This document shows, piece by piece, positions 1 through 44,433 of a stretch of 44,433 nt of DNA. The stretch comes from an uncultured Flavobacteriales bacterium. GTDB lineage: Bacteria; Bacteroidota; Bacteroidia; Flavobacteriales_E; Vicingaceae. Made by a program: the position numbers and the translations under genes. Below the pieces are notes generated by a model that saw only the letters and a list, made by a program, of their open reading frames with translations, ran no database searches and was not told where the DNA came from. The first letter of the stretch is position 1. Each line of letters opens with the position of its first letter. The stretch lies in NCBI GenBank assembly GCA_913056345.1, contig CAJXMH010000024.1, positions 1 through 44,433 on the forward strand. Reading direction: 5' to 3'.

Positions 1-650
1 CTCAAATCTTGATTAAAACTTGAAGCTCGCCAAAAAGTATTATCCAAACCTATGACATTGGAGACATCCCAATTTCCTATTGGCTGGTTAAAATTGGTGC
101 AGCCATCAAACATCCTATCCATATTTTGCACATTAGAAACATCCCAATGATTCATTACACCATTCAAGTTTGTACAACCACGAAACATCCAAAGCATAGA
201 TCGTACCTGAGAAAAGTTAGGCGTATCTAGAGGTAAGCTCACCAAATTTTGGCAGCCACTAAACATAGATTGAGTCGTAAACCAAGCGTTATCACCCCAT
301 TGGTTAACAGCAACTAGTTTAAGCCCATTATTAGGAAAGCCAGGTATACGACCTAAGTATAAGATACTGTAGAACCCCCTTAGTCGGATAGTGTGATTGC
401 CCGAGATACCATAATTATGCGTCACAGTTTGGTTAACAAAGATAGTATCAAAAACACCATCATCTTCCCAATCTATATCAACGCTCACACCCATTGTTGC
501 ACTGTCAAGATAGAGTGTATAACTATTCCCACTAATGGTAAACACAAAGTCACTCGGACTTTTTTGAGCGAAGCAATTTTCCTTTGAAAGGGAAAACACC
601 AACAAAAATAAAGGAAGGGAAAAAGTGGCCTTTTTCAATAAATAGAGCAT
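1..650 (-). CDS. DUF285/BspA-like surface protein, 5' part (3' end outside window)
   Basis: Reading the minus strand from the ATG at 650 gives an open frame of 216 codons with no stop before the window edge. It starts with a signal peptide (MLYLLKK, a hydrophobic stretch, then FAQ). A region of about 75 residues follows with a short acidic motif (DIDWEDDGVFD). After that come DUF285-type repeats, recognisable by MFSGCQNL, MFRGCTNL, MFDGCTNF and two copies of WDVSNV about 26 residues apart. The family (BspA-like, leucine-rich-repeat related) is found on surface-exposed or secreted proteins, and in Bacteroidota such proteins often end in a T9SS sorting domain, which here would lie outside the window. 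The substrate or ligand cannot be predicted. Confidence 0.85.
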   Translation of the reverse strand, partial: MLYLLKKATFSLPLFLLVFSLSKENCFAQKSPSDFVFTISGNSYTLYLDSATMGVSVDIDWEDDGVFDTIFVNQTVTHNYGISGNHTIRLRGFYSILYLGRIPGFPNNGLKLVAVNQWGDNAWFTTQSMFSGCQNLVSLPLDTPNFSQVRSMLWMFRGCTNLNGVMNHWDVSNVQNMDRMFDGCTNFNQPIGNWDVSNVIGLDNTFWRASSFNQDL

Positions 651-701
651 CGGTTTTGTTTTTACTTATTAGTAGCATAGACGAAGATAAGCTAGGCAAA
701 G

Positions 702-736
702 TTGTATTCGCAAACGACTTATTTTTATAATCTTTG
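702..736 (+). promoter_or_regulatory. Candidate Bacteroidota promoter for the EI24 gene
   Basis: A TTG at 702-704 (possible -33 element) and AATCTTTG at 729-736 (one mismatch to TAnnTTTG) are separated by 24 nt, slightly long. The motif ends 4 nt before the ATG at 741, so the transcript may start at or beside the start codon. Confidence 0.45.
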
Positions 737-740
737 TCTT

Positions 741-1517
741 ATGGGTCAACTCAAAGACTTTCAAATTGCCTTAGGCAGTTACAGCAAGGCGGTGGAATTC
801 ATCCGTCAAAACGGGATGATGAAATTTTTTATTTTACCTGTCCTACTCAACATAGTGCTGCTCGCTTTAGGTTTAAACCTCGTTGGCAGCCTCACCGATT
901 CGGCCATTACCGCTATAAAAGCAGCATGGGAACCAAACAGCTGGGACTTTTGGGGTGCTGAATTCCTAGCAGGAGCCTTGAACCTTTTCATCTGGCTCAT
1001 TTTAAGGATTTTCTTTTTCTTGTTCTTTGCTTTTATCGGTGGTTATGTGATTTTAATGCTGCTTTCACCTGTATTGGCTTACCTCTCTGAGAAAACCGAG
1101 CAGATCCTCTTAGGTACCGAGGTCCCTTTTTCTTGGCTGCAGTTGATCAAAGATGCTTGGCGTGGAATTGCCCTAGCAGCACGAAATTTCATGATCGAAT
1201 TGGCCGCCATGATCTTGTTGTTTTTCCTCAGTTTTATTCCTGTGCTAGGCTTAGTAAGCGCTCCCCTACTCTTCTTGATTTCCGCTTACTATTATGGTTT
1301 TTCTTTTATTGATTATACCGCAGAACGAAGAAAATTAAAGGTGAAAGAAAGCATTGATTTCGTTAAAAAACGGAAGGGCTTGGCAATAGGAAATGGTTTA
1401 CCCTTTGCCTTGGCTCTTGTGGTTCCGATCATTGGCGTGAGTCTCTCTGGATTTTTAGCCATTATCAGTACGGTGGCAGCTACTATGGCTATTTTGAAGA
1501 AGGAAGAAAGAATTTAA
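741..1517 (+). CDS. EI24 (CysZ-like) domain membrane protein
   Basis: A 258-residue integral membrane protein with hydrophobic segments near residues 27-47, 74-108, 153-187 and 217-250. The C-terminal stretch with YYYGFSFIDYTAERR (about residues 183-197) resembles the conserved motif of the EI24/CysZ family, whose best known member is a sulfate uptake channel. The frame can be extended upstream to 702, but the ATG at 741 (MGQLKDF) is preferred because the promoter-like element at 729-736 would lie inside the longer version. It stands alone ahead of mqnA, with 131 nt of AT-rich spacer. A sulfate transport role is inferred from the family only; many Bacteroidota members are uncharacterised. Confidence 0.75.
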   Translation: MGQLKDFQIALGSYSKAVEFIRQNGMMKFFILPVLLNIVLLALGLNLVGSLTDSAITAIKAAWEPNSWDFWGAEFLAGALNLFIWLILRIFFFLFFAFIGGYVILMLLSPVLAYLSEKTEQILLGTEVPFSWLQLIKDAWRGIALAARNFMIELAAMILLFFLSFIPVLGLVSAPLLFLISAYYYGFSFIDYTAERRKLKVKESIDFVKKRKGLAIGNGLPFALALVVPIIGVSLSGFLAIISTVAATMAILKKEERI

Positions 1518-1522
1518 TTTCA

Positions 1523-1593
1523 AATTACGAATGAGTTAATTGCGAATTACTAATCTGTCAATTATCAATTACGAATCTGGGAATTACTAATCT
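1523..1593 (+). repeat. Four short imperfect AATTACKAATCT repeats
   Basis: Copies lie at 1523-1532 (AATTACGAAT), 1545-1556 (AATTACTAATCT), 1567-1578 (AATTACGAATCT) and 1582-1593 (AATTACTAATCT), with start-to-start spacings of 22, 22 and 15 nt. They occupy the spacer between the EI24 gene and mqnA. No stable hairpin or coding frame is evident. Confidence 0.6.
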
Positions 1594-1634
1594 CAGTAAA
1601 AAAATCGCAGTTAGAAACTATTCAAGGCTCTGCT

Positions 1635-1642
1635 TATTTTTG
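1635..1642 (+). promoter_or_regulatory. -7 promoter element (TATTTTTG) for mqnA
   Basis: A perfect TAnnTTTG match ending 6 nt before the mqnA ATG at 1649. No clear -33 TTG was found at the usual distance. Confidence 0.5.
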
Positions 1643-1648
1643 CCACGC

Positions 1649-2407
1649 ATGAATGCTTTGAAAAAAATCCGAATATCAGCAGTTTCTTACCTCAACACTT
1701 TGCCTTTTATCTACGGCATGGAGCAGCATGCTAATTTCTTAGCTCAAGTAGAAATCAGTCGCGATATTCCCTCAGAATGTGCTCGAAAACTAATTGAAGG
1801 AGAAGTGGATCTAGGCTTAGTTCCTGTGGCAGTGATTCCGCAGATCAAAAACGCTCAGATCGTGAGCGATTATTGCATTGGGGCAGAGGGCGCAGTGCAC
1901 TCAGTTTTACTAGTGAGTGAAGAGCCTATAGAAAAGATCGAAAAAGTTTATTTAGACTATCAATCGCGTACCTCTGTGCAATTGTGCCGCTTGCTTTTGA
2001 AGCACTACTGGAAACAAGAAGTTGAATTTCTTCCTGCACAAGCAGGCTATGAAACAGAAATCAAAGGCACTACCGCCGGGGTAATCATTGGTGACCGTAC
2101 CTTCGATTTACCAAAGCGGCTAAGCTACCGTTACGACTTAGCCGAAGCGTGGCAAAATTGGCAAAATTTGCCTTTCGTTTTCGCTGCCTGGGTTAGCAAC
2201 AAAGCATTGCCCGCCGACTTTATTCAATCCTTTAATCGGGTTCTACAATTTGGCTTGTCGCATAAGCAGAAGGCCATTCAGCATTATAACCTACCCTTCC
2301 CCTCGCTTGAGTTACAAACCACCTATTTAGATTCCTACATTCAGTATGAATTGGATGAGGCTAAACAAAAGGCTTTGCGAGAGTTTTTGGGTTTGATCAA
2401 GTCTTAG
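1649..2407 (+). CDS. mqnA: Chorismate dehydratase MqnA (futalosine pathway of menaquinone synthesis)
   Basis: A 252-residue cytoplasmic enzyme. MqnA removes water from chorismate to give 3-enolpyruvoyl-benzoate, the first step of the futalosine route to menaquinone. The N-terminal AVSYLNTLPF motif (residues 11-20), GEVDLGLVPVA (51-61) and LDYQSRTS (102-109) match the family, which has a periplasmic-binding-protein-like fold. The length is normal. A TTG at 1640 could extend the frame by three codons, but it falls within the TATTTTTG element, so the ATG at 1649 is chosen. Other mqn genes are not in the window. Its presence implies that this organism uses the futalosine rather than the classical Men pathway. 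Confidence 0.93.
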   Translation: MNALKKIRISAVSYLNTLPFIYGMEQHANFLAQVEISRDIPSECARKLIEGEVDLGLVPVAVIPQIKNAQIVSDYCIGAEGAVHSVLLVSEEPIEKIEKVYLDYQSRTSVQLCRLLLKHYWKQEVEFLPAQAGYETEIKGTTAGVIIGDRTFDLPKRLSYRYDLAEAWQNWQNLPFVFAAWVSNKALPADFIQSFNRVLQFGLSHKQKAIQHYNLPFPSLELQTTYLDSYIQYELDEAKQKALREFLGLIKS

Positions 2408-2446
2408 TAGCTTAATTATACATAACTTAGCAGGTATGATTAACCA

Positions 2447-4546
2447 ATGTGGCTCATTATGAAAACAGCTTTATTCTATCTATTCCTCTTTTCTTTTACG
2501 CTTGCTTTCTCACAGTCAAAATACAGTCCAAAATTTTTAAATGCATTTGGATTTGGCTCTTCAGGCTCTGACAGATCGCTTGATGTTACAATTGGTCAAA
2601 ATGGGGACATCTACTGTGGTGGTTTTTTCTCAAATACGGTAAACTTTAACCCGAATGGGAACGCTGTTTTTTTAAATTCAACTAGCGGAACTTCAGGCTA
2701 TGTAGCTCGCTACAATCAGGCTAATGCACTGCAGTGGGCAGTGTCCTTTTCAAGTAATATTGGTAGGGTTACTGTTAGAAACATCGACACCGACCCCCAA
2801 GGCAATGTTTACGCCACAGGTAGGTTCAATGGAACGGTCGACTTTGATCCTAGCCCCTCTAACTTCAACTTGAGTTCAAATGGTAGTGATGATATATTTC
2901 TGCTTAAACTAAATCCGCAAGGCGTTTTGCTATGGGCGGTTTCTTTTGGTGGTTCAAGCGATGATCTTGGTATTGATGTAAAGTTCAACCCACTAGGCGC
3001 AGTAATGGTATCAGGCTATTTCAAAGGCACAGTAGATTTTGATCCAGGCGTTGCAAGCCAAGTTGTAAATGGCATTAGTTCTGAAAATATTTTTATGAGT
3101 TGCTTCGACTTAAATGGCAACTTTTTATGGCATAACGCTATCCCATCAAGCAGCTTTCAATCCTCTACAGCTAGGGCTTTTCATATCGCTTTAGACAATA
3201 CGAATAACTTTTTAGTATCAGGCACTTTCTACGGCAGTATTGATCTTGACCCTAGCACTTCCACAGCAAGCATAACAAGCCAAGGAGGAGAAGATGCCTT
3301 TTTCGCAGCTTATTCTGTAAACGGAACTTATTTGTGGTCAAATCATTTTGGGGGCAGTGGCAATACACGCGCTACCACCATTGAAATGGGACCAGATCAA
3401 AACTTGCTTGTATCGGGCTTTTTCACAGGAACTACAGATTTTGACCCAAGCAGCACTTCACTTTCAAAAACCTCTCAAGGCAGCAGGGATATTTTTATTT
3501 CAAAGTTCAATCAATCAACAGGCTTATTGTGGAATGTGGTGGCAGGCGGTGCAAGTTCAGAGGCAAGTACTAAAATGCTTGTCGATCAAGATAACAAAGT
3601 TTATGCCGTGGGTTACGGCTACAGTATTTTTGATGCTGACCCCGACCCGCAAGACTCGCTCATGATCGGCTCAGGCACAAGCAACGGTGATGGGTTTTTA
3701 TGGGCGCTTGATTCAGCAGGAGCACTTGTAACGGCCTATTATCTTGGCAGTTCCGGAGAAGAAACCAGTCAATCCATTGCAATGGACCAAAAAAAGGACA
3801 TTTACCTCACGGGTGCTTTTTCATCTACGGTAGACTTTGACCCAGGGCTTGGGGCTTCTAACTTGAGTTCGAACGGTGGAACTGATTGTTACATTCAGAA
3901 AGTGGCATTATGTAAAGAAACAAACGACAGTATTAATGCCTACGGTTGCCAATTCTATGTTTCCCCTTCAGGTAAATTCTACAATACAAATGGTAATTAC
4001 ATCGATACACTAACCAACCTAGCAGGTTGCGATAGCCTGATTTACATCAACCTACAGCTAAATCAATTGAGCAATCAAGTTACTGCCAATGATCCTGTGC
4101 TTTACGCTGACAGCAATCAAAATGTAAGTTACCAATGGTTGGATTGCAACAATGCTTACGCAACCATTCCCGGAGCTACGCAGCCAATTTTCACGGCTGT
4201 TCAAAATGGCAGTTATGCCGTAGAAGTGAGCCAAGGAGCCTGCAAAGACACTTCTACTTGTTACTCCATCTTCACCATTGGACTTGAGGAGCCAAATGCA
4301 GGGCTTGAAACAGCAGTTCATATCTTCCCAAATCCGTCTGCAGGTACATTTAATTTCTTGAGCAATGCACAAAATAAAGTAGAGTCAATCAGGGTTTTTG
4401 GCCTAAAAGGTCAAGGCATCCAAGAAATTAACTCGATCAATGAGAATTCAGTGGTTTTAGACCTGCCTGCTGAAGGAGGAGTCTATTTTGTTTCCATCAC
4501 TTTGCAAAACGGACAGAGAATCACGAAGAAGTTGGTAAAACTTTAA
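2447..4546 (+). CDS. Exported seven-repeat (SBBP/propeller-like) protein with T9SS sorting domain, copy 1
   Basis: A 699-residue secreted protein. The signal peptide begins at residue 1 or at the second ATG (2459, MKTALFYLF). Seven repeats follow, marked by a DxDP-type motif at residues 66 (NFNP), 132, 197, 266, 331, 396 and 463, which is a regular period of 65-69 residues. Each unit carries a conserved W and a G-F-x-G-T-V-D-F-D-P ending, so a seven-bladed propeller is likely (inference); the acidic loops could bind calcium. A Cys-bearing linker (about 489-600) precedes a T9SS type A tail with IFPNPSAGTFNF (626-637) and a final KKLVKL. It shares architecture with the protein at 8010-10094 throughout its length. 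The ligand is unknown. Confidence 0.85.
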   Translation: MWLIMKTALFYLFLFSFTLAFSQSKYSPKFLNAFGFGSSGSDRSLDVTIGQNGDIYCGGFFSNTVNFNPNGNAVFLNSTSGTSGYVARYNQANALQWAVSFSSNIGRVTVRNIDTDPQGNVYATGRFNGTVDFDPSPSNFNLSSNGSDDIFLLKLNPQGVLLWAVSFGGSSDDLGIDVKFNPLGAVMVSGYFKGTVDFDPGVASQVVNGISSENIFMSCFDLNGNFLWHNAIPSSSFQSSTARAFHIALDNTNNFLVSGTFYGSIDLDPSTSTASITSQGGEDAFFAAYSVNGTYLWSNHFGGSGNTRATTIEMGPDQNLLVSGFFTGTTDFDPSSTSLSKTSQGSRDIFISKFNQSTGLLWNVVAGGASSEASTKMLVDQDNKVYAVGYGYSIFDADPDPQDSLMIGSGTSNGDGFLWALDSAGALVTAYYLGSSGEETSQSIAMDQKKDIYLTGAFSSTVDFDPGLGASNLSSNGGTDCYIQKVALCKETNDSINAYGCQFYVSPSGKFYNTNGNYIDTLTNLAGCDSLIYINLQLNQLSNQVTANDPVLYADSNQNVSYQWLDCNNAYATIPGATQPIFTAVQNGSYAVEVSQGACKDTSTCYSIFTIGLEEPNAGLETAVHIFPNPSAGTFNFLSNAQNKVESIRVFGLKGQGIQEINSINENSVVLDLPAEGGVYFVSITLQNGQRITKKLVKL

Positions 4547-4627
4547 TTCTAGGAATTGAAACGGTATTCAACTTTCAATGAAACTTGACAAAGCTTTTTG
4601 ATGAAAAGTAATTTCTAAAGTTCGCAG

Positions 4628-5437
4628 ATGAGCAACACTATCCCTGAAGAATTTTTCGATGATGATATGATCTATCATTACACCTCAATGGAGACGGCTG
4701 TCAATCATATATTAGGTGAAAGGGAGCTTAAGCTATCTAAACGACTAAATCAAATTGACCCTTTAGAAAACCAAATTCTGTGGTCCGACTATATTGGAAA
4801 TGAGAAACCCTTAAAAGAAATAAGTTCTTTAGTTGAAGATAACAGTCGTGAAATCAAAGAGGTTTTAAACAGTACCTACCAACTATCCTTTTGTAGAAAC
4901 TATAAAGATTTTGAGCATGAAAAGTACCCTGGTGAATTCAAAGATGCAGGATTTACAAGATTTAGGATGTGGATTCAATATGCTAATAATTTTAATGGCA
5001 TTTGCTTAGCTTTCTCGAAAAGCAAGCTCTTAGAGTCAATATTATCAAAATACAGCTCTAAGAATGTTAGTTCAAAGGCAGTTAATTACCTGAGTATCGA
5101 GGAAATTGAAAAGAAATTGAAACTAAATTCTAGTAGGTACACGGGAGATGAAGTTTCTGATTTTATAAATGACTTTAAATTCATGAAGTACAAGGACTTT
5201 AGAGATGAGGCCGAATTTAGAATAATCATCAATGTTGATTCTCCAAAGGAAAGCTTGTATTTCAATTATGGAGATTCTTTAAAAGGCATTTTTTTCCATT
5301 ATAATGAAACACATAAACCTAAAACCAAAGAATTACACTATGACTACATCAAAGCATACTGCAATAAGGTTTCTATTGAATTTAAGGGATTGTTTTTCTA
5401 CAATGGCTCACTGATGATAAAAGAAGGGCTAACCTAA
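4628..5437 (+). CDS. DUF2971 domain protein
   Basis: A 269-residue soluble protein with no signal peptide. IYHYTSMETA near residues 15-24 and KYKDFRDEAEFRI near 190-202 are the two conserved blocks of DUF2971, a family of unknown biochemical function that is scattered patchily across bacterial genomes. The gene looks richer in A and T than priA and the flanking propeller genes, which hints at separate acquisition (visual impression, not computed). It sits between the two propeller paralogues, 81 nt after the first, and its stop codon overlaps the priA stop codon on the other strand (shared CTAA at 5434-5437). No function is proposed. Confidence 0.75.
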   Translation: MSNTIPEEFFDDDMIYHYTSMETAVNHILGERELKLSKRLNQIDPLENQILWSDYIGNEKPLKEISSLVEDNSREIKEVLNSTYQLSFCRNYKDFEHEKYPGEFKDAGFTRFRMWIQYANNFNGICLAFSKSKLLESILSKYSSKNVSSKAVNYLSIEEIEKKLKLNSSRYTGDEVSDFINDFKFMKYKDFRDEAEFRIIINVDSPKESLYFNYGDSLKGIFFHYNETHKPKTKELHYDYIKAYCNKVSIEFKGLFFYNGSLMIKEGLT

Positions 5438-7920
5438 ACCGGATCCACATCAATCACCACCCTTACTGAGCGCCCTTCTTCGCTTTGTGCAAAGGCTTGC
5501 AGCAATTCCCTTAGCAGCTGCTTACTCTTTGGAATGGAAGCCGCCTTCTCCAATTTCAGCATAATATTTTGGTGGTAGTAATTACGGATTCGCGCAATGC
5601 TTGGCTCTTCAGGTCCAAGCACACGCTTGCCAAAAGTCCCTTTTAGTTGTCTGGCCAACACTTGCGCTGCTTGGTGCAGCTTTTGTTGGTTTTTATGGCG
5701 CAAATTCAAATGAATTAAACGGTAAAAAGGCGGATAATGAAAATTGCGTCGATCGATCAATTCATTCTTATACATGCCCGCAAAGTCATGATCAATCACC
5801 TGCCGAATAATTTGATGGTCGGGATTGAAAGATTGGATGACCACCTTTCCCCTTTTTCCCTTTCTTCCTGCCCTGCCAGAAACCTGCGACATGAGCTGGT
5901 AACTTCTTTCAAAAGCCCTAAAGTCAGGAAAGTGCAGCATATTATCGGCATTTAGTACCCCAACTAAAGCCACGTCTTCAAAATCCAAACCCTTGGTCAC
6001 CATTTGGGTGCCCACTAAAATGTCGATCTCCTTTTCCTGAAAAGCGGTGATAATCTGGTGGTAGGCTTTCTTTGCTCGGGTAGTATCTAAGTCCATGCGG
6101 GCTATTTTAGCTTCTGGCAAATAAATGGCCAATTCTTCTTCGATCTTTTCCGTTCCAAATCCTTTTACCCGCAAATTAGTATCCCCACAAGAAGGACAAG
6201 TAGCTGGTAACTTACGATGATGACCACAGTAATGACAGTTTAATTCTTTTTTGAATTTATGGTAAGTCAGGCTGACATCGCAATTCACACATTGCGGCGC
6301 ATTGCCGCAAGTCTCACACATCAAAATAGGTGAATAGCCCCGGCGGTTTTGAAAGAGAATGATCTGCTTTCCTTCCTCCAAACTATCTTCCATCATCTCT
6401 AGAAGCATAGGCGAAAAATGAGATTTCATTTTCTTCTTTTTGGTAGCGTCTTTAACGTCGGCCACTAAAATTTCAGGTAACTGAATGTTTCCGTGCCGCT
6501 TCATTAATTCTACCAAACCATATTTTCCTTGCTGTGCATTGTAATAGCTTTCCACTGAAGGAGTCGCCGAGCCCAAAAGCACCTTGGCTTTTTGCATCAT
6601 GGCTAGCACGATAGCCGCATCACGTGCTTGATAGCGTGGAGCAGGATCGTATTGCTTGAAGGTGTTTTCATGTTCCTCATCTACGATGATTAAGCCCAAT
6701 TTATGAAAAGGCAAGAAGAGCGCAGATCGTGCCCCAAGAATGATTTGAAAATCCTCAAAAACTCCTGCCTTGAATTTCAAGACATTGTTCCATACTTCTA
6801 CCCTTTCGTTTTCATTAAAGCGAGAATGGAACACGCCCACTTTGTCTCCAAAAATGGCCTGCAAGCGCAATACAATTTGAGTGGTCAAAGCAATTTCAGG
6901 CAAGAGGTACAAGACCTGCTCACCTCGGTCTAATGCTTCTTGGATCAGCTTAATGTAGACTTCTGTTTTACCGCTTGAAGTAACTCCATGCAGCAGCACG
7001 ACATCTTTTTCCTGCCAATGGGTTTTTATGCTGTCCATAGCCTCCTCTTGAGCTTCAGACAAGTCCTTTTGATGGGTAGAAACCTGCCCTGCCTCTAACC
7101 TCCCTGCCTCCACTTGATAAACTTCAAAGACTTCTTTCTTAACTAATTCATTCAAAAGTGAGGCACTTGCATTGACTGCTTTTTGCAGCTGTAGTTTCTT
7201 AACTTCTTTGGGTTTTTGTGAATAATGCTGACTCAATTGTAAATAAGTCATCAACATTTCCAATTGCCGAGGGGCACGATCCAATTCATCAAAAATGACC
7301 TTCATTTTAGCCTCATCTGAAGCTTTATCAGTCAGGCGAACATAATCCACCATTTTAGGTTTATAGCGCTGCTTGATCTCTTCCTCGGTAATCACGGCTT
7401 TCTTCTCAATCAAGCTTTTTACTTTTGGCTGAATGTGCTTTACGCCTAGTATTTCAGAGATCTCACTCAAATCAAGCACATTGCGTAACTCCAAGGCTTC
7501 TACTACCAAATACTCATCGTCGCGCAACTCATTCACCACAGCTTCATACTCAGGATGCAATAAAACCCTGGTTTCACTCGCTAAACGCAGCCCACCGGGT
7601 AAGGCAGAATTCATCACTTCGCCTAAGTGCGCCATGTAATAGGTGCTGATCCATTCCCAAAATCGCAATTGCTCAGGAAATAAGATTGGGTTTTCATCAA
7701 GCAGTGATTCAAGGTATTTAGCCTGGTAGTTAATCGGTGCCTGTTGATGTATCTTGGCTACAATAGCGGAATACTGCTTATGACCTTTGCCAAATTGTAC
7801 AATTACCCTTTGACCAACTTGCATTAATTCCTCCCAGCCTTTTGGAACCCGATAGGTATAGGCATTAGGAATGGCCAGAGGTAGAATTACATCAACAAAA
7901 TGGGTGTTTACTTCGCTCAT
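5434..7920 (-). CDS. priA: Primosomal protein N' (PriA helicase)
   Basis: An 828-residue 3'-5' superfamily 2 helicase that reloads the replicative helicase at stalled forks. The N-terminal 3'BD domain is followed by Walker A (GVTSSGKT, residues 312-319), the DEEH Walker B box (414-417) and SATP (451-454). Eight zinc-binding cysteines lie at 535, 538, 544, 547, 562, 565, 575 and 578, inserted in the helicase core as is typical of PriA. The C-terminal helicase lobe includes QVSGRAGRKGKRG. The length is normal for Bacteroidota. It is transcribed alone on the minus strand and meets the DUF2971 gene tail to tail with overlapping stops. The window also encodes its downstream partner DnaB at 39692-41239. 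Confidence 0.97.
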   Translation of the reverse strand: MSEVNTHFVDVILPLAIPNAYTYRVPKGWEELMQVGQRVIVQFGKGHKQYSAIVAKIHQQAPINYQAKYLESLLDENPILFPEQLRFWEWISTYYMAHLGEVMNSALPGGLRLASETRVLLHPEYEAVVNELRDDEYLVVEALELRNVLDLSEISEILGVKHIQPKVKSLIEKKAVITEEEIKQRYKPKMVDYVRLTDKASDEAKMKVIFDELDRAPRQLEMLMTYLQLSQHYSQKPKEVKKLQLQKAVNASASLLNELVKKEVFEVYQVEAGRLEAGQVSTHQKDLSEAQEEAMDSIKTHWQEKDVVLLHGVTSSGKTEVYIKLIQEALDRGEQVLYLLPEIALTTQIVLRLQAIFGDKVGVFHSRFNENERVEVWNNVLKFKAGVFEDFQIILGARSALFLPFHKLGLIIVDEEHENTFKQYDPAPRYQARDAAIVLAMMQKAKVLLGSATPSVESYYNAQQGKYGLVELMKRHGNIQLPEILVADVKDATKKKKMKSHFSPMLLEMMEDSLEEGKQIILFQNRRGYSPILMCETCGNAPQCVNCDVSLTYHKFKKELNCHYCGHHRKLPATCPSCGDTNLRVKGFGTEKIEEELAIYLPEAKIARMDLDTTRAKKAYHQIITAFQEKEIDILVGTQMVTKGLDFEDVALVGVLNADNMLHFPDFRAFERSYQLMSQVSGRAGRKGKRGKVVIQSFNPDHQIIRQVIDHDFAGMYKNELIDRRNFHYPPFYRLIHLNLRHKNQQKLHQAAQVLARQLKGTFGKRVLGPEEPSIARIRNYYHQNIMLKLEKAASIPKSKQLLRELLQAFAQSEEGRSVRVVIDVDPV

Positions 7921-7978
7921 TTTAGGGAAAACGAATTTAAGCAGGCTTTTACTAATCAGACGGAAAATTTAATTCCAT

Positions 7979-7986
7979 TACTTTTG
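7979..7986 (+). promoter_or_regulatory. -7 promoter element (TACTTTTG) for the second propeller gene
   Basis: A perfect TAnnTTTG match 23 nt before the ATG at 8010, giving a predicted leader of roughly 15-20 nt. It lies in the 89-nt divergent gap with priA. Confidence 0.5.
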
Positions 7987-8009
7987 AATATAGTCAACAA
8001 AGCAATTCC

Positions 8010-10094
8010 ATGTCATTTAAAATCCAGCTTTTCTTAAGTACGCTTCTTTTGTGCCTTTCTTTTCAATTACTTCAAGCACAAGACTTAAAGTGGGCCTTAA
8101 GTGGAGGTGGCACAGGCTACGAAAGATTTCAAGCTATTGAAATTGATGCATTTGGCGATATCTATGCAAGTGGTTTTTTTGAAAACTCTTTTGATATTGA
8201 TCCAGGTCCTAATCAACAGCTGATCACATCGCAAGGAGGAACAGACATTATAACTTGTAAATACAGCAGAACGGGAAATTTAATTTGGTATGCCATTCAA
8301 GGAGGTCCGGGAAATGACTACCCAAGAGGGATTAGCCTAGATCCTCAAGGCAACGTATATGTTGTTGGAGAGTTTTCAGATAGCACTGACTTTGATCCAG
8401 ACCCTCAAAATAGCTTATACCGACAGTCCAATGGGAATCAAGATGCATTTCTAACAAAACTCGATCCCAGTGGACAATTAGTTTGGGCAAAAACTTTTGG
8501 AGGCATCGGGTTAGACAGGGCATTAAGCGTTGCCTATAACCCTGCAGGAACAATACACATTGGAGGACAATTTAGCAGAAGTGTAGATTTTGACCCCTCT
8601 CCCACATCAAGCAGCTCCGGAACTGGAGATTTAGGAGAGAATATCTTCATTAGCACCTTTGATAATCGAGGAAATTTTCTTTGGTCGCACCAATTTGTAA
8701 GCAACAACAACAGCAGCCGTTTAGAAAGGGCTTATCAACTTAAAGTAGATAACCAAAATGAACTTGTAATAGTAGGCAGCTTTGCAGGAACCATAGATTT
8801 TGATCCTTCACCTTCTAATACCGTTAACCTCACTTCCTCAGGAGGTGAGGATGGTTTTATTTTGAAAATGACCTCAAGCGGACTTTTTGTTTGGGCAAAT
8901 CAAACAAGCGGTGCGGGTAGTTCAAGCTGCTTCAATACTTGTTTACAACTAGATGAATTTGACAACATCCACATTGGTGGCTTTTTTACTGGCACGGTAG
9001 ACTTTAATCCGAATCCGAGCATAAACCTGAGTAAAAGCTCTAACGGTAGCCGAGATATGTTCATTTCAAGAATGGGAACGAATGGTCAGCTAAAATGGAA
9101 TGTAACTGCAGGAGGTAACAGTTCTGAAGTTGTTGCAAACATGGTGATTGATCGGGATGGCTTTGTTTATGCCACAGGTTATCATTACAGTGGTTTTGAT
9201 GCAGATCCAAGTAGTAGTGTTGCTACGGTGCCGAACAATGGAGATGCTGATGCCTATTTCTGGGAACTAGACACCTCAGGCAACTACATTTCTGCCTACT
9301 CTTTTGGAAGCAGCGGATATGACATTTCAACCGCGATCGCTTATGACGATCGAAAAGATATTTTTTTAGCAGGTGCTTTTTCGAATACTGTCGATTTTGA
9401 TCCACAAAGTGGAATTCAGACTCAAACTTCTAATGGTGATAAGGACTATTTTATACAACAAGTCAATATTTGCAAGAAAACCCTTGCAAGTCTTAATGGC
9501 TATGGTTGTAGCAGTTATGCTGCACCAAGTGGAAAATTGATCAATAGCTCGGGATTGGTTTCTGATACCATTCTCAATCAAGACGGCTGCGACAGCATCT
9601 TGAGCATTCAGGTCAACCTCAATCAATTGGACACTGCCGTAATCCAAAAACATACAAGTTTGGAAAGTAAGGCGCAAGCGGTAAATTACCAATGGCTTCA
9701 GTGTATCAACGGCAACTACATTCCACTAACAGGAGAAACAGCCTCAGTCTTTACGCCTTCCGCTAATGGCAGTTATGCGGTAGCAATCAGTCAGCAAACC
9801 TGTCGAGATACCTCAGCTTGTTTCCCGATTATCAACGTAGGACTTTCAGCAAATACTAGAGCAAGCGTTAAACTGTTCCCTAATCCATTTAAGGATGAAT
9901 TCACACTTGAACTAAATGACTTTCAAAAGGTAGCAAGTATAATGCTTTATGACCTTAAAGGGAAACTGATGAGGGAGTTCACTCCACTTAAGAATAATCT
10001 TCAGCTTAGGCTAGATGCGCCTGAGGGACTTTACGTGCTGCATGTCCAACTTAAAGATGGAAGAGCCTTTCACAAGAAAATAGTCAAATACTAG
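8010..10094 (+). CDS. Exported seven-repeat (SBBP/propeller-like) protein with T9SS sorting domain, copy 2
   Basis: A 694-residue paralogue of the protein at 2447-4546. The signal peptide ends around LLQAQ (residue 24). DxDP-type motifs occur at residues 62, 127, 193, 263, 331, 397 and 462, the same seven-unit register as copy 1. The Cys-bearing linker (GYGCSSYAAPSGK, then CINGNYIPLTG) matches copy 1 block for block. The T9SS type A tail contains LFPNPFKDEFTLEL and ends KKIVKY. The two genes are in the same orientation with the DUF2971 gene and priA between them, so they probably arose by local duplication (inference). The 3' end is one base from the pfkA stop codon on the opposite strand. 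The role is probably cell-surface or secreted binding; the target is unknown. Confidence 0.86.
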   Translation: MSFKIQLFLSTLLLCLSFQLLQAQDLKWALSGGGTGYERFQAIEIDAFGDIYASGFFENSFDIDPGPNQQLITSQGGTDIITCKYSRTGNLIWYAIQGGPGNDYPRGISLDPQGNVYVVGEFSDSTDFDPDPQNSLYRQSNGNQDAFLTKLDPSGQLVWAKTFGGIGLDRALSVAYNPAGTIHIGGQFSRSVDFDPSPTSSSSGTGDLGENIFISTFDNRGNFLWSHQFVSNNNSSRLERAYQLKVDNQNELVIVGSFAGTIDFDPSPSNTVNLTSSGGEDGFILKMTSSGLFVWANQTSGAGSSSCFNTCLQLDEFDNIHIGGFFTGTVDFNPNPSINLSKSSNGSRDMFISRMGTNGQLKWNVTAGGNSSEVVANMVIDRDGFVYATGYHYSGFDADPSSSVATVPNNGDADAYFWELDTSGNYISAYSFGSSGYDISTAIAYDDRKDIFLAGAFSNTVDFDPQSGIQTQTSNGDKDYFIQQVNICKKTLASLNGYGCSSYAAPSGKLINSSGLVSDTILNQDGCDSILSIQVNLNQLDTAVIQKHTSLESKAQAVNYQWLQCINGNYIPLTGETASVFTPSANGSYAVAISQQTCRDTSACFPIINVGLSANTRASVKLFPNPFKDEFTLELNDFQKVASIMLYDLKGKLMREFTPLKNNLQLRLDAPEGLYVLHVQLKDGRAFHKKIVKY

Positions 10095-10095
10095 C

Positions 10096-11067
10096 TTAAA
10101 GCGACAAGACCTCGGCCAAATTGAGCAGCTCTTGATTGATTTTTTGGTGGTGTTTAATGGCTTGTTCAAAGGGTGTAAAAGTCACCTTTCTATTAATGAT
10201 TCCAACCATTTCATTTTTCCTTCCTGCCAGCAAGGCTTTTACCGCCTCACTACCCATTTGACTGGCTAATACACGATCAGCCGCCGAAGGGCTGCCGCCT
10301 CTCTGCAAATGGCCTAGCACTGTAACACGGGTATCATAATAATCGAACTTAGCCTTTACCTTTTCGGCAACTGCATAGGCTCCACCTGCGTCGTCTCCTT
10401 CAGCCACAATAATGATGCTGCTGCTTTTCTGGCGCTCCCAACCTCTTTGCAGTTTATCGATCAATTGATCAATATAAGTTTCTGTTTCGGGCACTAAAAT
10501 CGCTTCTGCTCCAACACCGATCCCACTGCGCAAAGCAATAAAACCTGCATCTCTACCCATTACTTCCACAAAAAATAGGCGATCATGGGCATCTGCGGTA
10601 TCGCGAATTTTATCCACTGCTTCAACTACAGTATTCACCGCAGTATCATAACCAATGGTGTAATCGGTGCCGTACAAATCATTATCGATGGTTCCAGGTG
10701 CTCCTACAATAGAAAAACCATGCTCTTGGGCCAAAAACTTAGCTCCGGTGAATGTGCCATCTCCACCGATAGCAACAATACCCTCTACCCCTTCACTTTT
10801 TAATTCTTCAGCTGCTTTGGCTCTTCCTGCTTTGGTTTTAAAAGCTTCACAGCGTGCACTCTTCAAAATAGTGCCTCCCCTTTGAATAATGTTGCTTACG
10901 CTAGAAGAGTCCATTGGAATGAAGTCTCCCTGCAACATACCGGCGTAACCTCTCAGAATGCCGCAAACTTCAACTTCATGAAAACGAGCAGTTCGAACAA
11001 CTGCCCGAATGCATGCATTCATTCCCGGGGCATCTCCGCCAGAAGTAAAAACACCTATTTTTTTCAT
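10096..11067 (-). CDS. pfkA: ATP-dependent 6-phosphofructokinase
   Basis: A 323-residue glycolytic enzyme that phosphorylates fructose 6-phosphate. Visible motifs are TSGGDAPGMN (8-17), the ATP-binding GGDGT (101-105), the catalytic PGTIDND (124-130) and VEVMGRDAG (167-175). The GGDGT form is typical of ATP-dependent rather than pyrophosphate-dependent enzymes. The length matches the short bacterial group A type. It follows the RNA methyltransferase gene on the same strand after 30 nt, so co-transcription is plausible. A weak promoter-like TAATTTAA sits 4 nt before the ATG. Confidence 0.96.
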   Translation of the reverse strand: MKKIGVFTSGGDAPGMNACIRAVVRTARFHEVEVCGILRGYAGMLQGDFIPMDSSSVSNIIQRGGTILKSARCEAFKTKAGRAKAAEELKSEGVEGIVAIGGDGTFTGAKFLAQEHGFSIVGAPGTIDNDLYGTDYTIGYDTAVNTVVEAVDKIRDTADAHDRLFFVEVMGRDAGFIALRSGIGVGAEAILVPETETYIDQLIDKLQRGWERQKSSSIIIVAEGDDAGGAYAVAEKVKAKFDYYDTRVTVLGHLQRGGSPSAADRVLASQMGSEAVKALLAGRKNEMVGIINRKVTFTPFEQAIKHHQKINQELLNLAEVLSL

Positions 11068-11097
11068 GCCCTTAAATTAAGTTGATTTCGGAAGAAA

Positions 11098-12366
11098 TTA
11101 ATTTGCAGCGCTTTTTTTCTCTTTTAAAGTTCCTTCAAAAAGTTCGTAACCCCTTAGCTGACATTCTAATTTCCCATTCATCATGGGTATTTTTTTCTTC
11201 GGTTTTAAACCGATCCGCTTTAAGGCGTCCATGTCAGAACTGATGAACCATGCTTTCCAATTGGGGTATTCATGCTTGAGAGTTGAACCGATCTTTTCGT
11301 AAAAATCAGGCAGGTCTTCTGCCACTTGTAAGCGCTCTCCGTAAGGTGGATTTGTAAGTAATGTACCTTCGTCAAAAGGCGGTAAAGCTTTAAAAAAATC
11401 TTCCTGTTCTAAAACGATTGACTTCCGCATTTGAGCCGCATTAATGTTCACACGGCTAGATCTTATGGCCTGAGAGCTTGAATCACGAGCTACGATCTGG
11501 CAATTTAAAGGTTTGTATTCAGCCTGTGCTTCTCTTAAAACTTCTGATAAAAGTGCTTGATCATAATCTTGCCAATTTTCGAAACCAAAATGAGTGCGAT
11601 GCATATTGGGGGGCGTGTTTGAAGCTAAAAGAGCAGCTTCAATAGCGATGGTTCCTGAGCCACACATAGGGTCAAGAAAATCCGTTTGGCCACTCCAACC
11701 ACTTTTGATCAACATACCTGCAGCTAAGGTTTCATTGATCGGCGCAACATGCTTTGCTTGCCGGTAACCTCGCTTAAATAAAGGAGCCCCTGAGCTATCG
11801 AGTGAAATGTTAACTTGGTCTTCATTCAAATGCAGGTGAATGCGAATATCCGCCTCTCTTCGATCTACAGAAGGTCGATTCAAGCCTTGCTCGCGAAAAC
11901 GGTCTACAATGGCATCCTTTAACTTTAAGGCAATGTATTGGCTGTGTTTAAAAAAGGATGAATGAACCGAGGCATCTATCGCAAAACTTTTTCCCGATTT
12001 GAAGATCTTTTCCCACTCGATGTTTTTAGCTTGTTTGTAAAAAGTGCTTTCTTCTCTACTGCGGAAATGCGCGATGGGACGCAATACCTTAAGGGCAGTT
12101 CGTAGCCATACATTGGAGGCATATAACAGTTTAAGATCACCTCGAAAACTCACCGCCCGTTTTAACTCTTTCACCTTAGAACCACCCAATGCAAGAAGTT
12201 CAGCTTTCAACTCTTCTTCTAGATTTTGCATGCAAGTTGCCACCATCTCAAATTCTTCTGCTGTTTGCCAGAAGCTGTTCAATTCTAGTTCTTGCTTTGG
12301 TTCAGCTTGCTTGACCCTTGGTTTGTTTTCCCCAGTTCTGCGGTAAGAAAATTTCTTTTTACTCAT
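11098..12366 (-). CDS. THUMP-domain class I RNA methyltransferase (RlmL N-terminal-like)
   Basis: A 422-residue SAM-dependent N2-guanine methyltransferase of the UPF0020 group. A basic N-terminal tail (1-30) precedes a THUMP-type RNA-binding region (about 80-190). The Rossmann methyltransferase domain has motif I DPMCGSGT (232-239) and the catalytic NPPYGER (339-345). The architecture corresponds to the 23S rRNA G2445 methyltransferase half of E. coli RlmL without the C-terminal RlmK-like half, which is common outside gammaproteobacteria. Substrate assignment to 23S rRNA is by family; a tRNA substrate cannot be excluded. The ATG at 12366 lies 4 nt after a perfect -7 element. pfkA follows downstream. 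Confidence 0.88.
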   Translation of the reverse strand: MSKKKFSYRRTGENKPRVKQAEPKQELELNSFWQTAEEFEMVATCMQNLEEELKAELLALGGSKVKELKRAVSFRGDLKLLYASNVWLRTALKVLRPIAHFRSREESTFYKQAKNIEWEKIFKSGKSFAIDASVHSSFFKHSQYIALKLKDAIVDRFREQGLNRPSVDRREADIRIHLHLNEDQVNISLDSSGAPLFKRGYRQAKHVAPINETLAAGMLIKSGWSGQTDFLDPMCGSGTIAIEAALLASNTPPNMHRTHFGFENWQDYDQALLSEVLREAQAEYKPLNCQIVARDSSSQAIRSSRVNINAAQMRKSIVLEQEDFFKALPPFDEGTLLTNPPYGERLQVAEDLPDFYEKIGSTLKHEYPNWKAWFISSDMDALKRIGLKPKKKIPMMNGKLECQLRGYELFEGTLKEKKSAAN

Positions 12367-12370
12367 ATTG

Positions 12371-12378
12371 CAAAATTA
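12371..12378 (-). promoter_or_regulatory. -7 promoter element (TAATTTTG) abutting the RNA methyltransferase start
   Basis: A perfect TAnnTTTG on the minus strand, 4 nt before the ATG at 12366, so transcription would begin at or next to the start codon. No -33 TTG is visible at 17-23 nt. Confidence 0.5.
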
Positions 12379-12489
12379 GGCATTTGCTAAAGCAGCTAAG
12401 AGTGGATTAAAAATTGAGCTGTTAATAAAGAATTTTGTTGAGCTTCTAAGTTATCAAGGCAATGCTTTTCTTTGAAAAAAGCATTGAGC

Positions 12490-14256
12490 ATGGGCTTAAG
12501 TATACTCGATTGGAGCATTATTGTGGGCTACCTTTTATTAGCTGCAGGCATTGGCTTTTATTACAAAAACCAAGCAAGCCAAAGTTTAGAACACTTTTTC
12601 TTGGGAGGCAGAAACCTACCCTGGTACATTGCAGGTATTTCTATGGTGGCGACCACCTTTGCTGCTGATACTCCTTTATGGGTAACTGAAAAAATTGCCC
12701 AGCATGGAATTTCAGGCAATTGGCTATGGTGGAATATGCTGATCGGTGGTATGTTAACCACCTTCTTTTTTGCCCGTTTGTGGCGTAGAGCAGAAATCGT
12801 AACGGAACTAGAATTTGTAGAATTACGCTACAGCGGAAAAGCTGCGGCCTTTTTACGTGGTTTCAAATCAGTTTATATGGGCATATTCTTGAATGCCGTA
12901 GTTATAGGGTGGGTTAATACTGCCCTTGCTAAAATATTGGAAGTTTTTTTTGATATACCGGCATCTGAAACCATTTACTACCTCGCTGCAGCCATGGGAG
13001 TAGTTGTGTTGTATTCCTCTTTAGCAGGTTTATTAGGCGTAGCCATTACCGATTTTGTACAATTCTTCATTGCTATGGCTGGTTGTATTATCCTAGCTAT
13101 AGTAGTGCTCAATACTGAGCAAGTTGGAGGAATTTCGGGTTTAAAGGAACAACTACCAGCCTGGCGCTTTGACTTTTTCCCTCAAATTGGTTCTTCAAGT
13201 GTCGCAGATCAAGTAGGGACTTATAGTCTAAGCATTGGAGCCTTTTTAACCTTTGGTTTAGTGCAATGGTGGGCGAGTTGGTATCCGGGAGCAGAACCTG
13301 GAGGAGGCGGTTACATTGCCCAACGTATGATGAGTGCCAGAAATGAAAAAGAGGCCGTATTTGCTACCTTATTCTTTCAAATTGCCCATTATTGCTTAAG
13401 GCCTTGGCCTTGGATTATTGTCGGTTTGTGCGCCCTAGTACTTTACCCGGAATTGAGTATAGAAGATTCTTCAAAAGGCTTTGTTTATGCCATGCGCGAC
13501 CATTTGCCATCAGGCTTAAAAGGTCTCTTGTTGGTTGCTTTTCTTTCTGCCTACATGAGTACAATTTCAACACAACTCAACTGGGGTGCAAGCTACTTAA
13601 CCAACGATCTTTACAAGCGCTTTATTCGCAAAGATAAAGCTGGAGAAAGCCCTGAGGATGTGCAGAAGGATTATGTGCAAAAAGCCCGTCTTTTCACTTG
13701 GCTGATTGTTTTAGTTGGCCTTTTTGCAAGTACCCAAATGCAAAGCATTGATCAGGCAGCCACTTTTTTAATTGAATGCGGCGCAGGCTTAGGATTAGTT
13801 TTGATTCTGCGTTGGTATTGGTGGCGCATCAATGCTTGGTCAGAAATTACCGCGAGCCTAGCGCCATTTGTGGGCTACCTGCTAGCCAATCAGCTTTTGG
13901 AGCTTCCTTACCCTTACAATTTTCTTTTCACCGTTGGTTTAAGCACTCTAGCATGGCTTGTAGTCACCTTCTTAACCCCAATCACCGAAAGCGAAAAGCT
14001 CAAGCAATTTTATCATAAAGTAAGACCCGATGGTTGGTGGGGACCATTTAAAAAAGCGGACCATGAAAAAAGTAATTTAAGGGCCTTAGCCCTATGCTGG
14101 CTAAGCTCCATTGCCATGGTCTATATGCTACTGTTTGCGATCGGCAATTTTATTTTTCAAGATTACCAAGCAGCAGGAATAGAGTTCTCAATAGCGCTTT
14201 TGTGCTTTTTCATTTTAAGAAAACAGCTTAAGATTACGCGTATTTTCGACTTTTAA
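12490..14256 (+). CDS. Sodium:solute symporter (SSS family)
   Basis: A 588-residue inner-membrane transporter with 13 or more hydrophobic segments. The SSS signature lies at residues 36-62 (EHFFLGGRNLPWYIAGISMV then ATTFAADTPL), and a second conserved block contains AYMSTISTQLNWGASY. The family uses the sodium gradient to import sugars, amino acids, vitamins or organic acids; I cannot assign the substrate. A TTG at 12472 would extend the frame by six codons, but a promoter-like TTTCTTTG (12467-12474) overlaps it, so the ATG at 12490 is preferred. It diverges from the RNA methyltransferase gene and stands alone. Confidence 0.9.
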   Translation: MGLSILDWSIIVGYLLLAAGIGFYYKNQASQSLEHFFLGGRNLPWYIAGISMVATTFAADTPLWVTEKIAQHGISGNWLWWNMLIGGMLTTFFFARLWRRAEIVTELEFVELRYSGKAAAFLRGFKSVYMGIFLNAVVIGWVNTALAKILEVFFDIPASETIYYLAAAMGVVVLYSSLAGLLGVAITDFVQFFIAMAGCIILAIVVLNTEQVGGISGLKEQLPAWRFDFFPQIGSSSVADQVGTYSLSIGAFLTFGLVQWWASWYPGAEPGGGGYIAQRMMSARNEKEAVFATLFFQIAHYCLRPWPWIIVGLCALVLYPELSIEDSSKGFVYAMRDHLPSGLKGLLLVAFLSAYMSTISTQLNWGASYLTNDLYKRFIRKDKAGESPEDVQKDYVQKARLFTWLIVLVGLFASTQMQSIDQAATFLIECGAGLGLVLILRWYWWRINAWSEITASLAPFVGYLLANQLLELPYPYNFLFTVGLSTLAWLVVTFLTPITESEKLKQFYHKVRPDGWWGPFKKADHEKSNLRALALCWLSSIAMVYMLLFAIGNFIFQDYQAAGIEFSIALLCFFILRKQLKITRIFDF

Positions 14257-14307
14257 CTATCTTTACCGCAATCATGAATTCAGGTAAAACGAACACCCAC
14301 TAAAAGC

Positions 14308-15237
14308 ATGTACAAATCCACACTAAAGCGAATATCAACCTTAAGCAAACTAAGCTTTAGCATTTTGATTTCAGCTCTTTTGTTTGCTTGTGCTGAAGGC
14401 AATAATCAAGCACAAGAACAAACGGAGGAAAAAAGCGAGGTAGAAGAACCCAAAAAAGAGAAGGAATCTAAACTCATTGAAATTGACGGTCAAGTATTCA
14501 GCATCCCTTCTCCTATTCAAACAGCATTTTTGCTTAAAGAAGTAGGAACAGAATACCAGTCAAATTTATTGAATCCTGCAAAAAAGGCAGCAGGCTACAC
14601 TACTACTTACGATAAAGCCTTGGCCTTGGGGGTTTATGGCGCTGACCTAGGATATGCTACTATTTTCGACCAAACCCAAGATGCAATCTCCTACCTAGCC
14701 GTAAGTAAAAAAATGGCTGGCGAATTAGGCATCACAGGGGTTTTCAATGAAGAAACCGTTAAACGTTTCGAATCGAATCTTGGGAATCAAGATTCTTTAT
14801 TAGCGCTTGTTTCAGATGGTTTTAAATCAACTGATAGATACCTAAAAAGCAATCAGCAGAATGATGTAGGTGTAGCAATTTTAGCAGGCGGTTGGATTGA
14901 AACACTGCACTTCGCTACCGCTTTAGCAACTGATTACCAAGATGAAAAACTAAAGGCTAGAATAGGCGAACAAAAGATTACCATCAAAAACCTGGTAAAC
15001 CTACTTGCTCCATACAGCGATGGAAATGAAAAGATTGCAGGTCTTACCAACTCGCTTAATGAACTGAAAGACCTTTACGCTAATGTTGATTTTAGTTATA
15101 CTTATGTAGAACCAACTACCAATGAGGAAACCAAAACCACGGTTATCAATAGTAAGTCTGAAGTAAAAATGAGCGAGCAACAACTAACTGACATAAGCAA
15201 TAAAATCAACGAAATTAGAACGAGCATCATCAACTAA
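14308..15237 (+). CDS. Conserved lipoprotein of unknown function
   Basis: A 309-residue protein with a basic N-terminus, hydrophobic core and lipobox LFAC (Cys28). A highly charged linker (QEQTEEKSEVEEPKKEKE, about 35-54) would hold the folded domain away from the membrane. The rest is a largely helical domain with no catalytic motif I recognise; GYTTTYDKALALGVYGADLGYA (about 91-112) is the most striking conserved-looking block. The next gene starts 14 nt after its stop codon, so the two probably form an operon. A TATCTTTA element at 14258-14265 (one mismatch to TAnnTTTG) could be its promoter. Confidence 0.75.
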   Translation: MYKSTLKRISTLSKLSFSILISALLFACAEGNNQAQEQTEEKSEVEEPKKEKESKLIEIDGQVFSIPSPIQTAFLLKEVGTEYQSNLLNPAKKAAGYTTTYDKALALGVYGADLGYATIFDQTQDAISYLAVSKKMAGELGITGVFNEETVKRFESNLGNQDSLLALVSDGFKSTDRYLKSNQQNDVGVAILAGGWIETLHFATALATDYQDEKLKARIGEQKITIKNLVNLLAPYSDGNEKIAGLTNSLNELKDLYANVDFSYTYVEPTTNEETKTTVINSKSEVKMSEQQLTDISNKINEIRTSIIN

Positions 15238-15251
15238 GACCAAAGAAGAGC

Positions 15252-15677
15252 ATGAAGAAATTATTAACCCTTTTCAGTTTAGTCGCATTTGCCTTTGTAG
15301 CCCAAATTAATACTGCGCATGCCCAATGTGATACCATTGCTACAATTTGTGAGCAAAACTTCACTTCAGAGTATTTGTCAGACGGACAAGAATACAGAGC
15401 ATTATTGATCCAAGAGCAAACTGCGGAATTCAATTTGACCCTATACGGAGGTAGCACCTATCGTTTTGGTGCCTGCAGCGGTTTAGAAGATGGTAATCTG
15501 ATCTTTAGGGTTTATGATCAAGAACGTAACGAGATCTTCTCCAATCAAGATCACGCACTTTCACCTTATTGGGACTTTGAAGTAAATTCTACCCTAGATG
15601 TGATTGTAGAAGCTAACTTAAATTTGGATAAAGTCAGCTCGGGCTGCGCTGTGCTTTTAGTCGGATTCAAGCCATAG
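15252..15677 (+). CDS. Small secreted protein of unknown function
   Basis: A 141-residue protein with a clear signal peptide (MKKLLTLFSLVAFAFVAQ, ending near AHAQC). The mature part has four cysteines (CDTIATIC near the start, then ACSG and SGCAV), a predominance of beta-type residues and the motif GGSTYRFGACSG. It resembles small periplasmic beta-sandwich proteins, but I recognise no named family. The first mature residues QC place a cysteine directly after AHAQ; the lipobox is poor, so a soluble periplasmic product is more likely than a lipoprotein. It is second in a two-gene unit with the lipoprotein upstream, closed by the terminator at 15706-15732. Confidence 0.7.
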   Translation: MKKLLTLFSLVAFAFVAQINTAHAQCDTIATICEQNFTSEYLSDGQEYRALLIQEQTAEFNLTLYGGSTYRFGACSGLEDGNLIFRVYDQERNEIFSNQDHALSPYWDFEVNSTLDVIVEANLNLDKVSSGCAVLLVGFKP

Positions 15678-15705
15678 CGCATTCCTTAATAACTTATTAG
15701 AATTG

Positions 15706-15732
15706 AAGCAGGATTATTCCTGCTTTTTTTTT
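15706..15732 (+). terminator. Rho-independent terminator
   Basis: A perfect 7-bp stem AAGCAGG (15706-15712) and CCTGCTT (15719-15725) with a 6-nt loop, followed directly by T residues to 15732. It ends the lipoprotein/secreted-protein unit, 28 nt after the stop codon. Confidence 0.9.
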
Positions 15733-15770
15733 ACTTTCATCTTTCAATTAAATAGCCTCCAAAGTAAAAA

Positions 15771-18700
15771 ATGAGCGAAAGAATTCTCAAGGCCTTAATG
15801 CAATTATTTGCCATTGTGGCCAATGTAGGTAGAGATGACTCGAATAGCCGAGAGTTTGTAAGACAGTTCCTAGATGAGCAGCTCAATAAAGAGCTCGTTA
15901 ACGAATACTTGGTAGTATATGACAAATACTACGATGAACAAAACAAAAAACGGGAAGGCTTAAAAGCTAGAAAGCGAACCTCTCTAAATTCAGTTAAGGT
16001 TTTAAAAATCTGCATGGAAATCAACAAGGAGTTGACTCAAAAGCAGAAGATCTACGTTTTGGTTCAATTGGTAGAATTTATTTACCAGAACAATAACGAT
16101 ACGGACCAAGCAATAGAATTCGTAGAAACGGTTGCTGATTCCTTTAACATTAGCAGAGAAGAATACGTTCTGATCAACGACTTTATTAGTGCCAACAAAG
16201 AAGAGTTACCTAAAACAACCAACCTTCTACTCATTAATGAGAACGAAGAGAAAAGACAAGGAGAGCACTTTCATATCCAAGCTTTAGGTTTAAGTGGAGA
16301 AGCAAGGGTTTTATTCTTGAGTGCTGTGAACATGATGTTCTTAAAGTACATCGGCACTACAGAACTGCAGCTAAATGGCCAACTGATCAAGCCAGAGAAA
16401 AGTTACGTACTTAACCAAGGATCTTCGCTTCGTGGTTCTAAAGTTGCACCGATCTATTACAGCGATATTATCAACCGCTTCTTGTCTGATACAGGAAAAG
16501 AAAAGACCTCCTTTACAGTTGATAACATTACCTACCAATTCAAGAATGGCAACATAGGCTTACATCCTATGACCCTTGAGGAAGAATCGGGTAATTTAAT
16601 TGGCATTATGGGAGCCAGTGGGGCAGGAAAATCTACTTTGCTCAATGTTTTAAACGGTAACTATCAGCCCACTACTGGATCTGTAAAAATCAACAGTCAC
16701 GATATTCACCAGGCTGAGAACAAAGAGGTAATTGAAGGCGTGATCGGCTACGTTTCTCAAGATGATTTGCTGATTGAGGAACTAACCGTTTTTCAGAATA
16801 TTTTTTACAATGCAAAATTATGCTTTGGGGATTTAAGTGATAAACAAATCATTCGGCTCACATTCAAAGTCTTGCAAAGCTTGGGTTTATTCGAGATCAA
16901 AGATTTAAAAGTTGGTAGCCCTTTAGACAAAACCATCAGTGGTGGACAAAGAAAACGGGTAAACATCGCCTTGGAGTTAATACGTGAGCCCTCAGTATTG
17001 TTTGTTGATGAGCCAACCTCAGGACTATCTTCTCGAGATTCTGAAAACATCATGGACTTGCTCAAAGAGCTCACCTTAAGAGGGAAGTTGATCTTTGTAG
17101 TTATCCACCAACCTTCATCCGAGATTTTTAAAATGTTTGACAAACTCATCATTTTAGACACCGGAGGTTATTTGATCTACAATGGAAATCCTGTGGATGC
17201 GATTATTTACTTTAAGCAGATGGTGCAGCAAGCCAACGCAGTTGAAAGTGAATGCCCCACATGTGGTAACGTTAATCCTGAGCAGATTTTCAACATTATT
17301 GAATCAAAGATATTAGACGAATACGGGAACCAGACAGATAAACGTAAAATTCCTCCTACGGATTGGTACAAAAAATACCAAGAACACCTAGAAAGTGAAG
17401 CGCAGGATGAAGTTGAGGTTAACACCAATCCGCCTGAAGCTAACCTAAAGATTCCCAATCCATGGAAGCAGTTTAGTGTCTTTATTAAACGAGATGTACT
17501 TTCTAAGTTGACCAACAAACAGTACCTCTTGATTAACTTTCTAGAGGCGCCCATTTTAGGTTTTATCCTCTCATTCATTATCAAGTATTCCAATACCGAT
17601 GAGGCCACCCAAGTTGGCTATGTCTTTAGAGAAAACCAAAACTTGATCGCGTACATTTTTATGAGCGTAATAGTTGCCCTATTTCTTGGCCTTACTGTGA
17701 GTGCAGAAGAAATAATCAGGGACCGAAAGATCTTAAAAAGAGAGAAATTCCTCAACCTAAGTCGGGGTAGTTATTTGTTCTCCAAGATCTTCATTATGTT
17801 CTCTGTTTCTGCTATTCAAATCCTCACATTCGTGCTGGTAGGCAATACCATTTTAGAGATTAAAGGCATGTATTTTGATTATTGGCTAATCCTCTTTTCT
17901 ACCGCTTGTTTCGCCAATATGCTTGGTCTTAATATTTCATCAAGCTTCGACTCCGCTGTAACCATTTATATTCTGATCCCTTTCTTAATCATCCCGCAGC
18001 TGATCTTAAGTGGAGTAATCGTAAAATTTGAAAAGTTAAATCCTGCTATTACGGTGCAAAAGAAAGTGCCTTTTGCAGGAGAGATCATGGCCTCTAAGTG
18101 GGCTTTTGAGGCTTTAACGGTTAATCAGTATAAGAACAACCAGTTTAACAAACAATTCTTTTACATTGACAAAGACATTAAAACTGCAAATTTCCGCAAG
18201 AACTTTTGGCTTAGTAGACTTCAAGATAAGGTTAACTTTTTAGAAAGAAGGCTAGACCAAAAGAAGGACGAAGAGGAGCTAAAAGCTGCAATTAGCTTGA
18301 TCAAAACTGAGATCGTAAAAGAAAATCAACGAAATCTTGAAATCCAATTCGGAAGTGTTGAAGAATTAAGTGGAGAGCTTAATGAAGAGTTGATTGGTGA
18401 TCTATCTTTCTATTTAGACGACTTGAATGACTATTACTTGAAGCAATACAAGCGTTTTAATGATAAAAAAGACCAATTACTCATTAAGCTTAATGAGACA
18501 GATGAGGATAAAGAAGCTTTCATAAAGCTCAAAAATGATTACACGAACGAATCTTTAGAGAATTTGGTGACCAATAAAAATGATCTCATTAAGATCATAG
18601 AAGTGGATAATGAACTCATTCAAAGGGCTAACCCGATCTTTAAAGATCCTGTCGGATTTAGAGCTCACTTTTTAGCTCCTTCTAAAAAGCTGTTTGGAAC

Positions 18701-18833
18701 TAACATCACCACTTTCTCAGCCAATCTAATGGTCTTATGGTTGTTTTCGATAGGCTTAGCGATCACTTTATACTATGATGGTCTCAGGAAGCTTCTGTCC
18801 TTTCTAGGAGAGCTATTCAAGCGAAAAAAATAG
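15771..18833 (+). CDS. ABC transporter, fused ATPase and ABC-2/ABCG-like permease with extra N-terminal domains
   Basis: A 1020-residue half-transporter. Residues 1-150 are helical and acidic and resemble a TerB-like domain; 165-245 are a separate small domain that looks partly beta-rich. The ATPase has Walker A GASGAGKST (281-289), signature SGGQ (390-393), Walker B LFVDEPTSG (410-418) and the H-loop His446. A CPTC pair lies at 495-498. The permease part has five hydrophobic segments between about 584 and 752 and a sixth at 984-1003, with a long charged, coiled-coil-prone insert (about 800-950) before the last one. The ATPase-first order is ABCG-like. Cargo is unknown; export is likely. It stands alone, facing the siaB-siaC pair across a shared terminator. 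Confidence 0.88.
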   Translation: MSERILKALMQLFAIVANVGRDDSNSREFVRQFLDEQLNKELVNEYLVVYDKYYDEQNKKREGLKARKRTSLNSVKVLKICMEINKELTQKQKIYVLVQLVEFIYQNNNDTDQAIEFVETVADSFNISREEYVLINDFISANKEELPKTTNLLLINENEEKRQGEHFHIQALGLSGEARVLFLSAVNMMFLKYIGTTELQLNGQLIKPEKSYVLNQGSSLRGSKVAPIYYSDIINRFLSDTGKEKTSFTVDNITYQFKNGNIGLHPMTLEEESGNLIGIMGASGAGKSTLLNVLNGNYQPTTGSVKINSHDIHQAENKEVIEGVIGYVSQDDLLIEELTVFQNIFYNAKLCFGDLSDKQIIRLTFKVLQSLGLFEIKDLKVGSPLDKTISGGQRKRVNIALELIREPSVLFVDEPTSGLSSRDSENIMDLLKELTLRGKLIFVVIHQPSSEIFKMFDKLIILDTGGYLIYNGNPVDAIIYFKQMVQQANAVESECPTCGNVNPEQIFNIIESKILDEYGNQTDKRKIPPTDWYKKYQEHLESEAQDEVEVNTNPPEANLKIPNPWKQFSVFIKRDVLSKLTNKQYLLINFLEAPILGFILSFIIKYSNTDEATQVGYVFRENQNLIAYIFMSVIVALFLGLTVSAEEIIRDRKILKREKFLNLSRGSYLFSKIFIMFSVSAIQILTFVLVGNTILEIKGMYFDYWLILFSTACFANMLGLNISSSFDSAVTIYILIPFLIIPQLILSGVIVKFEKLNPAITVQKKVPFAGEIMASKWAFEALTVNQYKNNQFNKQFFYIDKDIKTANFRKNFWLSRLQDKVNFLERRLDQKKDEEELKAAISLIKTEIVKENQRNLEIQFGSVEELSGELNEELIGDLSFYLDDLNDYYLKQYKRFNDKKDQLLIKLNETDEDKEAFIKLKNDYTNESLENLVTNKNDLIKIIEVDNELIQRANPIFKDPVGFRAHFLAPSKKLFGTNITTFSANLMVLWLFSIGLAITLYYDGLRKLLSFLGELFKRKK

Positions 18834-18847
18834 TAAACTATTGAGCA

Positions 18848-18884
18848 TAAAAAAGCCCGCAATATTTCTATTGCAGGCTTTAAA
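18848..18884. terminator. Bidirectional terminator between the ABC transporter and siaC
   Basis: A 12-bp stem with one mismatch: AAAGCCCGCAAT (18852-18863) pairs with ATTGCAGGCTTT (18870-18881) around a 6-nt loop. An A-run on the left and T-rich sequence on the right suit termination of both converging transcripts. Confidence 0.85.
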
Positions 18885-18901
18885 TTCTTTTTAGAAAAAG
18901 T

Positions 18902-19282
18902 TTATTCCTCGATTTCGATCATTTTAAATGGAATGTTGATGATGGCCTGGTAATCTTCACCAGCTTCAAGCATGTCTTCATCATCTTCTTCGTAGTGCCA
19001 ATTTATCGTCACATCGCTTCCATCACTATTGATTTTTTCTAGCTTCTTGAATACATCTAAAATACACTTTGAAGAGCTTGTATTGAAATATTCTAATACG
19101 ATATCCACTTTAGTTGCCTCCTTAGGACTAGCAGAATATTCTTCCAGCAGATCCACTAAAGGCTTGTAGAATTCAATTGAATTCTCCGGGATTGATCTTC
19201 CTTGAATCAACAATTTACCTTCCTCAGGATTGAACTTGATGGTTGGTGTTTTGGGACTACCTTCTATGGTTAAATTTTCCAT
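18902..19282 (-). CDS. siaC: SiaC-family regulatory phosphoprotein (DUF1987)
   Basis: A 126-residue protein carrying the DUF1987/SiaC pattern: IQGRSIPENSIEFYKPL (26-42) and LEYFNTSSSK (63-72). In Pseudomonas aeruginosa, SiaC is phosphorylated on a threonine by SiaB and dephosphorylated by the PP2C phosphatase SiaA; unmodified SiaC activates the diguanylate cyclase SiaD. By my alignment the acceptor corresponds to Thr68 here, in the NTSS motif. It starts 12 nt after siaB, so the two form an operon. Neither SiaA nor SiaD is adjacent, so the output in this organism is unknown. The C-terminus is acidic (EEDDEDMLEAGEDY). Confidence 0.87.
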   Translation of the reverse strand: MENLTIEGSPKTPTIKFNPEEGKLLIQGRSIPENSIEFYKPLVDLLEEYSASPKEATKVDIVLEYFNTSSSKCILDVFKKLEKINSDGSDVTINWHYEEDDEDMLEAGEDYQAIINIPFKMIEIEE

Positions 19283-19294
19283 GATTACGGTTGT

Positions 19295-19837
19295 TTACTG
19301 TGCTATTTTTATGTTTAAACTATAAAAGGAATGCTTGTCATCTATCTTTTGGAAATCGTACTCCAATTTTTGTCCTGACTTTCTTGCAATGTCGATCATT
19401 CCGAGACCTCCGCCTCCCTTCTCTGACATCATTCCATTATTTAATACTTCTTTGTAGTGTGCCTTAAGCTCATCCTTATCCATCTGGTTGATCTTGTCTA
19501 GACGTGCTTTTAGACTGTCGGCATTATCATTTTTAATGTAGTTACCAGTAAAGATGTTGTAATTATCCCCATCTTTCCCTACCATAAAAATTACCGTACT
19601 GTAGCCATTGGAATCATCTTTTTGTTTGTCTAAATGATGATATAAGTTTTGCAAAGCTTCTACTAAAATATTGTAAACCTTCTTCTTAATTCTTGAGGGC
19701 TCTTCTAGTTTCTCCATTTTTGACTCCATGATCTGCAATACTGAAGTCAGTAATTCAGAGCTTACATTGCCCTTAAAGGAAAGCATGATGTTTTCATGCT
19801 CCATTTTATTGTAGAAATCAAAAATATTTATCTCCAT
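19295..19837 (-). CDS. siaB: SiaB-family protein kinase (GHKL fold)
   Basis: A 180-residue kinase related to the GHKL ATPase fold. An N-box-like ILVEALQNLYHH (57-68, with Glu60 and Asn64) and a G-box-like KGGGGLGMIDIARKSG (140-155) are both present, so ATP binding looks intact. In the characterised Sia system this kinase phosphorylates SiaC on threonine. The gene is first in the two-gene operon with siaC. The 140-nt upstream region is AT-rich and shared with the divergent methyltransferase gene; I found no convincing -7 element for siaB. Anti-sigma-factor kinases have a similar fold, but the neighbouring SiaC homologue supports this call. Confidence 0.85.
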   Translation of the reverse strand: MEINIFDFYNKMEHENIMLSFKGNVSSELLTSVLQIMESKMEKLEEPSRIKKKVYNILVEALQNLYHHLDKQKDDSNGYSTVIFMVGKDGDNYNIFTGNYIKNDNADSLKARLDKINQMDKDELKAHYKEVLNNGMMSEKGGGGLGMIDIARKSGQKLEYDFQKIDDKHSFYSLNIKIAQ

Positions 19838-19947
19838 CTGGCTTTAATTGCCTTACTACCTAAATAATTAGATAATCAGAACTACGAAATAAAATAAAAA
19901 AGACATAGAAAGCAAGTTAAGTTAAAACAATTTAAAACAAAAATCAG

Positions 19948-19997
19948 GCGTTCGCAACATTTTCAAAGAAGTCAGTTATGCCTAATTTCGCGAACGC
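19948..19997. repeat. Inverted repeat GCGTTCGC / GCGAACGC
   Basis: Perfect 8-bp arms at 19948-19955 and 19990-19997 with a 34-nt spacer, just before the methyltransferase gene. A possible -7 element TAATTTCG (19983-19990, one mismatch) overlaps the right arm, so the repeat could be an operator. It is not followed by a T-run. Confidence 0.5.
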
Positions 19998-20001
19998 TCT
20001 A

Positions 20002-20745
20002 ATGAAAAAGTTCAAAGAAAATTGGTTTAAGGAGTGGTTTGACTCTGATTATTACCACCAGCTCTACGCTCATCGAGATTATGAAGAGGCAGAGGAGTTC
20101 ATTAGTGCACTTATGCGTTACCTCAATATAGAAACACAATGTTATGTGCTTGATCTAGCTTGCGGGAAAGGACGACACGCCGTGCACTTAAATGAATTAG
20201 GCTATAATGTACTAGGCATAGACCTCAGTAAGGAAAGTATTCAAGAAGCCAAAAAGCTTGAGTCTAAAAACTTAGAATTTCGCCAAGGCGACATGCGCGA
20301 GCTAGATCTCGATGCTGAAGTAGACCTTGTGCTCAATTTGTTTACCAGTTTTGGCTATTTCAGCAGCGAAGAAGAAGACCAAAAAGCAATCAGCTCAATG
20401 TCTGATGCTTTGAAGAAAAATGGGCTACTAGTGATTGATTACCTCAACATCCATAAAGTATTGGAAAAACTACCAACGAAAGAGCTAGTAAAGCGTAAAG
20501 GGGTTGATTTCAATATTAGCAAGCACACTGAGCACGGTTTTATTGTTAAAGACATTGAGTTCAATGCTAATCAAGTAGCACACCATTACCAAGAGTTTGT
20601 AAAATGCTTGGATTTAAATGATTTTGAAAATTACCTGCATCATGGAAAGTTCAAAATCAAAGAGGTTTTTGGAAACTACCAATTGGAGCACTTTAATAAA
20701 GCGCATTCCGACCGACTTATTATAATTGCACAAAAAGAGGGCTAA
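20002..20745 (+). CDS. Class I SAM-dependent methyltransferase
   Basis: About 247 residues. Motif I is VLDLACGKGRHAVHL, followed by the acidic second strand LGIDLSKES and then GDMREL. These are typical of small-molecule or lipid methyltransferases of the type 11/25 group; the substrate cannot be told. I chose the ATG at 20002 (MKKFKENWF) because an ATG at 19978 would place the inverted repeat and a TAATTTCG promoter-like motif inside the gene, but the longer form (255 residues) is possible. The ZIP transporter gene follows after 2 nt, so the two are co-transcribed. Confidence 0.82.
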   Translation: MKKFKENWFKEWFDSDYYHQLYAHRDYEEAEEFISALMRYLNIETQCYVLDLACGKGRHAVHLNELGYNVLGIDLSKESIQEAKKLESKNLEFRQGDMRELDLDAEVDLVLNLFTSFGYFSSEEEDQKAISSMSDALKKNGLLVIDYLNIHKVLEKLPTKELVKRKGVDFNISKHTEHGFIVKDIEFNANQVAHHYQEFVKCLDLNDFENYLHHGKFKIKEVFGNYQLEHFNKAHSDRLIIIAQKEG

Positions 20746-20747
20746 AT

Positions 20748-21452
20748 ATGGCATACATCAGCATGTTTATTGTAGCACTTCTTGGTGCAGTTCTAATTTA
20801 CCTAAGAGGTTATCTTGAAAAATGGATCAAACCTGCCTTGGCTTTTAGTGGAGCCTATTTGCTTGCTATTTGCCTTTTGCACCTGATTCCTGAACTTTTT
20901 GAAAATAACTTAGATCATCATAAGCTTGGGATCTTTATTTTACTTGGCTTTTTCCTGCAGCTTGTACTCGATTATTTTTCGGGTGGGATCGAACACGGAC
21001 ACACACACATTGACCAAAATCAATTGGGCAAATTTCCCTTTTTGGTTTTCCTTAGTTTGTGTTTGCATGCCTTACTAGAGGCGTTGCCGCTTAACCACCT
21101 AAACCCCTCTTCTGAAATAGGTTCTTACCTAGCAGGATTACTCATGCACAAAATTCCTATTTCATTTATCTTGGTATCTGTTTTTATGGCCTACAAGATC
21201 CCGAAGGTGAAAATAATTGCAGCTGTAATCATTTTTGCTACTATGGCTCCAATTGGCATACAGCTAGGTGATATTATTGGACATGAAAGCGCTTTCTTCC
21301 AACCGCTTATCGCTTTATCGATTGGAATAATTCTGCACCTTTCTACTACCATTTTATTAGAGAGTAATGAGAACCACAGCATTCAATTAAAGAAATTTTT
21401 GCCCCTAATTATTGGTTTCTTGCTAGCTCTGCTTAGTGAAGGGCTTCACTAG
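20748..21452 (+). CDS. ZIP-family divalent metal transporter
   Basis: A 234-residue inner-membrane protein with about eight hydrophobic segments. Metal-site motifs of the ZIP family are visible: HLIPELF in the early segments, the histidine-rich loop GGIEHGHTHID, HALLEALPLN in the fourth segment and MHKIPISFIL in the fifth. ZIP proteins import zinc, iron or manganese into the cytoplasm; specificity is not clear. It is the second gene of an operon with the methyltransferase and ends directly against the mazG stop codon (no intervening base). Confidence 0.88.
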   Translation: MAYISMFIVALLGAVLIYLRGYLEKWIKPALAFSGAYLLAICLLHLIPELFENNLDHHKLGIFILLGFFLQLVLDYFSGGIEHGHTHIDQNQLGKFPFLVFLSLCLHALLEALPLNHLNPSSEIGSYLAGLLMHKIPISFILVSVFMAYKIPKVKIIAAVIIFATMAPIGIQLGDIIGHESAFFQPLIALSIGIILHLSTTILLESNENHSIQLKKFLPLIIGFLLALLSEGLH

Positions 21453-22220
21453 TTAAAGGCTTTTGGCTTTCTGCCAATACCCTTCCATTTCAGCTAAACT
21501 TAAGTTTTCAATGCTTTTACCTGCTTCTCTTGCTTGTTCTTCCATGAATTGAAACCGCTTGATGAATTTTTTATTAGTCTTCTCTAAAGCATCTTCAGGA
21601 TTAAGTTCTAGAAAACGTGCATAATTGATTAGTGAAAATAACACATCACCAAATTCTTCATCTATTTTATCTGAATTATCTTTCACTTCTGCTTTCAATT
21701 CTTGAAGCTCTTCTTCGATTTTTTCAAAAACAGCTTCATCTCGATCCCAATCAAACCCCACTCCCCTAGCTTTATCTTGTATCCGTATCGCTTTAATCAT
21801 AGCAGGTAGTGATTTAGGTACTCCACCCAAAACAGATCGCTTCCCTTTGCCCTCTTTAAGTTTAATTTTTTCCCAGTTTGCTTTTACCTCAGCTTCGTCT
21901 TTTACCTTTACCTCACCGTAAATGTGGGGGTGTCGATGAATTAGCTTCTCACAAACGCTGTTCAAAACATCCTGTATATCAAATGCCGACTTTTCTGAGC
22001 CAATCTTAGCATAGAAAACCAAATGCAACATCAAATCGCCAAGCTCCTTTTTAACCTCTTCCAAATCACCTTCTACAATGGCATCTGACAGTTCAAAAGT
22101 TTCCTCAATGGTAAGGTGGCGTAAAGACTCCATAGTCTGTTTTCGATCCCATGGGCACTTTTCTCTTAATTCATCCATGATATCAAGTAGTCGTTGAAAA
22201 GCTTGTAGTCTTCCGTCCAT
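21453..22220 (-). CDS. mazG: Nucleoside triphosphate pyrophosphohydrolase MazG
   Basis: A 255-residue all-helical enzyme that hydrolyses NTPs and dNTPs to monophosphates and pyrophosphate as house-cleaning. Two MazG repeats are visible: the first with CPWDRKQTMESLRHLTIEET and EVKKELGDLMLHLVFYA, the second with EELQELKAE and IDEEFGDVLFSLINYAR. The EExxE/ExxD metal-binding residues are present in both. Length and the GKGKRSVLGGVPKSLPAMIKA linker are standard for full-length MazG. It is driven by a good promoter at 22233-22264 and diverges from the PagL-like gene. Confidence 0.95.
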   Translation of the reverse strand: MDGRLQAFQRLLDIMDELREKCPWDRKQTMESLRHLTIEETFELSDAIVEGDLEEVKKELGDLMLHLVFYAKIGSEKSAFDIQDVLNSVCEKLIHRHPHIYGEVKVKDEAEVKANWEKIKLKEGKGKRSVLGGVPKSLPAMIKAIRIQDKARGVGFDWDRDEAVFEKIEEELQELKAEVKDNSDKIDEEFGDVLFSLINYARFLELNPEDALEKTNKKFIKRFQFMEEQAREAGKSIENLSLAEMEGYWQKAKSL

Positions 22221-22232
22221 TGGTTTTTTTTA

Positions 22233-22264
22233 CAAAGGTAGCTTTCTTCAACAGGCTACTGCAA
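22233..22264 (-). promoter_or_regulatory. Promoter of mazG (TTG-21-TACCTTTG)
   Basis: On the minus strand, TTG (22262-22264) and a perfect TAnnTTTG element (22233-22240) are 21 nt apart, the spacing reported for Flavobacterium-type promoters. The element ends 12 nt before the ATG at 22220. Confidence 0.65.
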
Positions 22265-22284
22265 AACGGCTGCAGCTATTTCAA

Positions 22285-22292
22285 TACTTTTG
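22285..22292 (+). promoter_or_regulatory. -7 promoter element (TACTTTTG) abutting the PagL-like gene
   Basis: A perfect TAnnTTTG ending 4 nt before the ATG at 22297, consistent with a leaderless or near-leaderless transcript. It diverges from the mazG promoter. Confidence 0.5.
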
Positions 22293-22296
22293 CAGC

Positions 22297-23412
22297 ATGC
22301 ACTTCTCAAAGGTTTTAGCATTCATTCTTTTCTTGTCTTGCAGCTGCTTCAAAATCCTTAAGGCGCAGGAGTCAGCAGCAAAGAGACCATACAGCATCTC
22401 TTACAAGCAAGGGCTCGGTTTTATCATTCCACACCGAGAGGTGATGCAATCCTTAAGTCAACAACATACCTATCGACAAGAAGTGAGATTTGAAAAACAG
22501 GGATTAGGGCAAAAAGATTGGCATGCACGCTTCAACTTTCCACGGATCAGCTTTTCGTTAACCAATTATAGGCTGCAAGATCCAAGTTCAATTGGTGAAG
22601 TTTGGGCTCTTAGCAGTGGCCTTAGTTTTGATTTTGTTAAAACAAGACTTTTCCGCTTAAACCTCAGCACTCATTGTGGACTTGGATATATCGAAAAGCC
22701 TTTTGATCCGACGGACAACTATCAGAACATTGCTATTGGTAGTCAATTCAATATTTACGGCTTCGTACAAACTGAGGCTTATTTCCGCCTGAGTGAACGC
22801 CTAGAACTTGGACTTGGAGCTAGTTTTTCGCATTTTTCGAATAATGGTTTTAAAGTACCTAACCTTGGCTATAATCTACCGCATGCCTTATCAAGTCTCT
22901 CCTACTCTTTTGGCGAAAAGATTCCCCAAAAGAAAGAACGCTACGATAGCGTTGAAGAAAAGCAGGCTCTATGGAACATTAGAGTCGGCGCAGGATTAAA
23001 TGAATCTTACCCTATCGGCGGACCTAAATATTTAGCCTCACAAATAAGCCTTAGCAGAAGCAAGCGTTTGACACCAAGTACCTCCATCGGTGGAGGACTT
23101 GATGTCTTTTACAATCCGGCGCAAAGAGCTTCATTATCAGTTGACTCTATCTACATCAATAATGGAGTTGAAAACATGCAAATTGGTTTCTCCCTTTATC
23201 ACCAACTGCATTTTGGTCGCTTCGGACTTATTACCCAATTGGGGGCTTACCTTAAAACAGAGCAAGAAGATTGGGGAAGAACCTATCAGATAATCTTAAT
23301 CTCACATAAACTTAGCTCCTCCTTAACGGCAGTTGCGGGTCTTAAAACACATCAGGCTACTGCCGAATATTTCATGCTTGGTTTACAGTATAACTTCAGT
23401 CGTAATGAATAG
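22297..23412 (+). CDS. Acyloxyacyl hydrolase (PagL-like lipid A 3-O-deacylase)
   Basis: A 371-residue predicted outer-membrane protein with a signal peptide (to about LKAQE, residue 25) and alternating beta-type sequence. SHFSNNGFKVPNLGYNLP (178-195) matches the PagL active-site region, with His179, Ser181 and the conserved Asn182. PagL removes the 3-position acyl chain of lipid A in the outer membrane. The protein is longer than proteobacterial PagL (about 150-190 residues): a second beta-rich half (about 225-371) follows, as in many Bacteroidota members. It overlaps the next gene by 8 bp, implying translational coupling. Confidence 0.82.
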   Translation: MHFSKVLAFILFLSCSCFKILKAQESAAKRPYSISYKQGLGFIIPHREVMQSLSQQHTYRQEVRFEKQGLGQKDWHARFNFPRISFSLTNYRLQDPSSIGEVWALSSGLSFDFVKTRLFRLNLSTHCGLGYIEKPFDPTDNYQNIAIGSQFNIYGFVQTEAYFRLSERLELGLGASFSHFSNNGFKVPNLGYNLPHALSSLSYSFGEKIPQKKERYDSVEEKQALWNIRVGAGLNESYPIGGPKYLASQISLSRSKRLTPSTSIGGGLDVFYNPAQRASLSVDSIYINNGVENMQIGFSLYHQLHFGRFGLITQLGAYLKTEQEDWGRTYQIILISHKLSSSLTAVAGLKTHQATAEYFMLGLQYNFSRNE

Positions 23413-24142
23413 TAATGCCTTGCTCATAATGTTCTTATTAGCCACACTTTTTGCAAGTTGTAAAAAAGAGCAAATGGATCATTGCTTGATGGGTACAGGA
23501 GAGATCAAAACGGAGAATAGGACACTTGAGTCATTCTCTCACCTTGTTTTAAACGATGTTATTACAGTTAATTACGTTCAGTCTCAAAATTACGGCTTAA
23601 GCCTGAGAGCAGGTGAAAAACTAATGCCAGGAATCAAGACAGAAGTAAAAAATGGAGTGTTATACATTACAAATGAAAACCGTTGTAATTGGGTTAGGAG
23701 TTTCAAAAAGAAAATTGAGATCACACTTTTTGCGCCTGAACTAAAAAGTCTCGAGCAAAATGGAGGCAGCTCTTTCGCTTGTTCAGATACCATTAAAACC
23801 GATGAGTTCAGAGCCAACCTATGGAATGCAAGCGGAAAACTTGAATTACTCTTGCGGGCCAATTACGTAGAGCTAAAGTCGCACACAGGACCGGGAGATG
23901 TTGTAGCAAAGGGTAGATGTACTGAATTGGTGACCTACCTCAATGGCAATGGCACTTTAGATTGTTTAGGTTTGATGGCAGACCAAGTGTTAGCACTAAA
24001 CCTAAATACCGGTAAATTAAAAGTTAGCGCGAATCAGAAACTGAATGTTGAACTGAGAGGCAGCGGTGACATCTACTACTTGGGAAACCCACAGATCTCA
24101 TTTCTAAATGAAGGAAAAGGAAACTTAGTTTCATTGAACTAA
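23405..24142 (+). CDS. GIN-domain (DUF2807) lipoprotein
   Basis: A 245-residue lipoprotein with lipobox FASC (Cys19). The mature part is a repetitive right-handed beta structure of the GIN/DUF2807 type: GEIKTENRTLESFSHLVLND near the start, then repeated short strands ending with LRGSGDIYYLGNP. The family is widespread in Bacteroidota and is thought to bind surface polymers or act as an adhesin-like domain, without firm biochemical evidence. The ATG at 23405 overlaps the end of the PagL-like gene by 8 bp; a longer reading from 23333 would overlap it by 80 bp and lacks a normal signal peptide. Confidence 0.85.
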   Translation: MNSNALLIMFLLATLFASCKKEQMDHCLMGTGEIKTENRTLESFSHLVLNDVITVNYVQSQNYGLSLRAGEKLMPGIKTEVKNGVLYITNENRCNWVRSFKKKIEITLFAPELKSLEQNGGSSFACSDTIKTDEFRANLWNASGKLELLLRANYVELKSHTGPGDVVAKGRCTELVTYLNGNGTLDCLGLMADQVLALNLNTGKLKVSANQKLNVELRGSGDIYYLGNPQISFLNEGKGNLVSLN

Positions 24143-24188
24143 TAATTTGTATTTCACTGAAAAAAGGCCAGTTTACTCCCTATTTTCT

Positions 24189-24196
24189 TAGATTTG
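24189..24196 (+). promoter_or_regulatory. -7 promoter element (TAGATTTG) for the small membrane protein
   Basis: A perfect TAnnTTTG match 16 nt before the ATG at 24213. No -33 TTG is obvious. Confidence 0.45.
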
Positions 24197-24212
24197 TATT
24201 AAATTAATTGTC

Positions 24213-24404
24213 ATGAAAGTAGCGCTTTTAGCCATTGCCCTTTTAGCCATCGGCTTTGCAGGAATTGCCATTAAGATCTTACTCAAAAAAGACGGTAAAT
24301 TCTCAGGAACTTGCGCCAGCAACAATCCGATGCTTAATGAAGATGGAGAAGCTTGCAGCTTCTGTGGAGCATTGCCTGAAGAGCAATGCCAAAAAGAAGA
24401 TTAA
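24213..24404 (+). CDS. Small membrane-anchored Cys-rich protein
   Basis: A 63-residue protein with one N-terminal transmembrane segment (residues 3-24) followed by KKDGKFSGTCASNNP and GEACSFCGALPEEQC. The four cysteines (one early, a CSFC pair and a late one) suggest a metal site or disulfides. Similar short proteins (often named only membrane or secreted protein) recur beside apbE in Bacteroidota; here apbE lies directly tail to tail, with the stop codons overlapping in TTAA. A role in assembling a flavin- or metal-containing membrane complex is conceivable but unproven. Confidence 0.75.
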   Translation: MKVALLAIALLAIGFAGIAIKILLKKDGKFSGTCASNNPMLNEDGEACSFCGALPEEQCQKED

Positions 24405-25396
24405 TTTAATACTTCCATTTGCTCTGCAATTCCTGCAGTAGCAAAAGTTTTTAGCTCCCCTTCCACATCATAGATCAAAACGCCTTCCAATTGTTCGTTT
24501 TTTTCTAAAAAGCTTTTAGCTTTTTCAAGACCCATTACCATGCAAGCAGTAGCATAAGCATCAGCCTCAGCAGCGGTAGGTGCAAGTATGGTTGTACTGA
24601 GCAAATTATGCTTCACGGGATAACCGGTTTTCGGATTTAAACTGTGGCTGTATCGTTGTCCGTCTATTTCTAAATACTTGCGGTAATTCCCAGAAGTAAC
24701 CATCGCACTATTTTTTAAACTTACAATAGCACTTAGTTTACGCTCAAGGTTCTCGCCACTTGGTTTATCTATGCCTATGCGCCACCATTCTGCTTGGCTA
24801 TTCTTACCTTTTGTTAGCACTTCTCCACCTAATTCTACGTAATAATGCACAATGCCTGCTTCATCCAAAACCTTAGCCATAGCATCAACCGCATAACCTT
24901 GAGCAATGGCATTAAAGTTCAATTTTGCGCCAGGGTATCTTTTATGCATTGTATTGCCTGAAAGCGTAAAGAGTTCTAAAGCTGACAGACGTAAAAGGCT
25001 ATCTACCTTTGATGAGTCCATTTTCTGAGGATTCTTATAGTCAAAGCCCCAAGCTTCTATTAAGGCACCTATACCCGGATCAAAAGCTCCACCTGTTTCA
25101 CGATGAATTTCCTTTGCCAGCAGAAAAACCTCTTTAAAGGACTGCTCTATTTCTATCGAATCCCCATTATTCAATAGTGAGATAGTCGATTGAGGTACCC
25201 AAGTTGACATCGATTGGTCTATCTCCTCAAGTAGTGAATCGAGCTTAGGCTTCAACTCATGTTTTTCTTGGCTGATGTATTTAACGGTGTAGGTTGTTCC
25301 TTGGGCTTCTCCATTTACAACCCTTTCCACGGTTTGCTCTGATTGACCACAAGAGATAATCAAAGCAGCAAGCAGGATCAACCAACTATTCTTCAT
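24401..25396 (-). CDS. apbE: FAD:protein FMN transferase (ApbE)
   Basis: A 331-residue lipoprotein with lipobox IISC (Cys16). ApbE transfers FMN from FAD to threonine residues of target proteins such as the Na+-translocating NQR and RNF subunits, on the periplasmic side. Family motifs visible are GEAQGTTYTV near the start, FDPGIGALIEAWGF, LNFNAIAQGYAVD, VELGGEV, HSLNPKTGYPV and the Mg-binding EADAYATACMVMG. The gene starts 11 bp inside the DUF2452 gene, so it is the third member of the yaaA-DUF2452-apbE operon. Confidence 0.94.
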   Translation of the reverse strand: MKNSWLILLAALIISCGQSEQTVERVVNGEAQGTTYTVKYISQEKHELKPKLDSLLEEIDQSMSTWVPQSTISLLNNGDSIEIEQSFKEVFLLAKEIHRETGGAFDPGIGALIEAWGFDYKNPQKMDSSKVDSLLRLSALELFTLSGNTMHKRYPGAKLNFNAIAQGYAVDAMAKVLDEAGIVHYYVELGGEVLTKGKNSQAEWWRIGIDKPSGENLERKLSAIVSLKNSAMVTSGNYRKYLEIDGQRYSHSLNPKTGYPVKHNLLSTTILAPTAAEADAYATACMVMGLEKAKSFLEKNEQLEGVLIYDVEGELKTFATAGIAEQMEVLN

Positions 25397-25853
25397 CGGT
25401 ATCTCCTTCTTTCAACACCTCCCAGGTATGATCGCCCATTAGACGAGCTGTGGCGATAAAGCGGCTGTACTTTTGACCATTGGGCCACTGTTCAGGGCCT
25501 ATCATAGAAAGAATCTTTGTGCCTTTATCATTTTCGTAAAGGTGATAAGTATGACCGGTAATGGGTTTAAAACCCATTTCAGCACCGTAGATCTCTTCCG
25601 AAATTTCTACCCGCTTTTTCAAATGATTTGCTTGGTTGACCAAAAGCTCCATTTGATCGTAGATCTGCTTCATCTGCATATTGGTCTGCTCTACCATCGC
25701 GGACATGGCGTTGCTCTTGATTCGATCTTTGTCATCAGGAAAAATAACTGCACTGCTCACATTATGGGCATAAGGTAAATTGTGCGGATTTTCCGTGATC
25801 TTGTCTTTATCGATCGGGTTAAAACTACGCTTCTTATCTTTTTTCTCTGCCAT
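25386..25853 (-). CDS. DUF2452 domain protein
   Basis: A 155-residue soluble protein with a basic N-terminus (KKDKKRSFNPIDKDKI), a helical middle with heptad-like hydrophobics (about 50-85, MVEQTNMQMKQIYDQMELLV) and a C-terminal block GHTYHLYENDKGTKILSMI. This is the DUF2452 pattern; no function is known to me. One base separates it from yaaA upstream and it overlaps apbE by 11 bp downstream, so all three are co-transcribed. No motif suggests an enzyme. Confidence 0.8.
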   Translation of the reverse strand: MAEKKDKKRSFNPIDKDKITENPHNLPYAHNVSSAVIFPDDKDRIKSNAMSAMVEQTNMQMKQIYDQMELLVNQANHLKKRVEISEEIYGAEMGFKPITGHTYHLYENDKGTKILSMIGPEQWPNGQKYSRFIATARLMGDHTWEVLKEGDTDEE

Positions 25854-25854
25854 T

Positions 25855-26637
25855 CTATTGTTGGTTCTCTTCTCTGGTAAAAATTGGCTTTGCTTCGCTA
25901 CTTAGTTCATGATTATACCGATACCCCTCCAAGTCAAAGGCTTGCAGGTCAGAGATATTTTCTATTTTATTTTGAATCATGAAGCGGCTCATCAATCCCC
26001 TTGCTTTTTTGGCATAGAATGAAATGATCTTATACTTCCCATTTTTAGCATCTTTAAATTCAGGACTAATTATTTTAGCTTTCAATAACTTCGGTTTAAC
26101 TGACTTAAAATACTCATTCGAAGCCAAGTTGATCACATATTCAGTGTTCTGTTCTTCGATCCATTGATTCAACTGGGCGGTAATCTTCTCCCCCCAAAAG
26201 GCATAAAGGCTATCAGCCTGCTTGATCTTTAACTTAGTACCCATTTCAAGCCGATAAGCTTCAATTACGTCCATAGGCTTTAAAATACCATACAATCCTG
26301 ATAGGATACCGAGCTTATTTTGAGCATATTGCAAGTCCTCTAAATTCAAGGTGTAAGCATCTAATCCTTTGTAAACATCTCCTGTAAAAGCGAATACTGC
26401 CTGCCTTGATTGCGCACTTAATTCCTCTTTCGCTTGCCAATTTTGAAAGCGCTCTACATTTAACTGACTTAACTTTTCGCTGATGGACATCAAACTCTGC
26501 AATTCAGCTTGTTTAACCTCCTTCATTCGATCTGCTAACAATTTACTTTCTTGCAAAAGTGAGGGTGAGCTAAACTTTTCTGTTGGCAATTCACTCTTGA
26601 AGTCAAGTGACTTAGCAGGAGATAATAGATGAATCAT
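25855..26637 (-). CDS. yaaA: Peroxide stress protein YaaA
   Basis: A 260-residue member of the DUF328/YaaA family, which in E. coli limits intracellular iron and DNA damage during hydrogen peroxide stress and binds DNA. The family signature is at the start (MIHLLSPAKSLDF), with further conserved blocks AFTGDVYKGLDAY, LSGLYGILKPMDVIEAYRLEMG, LASNEYFKSV and YAKKARGLMSRFMI. The length is normal. It is first in the operon with DUF2452 and apbE. A CAACTTTG element 20 nt before the start (one mismatch to TAnnTTTG), with a TTG 16 nt further upstream, could be its promoter. Confidence 0.94.
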   Translation of the reverse strand: MIHLLSPAKSLDFKSELPTEKFSSPSLLQESKLLADRMKEVKQAELQSLMSISEKLSQLNVERFQNWQAKEELSAQSRQAVFAFTGDVYKGLDAYTLNLEDLQYAQNKLGILSGLYGILKPMDVIEAYRLEMGTKLKIKQADSLYAFWGEKITAQLNQWIEEQNTEYVINLASNEYFKSVKPKLLKAKIISPEFKDAKNGKYKIISFYAKKARGLMSRFMIQNKIENISDLQAFDLEGYRYNHELSSEAKPIFTREENQQ

Positions 26638-26688
26638 GCGTACTTTTTTTTGAGAAACAAAGTTGAAAAGAATAATGTTTGCAAAATC

Positions 26689-26717
26689 AAAAAAGGGAAG
26701 TTATTCCTACCTCCCTT
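26689..26717 (-). terminator. Probable terminator of the DUF2911 gene
   Basis: Read on the minus strand, AAGGGA (26717-26712) pairs with TCCCTT (26698-26693) around a 13-nt loop and is followed by a T-run to 26689. It lies about 20 nt after the DUF2911 stop codon. Confidence 0.6.
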
Positions 26718-26736
26718 CTTTAAGATTGCGTTTCAA

Positions 26737-27576
26737 TTACTTCTTACTCCATTCTGCAATGTTCGCCTCATTCATCTTAATGTATGGCTGGTAATTGGCT
26801 TCATTAGCAAGTTCTAATGAGCGCTTTGCAGTTTTGATCGCTTCTTTATGGTTTTCCATAGCTGCTTGTATTCTGGAAAGCGTATAAACATTCCAAAATT
26901 TCTCTGCAATCGCTACAGATTTCTCAGACCAGGCTAAAGCTTGCTCCAAATCACCATTGTGCTCTAAGTAATAACGTGCAGAACTATTGTATACTCCGTA
27001 TGCTCCCTCGATCTCATTGATCTTGGCTTTTATGTTATCCATTGCCTGCTTTTGAGCATCTACCTTAATTGGGATCGACCAACTCATGTTGTCCCAAGCA
27101 AAAGTCCACAAGGCCATATCTTCTTTAACATTGTCAAAGGAGAAGGTCATGGTCTCTACTTTTCTTTCAAGCTTTTTAGCTTTCACCTCAACCGTTAATA
27201 CATCATTATCAGGCTCATGAGAATTTTCAGTTACCTGAAGGTCAGAATTGAGCATTACTTCCCACATCTCTTTTCCGGGTACGCTAACCACCGAATAGGT
27301 GCCTGCTTCTACCTTTTGTCCCATGATTTTAACGTCTGTGCTAAAAGTAATTTTAGTGGCAGCGTTCGCTCCGGTTCTCCACACTTGACCAAAAGGCTCT
27401 AGTCCGCCAAAAACTTCTCTGTCTTTTACACCTGGTCGTGAATACTCGATCTTCACGTCGGTTAGACCAATTCGTTGCATTACCTCACTGTAAGGACTTG
27501 GAACAGGAAGTTCTTGAGCTTGAACGAAACAAGCAATACTAAAGATTAAAACTAGGGTAGTTGTAACTTTTTTCAT
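26737..27576 (-). CDS. DUF2911 domain secreted protein with C-terminal TPR-like helices
   Basis: A 279-residue protein with a signal peptide (MKKVTTTLVLIFSIACFVQA, cleaved before QE). The DUF2911 block is clear: VKIEYSRPGVKDREVFG, PFGQVWRTGANAATKITFS and GTYSVVSVPGKEMWEVML. The last third (about 180-279) is helical with A-W-x-x-K-x-V-A-I-type TPR character (ALAWSEKSVAIAEKFWNVY, then KEAIKTAKRSLELA). The family is common in Bacteroidota and its function is unknown; periplasmic location is inferred. It stands 54 nt downstream of rsmG but has its own terminator. Confidence 0.87.
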   Translation of the reverse strand: MKKVTTTLVLIFSIACFVQAQELPVPSPYSEVMQRIGLTDVKIEYSRPGVKDREVFGGLEPFGQVWRTGANAATKITFSTDVKIMGQKVEAGTYSVVSVPGKEMWEVMLNSDLQVTENSHEPDNDVLTVEVKAKKLERKVETMTFSFDNVKEDMALWTFAWDNMSWSIPIKVDAQKQAMDNIKAKINEIEGAYGVYNSSARYYLEHNGDLEQALAWSEKSVAIAEKFWNVYTLSRIQAAMENHKEAIKTAKRSLELANEANYQPYIKMNEANIAEWSKK

Positions 27577-27630
27577 GATTTGATTTGTTTTGGATTTGAT
27601 TTAAAGAGACAATTAAAATTGATTTTAGTT

Positions 27631-28242
27631 TTATTTTTTCAAGTGAACAAGCTTTTTAGTTTCAAAAAAGTCCTCTTCATAATAATCTGATAATCGATAA
27701 ATGGTGTAAGGTCGTTTCAAAACGGAAAACTCCTTCTTTAGCTCTCCTCCTTTCAAAAAGATCATACCGCTAGCCTCTTGATTCCATTTTACTTTCTGCT
27801 CAACCCACGGAACAAAGCGCTCGGCTCGAGTTACTGCTCTGCTTACCACATAGTCAAACTTACCTTTGGTTTCCTCTGCCCTTTGGTGAGCAGCTGAAAC
27901 ATTTTTTAAGCCTAAGGCATCCGCTACCTCTCTCACCACTTTAACCTTTTTCCCAATTGAATCGATCAGTGTAAATTCTACTTCTGGATAATAAATGGCA
28001 AGTGGAATTCCAGGAAAACCTCCACCTGTACCAACATCTAAAATACGAGAGCCCGCATCAAAATCGAACAACTTAGCAATGCCTAAAGAATGTAAAAGGT
28101 GGTGTTGCTCAAAGGCATCCATATCCTTTCGGGAGATCACATTGATCTTTTGATTCCATGTTTGATAGAGTTCTGCAAGACTCTCTAATTGAGCAAGTCG
28201 TGTTTCGTCTAAGGAAGAGAAATAATGACGCAGCAACTCCAT
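27631..28242 (-). CDS. rsmG: 16S rRNA (guanine527-N7)-methyltransferase RsmG
   Basis: A 203-residue SAM-dependent enzyme that methylates N7 of G527 in the 530 loop of 16S rRNA; loss gives low-level streptomycin resistance in several bacteria. Motif I is ILDVGTGGGFPGIPLAI (about 67-83), followed by LIDSIGKKVKVV and DYVVSRAVTRAE. It begins immediately after the sigma factor stop codon with no intervening base, so the two are translationally linked. In many genomes rsmG sits by mnmG; not here. Confidence 0.96.
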   Translation of the reverse strand: MELLRHYFSSLDETRLAQLESLAELYQTWNQKINVISRKDMDAFEQHHLLHSLGIAKLFDFDAGSRILDVGTGGGFPGIPLAIYYPEVEFTLIDSIGKKVKVVREVADALGLKNVSAAHQRAEETKGKFDYVVSRAVTRAERFVPWVEQKVKWNQEASGMIFLKGGELKKEFSVLKRPYTIYRLSDYYEEDFFETKKLVHLKK

Positions 28243-28848
28243 TTAGATCGACTTCTTACTTTTCTTAATCATAGTCGCAAGTAGGGCGCGTGCACGAAAC
28301 AGCTGAGCCTTAACTGTACCTAGTGGAATATCGCGCTCTTCTGAAATTTCATCGTAGGAAAGTTCTTTGAAGTACCTTAAGCGCACTAGGCTTTGGTAAG
28401 GTTCGTCTAGTTTGTCAACTAGTTTACGCATTAAGGTGATCTTCTGCTTTTCTATGATCCGCTCTTCTGGATCCTTCGTCTTTGCCTCCACCTGTACGCC
28501 AGGCTTCTCGCTAATTCCATCATCCATGGTTTCATCGATTGAAGTTGTCTTAAGCCTCTTCTTTCGAATAAAATCAATGCTGTGGTTTGTTGCAATGCGA
28601 AACAGCCAAGTGCTGAAGGCATACTTTGGTGAATACTGGTCTAGTTTCCCAAAGGCCTTCTCAAAAGTTTCAATGGCTAAATCTTCAGCATCGCTCTGAT
28701 TCTTCACCATTTTTAAAATCAAGTAATAAATGGTTTCGCGGTAACGAGCCATAATCGATGAATAAGCACTTTCATCACCTTTTCTGGCAAGTTCTACTAG
28801 TGCAATATCTTGCTGCGCTTTATCTGAAAAATTCCGACCTACTTCCAT
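28243..28848 (-). CDS. ECF-type RNA polymerase sigma factor
   Basis: A 201-residue group 4 sigma factor. Region 2 includes YYLILKMVKNQSDAEDLAIE, FSTWLFRIATNHSIDFIR and the following KKRLK; region 4 has LRYFKELSYDEISEERDIPL and GTVKAQLFRARALL. An acidic linker (DETMDDGISEKPGVQVE) joins them. The frame extends upstream to 28926, but the ATG at 28848 (MEVGRNF) fits family length and overlaps the glycosyltransferase gene by only 10 bp. No anti-sigma factor gene is adjacent, so control is unclear. The target promoters cannot be inferred. Confidence 0.92.
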   Translation of the reverse strand: MEVGRNFSDKAQQDIALVELARKGDESAYSSIMARYRETIYYLILKMVKNQSDAEDLAIETFEKAFGKLDQYSPKYAFSTWLFRIATNHSIDFIRKKRLKTTSIDETMDDGISEKPGVQVEAKTKDPEERIIEKQKITLMRKLVDKLDEPYQSLVRLRYFKELSYDEISEERDIPLGTVKAQLFRARALLATMIKKSKKSI

Positions 28849-29957
28849 TTCTTTACCTTCCAAACTAAAGTGGATAAGGATACTAAACTGATCCAATGTA
28901 AATAAAAGAATTCTAAAAATAACCAAATCGGAACTAAGTCTTCATCTCCCAACCTTTTAGCTATCTTTTTTACTTTCATGAGCTGCATAAACTGTACAAA
29001 GCCAAATATGAGCACTGCACCTACCGGGAAATACCACAAATGCAACAGCACGATGAGTAACCACCAGGAATTGATCCTTGACGCCCCTAGCACCACCAAA
29101 CGAAGTTGATCTATAAAACGGTAGTACTTACCTGCTTGTAGTTGCCTTCTTTTCTTATTAAAATAAGCAGTCCACTTTACCTCTCCATCTGAAAAGGTGT
29201 GGGTTTTCTTATCGATCAGTAAACCAACAGAGTTCACATTAGCCAATTGATTAACGACAAGGTCATCATCTCCGCTTTTAATGCGTTTCCCAAACAAGGG
29301 CTTATAGTTTTTTAAAATACTTTTTTGATAGGCCAAATTCCTACCTACTCCCATGTAAGGATTACCTGCTCTAGCAAAAGAAAAATAATGCACTGCCGTT
29401 TGCAAGGCGTCAAACCGTTCAAACAAATTCAAAAAGCTAGAACGTTTAAAAAATCGCCCATGCCCCAAGACAATTTTATACCGGCTAAGCTTCGTGGCTA
29501 CTTTTATAAGCCATTCTTTAGAAGCAGGCTTGCAGTCAGCATCTATAAAAACCAAATGCTCATAGCGTGCCTGTTCTACCCCCATTTCGATGGCTGCCTT
29601 CTTACCTGCCTTTTCTTCACCTAAATTTAAGATGCGCAACCGTGGCTCCGTTTCAGCCATTTTCTCCAATAGAGCTTGAGAGTCATCATCTGAGTGATCG
29701 TTGACCACAATGAGCTCAAAACGACGGTAAGTTTGATCAAAGATGATGGGTAGGTAGGCAGCTAGATTCTCTCGCTCATTTTTAGCAGCCATGATGATGG
29801 ATAAAGGCTGAAGCTCCGCAATTTGCTTGGGACTAAGCTGCTTTTCGCGGTAACGCGATAAAGGTTGGTAATAGAATAGAATAAAATAGAGGTGCGCGAT
29901 ATTAGCCGCTACGAAGGCGAGAAAAATTAAAGTCTCTGGCTCATAATTCATGTTCAT
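28839..29957 (-). CDS. Membrane-bound family 2 glycosyltransferase
   Basis: A 372-residue protein with an N-terminal transmembrane segment (about 8-28), a GT2 catalytic domain and C-terminal membrane segments (about 288-370). GT2 features visible are IIMAAKNERENL, VVNDHSDDD, the DxD-type FIDADCKP, and a later GDDDLVVNQL in place of the usual ED motif; the processive-type Q/RxxRW appears as KKRRQLQAGKYY. The donor and acceptor are unknown, but envelope polysaccharide or glycolipid synthesis is likely. It is the first gene of an operon with the sigma factor and rsmG. M1 (29957) and M3 (29951) are both possible starts. Confidence 0.87.
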   Translation of the reverse strand: MNMNYEPETLIFLAFVAANIAHLYFILFYYQPLSRYREKQLSPKQIAELQPLSIIMAAKNERENLAAYLPIIFDQTYRRFELIVVNDHSDDDSQALLEKMAETEPRLRILNLGEEKAGKKAAIEMGVEQARYEHLVFIDADCKPASKEWLIKVATKLSRYKIVLGHGRFFKRSSFLNLFERFDALQTAVHYFSFARAGNPYMGVGRNLAYQKSILKNYKPLFGKRIKSGDDDLVVNQLANVNSVGLLIDKKTHTFSDGEVKWTAYFNKKRRQLQAGKYYRFIDQLRLVVLGASRINSWWLLIVLLHLWYFPVGAVLIFGFVQFMQLMKVKKIAKRLGDEDLVPIWLFLEFFYLHWISLVSLSTLVWKVKKWK

Positions 29958-29978
29958 AAACAGGCTATTGCAGAGCGG

Positions 29979-30006
29979 TAAAGATAGACAGAGTTTTAGA
30001 AGTCAA
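29979..30006 (-). promoter_or_regulatory. Promoter of the glycosyltransferase-sigma-rsmG operon
   Basis: On the minus strand a TTG (30004-30006) is 17 nt from TATCTTTA (29979-29986, one mismatch to TAnnTTTG). The element ends 21 nt before the ATG at 29957. Confidence 0.5.
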
Positions 30007-30010
30007 TCCG

Positions 30011-30018
30011 TACTTTTG
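30011..30018 (+). promoter_or_regulatory. -7 promoter element (TACTTTTG) for tgt
   Basis: A perfect TAnnTTTG 25 nt before the tgt ATG at 30044, in the 86-nt divergent gap with the glycosyltransferase operon. No -33 TTG is visible. Confidence 0.5.
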
Positions 30019-30043
30019 GCAATCTTTTAAGAAGAAGTATTTT

Positions 30044-31174
30044 ATGAAGTTCGAACTGCAAAATGAGGATACGGAAAGTAAGGCTAGGGCCGGTCAGATC
30101 ACCACTGATCATGGAACCATAGAAACCCCGATCTTTATGCCTGTTGGTACGGCAGGAACCGTAAAAGGTATCCACCAAAAAGAGCTAGAAGAAGACATTC
30201 AAGCTCAAATCATTCTAGGCAATACCTATCACCTTTTTTTAAGACCCGGACTTGATATTCTTGAAGCTGCAGGAGGCATTCATGGGTTTAATCATTGGAA
30301 AAGACCCATATTAACCGATAGTGGCGGCTATCAGGTATATTCATTAGCCCACAAAAGAAAGATAAGCGAAGAGGGGGTGCAATTTGCTTCTCATATTGAC
30401 GGTAGCAAGCATTTGTTTACGCCTGAAAAAGTGATGGATATTCAGCGGAGCATCGGGGCAGATATAATGATGGCCTTTGATGAATGTACCCCATATCCAT
30501 GCGATTACAATTACGCTAAATCCAGCATGGAAATGACCCACCGCTGGTTAAACCGTTGCATAAAGCGCTTTGATGATACCGCAGACCGTTATGGCTACAG
30601 CCAAAGCTTGTTTCCCATTGTGCAAGGGAGCACCTATAAGGATTTACGCATTCAATCGGCTGAAACCATTGCAGCAGCAGATCGAGAGGGCAACGCCATT
30701 GGAGGCCTTTCAGTGGGCGAACCCGCTGAAGAGATGTACGCCATGTGCGAAGTTGTTTGTGACATCCTACCAAAAGAAAAACCTCGCTACCTCATGGGTG
30801 TAGGAACACCGGTAAATATTTTGGAGAACATAGCCCTAGGGGTAGACATGTTTGACTGCGTTATGCCTACGCGGAACGGCAGAAATGGAATGCTTTTCAC
30901 CAAAGAAGGTATTTTGAACATGCGCAATGAAAAATGGAAGAACGACCATTCGCCTATTGATAAGGCGGGTGATAGCTACGTTGATCAATTATACAGTAAA
31001 GCCTATTTAAGGCACCTTTTGGTTTCTAAAGAAATGCTTGGAGCACAAATTGCGAGCTTACACAATTTGGCCTTCTATTTGTGGTTAGTGAAAGAGGCGC
31101 GGGTTCAAATTCAAAAGGGTACTTTTACCCCTTGGAAAAACCGCATGGTTAAACAGCTCGCGCAGCGGTTATAG
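30044..31174 (+). CDS. tgt: Queuine/preQ1 tRNA-guanine transglycosylase (Tgt)
   Basis: A 376-residue enzyme that exchanges guanine-34 for preQ1 in tRNAs with GUN anticodons. Visible features are LGNTYHLFLRPG (58-69), TDSGGYQVYSL (91-101, with the active-site Asp92), PIVQGSTYKDLR (191-202) and DMFDCVMPTRN (268-278), which holds the catalytic Asp. The zinc site of studied enzymes (CxCxxC plus a His) is altered: the three cysteine positions align with Gly309, Ser311 and Asp314, while the His survives in SLHN (His340). I recall similar losses in other Bacteroidota Tgt proteins. It is co-transcribed with the LptF/G permease one base downstream. Confidence 0.96.
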   Translation: MKFELQNEDTESKARAGQITTDHGTIETPIFMPVGTAGTVKGIHQKELEEDIQAQIILGNTYHLFLRPGLDILEAAGGIHGFNHWKRPILTDSGGYQVYSLAHKRKISEEGVQFASHIDGSKHLFTPEKVMDIQRSIGADIMMAFDECTPYPCDYNYAKSSMEMTHRWLNRCIKRFDDTADRYGYSQSLFPIVQGSTYKDLRIQSAETIAAADREGNAIGGLSVGEPAEEMYAMCEVVCDILPKEKPRYLMGVGTPVNILENIALGVDMFDCVMPTRNGRNGMLFTKEGILNMRNEKWKNDHSPIDKAGDSYVDQLYSKAYLRHLLVSKEMLGAQIASLHNLAFYLWLVKEARVQIQKGTFTPWKNRMVKQLAQRL

Positions 31175-31175
31175 C

Positions 31176-32255
31176 ATGAAAAAAATTGATCTCTATATCA
31201 TCAAAAAGTTCTTGGGAACTTTTTTCTTTTCTATTGCGCTCATCATTGCCATTTCCATTGTTTTTGACTTCTCGGAAAATGTTGATGAGTTCATTGAAAA
31301 GAAAGCACCAACAGAGGCCATCATTTTTGATTACTACCTCAACTTCATTCCTCATTTTGCAAACTTATTCAGTCCACTTTTTATCTTTATCTCTGTGATC
31401 TTTTTCACCTCTAAAATGGCGAGCAATACAGAGATCATTGCCATACTAGCAAGTGGAGTATCATTTAATCGATTACTACGCCCCTATTTTATCGCCAGCC
31501 TTTTTTTGGGCATACTCTCCTATTACCTCAATAACTTTTTAATTCCTGAAAGCAACAAAGAACGAATTGAATTTCGCTATACCTACATTAAAAACCCCAT
31601 CAGGAACAAAGACCGCAACATACACTTAAAGCTTAATTCCAATAGCTACGCCTACATGGAAAGCTACAATGCAAGCCGCGATATTGGTAGCAAATTTTCT
31701 CTAGAGCGTTTTGACGATGAAGGCAAACTGCGATACAAGCTCTTGGCAGATTTTGTTAGGTGGGACAGTTCAAAAAATAAGTGGACCATTCAGAATTATT
31801 ACGAAAGACACATCTACGATGATCACGAAGACATTAAGCGTGGTTACACCTTGGACACGACCCTTCAAATGAAAGTCAAAGATTTTGAGCGTTGGGGTGA
31901 AGAAAAAGAAATGTTGAATTATTGGGAGTTGAACGCCAAAATTGCTGAAGAAGAGTTTCAGGGAGATCGGCATGCGGTCATTTTCAAGATCGAAAAGTAC
32001 AAACGGCAAGCTTTTCCATTTGCTAGCGTTGTCTTAACCTTTATTGGAGTGGCCATTGCCTCGCGTAGGGTTAGAGGAGGTATTGGTTTGCACTTAGCCT
32101 TTGGACTTGGTTTGAGCTTTACCTACATTTTGTTCATGAAAGTTTCTCAAACCTTTTCTACCAATGGTTCACTTGACCCTATGATCGCCATGTGGATTCC
32201 AAATGTCGTTTTTGGCTTTATTGCACTCTATTTACTGCGGAAAGCGCCAAAGTAG
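31176..32255 (+). CDS. LptF/LptG-family permease (YjgP/YjgQ)
   Basis: A 359-residue inner-membrane protein. LptF and LptG form the membrane part of the LptB2FG ABC complex that extracts lipopolysaccharide and starts its passage to the outer membrane. The typical six-segment layout is visible: three segments in the first 130 residues, a periplasmic beta-rich domain (about 140-270), then three in the last 95. Family blocks include MKKIDLYIIKKFLGTFFFSI, ASNTEIIAILASGVSF and NFLIPESNKER. Which of F or G it is cannot be decided. It follows tgt by one base and faces the ArnT-like gene with a 2-nt gap. Confidence 0.9.
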   Translation: MKKIDLYIIKKFLGTFFFSIALIIAISIVFDFSENVDEFIEKKAPTEAIIFDYYLNFIPHFANLFSPLFIFISVIFFTSKMASNTEIIAILASGVSFNRLLRPYFIASLFLGILSYYLNNFLIPESNKERIEFRYTYIKNPIRNKDRNIHLKLNSNSYAYMESYNASRDIGSKFSLERFDDEGKLRYKLLADFVRWDSSKNKWTIQNYYERHIYDDHEDIKRGYTLDTTLQMKVKDFERWGEEKEMLNYWELNAKIAEEEFQGDRHAVIFKIEKYKRQAFPFASVVLTFIGVAIASRRVRGGIGLHLAFGLGLSFTYILFMKVSQTFSTNGSLDPMIAMWIPNVVFGFIALYLLRKAPK

Positions 32256-32257
32256 TA

Positions 32258-33874
32258 TTAAGGAGCAGGAGCCTCTAAGTAATAGACATTCAGCTTCCAA
32301 GAAACCTCATTTGGGAAAAAGTCAAAGGTTCCTAACTGCTCCACCCGAGCATTCGATAAAGCCTTCTTCTGCACATCAGCTAAACCTTCTTGAAGAGAAG
32401 CATAAACAAAGGGATATTCAGCAGGCTCCTTGAATAATTGCTCGCTTGGCCGTTGTATAGCCTTGCCAATAAGCCAAACCACTCTAGGGTCTGCTTGCTC
32501 ATAATACATGTAAACGGTTTCCTGCTCAATGCGCGGATCATGTCGAATCGAATCAAGGCTGACCCGATCGTAATTATCGTAACTCCATTCGGTTGATTGA
32601 GGCAGCACTCCTACACAAAATACAAGCACTAAGCCAAGGGTAACAAAAAAGGAGCCACTAAGGCTATTCTTCTTCCAAGACCACAAACCAACAAATCCAA
32701 GCAAGGAAATTAAAAAGAGCGCTATTAAAGTGAGCGTATCGTAAGGATAAACATCTTGAATGAGCAGTATAAATGGAGCAAGTAGTGCAATTGGATACAC
32801 TAAAAAAGTGTGTATGCCCATTACTAAACGATCTAGTTTACTTAAGGAAGCCTGCTTCATCTTTACGTAAATGCCGTTTAACAAATAGGCTACCATCAGC
32901 GCCATGGGAACTAGCATTGGAAGCAAATAGCGTTCTTTCTTGGTTGGTACAACAGAAAGCAAGATAAAGCTGAATACGATCCAAAGTAATATAAAGCGGT
33001 ATTGCTTAGCATTTTGATCGATTCGGGGCTTGGCATAGCGGTAAAAGAAACTGGCAAGCAAGAAGATCACCCATATACCGATGTATAAAAAGAAATGCAG
33101 GTAAAAATAAAAAGGCCTTACGTGGCGTCCGCCCCATGCAGTAAGCTCCTTATTGATCACATGCTCAGAAACCTCAGGCTGATTAAAAGTTACTCCCAGA
33201 CGCCAAGAAAAGCCCAAAAGCAAACCTACTAACAAGAGCAAAAGGATCTTGTATTTATTTTCTTTCAATTTGGCTCCGTGCTCACTGAAGCCAAAAGCTA
33301 GCACAAAAGGCAACCAAAAAGCATATAAACCTACCGGACCTTTGCTTAAGACTGAGGCAGCCATTAGAATAGTGGAAAAGAACAAGGCTTTTTTACTGTT
33401 CTTTTCAAAGGCTACTAGCATTTGCCATACGCTACCCAATAAAAAAACATGGGGATAGATGTCCCAACTATTGGTTCTTGCTTGTTGAATGATCAATAAA
33501 CTTGTTGCCAAAACACTAGCGCTGATAAAGGGCAGGTATTTAGCACTGCTAATGGTCTGGGTGAAGCGGTACATAAAGTAAACCATTAGCGAGGCAATGA
33601 GGGCGGAAGGAAGCCGCAAGACAAAGAGGCTATCAAAAGAGCCGTAGATCATAGCTGAAATAGCGGTTAACCAGGTAGGTAGGGGCGGTTTCTCTAAGCG
33701 AGGTTCTAAGTTCATGGTGGTAAACCACCAGTTTCCATGTTCAACCATTTCTCTTGCCGAAATAAAGTTTCGACTTTCCATAATGTCGGGAAATCCTGTG
33801 CCTAAATTGACAAAGAAAGCACCAATGCATAATAGGGACAGAATCAGAAATTGTATCCTAGCGTTAAAACTCAT
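32258..33874 (-). CDS. ArnT-like (GT39/GT83) glycosyltransferase
   Basis: A 538-residue integral membrane protein with about a dozen hydrophobic segments. The first periplasmic loop has the GT-C catalytic pattern seen in ArnT and PMT proteins: PDIMESRNFISAREM and LEPRLEKPPLPTWL. Such enzymes take a sugar from a polyprenyl-phosphate carrier and attach it on the periplasmic side; ArnT adds aminoarabinose to lipid A, the Rgt relatives add galacturonate. A soluble C-terminal part (about 435-538) follows. It is the last gene of the GT2, LAB_N, epimerase cassette, 4 nt after the epimerase. The exact sugar and acceptor are unknown. Confidence 0.88.
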   Translation of the reverse strand: MSFNARIQFLILSLLCIGAFFVNLGTGFPDIMESRNFISAREMVEHGNWWFTTMNLEPRLEKPPLPTWLTAISAMIYGSFDSLFVLRLPSALIASLMVYFMYRFTQTISSAKYLPFISASVLATSLLIIQQARTNSWDIYPHVFLLGSVWQMLVAFEKNSKKALFFSTILMAASVLSKGPVGLYAFWLPFVLAFGFSEHGAKLKENKYKILLLLLVGLLLGFSWRLGVTFNQPEVSEHVINKELTAWGGRHVRPFYFYLHFFLYIGIWVIFLLASFFYRYAKPRIDQNAKQYRFILLWIVFSFILLSVVPTKKERYLLPMLVPMALMVAYLLNGIYVKMKQASLSKLDRLVMGIHTFLVYPIALLAPFILLIQDVYPYDTLTLIALFLISLLGFVGLWSWKKNSLSGSFFVTLGLVLVFCVGVLPQSTEWSYDNYDRVSLDSIRHDPRIEQETVYMYYEQADPRVVWLIGKAIQRPSEQLFKEPAEYPFVYASLQEGLADVQKKALSNARVEQLGTFDFFPNEVSWKLNVYYLEAPAP

Positions 33875-33878
33875 TGCA

Positions 33879-34850
33879 CTAGTTCGAATCGTTCTTTTGA
33901 GTTAGAAACCAATCATAAAAACGTCTGATGCCTTCAGACATTGAAGTCTGGGGATTATAGCCTAACAAAGATTTAGCTTTATCAATGCTGGCATGCGTTA
34001 CATTTACATCTCCTGCCTGCATGGGCTTACGTATAATGTTTGCTTCCTTTTGCATGGTGGTATAGATCATCCCAATCAGCTCACTTAAGGTAACTGGAGT
34101 TTGATTGCCTAGGTTAAGGGTTTCATAGACGCCGCTATGCTCTTGCAAGTAATTGATGGCTTTGTACACCCCATCAACAGTATCGGCTACAAAAGTGTAG
34201 TCACGAGCACTTGCCCCATCACCATACATTTCAATCGCATGGCCTTGGTCGATCAATTTTACAAACTTGTGGATTGCTAAATCAGGCCGTTGCCTTGGTC
34301 CGTAAACGGTAAAAAAGCGCGCATTGATCACATCTAATTGATAGAGATGGTGGTAGGTGTAGTTCATTAATTCAGCAGAACGCTTTGAAAAAGCATAGGG
34401 TGAGATCGGCTGATCGACCACTGCGTTTTCGCTTAAAGCAGCACCATCAGGATTGTTGCCGTAAACGGAAGATGAAGAAGCAAAGAAGAGTTTTTTACAG
34501 CCGGTTTGCACCATCCAATCTAAAAGGTGCTGTGTGCCCTTTACATTTACGTCGATATAATCTGCAGGTTGTTCAATAGAGGGCCTCACTCCTGCTTTGG
34601 CAGCTAAGTGCAAAACTAGATCAACTTCACGATTTAAGCATTGGTGCAAAGCATCCTTGTCCCGCAAGTCTACCTCGTGGAAGGTAAAGTTTTCATGGTG
34701 TCGAAACGATTGCATGTTTTGCAGCTTAGTCGATTTTGCATAAAAGCGCGAAAAGTTATCGATTCCAATCAACTCATGCCCTTCAGCAAGCAGCTTTTCG
34801 CAACAGTGTGAACCAATAAATCCTGCGCAGCCTGTTACTAAGATCTTCAT
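33879..34850 (-). CDS. NAD-dependent epimerase/dehydratase (UDP-sugar 4-epimerase type)
   Basis: A 323-residue extended short-chain dehydrogenase. The Rossmann motif GCAGFIG (7-13), HLAAKAGVRPSIEQP, the serine-rich FASSSSVYG and the catalytic YAFSK, then ARFFTVYGPRQRPD, match the UDP-glucuronate/UDP-glucose 4-epimerase group. The AGVRxSxExP and TVYGPxxRPD patterns point toward a UDP-glucuronate 4-epimerase that makes UDP-galacturonate, though this is inference. It sits between the LAB_N protein (4-bp overlap) and the ArnT-like transferase (4-nt gap), so it probably supplies the activated sugar used by that cassette. Confidence 0.88.
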   Translation of the reverse strand: MKILVTGCAGFIGSHCCEKLLAEGHELIGIDNFSRFYAKSTKLQNMQSFRHHENFTFHEVDLRDKDALHQCLNREVDLVLHLAAKAGVRPSIEQPADYIDVNVKGTQHLLDWMVQTGCKKLFFASSSSVYGNNPDGAALSENAVVDQPISPYAFSKRSAELMNYTYHHLYQLDVINARFFTVYGPRQRPDLAIHKFVKLIDQGHAIEMYGDGASARDYTFVADTVDGVYKAINYLQEHSGVYETLNLGNQTPVTLSELIGMIYTTMQKEANIIRKPMQAGDVNVTHASIDKAKSLLGYNPQTSMSEGIRRFYDWFLTQKNDSN

Positions 34851-35476
34851 TTCTTCCTCCTTCTACTTTTGTAATACAAAACAACGTTTCTGCTGTAAAC
34901 TACCATACCAAACAGATGACCAATAAAAATGGGGTAAAACTCCAAATAGATCGAATAAGAGGAGATCAAAATGGAACCGATAATGCTGATCAGCCAAAAG
35001 CCAAGTGGTAAAACAGACTTTTTTACTTTTTCTGAATAATACCATTGGTAAATAAACCGACATGAAAAAATGGCCTGCCCTGTTAATCCCCAAGCTAGTA
35101 GCCAGATGTTTTGATGGTTGCCCATCATGCTTAAAAAGCTATACTGCCCACCAAACAAAAGAGTGAGCACCGCACCAATCGGAACTATGAGCACAAACAA
35201 ACGGAAGTAAAGGGGTAAGATCCGCCATGCTTCTTGCAAACGTAGATTCCTGACATAAATGTAATAGCCAATCATTTGACCACCTAAAATGGTAATGTCT
35301 TTGGTTAAAATACTGTATACCACTAATAGGAAAGAGGCAATTAAACTGATCTGCCAAAAAAGTGTCGGGGCAACTACTTTTCCCGCTTTCTCTGAACTGA
35401 TCCACTGCACAATAAAACGTGCAGAAAACAATCCTTGAGCAATGTAGCCAATGGCATTAACATCAGTTCCGGTCAT
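34847..35476 (-). CDS. Tandem LAB_N domain membrane protein
   Basis: A 209-residue polytopic membrane protein built from two copies of the LAB_N domain (named from the N-terminus of some lipid-A-disaccharide synthases). Residues 10-77 and 130-197 align without gaps over 68 positions with about 31 identities by hand count; shared blocks are FSxRFIxQW, SEK, FWxISxI, YSI and RN. A hydrophobic connector (about 90-118) joins them, and the tail is basic (KSRRRKK). No glycosyltransferase domain is attached. Its place between a GT2 and an epimerase gene, overlapping both by 4 bp, suggests a role in handling the polyprenyl-linked sugar, perhaps flipping it; this is unproven. Confidence 0.85.
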   Translation of the reverse strand: MTGTDVNAIGYIAQGLFSARFIVQWISSEKAGKVVAPTLFWQISLIASFLLVVYSILTKDITILGGQMIGYYIYVRNLRLQEAWRILPLYFRLFVLIVPIGAVLTLLFGGQYSFLSMMGNHQNIWLLAWGLTGQAIFSCRFIYQWYYSEKVKKSVLPLGFWLISIIGSILISSYSIYLEFYPIFIGHLFGMVVYSRNVVLYYKSRRRKK

Positions 35477-36195
35477 CCTTTCTGATCTATTTCATACCGA
35501 ATGTACCGGCTTTTCATCCAACGGAAAGCAAAAGTGTCGAAGAATGGTTTCTTGATCCTGTTCCATAAATGGTACTTGGCTGTTCCCGCATAACGCGGAT
35601 AATGCTTCACCGGAATCTGCTTAACGCTTCCGCCTTGTAGCTGCACCAAGGCCGGGATAAAACGGTGCATACCATCAAAGAAAGGGATGCGCTTTGCTAC
35701 TTCAGTTTTAATGATCTTTAGCGGACAGCCAGTATCTTCAATCCCATCATTGATCATTGCCCTGCGAAAAGCATTGGCAATTTTAGAAGAGAGTTTTTTA
35801 ACTACGGTATCCTTGCGCTTGGCGCGAATTCCGTTGATCAATTCAAAATCATCTAAAAAGTCATAGAATTTCAAAAACTCCATGGGATGCGTTTGAATAT
35901 CAGCGTCAATGTAACCCACTAAATTGGTTTCACATGCATCAATTCCTGCCTTAATAGCAGTGCTTAATCCTTTATTCTGCTTTAGCTTTAAGTAGCTATA
36001 ACCTTCGCTTTCCTTGCAAAATTGTTCCACCAATGGCTGACTTCCGTCAGAAGAACCATCGTTCACAAATAAAACCTCAACCGCTATTTGCGATGCCTCC
36101 TTAAACTTGTCTAGCTCAGTTTTCAATTGTGGAAGACTTTCTTCTTCGTTGTACAAGGGTACGATAACCGTAAGTTGGTAGTGTTGCATGCTCAT
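35473..36195 (-). CDS. Polyprenyl-phosphate glycosyltransferase (GT2, DPM1/ArnC-like)
   Basis: A 240-residue GT2 enzyme without membrane segments. Motifs are VIVPLYNEEESLP, VLFVNDGSSDGS, NKGLSTAIKAGIDA, the metal-binding YIDADIQTHP and KDTVVKKLSSKIANAFRR; the late block with HYPRYAGTAKYHLWNR is typical of the dolichyl/undecaprenyl-phosphate sugar synthases. It lacks the C-terminal transmembrane pair of ArnC, so it probably acts at the membrane surface together with the LAB_N protein, whose gene overlaps by 4 bp. First gene of the cassette that ends with the ArnT-like transferase. M1 (36195) and M3 (36189) are both possible starts. Confidence 0.88.
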   Translation of the reverse strand: MSMQHYQLTVIVPLYNEEESLPQLKTELDKFKEASQIAVEVLFVNDGSSDGSQPLVEQFCKESEGYSYLKLKQNKGLSTAIKAGIDACETNLVGYIDADIQTHPMEFLKFYDFLDDFELINGIRAKRKDTVVKKLSSKIANAFRRAMINDGIEDTGCPLKIIKTEVAKRIPFFDGMHRFIPALVQLQGGSVKQIPVKHYPRYAGTAKYHLWNRIKKPFFDTFAFRWMKSRYIRYEIDQKG

Positions 36196-36327
36196 GATTG
36201 AAAATTGAGGAAAACCAAAGGAAATGTAGCGGGTAAAATTGTTTAGTGGCTGTTAAGATTAGGATGCAAGTTTAACTTTTTGTTAGGGAATTTGAAAATT
36301 AAGCCTGTTCACCTAGCTTGGAGTAAG

Positions 36328-37140
36328 CTATATTTTTAACTGTAAGATTATAGTTTGCATGCCTTCAAATTCTTCAGGCTGTTCAGGCTGCTCTTTAAAC
36401 AAACCAAACATACAAGAACCGCTTCCACTCATAGCTGCGTAAAAAGCACCTGCCTCATATAGCTTTTGCTTGATGTTCGCCAATTCAGGGTAAAGCGGAA
36501 AAAGAGAAGCTTCAAAATCATTGTGTAATTCCTTTCGCCACTCAGCAGTTGAGGCCTTTAAAATGGTTTCGAGTGGCCTTGAAAGGGGTTTGGGCTTTAT
36601 TCCCGCATAAGCTTCTGCAGTGGAAATGAAAAGTTCAGGCTTTACAAGCAACAGTTGCGCCTTTAGTTTAAAATCAAAGTCGTAATCCAACATCTCCCCT
36701 CTTCCGCTCACTAAAGCGGCTTTATTCTTAATGAAAAACGGACAATCGCTGCCCAAGTCTGCTGCATGCTCCATCAATTTTTGCTCGCTTAGCTTCAGCT
36801 CAAATAGCTGATCTAAAGCTTTCAGCGTAAAAGCGGCATCAGCTGAACCGCCTCCCAAACCTGCCCCCATGGGAATCACTTTGTGTAGCTGAATCTTAAC
36901 TGGCGGAATGCCATAGGCTGCTTTGATCAATTCATAAGCTTTTACCACCAAATTATGTTGCGGATTACCTGAGATGGCTAAACCTGAGGAGGAAAATGAA
37001 AAAGTATCAGCCTGCTCGATCTGCAATTCATCCTGCCAAGGAATAGGCAAGAAAAGGCTAGACAAATTATGATAACCATCAGAACGCTTATCAGTTATGA
37101 ATAAGCCCAAGTTGATCTTCGCATTTGGATAAACTAGCAT
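36328..37140 (-). CDS. ispE: 4-diphosphocytidyl-2-C-methyl-D-erythritol kinase (IspE)
   Basis: A 270-residue GHMP kinase of the MEP isoprenoid pathway; it phosphorylates the 2-hydroxyl of CDP-methylerythritol. Visible features are PNAKINLGL with catalytic Lys8, the glycine-rich ATP loop PMGAGLGGGSADAA (90-103), LGSDCPFF with catalytic Asp132, and the C-terminal MSGSGSCMFGLF. The frame extends upstream to 37215, but MLVYPNAKIN at 37140 is the family start and has a promoter-like element 4 nt before it. The 132-nt gap to the next minus-strand gene holds no ORF. Confidence 0.95.
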   Translation of the reverse strand: MLVYPNAKINLGLFITDKRSDGYHNLSSLFLPIPWQDELQIEQADTFSFSSSGLAISGNPQHNLVVKAYELIKAAYGIPPVKIQLHKVIPMGAGLGGGSADAAFTLKALDQLFELKLSEQKLMEHAADLGSDCPFFIKNKAALVSGRGEMLDYDFDFKLKAQLLLVKPELFISTAEAYAGIKPKPLSRPLETILKASTAEWRKELHNDFEASLFPLYPELANIKQKLYEAGAFYAAMSGSGSCMFGLFKEQPEQPEEFEGMQTIILQLKI

Positions 37141-37144
37141 GGTG

Positions 37145-37152
37145 TAAAAGTA
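37145..37152 (-). promoter_or_regulatory. -7-like element (TACTTTTA) abutting ispE
   Basis: One mismatch (final A for G) to TAnnTTTG, ending 4 nt before the ispE ATG at 37140 on the minus strand. Confidence 0.4.
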
Positions 37153-37176
37153 AGCTTTATTGGAGGTAGGCTGCAC

Positions 37177-37206
37177 TTGCAGGGCAAGGGTATTTTTGTA
37201 CTTTTG
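37177..37206 (+). promoter_or_regulatory. accA promoter with two tandem -7 elements
   Basis: TATTTTTG (37191-37198) and TACTTTTG (37199-37206) are adjacent perfect TAnnTTTG matches. A TTG at 37177-37179 is 19 nt from the second, the usual spacing. The accA ATG at 37231 would leave a leader of about 20 nt. Confidence 0.6.
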
Positions 37207-37230
37207 ATGCCTCAATAGTTGAAGAAATAT

Positions 37231-38190
37231 ATGGCTAACTACCTAGACTTCGAAGAACCAATCAAAGAAATTCACGAGCAAATTGCTCAAGCGAAAGAGC
37301 TTGAAGAAAAGAGCCAAGTGGATGTATCCAAAACTCAATCTGAGTTAGCAGCTAAATTGGTTAAAGTACAGAAGAAGATATACAGCAAGCTCACTCCTTG
37401 GCAAAGGGTTCAAGTAAGTCGGCACCCCGACAGACCATACACCTTAGGCTACATTGAAGCGCTTTGTAATGACGACTTTATCGAACTTCATGGCGACCGC
37501 AATGTAAAGGACGATAAGGCCATGGTGGGTGGAATTGGTTCTATTGACGGAAAAAGCGTGATGTTTATTGGTCAGCAAAAAGGAATCAACACCAAAATGC
37601 GCCAATACCGCAACTTTGGCATGGCGAATCCTGAAGGTTACCGAAAGGCACTGCGCTTAATGAAATTAGCCGAAAAGTTTGACATTCCGGTGGTTTGTTT
37701 TATTGATACCCCGGGTGCTTTTCCTGGTTTGGAAGCAGAAGAGCGCGGACAAGGTGAAGCCATTGCCCGCAACCTAATGGAGATGATGAAACTAAAAGTG
37801 CCGATCGTTTGTGTAATCATTGGCGAAGGAGCTTCAGGTGGTGCCTTGGGCATTGGCATTGGGGACCGGGTGCTGATGATGAAAAACACTTGGTATTCGG
37901 TGATCTCTCCCGAAAGTTGTTCTTCTATTTTATGGCGCAGCTGGGACTTTAAAGAACAAGCTGCTGAGGCCTTAAAACTAACTGCTGAAGATATGCTTAA
38001 GAACAAGTTAATCGACGGCATCATTGAAGAACCGATTGGAGGGGCGCATGCCAACCCTGAACAGGCTTTTGATAATGTGAAGAAGGAAGTTAAAAAGTAC
38101 CTCAGCCGCCTGCAACGCACGGAATCAGATAAGCGCATCAGCTCGCGCATTCGGAAGTTCTCCAATATGGGCGTAGTAAGCGGTAACTAA
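37231..38190 (+). CDS. accA: Acetyl-CoA carboxylase carboxyltransferase subunit alpha
   Basis: A 319-residue subunit of the carboxyltransferase that moves CO2 from biotin to acetyl-CoA, the committed step of fatty acid synthesis; it pairs with AccD, not in this window. Family blocks are [23 protein letters not shown], the [20 protein letters not shown] oxyanion region, [13 protein letters not shown] and [14 protein letters not shown] at 37219 extends the frame by four codons, but the ATG at 37231 after GAAGAAATAT is preferred. The stop codon overlaps that of the convergent lipoprotein gene (CTAA at 38187-38190). Confidence 0.96.
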
Positions 38191-39467
38191 CGGTTAAACC
38201 AAATTGAGAGTTGGTCTATTGTCTCAGCAAAGCTATGCTGACTCACTAACTGACCATCAGACAAACGGTATTCTCGAAGGTTATTCCCCACCGCAACCAA
38301 TAAATGATCATTCAAAGGATCTAAGCAAGCTGTGTTGACGTTCGCTAAGTTTAGAAACAACAAGACTTGTTCCAACTGAGCATCAAAGCGGTAAACCGCC
38401 CGATTGGTTACAATAAAAGAAAAGCGCTCATCTTGCACCACTATTTTTTTGCCTTGCTGCCCATTAAGGCTGCTTAAGTTGCGCTTGCTTATGTTAGCAG
38501 CATCGCAAAGTGAAAGCTGAATGTTATTGCCTGCTTGCTCAACGATCAGGGCTTTGTCTTTTTGGTAAAAAGCAATATCTACTAAAGGATGTTGCAAATT
38601 GAGGGTGCCATAGTTGCCACCTGAACTGCTAAAGGTGATCTTTAGCTGACGGTTACTGCCATTGATCTGGCTTTCTTCATGCAACATATAAGTTTCAGCG
38701 GCAGCCACCTGACCCAATCTGATCTGAGGATTTGTTTGGAGCAAGCTGCGGTTAGACAAGCTCGCACTAAAACGCTGCACCGCCCCACCACTAAAGGTGT
38801 AAAATAACTGTCGATCATGCAAATAAGCATCCTGAAAAGGATTACTAAAGGAACTTGTAGCGCTAAAGCCAACTACCTGACGCTGCTCTTTTAAGTTGTA
38901 AGCCTTCAGTTCATTACTGTTTTGGGGCAACACCCAATAATGCTGGTCGTAAGCATTAAAGGCCACCTCCAAAGGTTGCTCACTCAGGCTAAGCAAGGTA
39001 TTCTGACCTTGATCAGTTAATTGGTAAAGTACAGAGCCACTTGCTGTTTCAGTATGCACCAAAACACCCAAACGCCGCTTTGGCATTGCGCTTATGCGAA
39101 TGGTCTTGAAAGCCGCAATTTCATTCTCTCCATCTGAAACACTGAGGTCGAAATAATATTCTCCTGCTTCTAGCAAACTGTCATTCAAAACAAAGAAATC
39201 TGAAAGGGAAAAGTTCTTACCACTTGCTTGGTAAGTCTTACTGCCCAAAACCTGCCGGCGGTCGGCACTGCGGATCAACCGCAAGCTAATGCTTTCGATC
39301 TGTTCATTATCCCGAATGCGAGCCTCGATCGGTACGCTTTCCAAAACACGGTAGCCACTTTGTTCTGTGGGTGATAGAAAATCGATCTCGGGAGGTAGCT
39401 CATCTTGCTCTTCTTGACAACTGATCAAAAGGGGGAGCAATAACAAAACCAAGCCTCTATTCCACAT
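38187..39467 (-). CDS. Lipoprotein with predicted beta-propeller-like C-terminal region
   Basis: A 426-residue lipoprotein: [17 protein letters not shown] with lipobox Cys17. Residues about 20-125 look like an immunoglobulin-type or cadherin-like domain ([30 protein letters not shown]). From about 130 onward are repeated strands such as [36 protein letters not shown] and [17 protein letters not shown], suggesting a propeller that scores a path of values, but no catalytic motif is visible. The frame extends to 39485, but a perfect -7 element ends 5 nt before the ATG at 39467. No named family is recognised; the product is presumably attached to the envelope. Confidence 0.75.
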
Positions 39468-39472
39468 TAAGT

Positions 39473-39480
39473 CAAAATTA
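39473..39480 (-). promoter_or_regulatory. -7 promoter element (TAATTTTG) abutting the lipoprotein gene
   Basis: A perfect TAnnTTTG on the minus strand, 5 nt before the ATG at 39467. It supports the shorter start. Confidence 0.5.
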
Positions 39481-39533
39481 AGCAAAGGTTAAGCACAGCC
39501 TTTTTTGAAGCTGTTCAAAAGTTCTTCAAAAAC

Positions 39534-39571
39534 TGTTGATAAGCTGTTAATTCTTGTGGAAAGCCTGTTAA
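39534..39571. promoter_or_regulatory. DnaA-box-like cluster upstream of dnaB
   Basis: TGTTGATAA (39534-39542) is the complement of TTATCAACA, one mismatch from the DnaA box TTATCCACA; TGTGGAAAG (39555-39563) is a weaker match. CTGTTAA occurs at 39544-39550 and 39565-39571. They lie in the 224-nt gap between the lipoprotein gene and dnaB, which is otherwise A-rich and has no credible gene. They may be a DnaA-regulated promoter region; chance is possible. Confidence 0.3.
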
Positions 39572-39679
39572 CTACAATTCATAAAAAAAGAAAAAAAGAC
39601 TTGAGTTCTTTGAACATAAGGGCTGAAAAAAAAATTGAGCTAAATTGCGTTTTTAACAGCCTTGGCAGGTCAAAAGCAC

Positions 39680-39687
39680 TACATTTG
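39680..39687 (+). promoter_or_regulatory. -7 promoter element (TACATTTG) abutting dnaB
   Basis: A perfect TAnnTTTG 4 nt before the dnaB ATG at 39692. A TTG at 39662-39664 lies 15 nt upstream, slightly short of the usual spacing. Confidence 0.5.
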
Positions 39688-39691
39688 GAGC

Positions 39692-41239
39692 ATGAATTCG
39701 TCGCAAGAAAAAACAGAAAGGAGCAGAAGAAGAAGCACCACTAAAACCGCGCAATTAACTAACATTGAGCACGGTAGACTACAACCCCAAGCAGTAGACC
39801 TTGAAGAAGCGGTGTTGGGCGCCTTGATGTTAGAGCGCGAAGCCGTAAATGCGGCCATTGAGATCCTAACCGCGAAAAGTTTCTACAAAGAAGGGCATCA
39901 AAAGATCTATCAAGTTATTCTTGAACTCTTTAACGCTGGCGAACCAGTTGACATATTAACAATCACCAACGCCCTGAAGCAAAAAGGGGAGCTGGAAATC
40001 GTTGGAGGACCTTATTACATTACTCAATTAACCAATCGCGTTGCCTCGGCAGCCAACATTGAATTTCACGCAAGGATCATTGCGCAAAAATTCATTCAAA
40101 GAGAATTGATCCGCATTTCTACCCAAATTATTTCTGAGGCTTACGATGACACCACGGATGTTTTCACCCTCTTAGACAATGCTGAAAAGGGGCTGTATGA
40201 GGTAACCGAAGGAAACATTCGTAAGAACTACGATTCCATGTCGACCCTGATCAGAGGAGCCATCAAAAACATTGAATCGGCTAAGAACCATGAAGGCAAT
40301 ATTATTGGGGTTCCTTCCGGATTTACCGAACTCGACCGCATGACTTCAGGTTGGCAGCCTTCTGATTTGATCATCTTAGCGGCACGTCCGGCCATGGGTA
40401 AAACAGCTTTTGCCTTGAGCTTAGCGCGAAACGCAGCGGTAGATTTTCAAAAACCTGTAGCAGTCTTCTCACTTGAGATGTCTTCCTTACAGTTGGTTAC
40501 CCGATTAATTTCTTCCGAATCCGAACTCTCTTCTGAAAAACTGAGAAGTGGAAACCTGCGCAACGACGAAATTGAACAGATCCATGCGAAGATTGGCGGC
40601 TTAAGTGAAGCTCCCATCTTCATTGACGACACGGCAGGTATTTCTGTTTTTGAGCTTCGAGCAAAAGCGCGCCGACTAAAATCACAACACGACATTCAAT
40701 TGCTCTTGGTGGATTACCTGCAATTAATGACCGCTGGCGGAGATGGCAGCAAAGGGGGAAACCGTGAGCAGGAAATCTCAACCATATCCCGTTCTTTAAA
40801 AGGAATTGCGAAAGAATTGAATATTCCGGTAATTGCCCTATCGCAGTTGAGTAGAGCAGTTGAATCGCGGGGCGGTGATCGCCGTCCGCAACTTTCTGAC
40901 TTGAGAGAATCAGGCTCAATTGAGCAGGATGCCGATATGGTGATGTTCATTAACCGACCTGAATACTACGGCATCACAGAAGATGAAAATGGGGTGCCGC
41001 TGAATGGTGTAGCCAACATAATTTTGGCCAAGCACAGAAACGGTGCGGTGGGCGACGTTCAACTCAAGTTTACTTCTGAACTGGCTAAATTCTCCGACCT
41101 TGAGCGCAATGACTTTGGCGATGATGCGGACTTTGGCAACTTACCCGTCTCAGATGAATTCGATACCGGAGGTGGCGGAAACACCATTACCCGCAGCTCG
41201 CGCATGGACGACGACTTTGAGGATGATGCTCCTTTCTAA
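39692..41239 (+). CDS. dnaB: Replicative DNA helicase DnaB
   Basis: A 515-residue hexameric helicase that unwinds DNA at the fork. The N-terminal helical domain (about 30-135, VDLEEAVLGALMLEREAV) is followed by the RecA-like domain with Walker A ARPAMGKTAF (231-240), FSLEMSS, Walker B LLLVDYLQLM and the late LSQLSRAVE and DLRESGSIEQDAD. The C-terminal tail is acidic and glycine-rich (GGGGNTITRSSRMDDDFEDD). No intein is present. A TTG at 39662 could extend the frame, but it would overlap the likely promoter; the ATG at 39692 is chosen. PriA, which reloads this helicase, is also encoded in the window. Confidence 0.97.
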   Translation: MNSSQEKTERSRRRSTTKTAQLTNIEHGRLQPQAVDLEEAVLGALMLEREAVNAAIEILTAKSFYKEGHQKIYQVILELFNAGEPVDILTITNALKQKGELEIVGGPYYITQLTNRVASAANIEFHARIIAQKFIQRELIRISTQIISEAYDDTTDVFTLLDNAEKGLYEVTEGNIRKNYDSMSTLIRGAIKNIESAKNHEGNIIGVPSGFTELDRMTSGWQPSDLIILAARPAMGKTAFALSLARNAAVDFQKPVAVFSLEMSSLQLVTRLISSESELSSEKLRSGNLRNDEIEQIHAKIGGLSEAPIFIDDTAGISVFELRAKARRLKSQHDIQLLLVDYLQLMTAGGDGSKGGNREQEISTISRSLKGIAKELNIPVIALSQLSRAVESRGGDRRPQLSDLRESGSIEQDADMVMFINRPEYYGITEDENGVPLNGVANIILAKHRNGAVGDVQLKFTSELAKFSDLERNDFGDDADFGNLPVSDEFDTGGGGNTITRSSRMDDDFEDDAPF

Positions 41240-41318
41240 TTCCTTGATTTAAGCTTTTTTCAACTTTCATTTGCCGCAGCTTTGGTAAATTAGTCTTCCC
41301 TAAAAGGAAAGGTCTTTT

Positions 41319-42578
41319 ATGAAAAAAAGCGTATTCAGTTTCTTATTGTTTCTTTGCTTTAGTCCGCTCATGGCGAGCTACTTGCTTATCCCCATGGACG
41401 ATGCACAAAAGAATCACTTAAAAGCCTATGGCATTGCCTATTGGGTGCTGCAACGCGAAGTAGAAGTTGATTGGCTGCTGAATTACCGCGGTGGCAGCTT
41501 TATGATGAAAGATGCCAAAGCCATTCGCGATGAATTGATGATCAGAGGTGTTTCCTACGAGCTGATCCCCAATGCCAAATCTACCGCTATCCTGACTGAA
41601 ATTTCCAATCCCGAAGTGAACATGGATGTGGTCAAACTCTACGAACCTCCCAAAATGGCGGTCTATTCGCCTAAAGGCAAACAACCTTGGGATGATGCGG
41701 TAACCTTGGTGCTGACCTATGCCGAAATTCCCTACACTGTAGTATACGATAAAGAAGTGATTCAAGGTGAACTGCCGCTTTACGATTGGCTGCATCTGCA
41801 CCATGAAGATTTTACCGGCCAATACGGACGCTTCTACGCCAATTACCGCAACCATGCTTGGTACAAAGAGCAAGTGCGCAGCAATGAAGCCATGGCAGCT
41901 GAGCTTGGTTTTGAAAAGGTATCCGAATTAAAGTTAGGCGTGGCCCAACGCATTAAAGAATTTACCGCTGGTGGTGGCTTTTTATTTAGCATGTGCTCAG
42001 GCACCGATTCTTACGACATTGCCCTTGCTGCCGCGGAAATTGACATTTGTGAGCCCATGTTTGACGGAGATGGCAGCACGCCTAGCTACAACAACAAACT
42101 CGACTTTAACAACACTTTTGCTTTCAAGGATTTTAACCTGATCACCGATCCGATGAAGTATGAGTTCTCTAACATTGACGCTACTCCGGCTCATGCGCGA
42201 AGACCTGAAAGCCAAGATAAGTTCACCTTATTTGAGTTTTCAGCTAAATGGGATCCTGTGCCCACCATGCTGTGCCAAAACCACACCACCATTGTTGATG
42301 GCTTTATGGGTCAAACCACCGCTTACGACAAGCGTTTTGTCAAAGCAGATGTCTTGATCATGGGAGAAAACAAAGCTTTAAATTCGGCTCGTTACATTCA
42401 CGGAGAATTTGGAAAAGGCACCTGGACTTTTTACGGTGGCCACGACCCCGAAGATTACCAGCACTATGTAGGCGACCCGCCGACCGACCTAAACCTACAC
42501 CCCAACAGTCCGGGCTACCGCCTGATCTTAAACAATGTGCTGTTTCCGGCGGCGAAAAAGAAGAAGCAGAAGACTTAG
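41319..42578 (+). CDS. Exported protein of a family often labelled asparagine synthetase B
   Basis: A 419-residue protein with a signal peptide (MKKSVFSFLLFLCFSPLMA). The sequence ASYLLIPMDDAQKNHLKAYG, then VDWLLNYRGGSFMM, is a well conserved Bacteroidota family start; as I recall, databases often call it asparagine synthetase B. I see neither the Cys2 glutaminase start nor the SGGLDS ATP motif of AsnB, and the protein is exported, so that name is not supported. A GGGFLFSMCSGTDS segment (218-231, Cys226) looks like the nucleophile elbow of a class I glutamine amidotransferase-like fold; HLHHEDF (159-165) may add active-site histidines. The reaction is unknown. Confidence 0.75.
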   Translation: MKKSVFSFLLFLCFSPLMASYLLIPMDDAQKNHLKAYGIAYWVLQREVEVDWLLNYRGGSFMMKDAKAIRDELMIRGVSYELIPNAKSTAILTEISNPEVNMDVVKLYEPPKMAVYSPKGKQPWDDAVTLVLTYAEIPYTVVYDKEVIQGELPLYDWLHLHHEDFTGQYGRFYANYRNHAWYKEQVRSNEAMAAELGFEKVSELKLGVAQRIKEFTAGGGFLFSMCSGTDSYDIALAAAEIDICEPMFDGDGSTPSYNNKLDFNNTFAFKDFNLITDPMKYEFSNIDATPAHARRPESQDKFTLFEFSAKWDPVPTMLCQNHTTIVDGFMGQTTAYDKRFVKADVLIMGENKALNSARYIHGEFGKGTWTFYGGHDPEDYQHYVGDPPTDLNLHPNSPGYRLILNNVLFPAAKKKKQKT

Positions 42579-42598
42579 GGATAAAGAGACAGTAGCTC

Positions 42599-43363
42599 CT
42601 ATTTCAAATACGAAAGATCAAATTGTGACTTATTAAGTGGATGTTCTGCTTCTTTTTTCAATAAGCTGTCATAATCTTCAATGCTATCAAATAAGTCAGG
42701 GCTTTTTGCTTTACCAAAAGAATGATTCAGTAACTGATAGATGATTCTTGACTTTGCTTTTTCAAATGTATCTTTAAAGAAGTCAGTTCTTATTAGGAAA
42801 TCGTTAGCTTTTAGTAGTTCAATGATTTTAGAATATAGTTCAGGCTCTTCTACTTGTAAATCAAGAAGCCATTTTCTTTTATCGGCTTCAGTAGTTTTTG
42901 TGTATAATAAAATTAAAAGAGATTGTTCTGAGTAAGCTTGTCTCAGACGAAGATTAGCCTCAACTGATGATTTGAGCGCAAAATTTGAAAAATCTAGAAA
43001 GTTGACTATAAAGCTCGCGCATTCATGAAAATAGCCCCTTGCCCAACTTTGGCTGCAAGACAAGTGATTTAAGAAACGCTCTATGTAATACTCATCTTTT
43101 GTAAGTAAATAAGCGGCTGCCTCTAAACCAGCTAAGCGATACCAAGCATGAGTTTCATAATTTTCATTATGGTAAACCTGCTCAAGGTAATCTAAAATTT
43201 TTGTGATTGTTTTATCCTGAATTTGCTCTTTAAAGAAATGGCTAAGCCAAGCAATAGCCAAACCTCTAGCATCCTGAGTTTGGCTAACCGGAGAAACATC
43301 AAATGCTGCTTGAAAGGAATTGAGTTCTTTAATTAAATAATTGTTGATATTTTCTTTCTGCAT
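42599..43363 (-). CDS. Unrecognised helical protein beside a restriction-modification gene
   Basis: A 254-residue soluble, helix-rich protein that I do not recognise. It has no signal peptide or membrane segment. Aromatic-rich helices such as HAWYRLAGLEAAAYLL and CSQSWARGYFHECASFIVNF give it a repeat-like look. It starts 3 nt after the stop of the TaqI-like restriction protein, so the two should be co-transcribed. The linkage suggests an accessory or regulatory role for the restriction system, but nothing in the sequence shows a catalytic site. Confidence 0.7.
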   Translation of the reverse strand: MQKENINNYLIKELNSFQAAFDVSPVSQTQDARGLAIAWLSHFFKEQIQDKTITKILDYLEQVYHNENYETHAWYRLAGLEAAAYLLTKDEYYIERFLNHLSCSQSWARGYFHECASFIVNFLDFSNFALKSSVEANLRLRQAYSEQSLLILLYTKTTEADKRKWLLDLQVEEPELYSKIIELLKANDFLIRTDFFKDTFEKAKSRIIYQLLNHSFGKAKSPDLFDSIEDYDSLLKKEAEHPLNKSQFDLSYLK

Positions 43364-43366
43364 AGC

Positions 43367-44433
43367 TTACACACTTAAAATAGGCAGCAACAAATCCTTA
43401 AGCTCAATCTTCATTAGCTTGATTTGATTGCGCAGTGGATTCTTTTTTTCGCGCAACTTCTCATAAACTGACTTGATTTGCTCTAGTTTCTCTTCATCGC
43501 TCAGACCGCCAATGGGAACAAACAACTCCCTTGCATGCTTTTTTATTTCTATGCCTTTGGATTCAAATTTTGTTGGGAAGTACGATTCATAAAATATTGC
43601 ATCAATAACTTCTTCAAATTCATGGGCTACTTGTTTAGATGTAGTATTGTTTCCAAGGCTAGTTTTTTTATAAAGGTCGAGAATATAATTAGAAGCAACA
43701 TTTACTATTGGAATCTCTTCTTTGTAGATAGGCATTAGCTGAAGAGTCTTAGGATAAAAATGCAAATCTATGTTATAGAGCCTATTGAATATATAATTCG
43801 CAATTTTAGAATTCAAACATGCAAGGAGATACCCATAACTAAAACTATTAGTTAATTCAAGATTAATGGACTTAATTTCTTTTGCCACATTTTTATAAGT
43901 AACATCAGCTAAATCGATCCATCTAATTGCATTAATGATAGTATGATCATCGTACAACCCAATTTCGTCAAAGGCTATTTGAATACCATCTTTACCTACT
44001 ACATCCTTACTAACAATCTTTTTATTATCAAATAATTCTTTAAAAAGAGGCAAGTAGTGTTCGCTTGGTTGATAATCGACAAACTTGTGACCCAGAATTT
44101 GATATCTCCTAATATTCTTGCCTTCAATGAACTTACTTAAAGTTCCTTCCTCGTTACTATCGAATACATAGTCTGATTTTTTCTTTGTTCCATTTTTACT
44201 AACTAATCGACAGCCATAATTTACGTAACAAACTGATTTTAGGTGTATAGATTTAGCTGCTATACTTTCAATTAATATCACGTCAAGCGGGGAGATTTCA
44301 AGCCGAAAGTTTTTTTCAGAGGTATTATGAAAAATATCTAAACTAATTTCACTATGCTTCTTGGAAGAAAGGTTTTTAAAGTCATCAGAACTCTTAATGT
44401 CTTTAAATTTTAATTTCTTTAAAGGTTTATCTA
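43367..44433 (-). CDS. Restriction-modification protein, TaqI-like C-terminal specificity region (5' part outside window)
   Basis: An open frame of 355 codons reaches the window edge without a stop; the GTG at 44281 is only an internal codon, since the frame continues upstream (DKPLKKLKFKDIKSSDDF and beyond). The pattern CYVNYGCRLVSKNGTKKKSD, FIEGKNIRRYQILGHKFVDY and YLLACLNSKIANYIFNRLY matches the target-recognition part of Type IIG enzymes or adenine-specific methyltransferases of the Eco57I/TaqI group. The catalytic NPPY motif would lie outside the window, so nuclease activity cannot be judged. The C-terminus is helical, with EEKLEQIKSVYEKLREKK. Confidence 0.8.
   Translation of the reverse strand, partial: DKPLKKLKFKDIKSSDDFKNLSSKKHSEISLDIFHNTSEKNFRLEISPLDVILIESIAAKSIHLKSVCYVNYGCRLVSKNGTKKKSDYVFDSNEEGTLSKFIEGKNIRRYQILGHKFVDYQPSEHYLPLFKELFDNKKIVSKDVVGKDGIQIAFDEIGLYDDHTIINAIRWIDLADVTYKNVAKEIKSINLELTNSFSYGYLLACLNSKIANYIFNRLYNIDLHFYPKTLQLMPIYKEEIPIVNVASNYILDLYKKTSLGNNTTSKQVAHEFEEVIDAIFYESYFPTKFESKGIEIKKHARELFVPIGGLSDEEKLEQIKSVYEKLREKKNPLRNQIKLMKIELKDLLLPILSV

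Follow-up and report, generated by a model that had tools for sequence, protein, structure and literature searches.

A SiaB-SiaC kinase/acceptor pair facing a TerB-FHA-ABCG exporter, a putative output of a SiaABC-type switch in a Flavobacteriales bacterium

Introduction

The Sia switch of Pseudomonas controls the messenger c-di-GMP, and its phosphoacceptor SiaC is known as an activator of a diguanylate cyclase. The DNA analyzed here (the window, a stretch of 44,433 nucleotides from an uncultured Flavobacteriales bacterium) carries siaB and siaC opposite a gene for an ABC transporter, which raises the question of what such a pair controls. The original prediction, made from the letters of the window, saw an intact kinase and acceptor with neither SiaA nor SiaD adjacent and offered the facing transporter as a candidate output. 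On balance, we find it somewhat probable that a SiaABC switch gates the neighboring exporter rather than a cyclase.

The kinase and its acceptor

Both open reading frames of the pair (Table 1) are intact, lie where the original prediction placed them and are separated by 12 bp. SiaC scores 146.9 bits against PF09345 (cut-off 24.5) and SiaB 149.2 bits against PF19788 (cut-off 26.6), and SiaB also passes the NCBIfam model SiaB_fam_kinase (NF038262; 172 bits, cut-off 85). With the P. aeruginosa proteins as their sole significant relatives in the PDB by sequence (6kko/6k4f for SiaC, E = 1.7e-20; 6kko_A for SiaB, E = 8.9e-17), the assignment to a SiaB-like kinase and a SiaC-like protein is upheld. 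The equivalog models are failed by both, NF038264 for P. aeruginosa-type SiaB with 103.4 bits (cut-off 225) and NF038265 by SiaC with 96 bits (cut-off 150). Judged from its sequence, the SiaB of the window belongs to the same family as P. aeruginosa SiaB and is another equivalog. The two proteins are weakly similar to the Slr1658/Slr1659 superfamilies (NCBIfam NF047703, NF047705; 28.0 and 17.6 bits), far below the cut-offs of 100 bits of those models.

TABLE 1. Positions of the features of the window.
Feature	Coordinates	Strand	Evidence or remark
siaB, SiaB-family (DUF6272) protein kinase, 180 aa	19295..19837	-	PF19788, NF038262, 6kko_A
siaC, SiaC (DUF1987) phosphoacceptor, 126 aa	18902..19282	-	PF09345, PaSiaC match
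13-bp hairpin and T-run, in the gap separating siaC from the convergent ABC gene	18852..18881	-	fold statistics
ABCG-like exporter, 1020 aa, candidate switch output	15771..18833	+	ABC_tran, ABC2_membrane
TerB-like helical domain, exporter residues 1-145	15771..16205	+	AlphaFold model
FHA-like beta-sandwich, exporter residues about 146-242	16206..16496	+	structure comparison of model
P141, small protein, signal-peptide-like start (by reading)	15252..15677	+	exporter-linked
LP309, putative lipoprotein	14308..15237	+	lipobox-like Cys28

The alignment of SiaC with its P. aeruginosa counterpart is ungapped and sets NTSS over NTSS, so that Thr68 (codon 19079-19081), as had been proposed, falls on the residue for which the available text of PMC7647112 reports phosphorylation in P. 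aeruginosa. Of 106 distinct SiaC sequences, 85 carry Thr at this acceptor position, 12 carry Ser, and 9 carry Leu, Ile or Val. The motifs of SiaB comprise E60, Q63 and N64, G98-N99 and a GGGLG loop, which we take to be an N-box-like Glu/Asn motif and a glycine loop; E60, N64, N99 and G146 are identical in all 87 distinct aligned SiaB sequences and in P. aeruginosa SiaB.

The hairpin between siaC and the convergent ABC gene has a fold z of -3.47, and none of 200 shuffles was equally stable. It probably terminates siaBC, and perhaps serves as a terminator from both sides.

Phosphatases and cyclases

The idea of a switch without SiaA holds for the neighborhood in the window, where Pfam searches of eight neighboring open reading frames, the pair included, found no SpoIIE or GGDEF gene beside siaBC. 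For the genome as a whole it fails, since 11 SiaA-type phosphatases are encoded away from siaBC; in several relatives siaA lies upstream of the pair. The genome (2.92 Mb, 99.66% complete) encodes three SiaC, two SiaB and 12 SpoIIE proteins (13 rows, one gene being in two pieces). Scored against the PP2C domain of P. aeruginosa SiaA, eleven of the 12 reach 92-148 bits and the twelfth 11.9. A PDB search with one of the 11 retrieved SiaA at E = 5.3e-39, and the same search with the odd twelfth gave no SiaA match at E 0.01. The equivalents of SiaA D457, D474, G477, D600, G601 and D653, active-site residues as named in the available text of PMC7647112, are invariant in all 11 (mapped by eye). The domains found in the SpoIIE proteins are HAMP, 7TMR-DISM, propeller repeats, receiver, PAS, TPR and one of the LuxR type, and one protein (L021) consists of a SpoIIE domain only.

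Two of the SpoIIE proteins are large and carry propeller-type repeats (L022:6300-10118, G000:C44; L019:7792-11676, G000:C2, where G000 is the genome of the window). They resemble each other by reading, and the repeats of the first also look nearly identical to one another. Another phosphatase (L026:1292-3940) combines TPR repeats with a C-terminal LuxR-type DNA-binding domain and may also bind DNA.

The prediction that SiaD is missing is borne out: the genome gave no GGDEF match in a search that was positive in 8 of 14 control genomes, and a complete siaABCD set elsewhere in the genome was rejected on this ground. As far as sequence tells, the full SiaABCD system is not present here, there being no SiaD. 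Among 60 relatives (own genome included) SiaC occurs in 51, SiaB in 50, SpoIIE in 56 and GGDEF in 3, leaving 48 of the 51 SiaC-positive relatives with no GGDEF match. All three GGDEF carriers are SiaC-positive and fragmented assemblies (230, 520, and 530 contigs), and contamination is a possible source of the domain there. Within the order, SiaC was found in each of the 36 genomes searched, in 1 to 12 copies.

The same pattern extends to a sample of 198 genomes of the phylum, 13 of which encode SiaC. SiaA-type hits above 250 bits occur in exactly these 13, one of which has an additional match at 108.2 bits, and the highest score among the remaining 185 is 95.8 bits; as 12 candidates were scored in each candidate-rich genome, a SiaA-type gene could in principle be missed in a candidate-rich SiaC-negative genome. 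By Fisher's test, co-occurrence of SiaC and SiaA-type phosphatases reaches 1.3e-20 when genomes are counted (198 genomes) and 5.4e-8 when families are (7 of 40, the total being taken from the sample numbering), values to be read with the caveat that related genomes are not independent. GGDEF domains were found in 108 of the 198 genomes and in none of the five SiaC-positive genomes of the same class as the window (G000, G045, G049, G146, G186). Outside the class, SiaC occurs in eight genomes: five of these show a single weak GGDEF match apiece and three show 8-9, and in two of the latter three (L152, L153) a GGDEF gene directly follows siaA-siaB-siaC, the order known from Pseudomonas.

At 15 positions at or around the Pseudomonas SiaD contacts, 65 of the 106 distinct SiaC sequences have identical residues. 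This surface thus appears strongly constrained, despite the lack of a GGDEF match in nearly all SiaC-positive relatives. The SiaC of the window differs from that of P. aeruginosa at 10 of 14 SiaD-contact positions, and the SiaC of two GGDEF-linked relatives also differs at 8 of the 14. Such differences are therefore not diagnostic, and we dropped them as a sign of a new SiaC partner.

Gene neighborhood of siaC

In 38 close loci, siaB is always followed by siaC, and the specific exporter of the window lies in the flanks of four only (L028 and L029, whole; L040 and L044, cut by the contig end). Its reading as a chance neighbor, suggested by these four, was reversed by a wider sample, to which 56 genomes, 48 of them from the class, each contributed their best siaC locus. 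Counted within 750 bp of siaC, the exporter is present in 8 of 32 genomes of the own family, 10 of 16 others of the class and none of 8 outside it. Accordingly, examination of the siaC flanks found no exporter nearby in 30 of the 48 class genomes, including 24 of the 32 own-family genomes. The count took 32 of 40 own-family genomes, leaving out eight of these and G256, and most own-family loci had flanks of 1.5 kb. Ordinary ABC proteins of the close loci (21-28% identity) and hits of 45-67 bits in L088, L152 and L153 had been dropped beforehand; the specific exporter scores 766 bits or more.

A further count of neighbors, made with no genes chosen beforehand, drew on a single locus per family in 15 class families (176 genes lying within 7 kb, with unequal flanks). 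After siaB, the most recurrent neighbors of siaC are the exporter and the lipoprotein, tied at 9 of 15 families, followed by the small protein (7), an unnamed 280-aa gene (6), a ZIP transporter (5) and a methyltransferase (4). SiaA appears in 5 of 15 by this gene clustering, which is an undercount since families f9 and f47 also carry an upstream siaA. The neighborhood comparison that the original prediction proposed as a check thus finds a recurrent association of SiaC with the transporter, which gains support as a candidate output; it lies near siaC in nine families and is absent from the examined siaC flanks in six.

In most linked families the exporter and siaC are convergent, and this order could be one inherited synteny. 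The siaA gene lies upstream, with a convergent ABC gene, in f47, f52, f57, and f58 (L172-L175); in f48 (L169) siaC faces the exporter and no siaB was found at the locus. Clearly different orders are seen in two families only: siaA-siaB-siaC-ABC-lipoprotein in one direction in f9 (L155-L157, three genomes), and lipoprotein-small protein-siaB-siaC facing the ABC gene in f42 (L167). The small protein of these families is faint, with 17 bits in L155, no match in L156 and L157 and a weak 27 bits in f42. Directly behind siaC, the slot that holds a GGDEF gene in two outside-class genomes holds the exporter in f9.

In the window itself the exporter and siaBC genes are convergent and therefore not co-transcribed. 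Given this arrangement and the probable terminator between them, any link would be one between proteins rather than through shared transcription.

Three further arrangements are recorded here. In f48 (L169:5126-7232) siaC stands between a methyltransferase gene and the exporter gene, and the SiaB matches of that genome are on other contigs. In six class families an unnamed gene of 270-280 aa (e.g., L173:4301-5119), with no Pfam match, stands upstream of siaB and runs in its direction. Beyond the class, siaC precedes an open reading frame of roughly 80 aa and then a multi-AAA+ protein (L163:2893-6963; L165:3679-6861), the latter being another candidate output.

The exporter and its companions

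The exporter has the ATPase (residues 264-417) before the ABC-2 permease (residues 567-787) in one chain, as placed by Pfam, a layout that identifies its sequence as that of an ABCG-like half transporter. CDR1 and ABCG chains are among its best PDB matches, as are ABCB chains, and in whole-protein alignment it is 43-80% identical to eight relatives.

Its first 245 residues matched no Pfam family, the FHA model being absent from the families that passed E 0.001, and a sequence search of the N-terminus returned only the MEK1 FHA domain, below threshold (E = 0.46). An AlphaFold model of the N-terminus, built from nine sequences (mean pLDDT 83.7), predicts two folds, one TerB-like and one FHA-like. 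For the helical part the best matches are a Nostoc tellurite-resistance protein and PG1108 (2ou3, Z 10.0, rmsd 4.9, 136 residues aligned, the query being larger than the TerB-like part; 2h5n, Z 10.0, rmsd 3.4, 114 aligned), and this Z is lower than the value of about 13 under which the tool advises caution for helical bundles. For the beta-sandwich, FHA is named in 34 of the titles of the best 50 structure matches, and 14 other titles are of proteins that we take to be FHA carriers; Z reaches a middling 8.0 (5yyz, rmsd 2.6, 78 aligned), and FHA-2 of Rv1747 is among the matches listed. Foldseek likewise puts FHA domains on top (its first five rows have a probability of 0.99-1.00); the best E is 1.1e-3, and none reaches 0.001.

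FHA domains bind phosphothreonine, so a partner phosphorylated on a threonine is attractive for this exporter. Among FHA domains a phosphothreonine-contact motif is recognized, and the Asn-Gly loop of MEK1 is not kept in the FHA-like domain in the only alignment at hand, the sub-threshold one. Since this loop seems lost, SiaC may be bound differently by the domain, or not at all.

Within the TerB-like domain (window 15972-16004) lies a conserved stretch, KRTS(L/V)NSVKVL, in which K68, S71, and S74 are invariant in 17 sequences. It starts in a low-confidence loop of the AlphaFold model and is perhaps a contact or phosphorylation site.

The lipobox-like Cys28 of LP309 is invariant in 17 sequences. 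The model of this protein is mostly helical (mean pLDDT 74.8) and gave no clear fold match, the best Z, 7.4, being of a size that common helical arrangements also give; a profile search returned nothing significant. P141 matched no Pfam family.

Proposed mechanism and alternatives

Because no diguanylate cyclase was found, the exporter module is the most likely output, and we lean toward reading the pair in the window, kinase and acceptor, as the core of a SiaABC-type partner switch. SiaB would keep SiaC phosphorylated on Thr68. A stimulus would activate one of the many SiaA-type PP2C phosphatases, which have different sensor domains and are encoded elsewhere, and these would dephosphorylate SiaC. 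SiaC would then change its partner and, in one phosphorylation state, dock on the cytoplasmic N-terminal module of the exporter, opening or closing export. The output would comprise the TerB-FHA-ABCG exporter, the lipoprotein and the small secreted protein. The kinase/phosphatase half follows the chemistry described for Pseudomonas (PMC7278518; for SiaC also the available text of PMC8457831), and the putative contact between SiaC and the exporter is proposed from gene order and domain type. For the class Bacteroidia in general, we put forward only tentatively, as a proposal that may well prove wrong, that the switch has traded its cyclase for an exporter, that SiaC directly gates a TerB-FHA-ABCG transporter, that many sensor phosphatases feed few acceptors, and that a phospho-blind SiaC paralog adds a LytS/LytTR branch.

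The switch might also work on an unlinked target, such as a histidine kinase or some other coiled-coil protein, with the exporter a neighbor by synteny. The convergent order shared by most linked families and the class genomes with no exporter near siaC speak for this, as do the linkage of a SiaC paralog to a LytS/LytTR pair and the binding of SiaC to the coiled-coil stalk of SiaD, described in the accessible part of PMC8457831. We nevertheless regard it as rather unlikely: two families keep the linkage in different orders (L155-L157 and L167), L169 keeps siaC and the exporter without siaB, and the exporter and lipoprotein head the list of recurrent neighbors after siaB in a count for which genes were not pre-chosen.

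FHA and TerB modules serve partner binding in signaling in either direction, and the linkage in 9 of 15 class families would equally be expected if the exporter module were an input that senses transport or the state of the envelope and passes this on to SiaB or SiaC. Such a role appears improbable, as the sensor phosphatases already provide inputs and the exporter of f9 occupies the slot of the GGDEF gene of the two outside-class genomes. A divergent methyltransferase-ZIP transporter pair (19978-21452) is a very improbable target, for although 33 of the 38 close loci have the methyltransferase upstream of siaB (4 of them with another gene between), this linkage, in a single order and in few class families (methyltransferase 4 of 15, ZIP 5 of 15), fits inherited synteny.

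Returning to the exporter as output, the system shares with P. aeruginosa SiaABCD the SiaB kinase, Thr68 of SiaC in NTSS and the SiaA-type PP2C phosphatases. It differs in that no GGDEF was found in the genome, siaA is not adjacent, 11 SiaA-type phosphatases stand against two SiaB and three SiaC, and an exporter module lies beside siaC. A second parallel is Rv1747 of M. tuberculosis (PMC3908365, available text), an ABC transporter that carries two FHA domains and shares an operon with its cognate Ser/Thr kinase, PknF. Both cases have a one-chain ABC exporter with an FHA-type fold and an adjoining Ser/Thr kinase gene. In contrast to PknF, which according to that text phosphorylates the transporter itself, SiaB would act on SiaC; the exporter here has one FHA-like and one TerB-like domain, and the kinase is of another family. 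The partner switches HptB-HptR-HsbA/HsbD and BgrSTUWV/BgrR share the STAS-type output carrier, and their outputs are diguanylate cyclases, as given in the accessible part of PMC8457831. The same part of that paper (eLife) suggests modulation of adjacent proteins as a general role of the DUF1987 family.

Among the matches listed in a search of open-access literature, titles and abstract beginnings mention neither a SiaABC switch in Bacteroidota nor an ABC transporter linked to SiaC. The kinase and acceptor are members of known families, and the proposed exporter output is putatively new. This lineage retains the kinase, the acceptor and many phosphatases, with no cyclase detected, and the exporter is a specific candidate for an alternative effector; the switch may have been rewired from c-di-GMP to export control. 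If so, partner switches would gate membrane export directly, and the ratio of many phosphatases to few acceptors would give a role to the many SpoIIE sensor proteins that these bacteria encode.

SiaC paralogs and tandem SiaB proteins

The other SiaC proteins of the genome differ at the acceptor motif. One (on contig C12) has NSAS and its own SiaB alongside. In the other (L015:9684-10097; G000:C22:24699-25052) Leu replaces Thr68, and its gene lies directly behind those of a LytS-type histidine kinase and a LytTR regulator. Of the nine SiaC sequences with a hydrophobic residue (Leu, Ile or Val) at position 68, eight adjoin a LytS/LytTR pair, the exception being L132. Further paralogs directly follow an MsrA gene (L139, L149, L150; NTHS motif) or an acyl-CoA dehydrogenase gene (L134, L151; NTSS motif). 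On the kinase side, L159:4720-5814 and frames of about 345-390 aa from the SiaB search among relatives have two SiaB domains in tandem.
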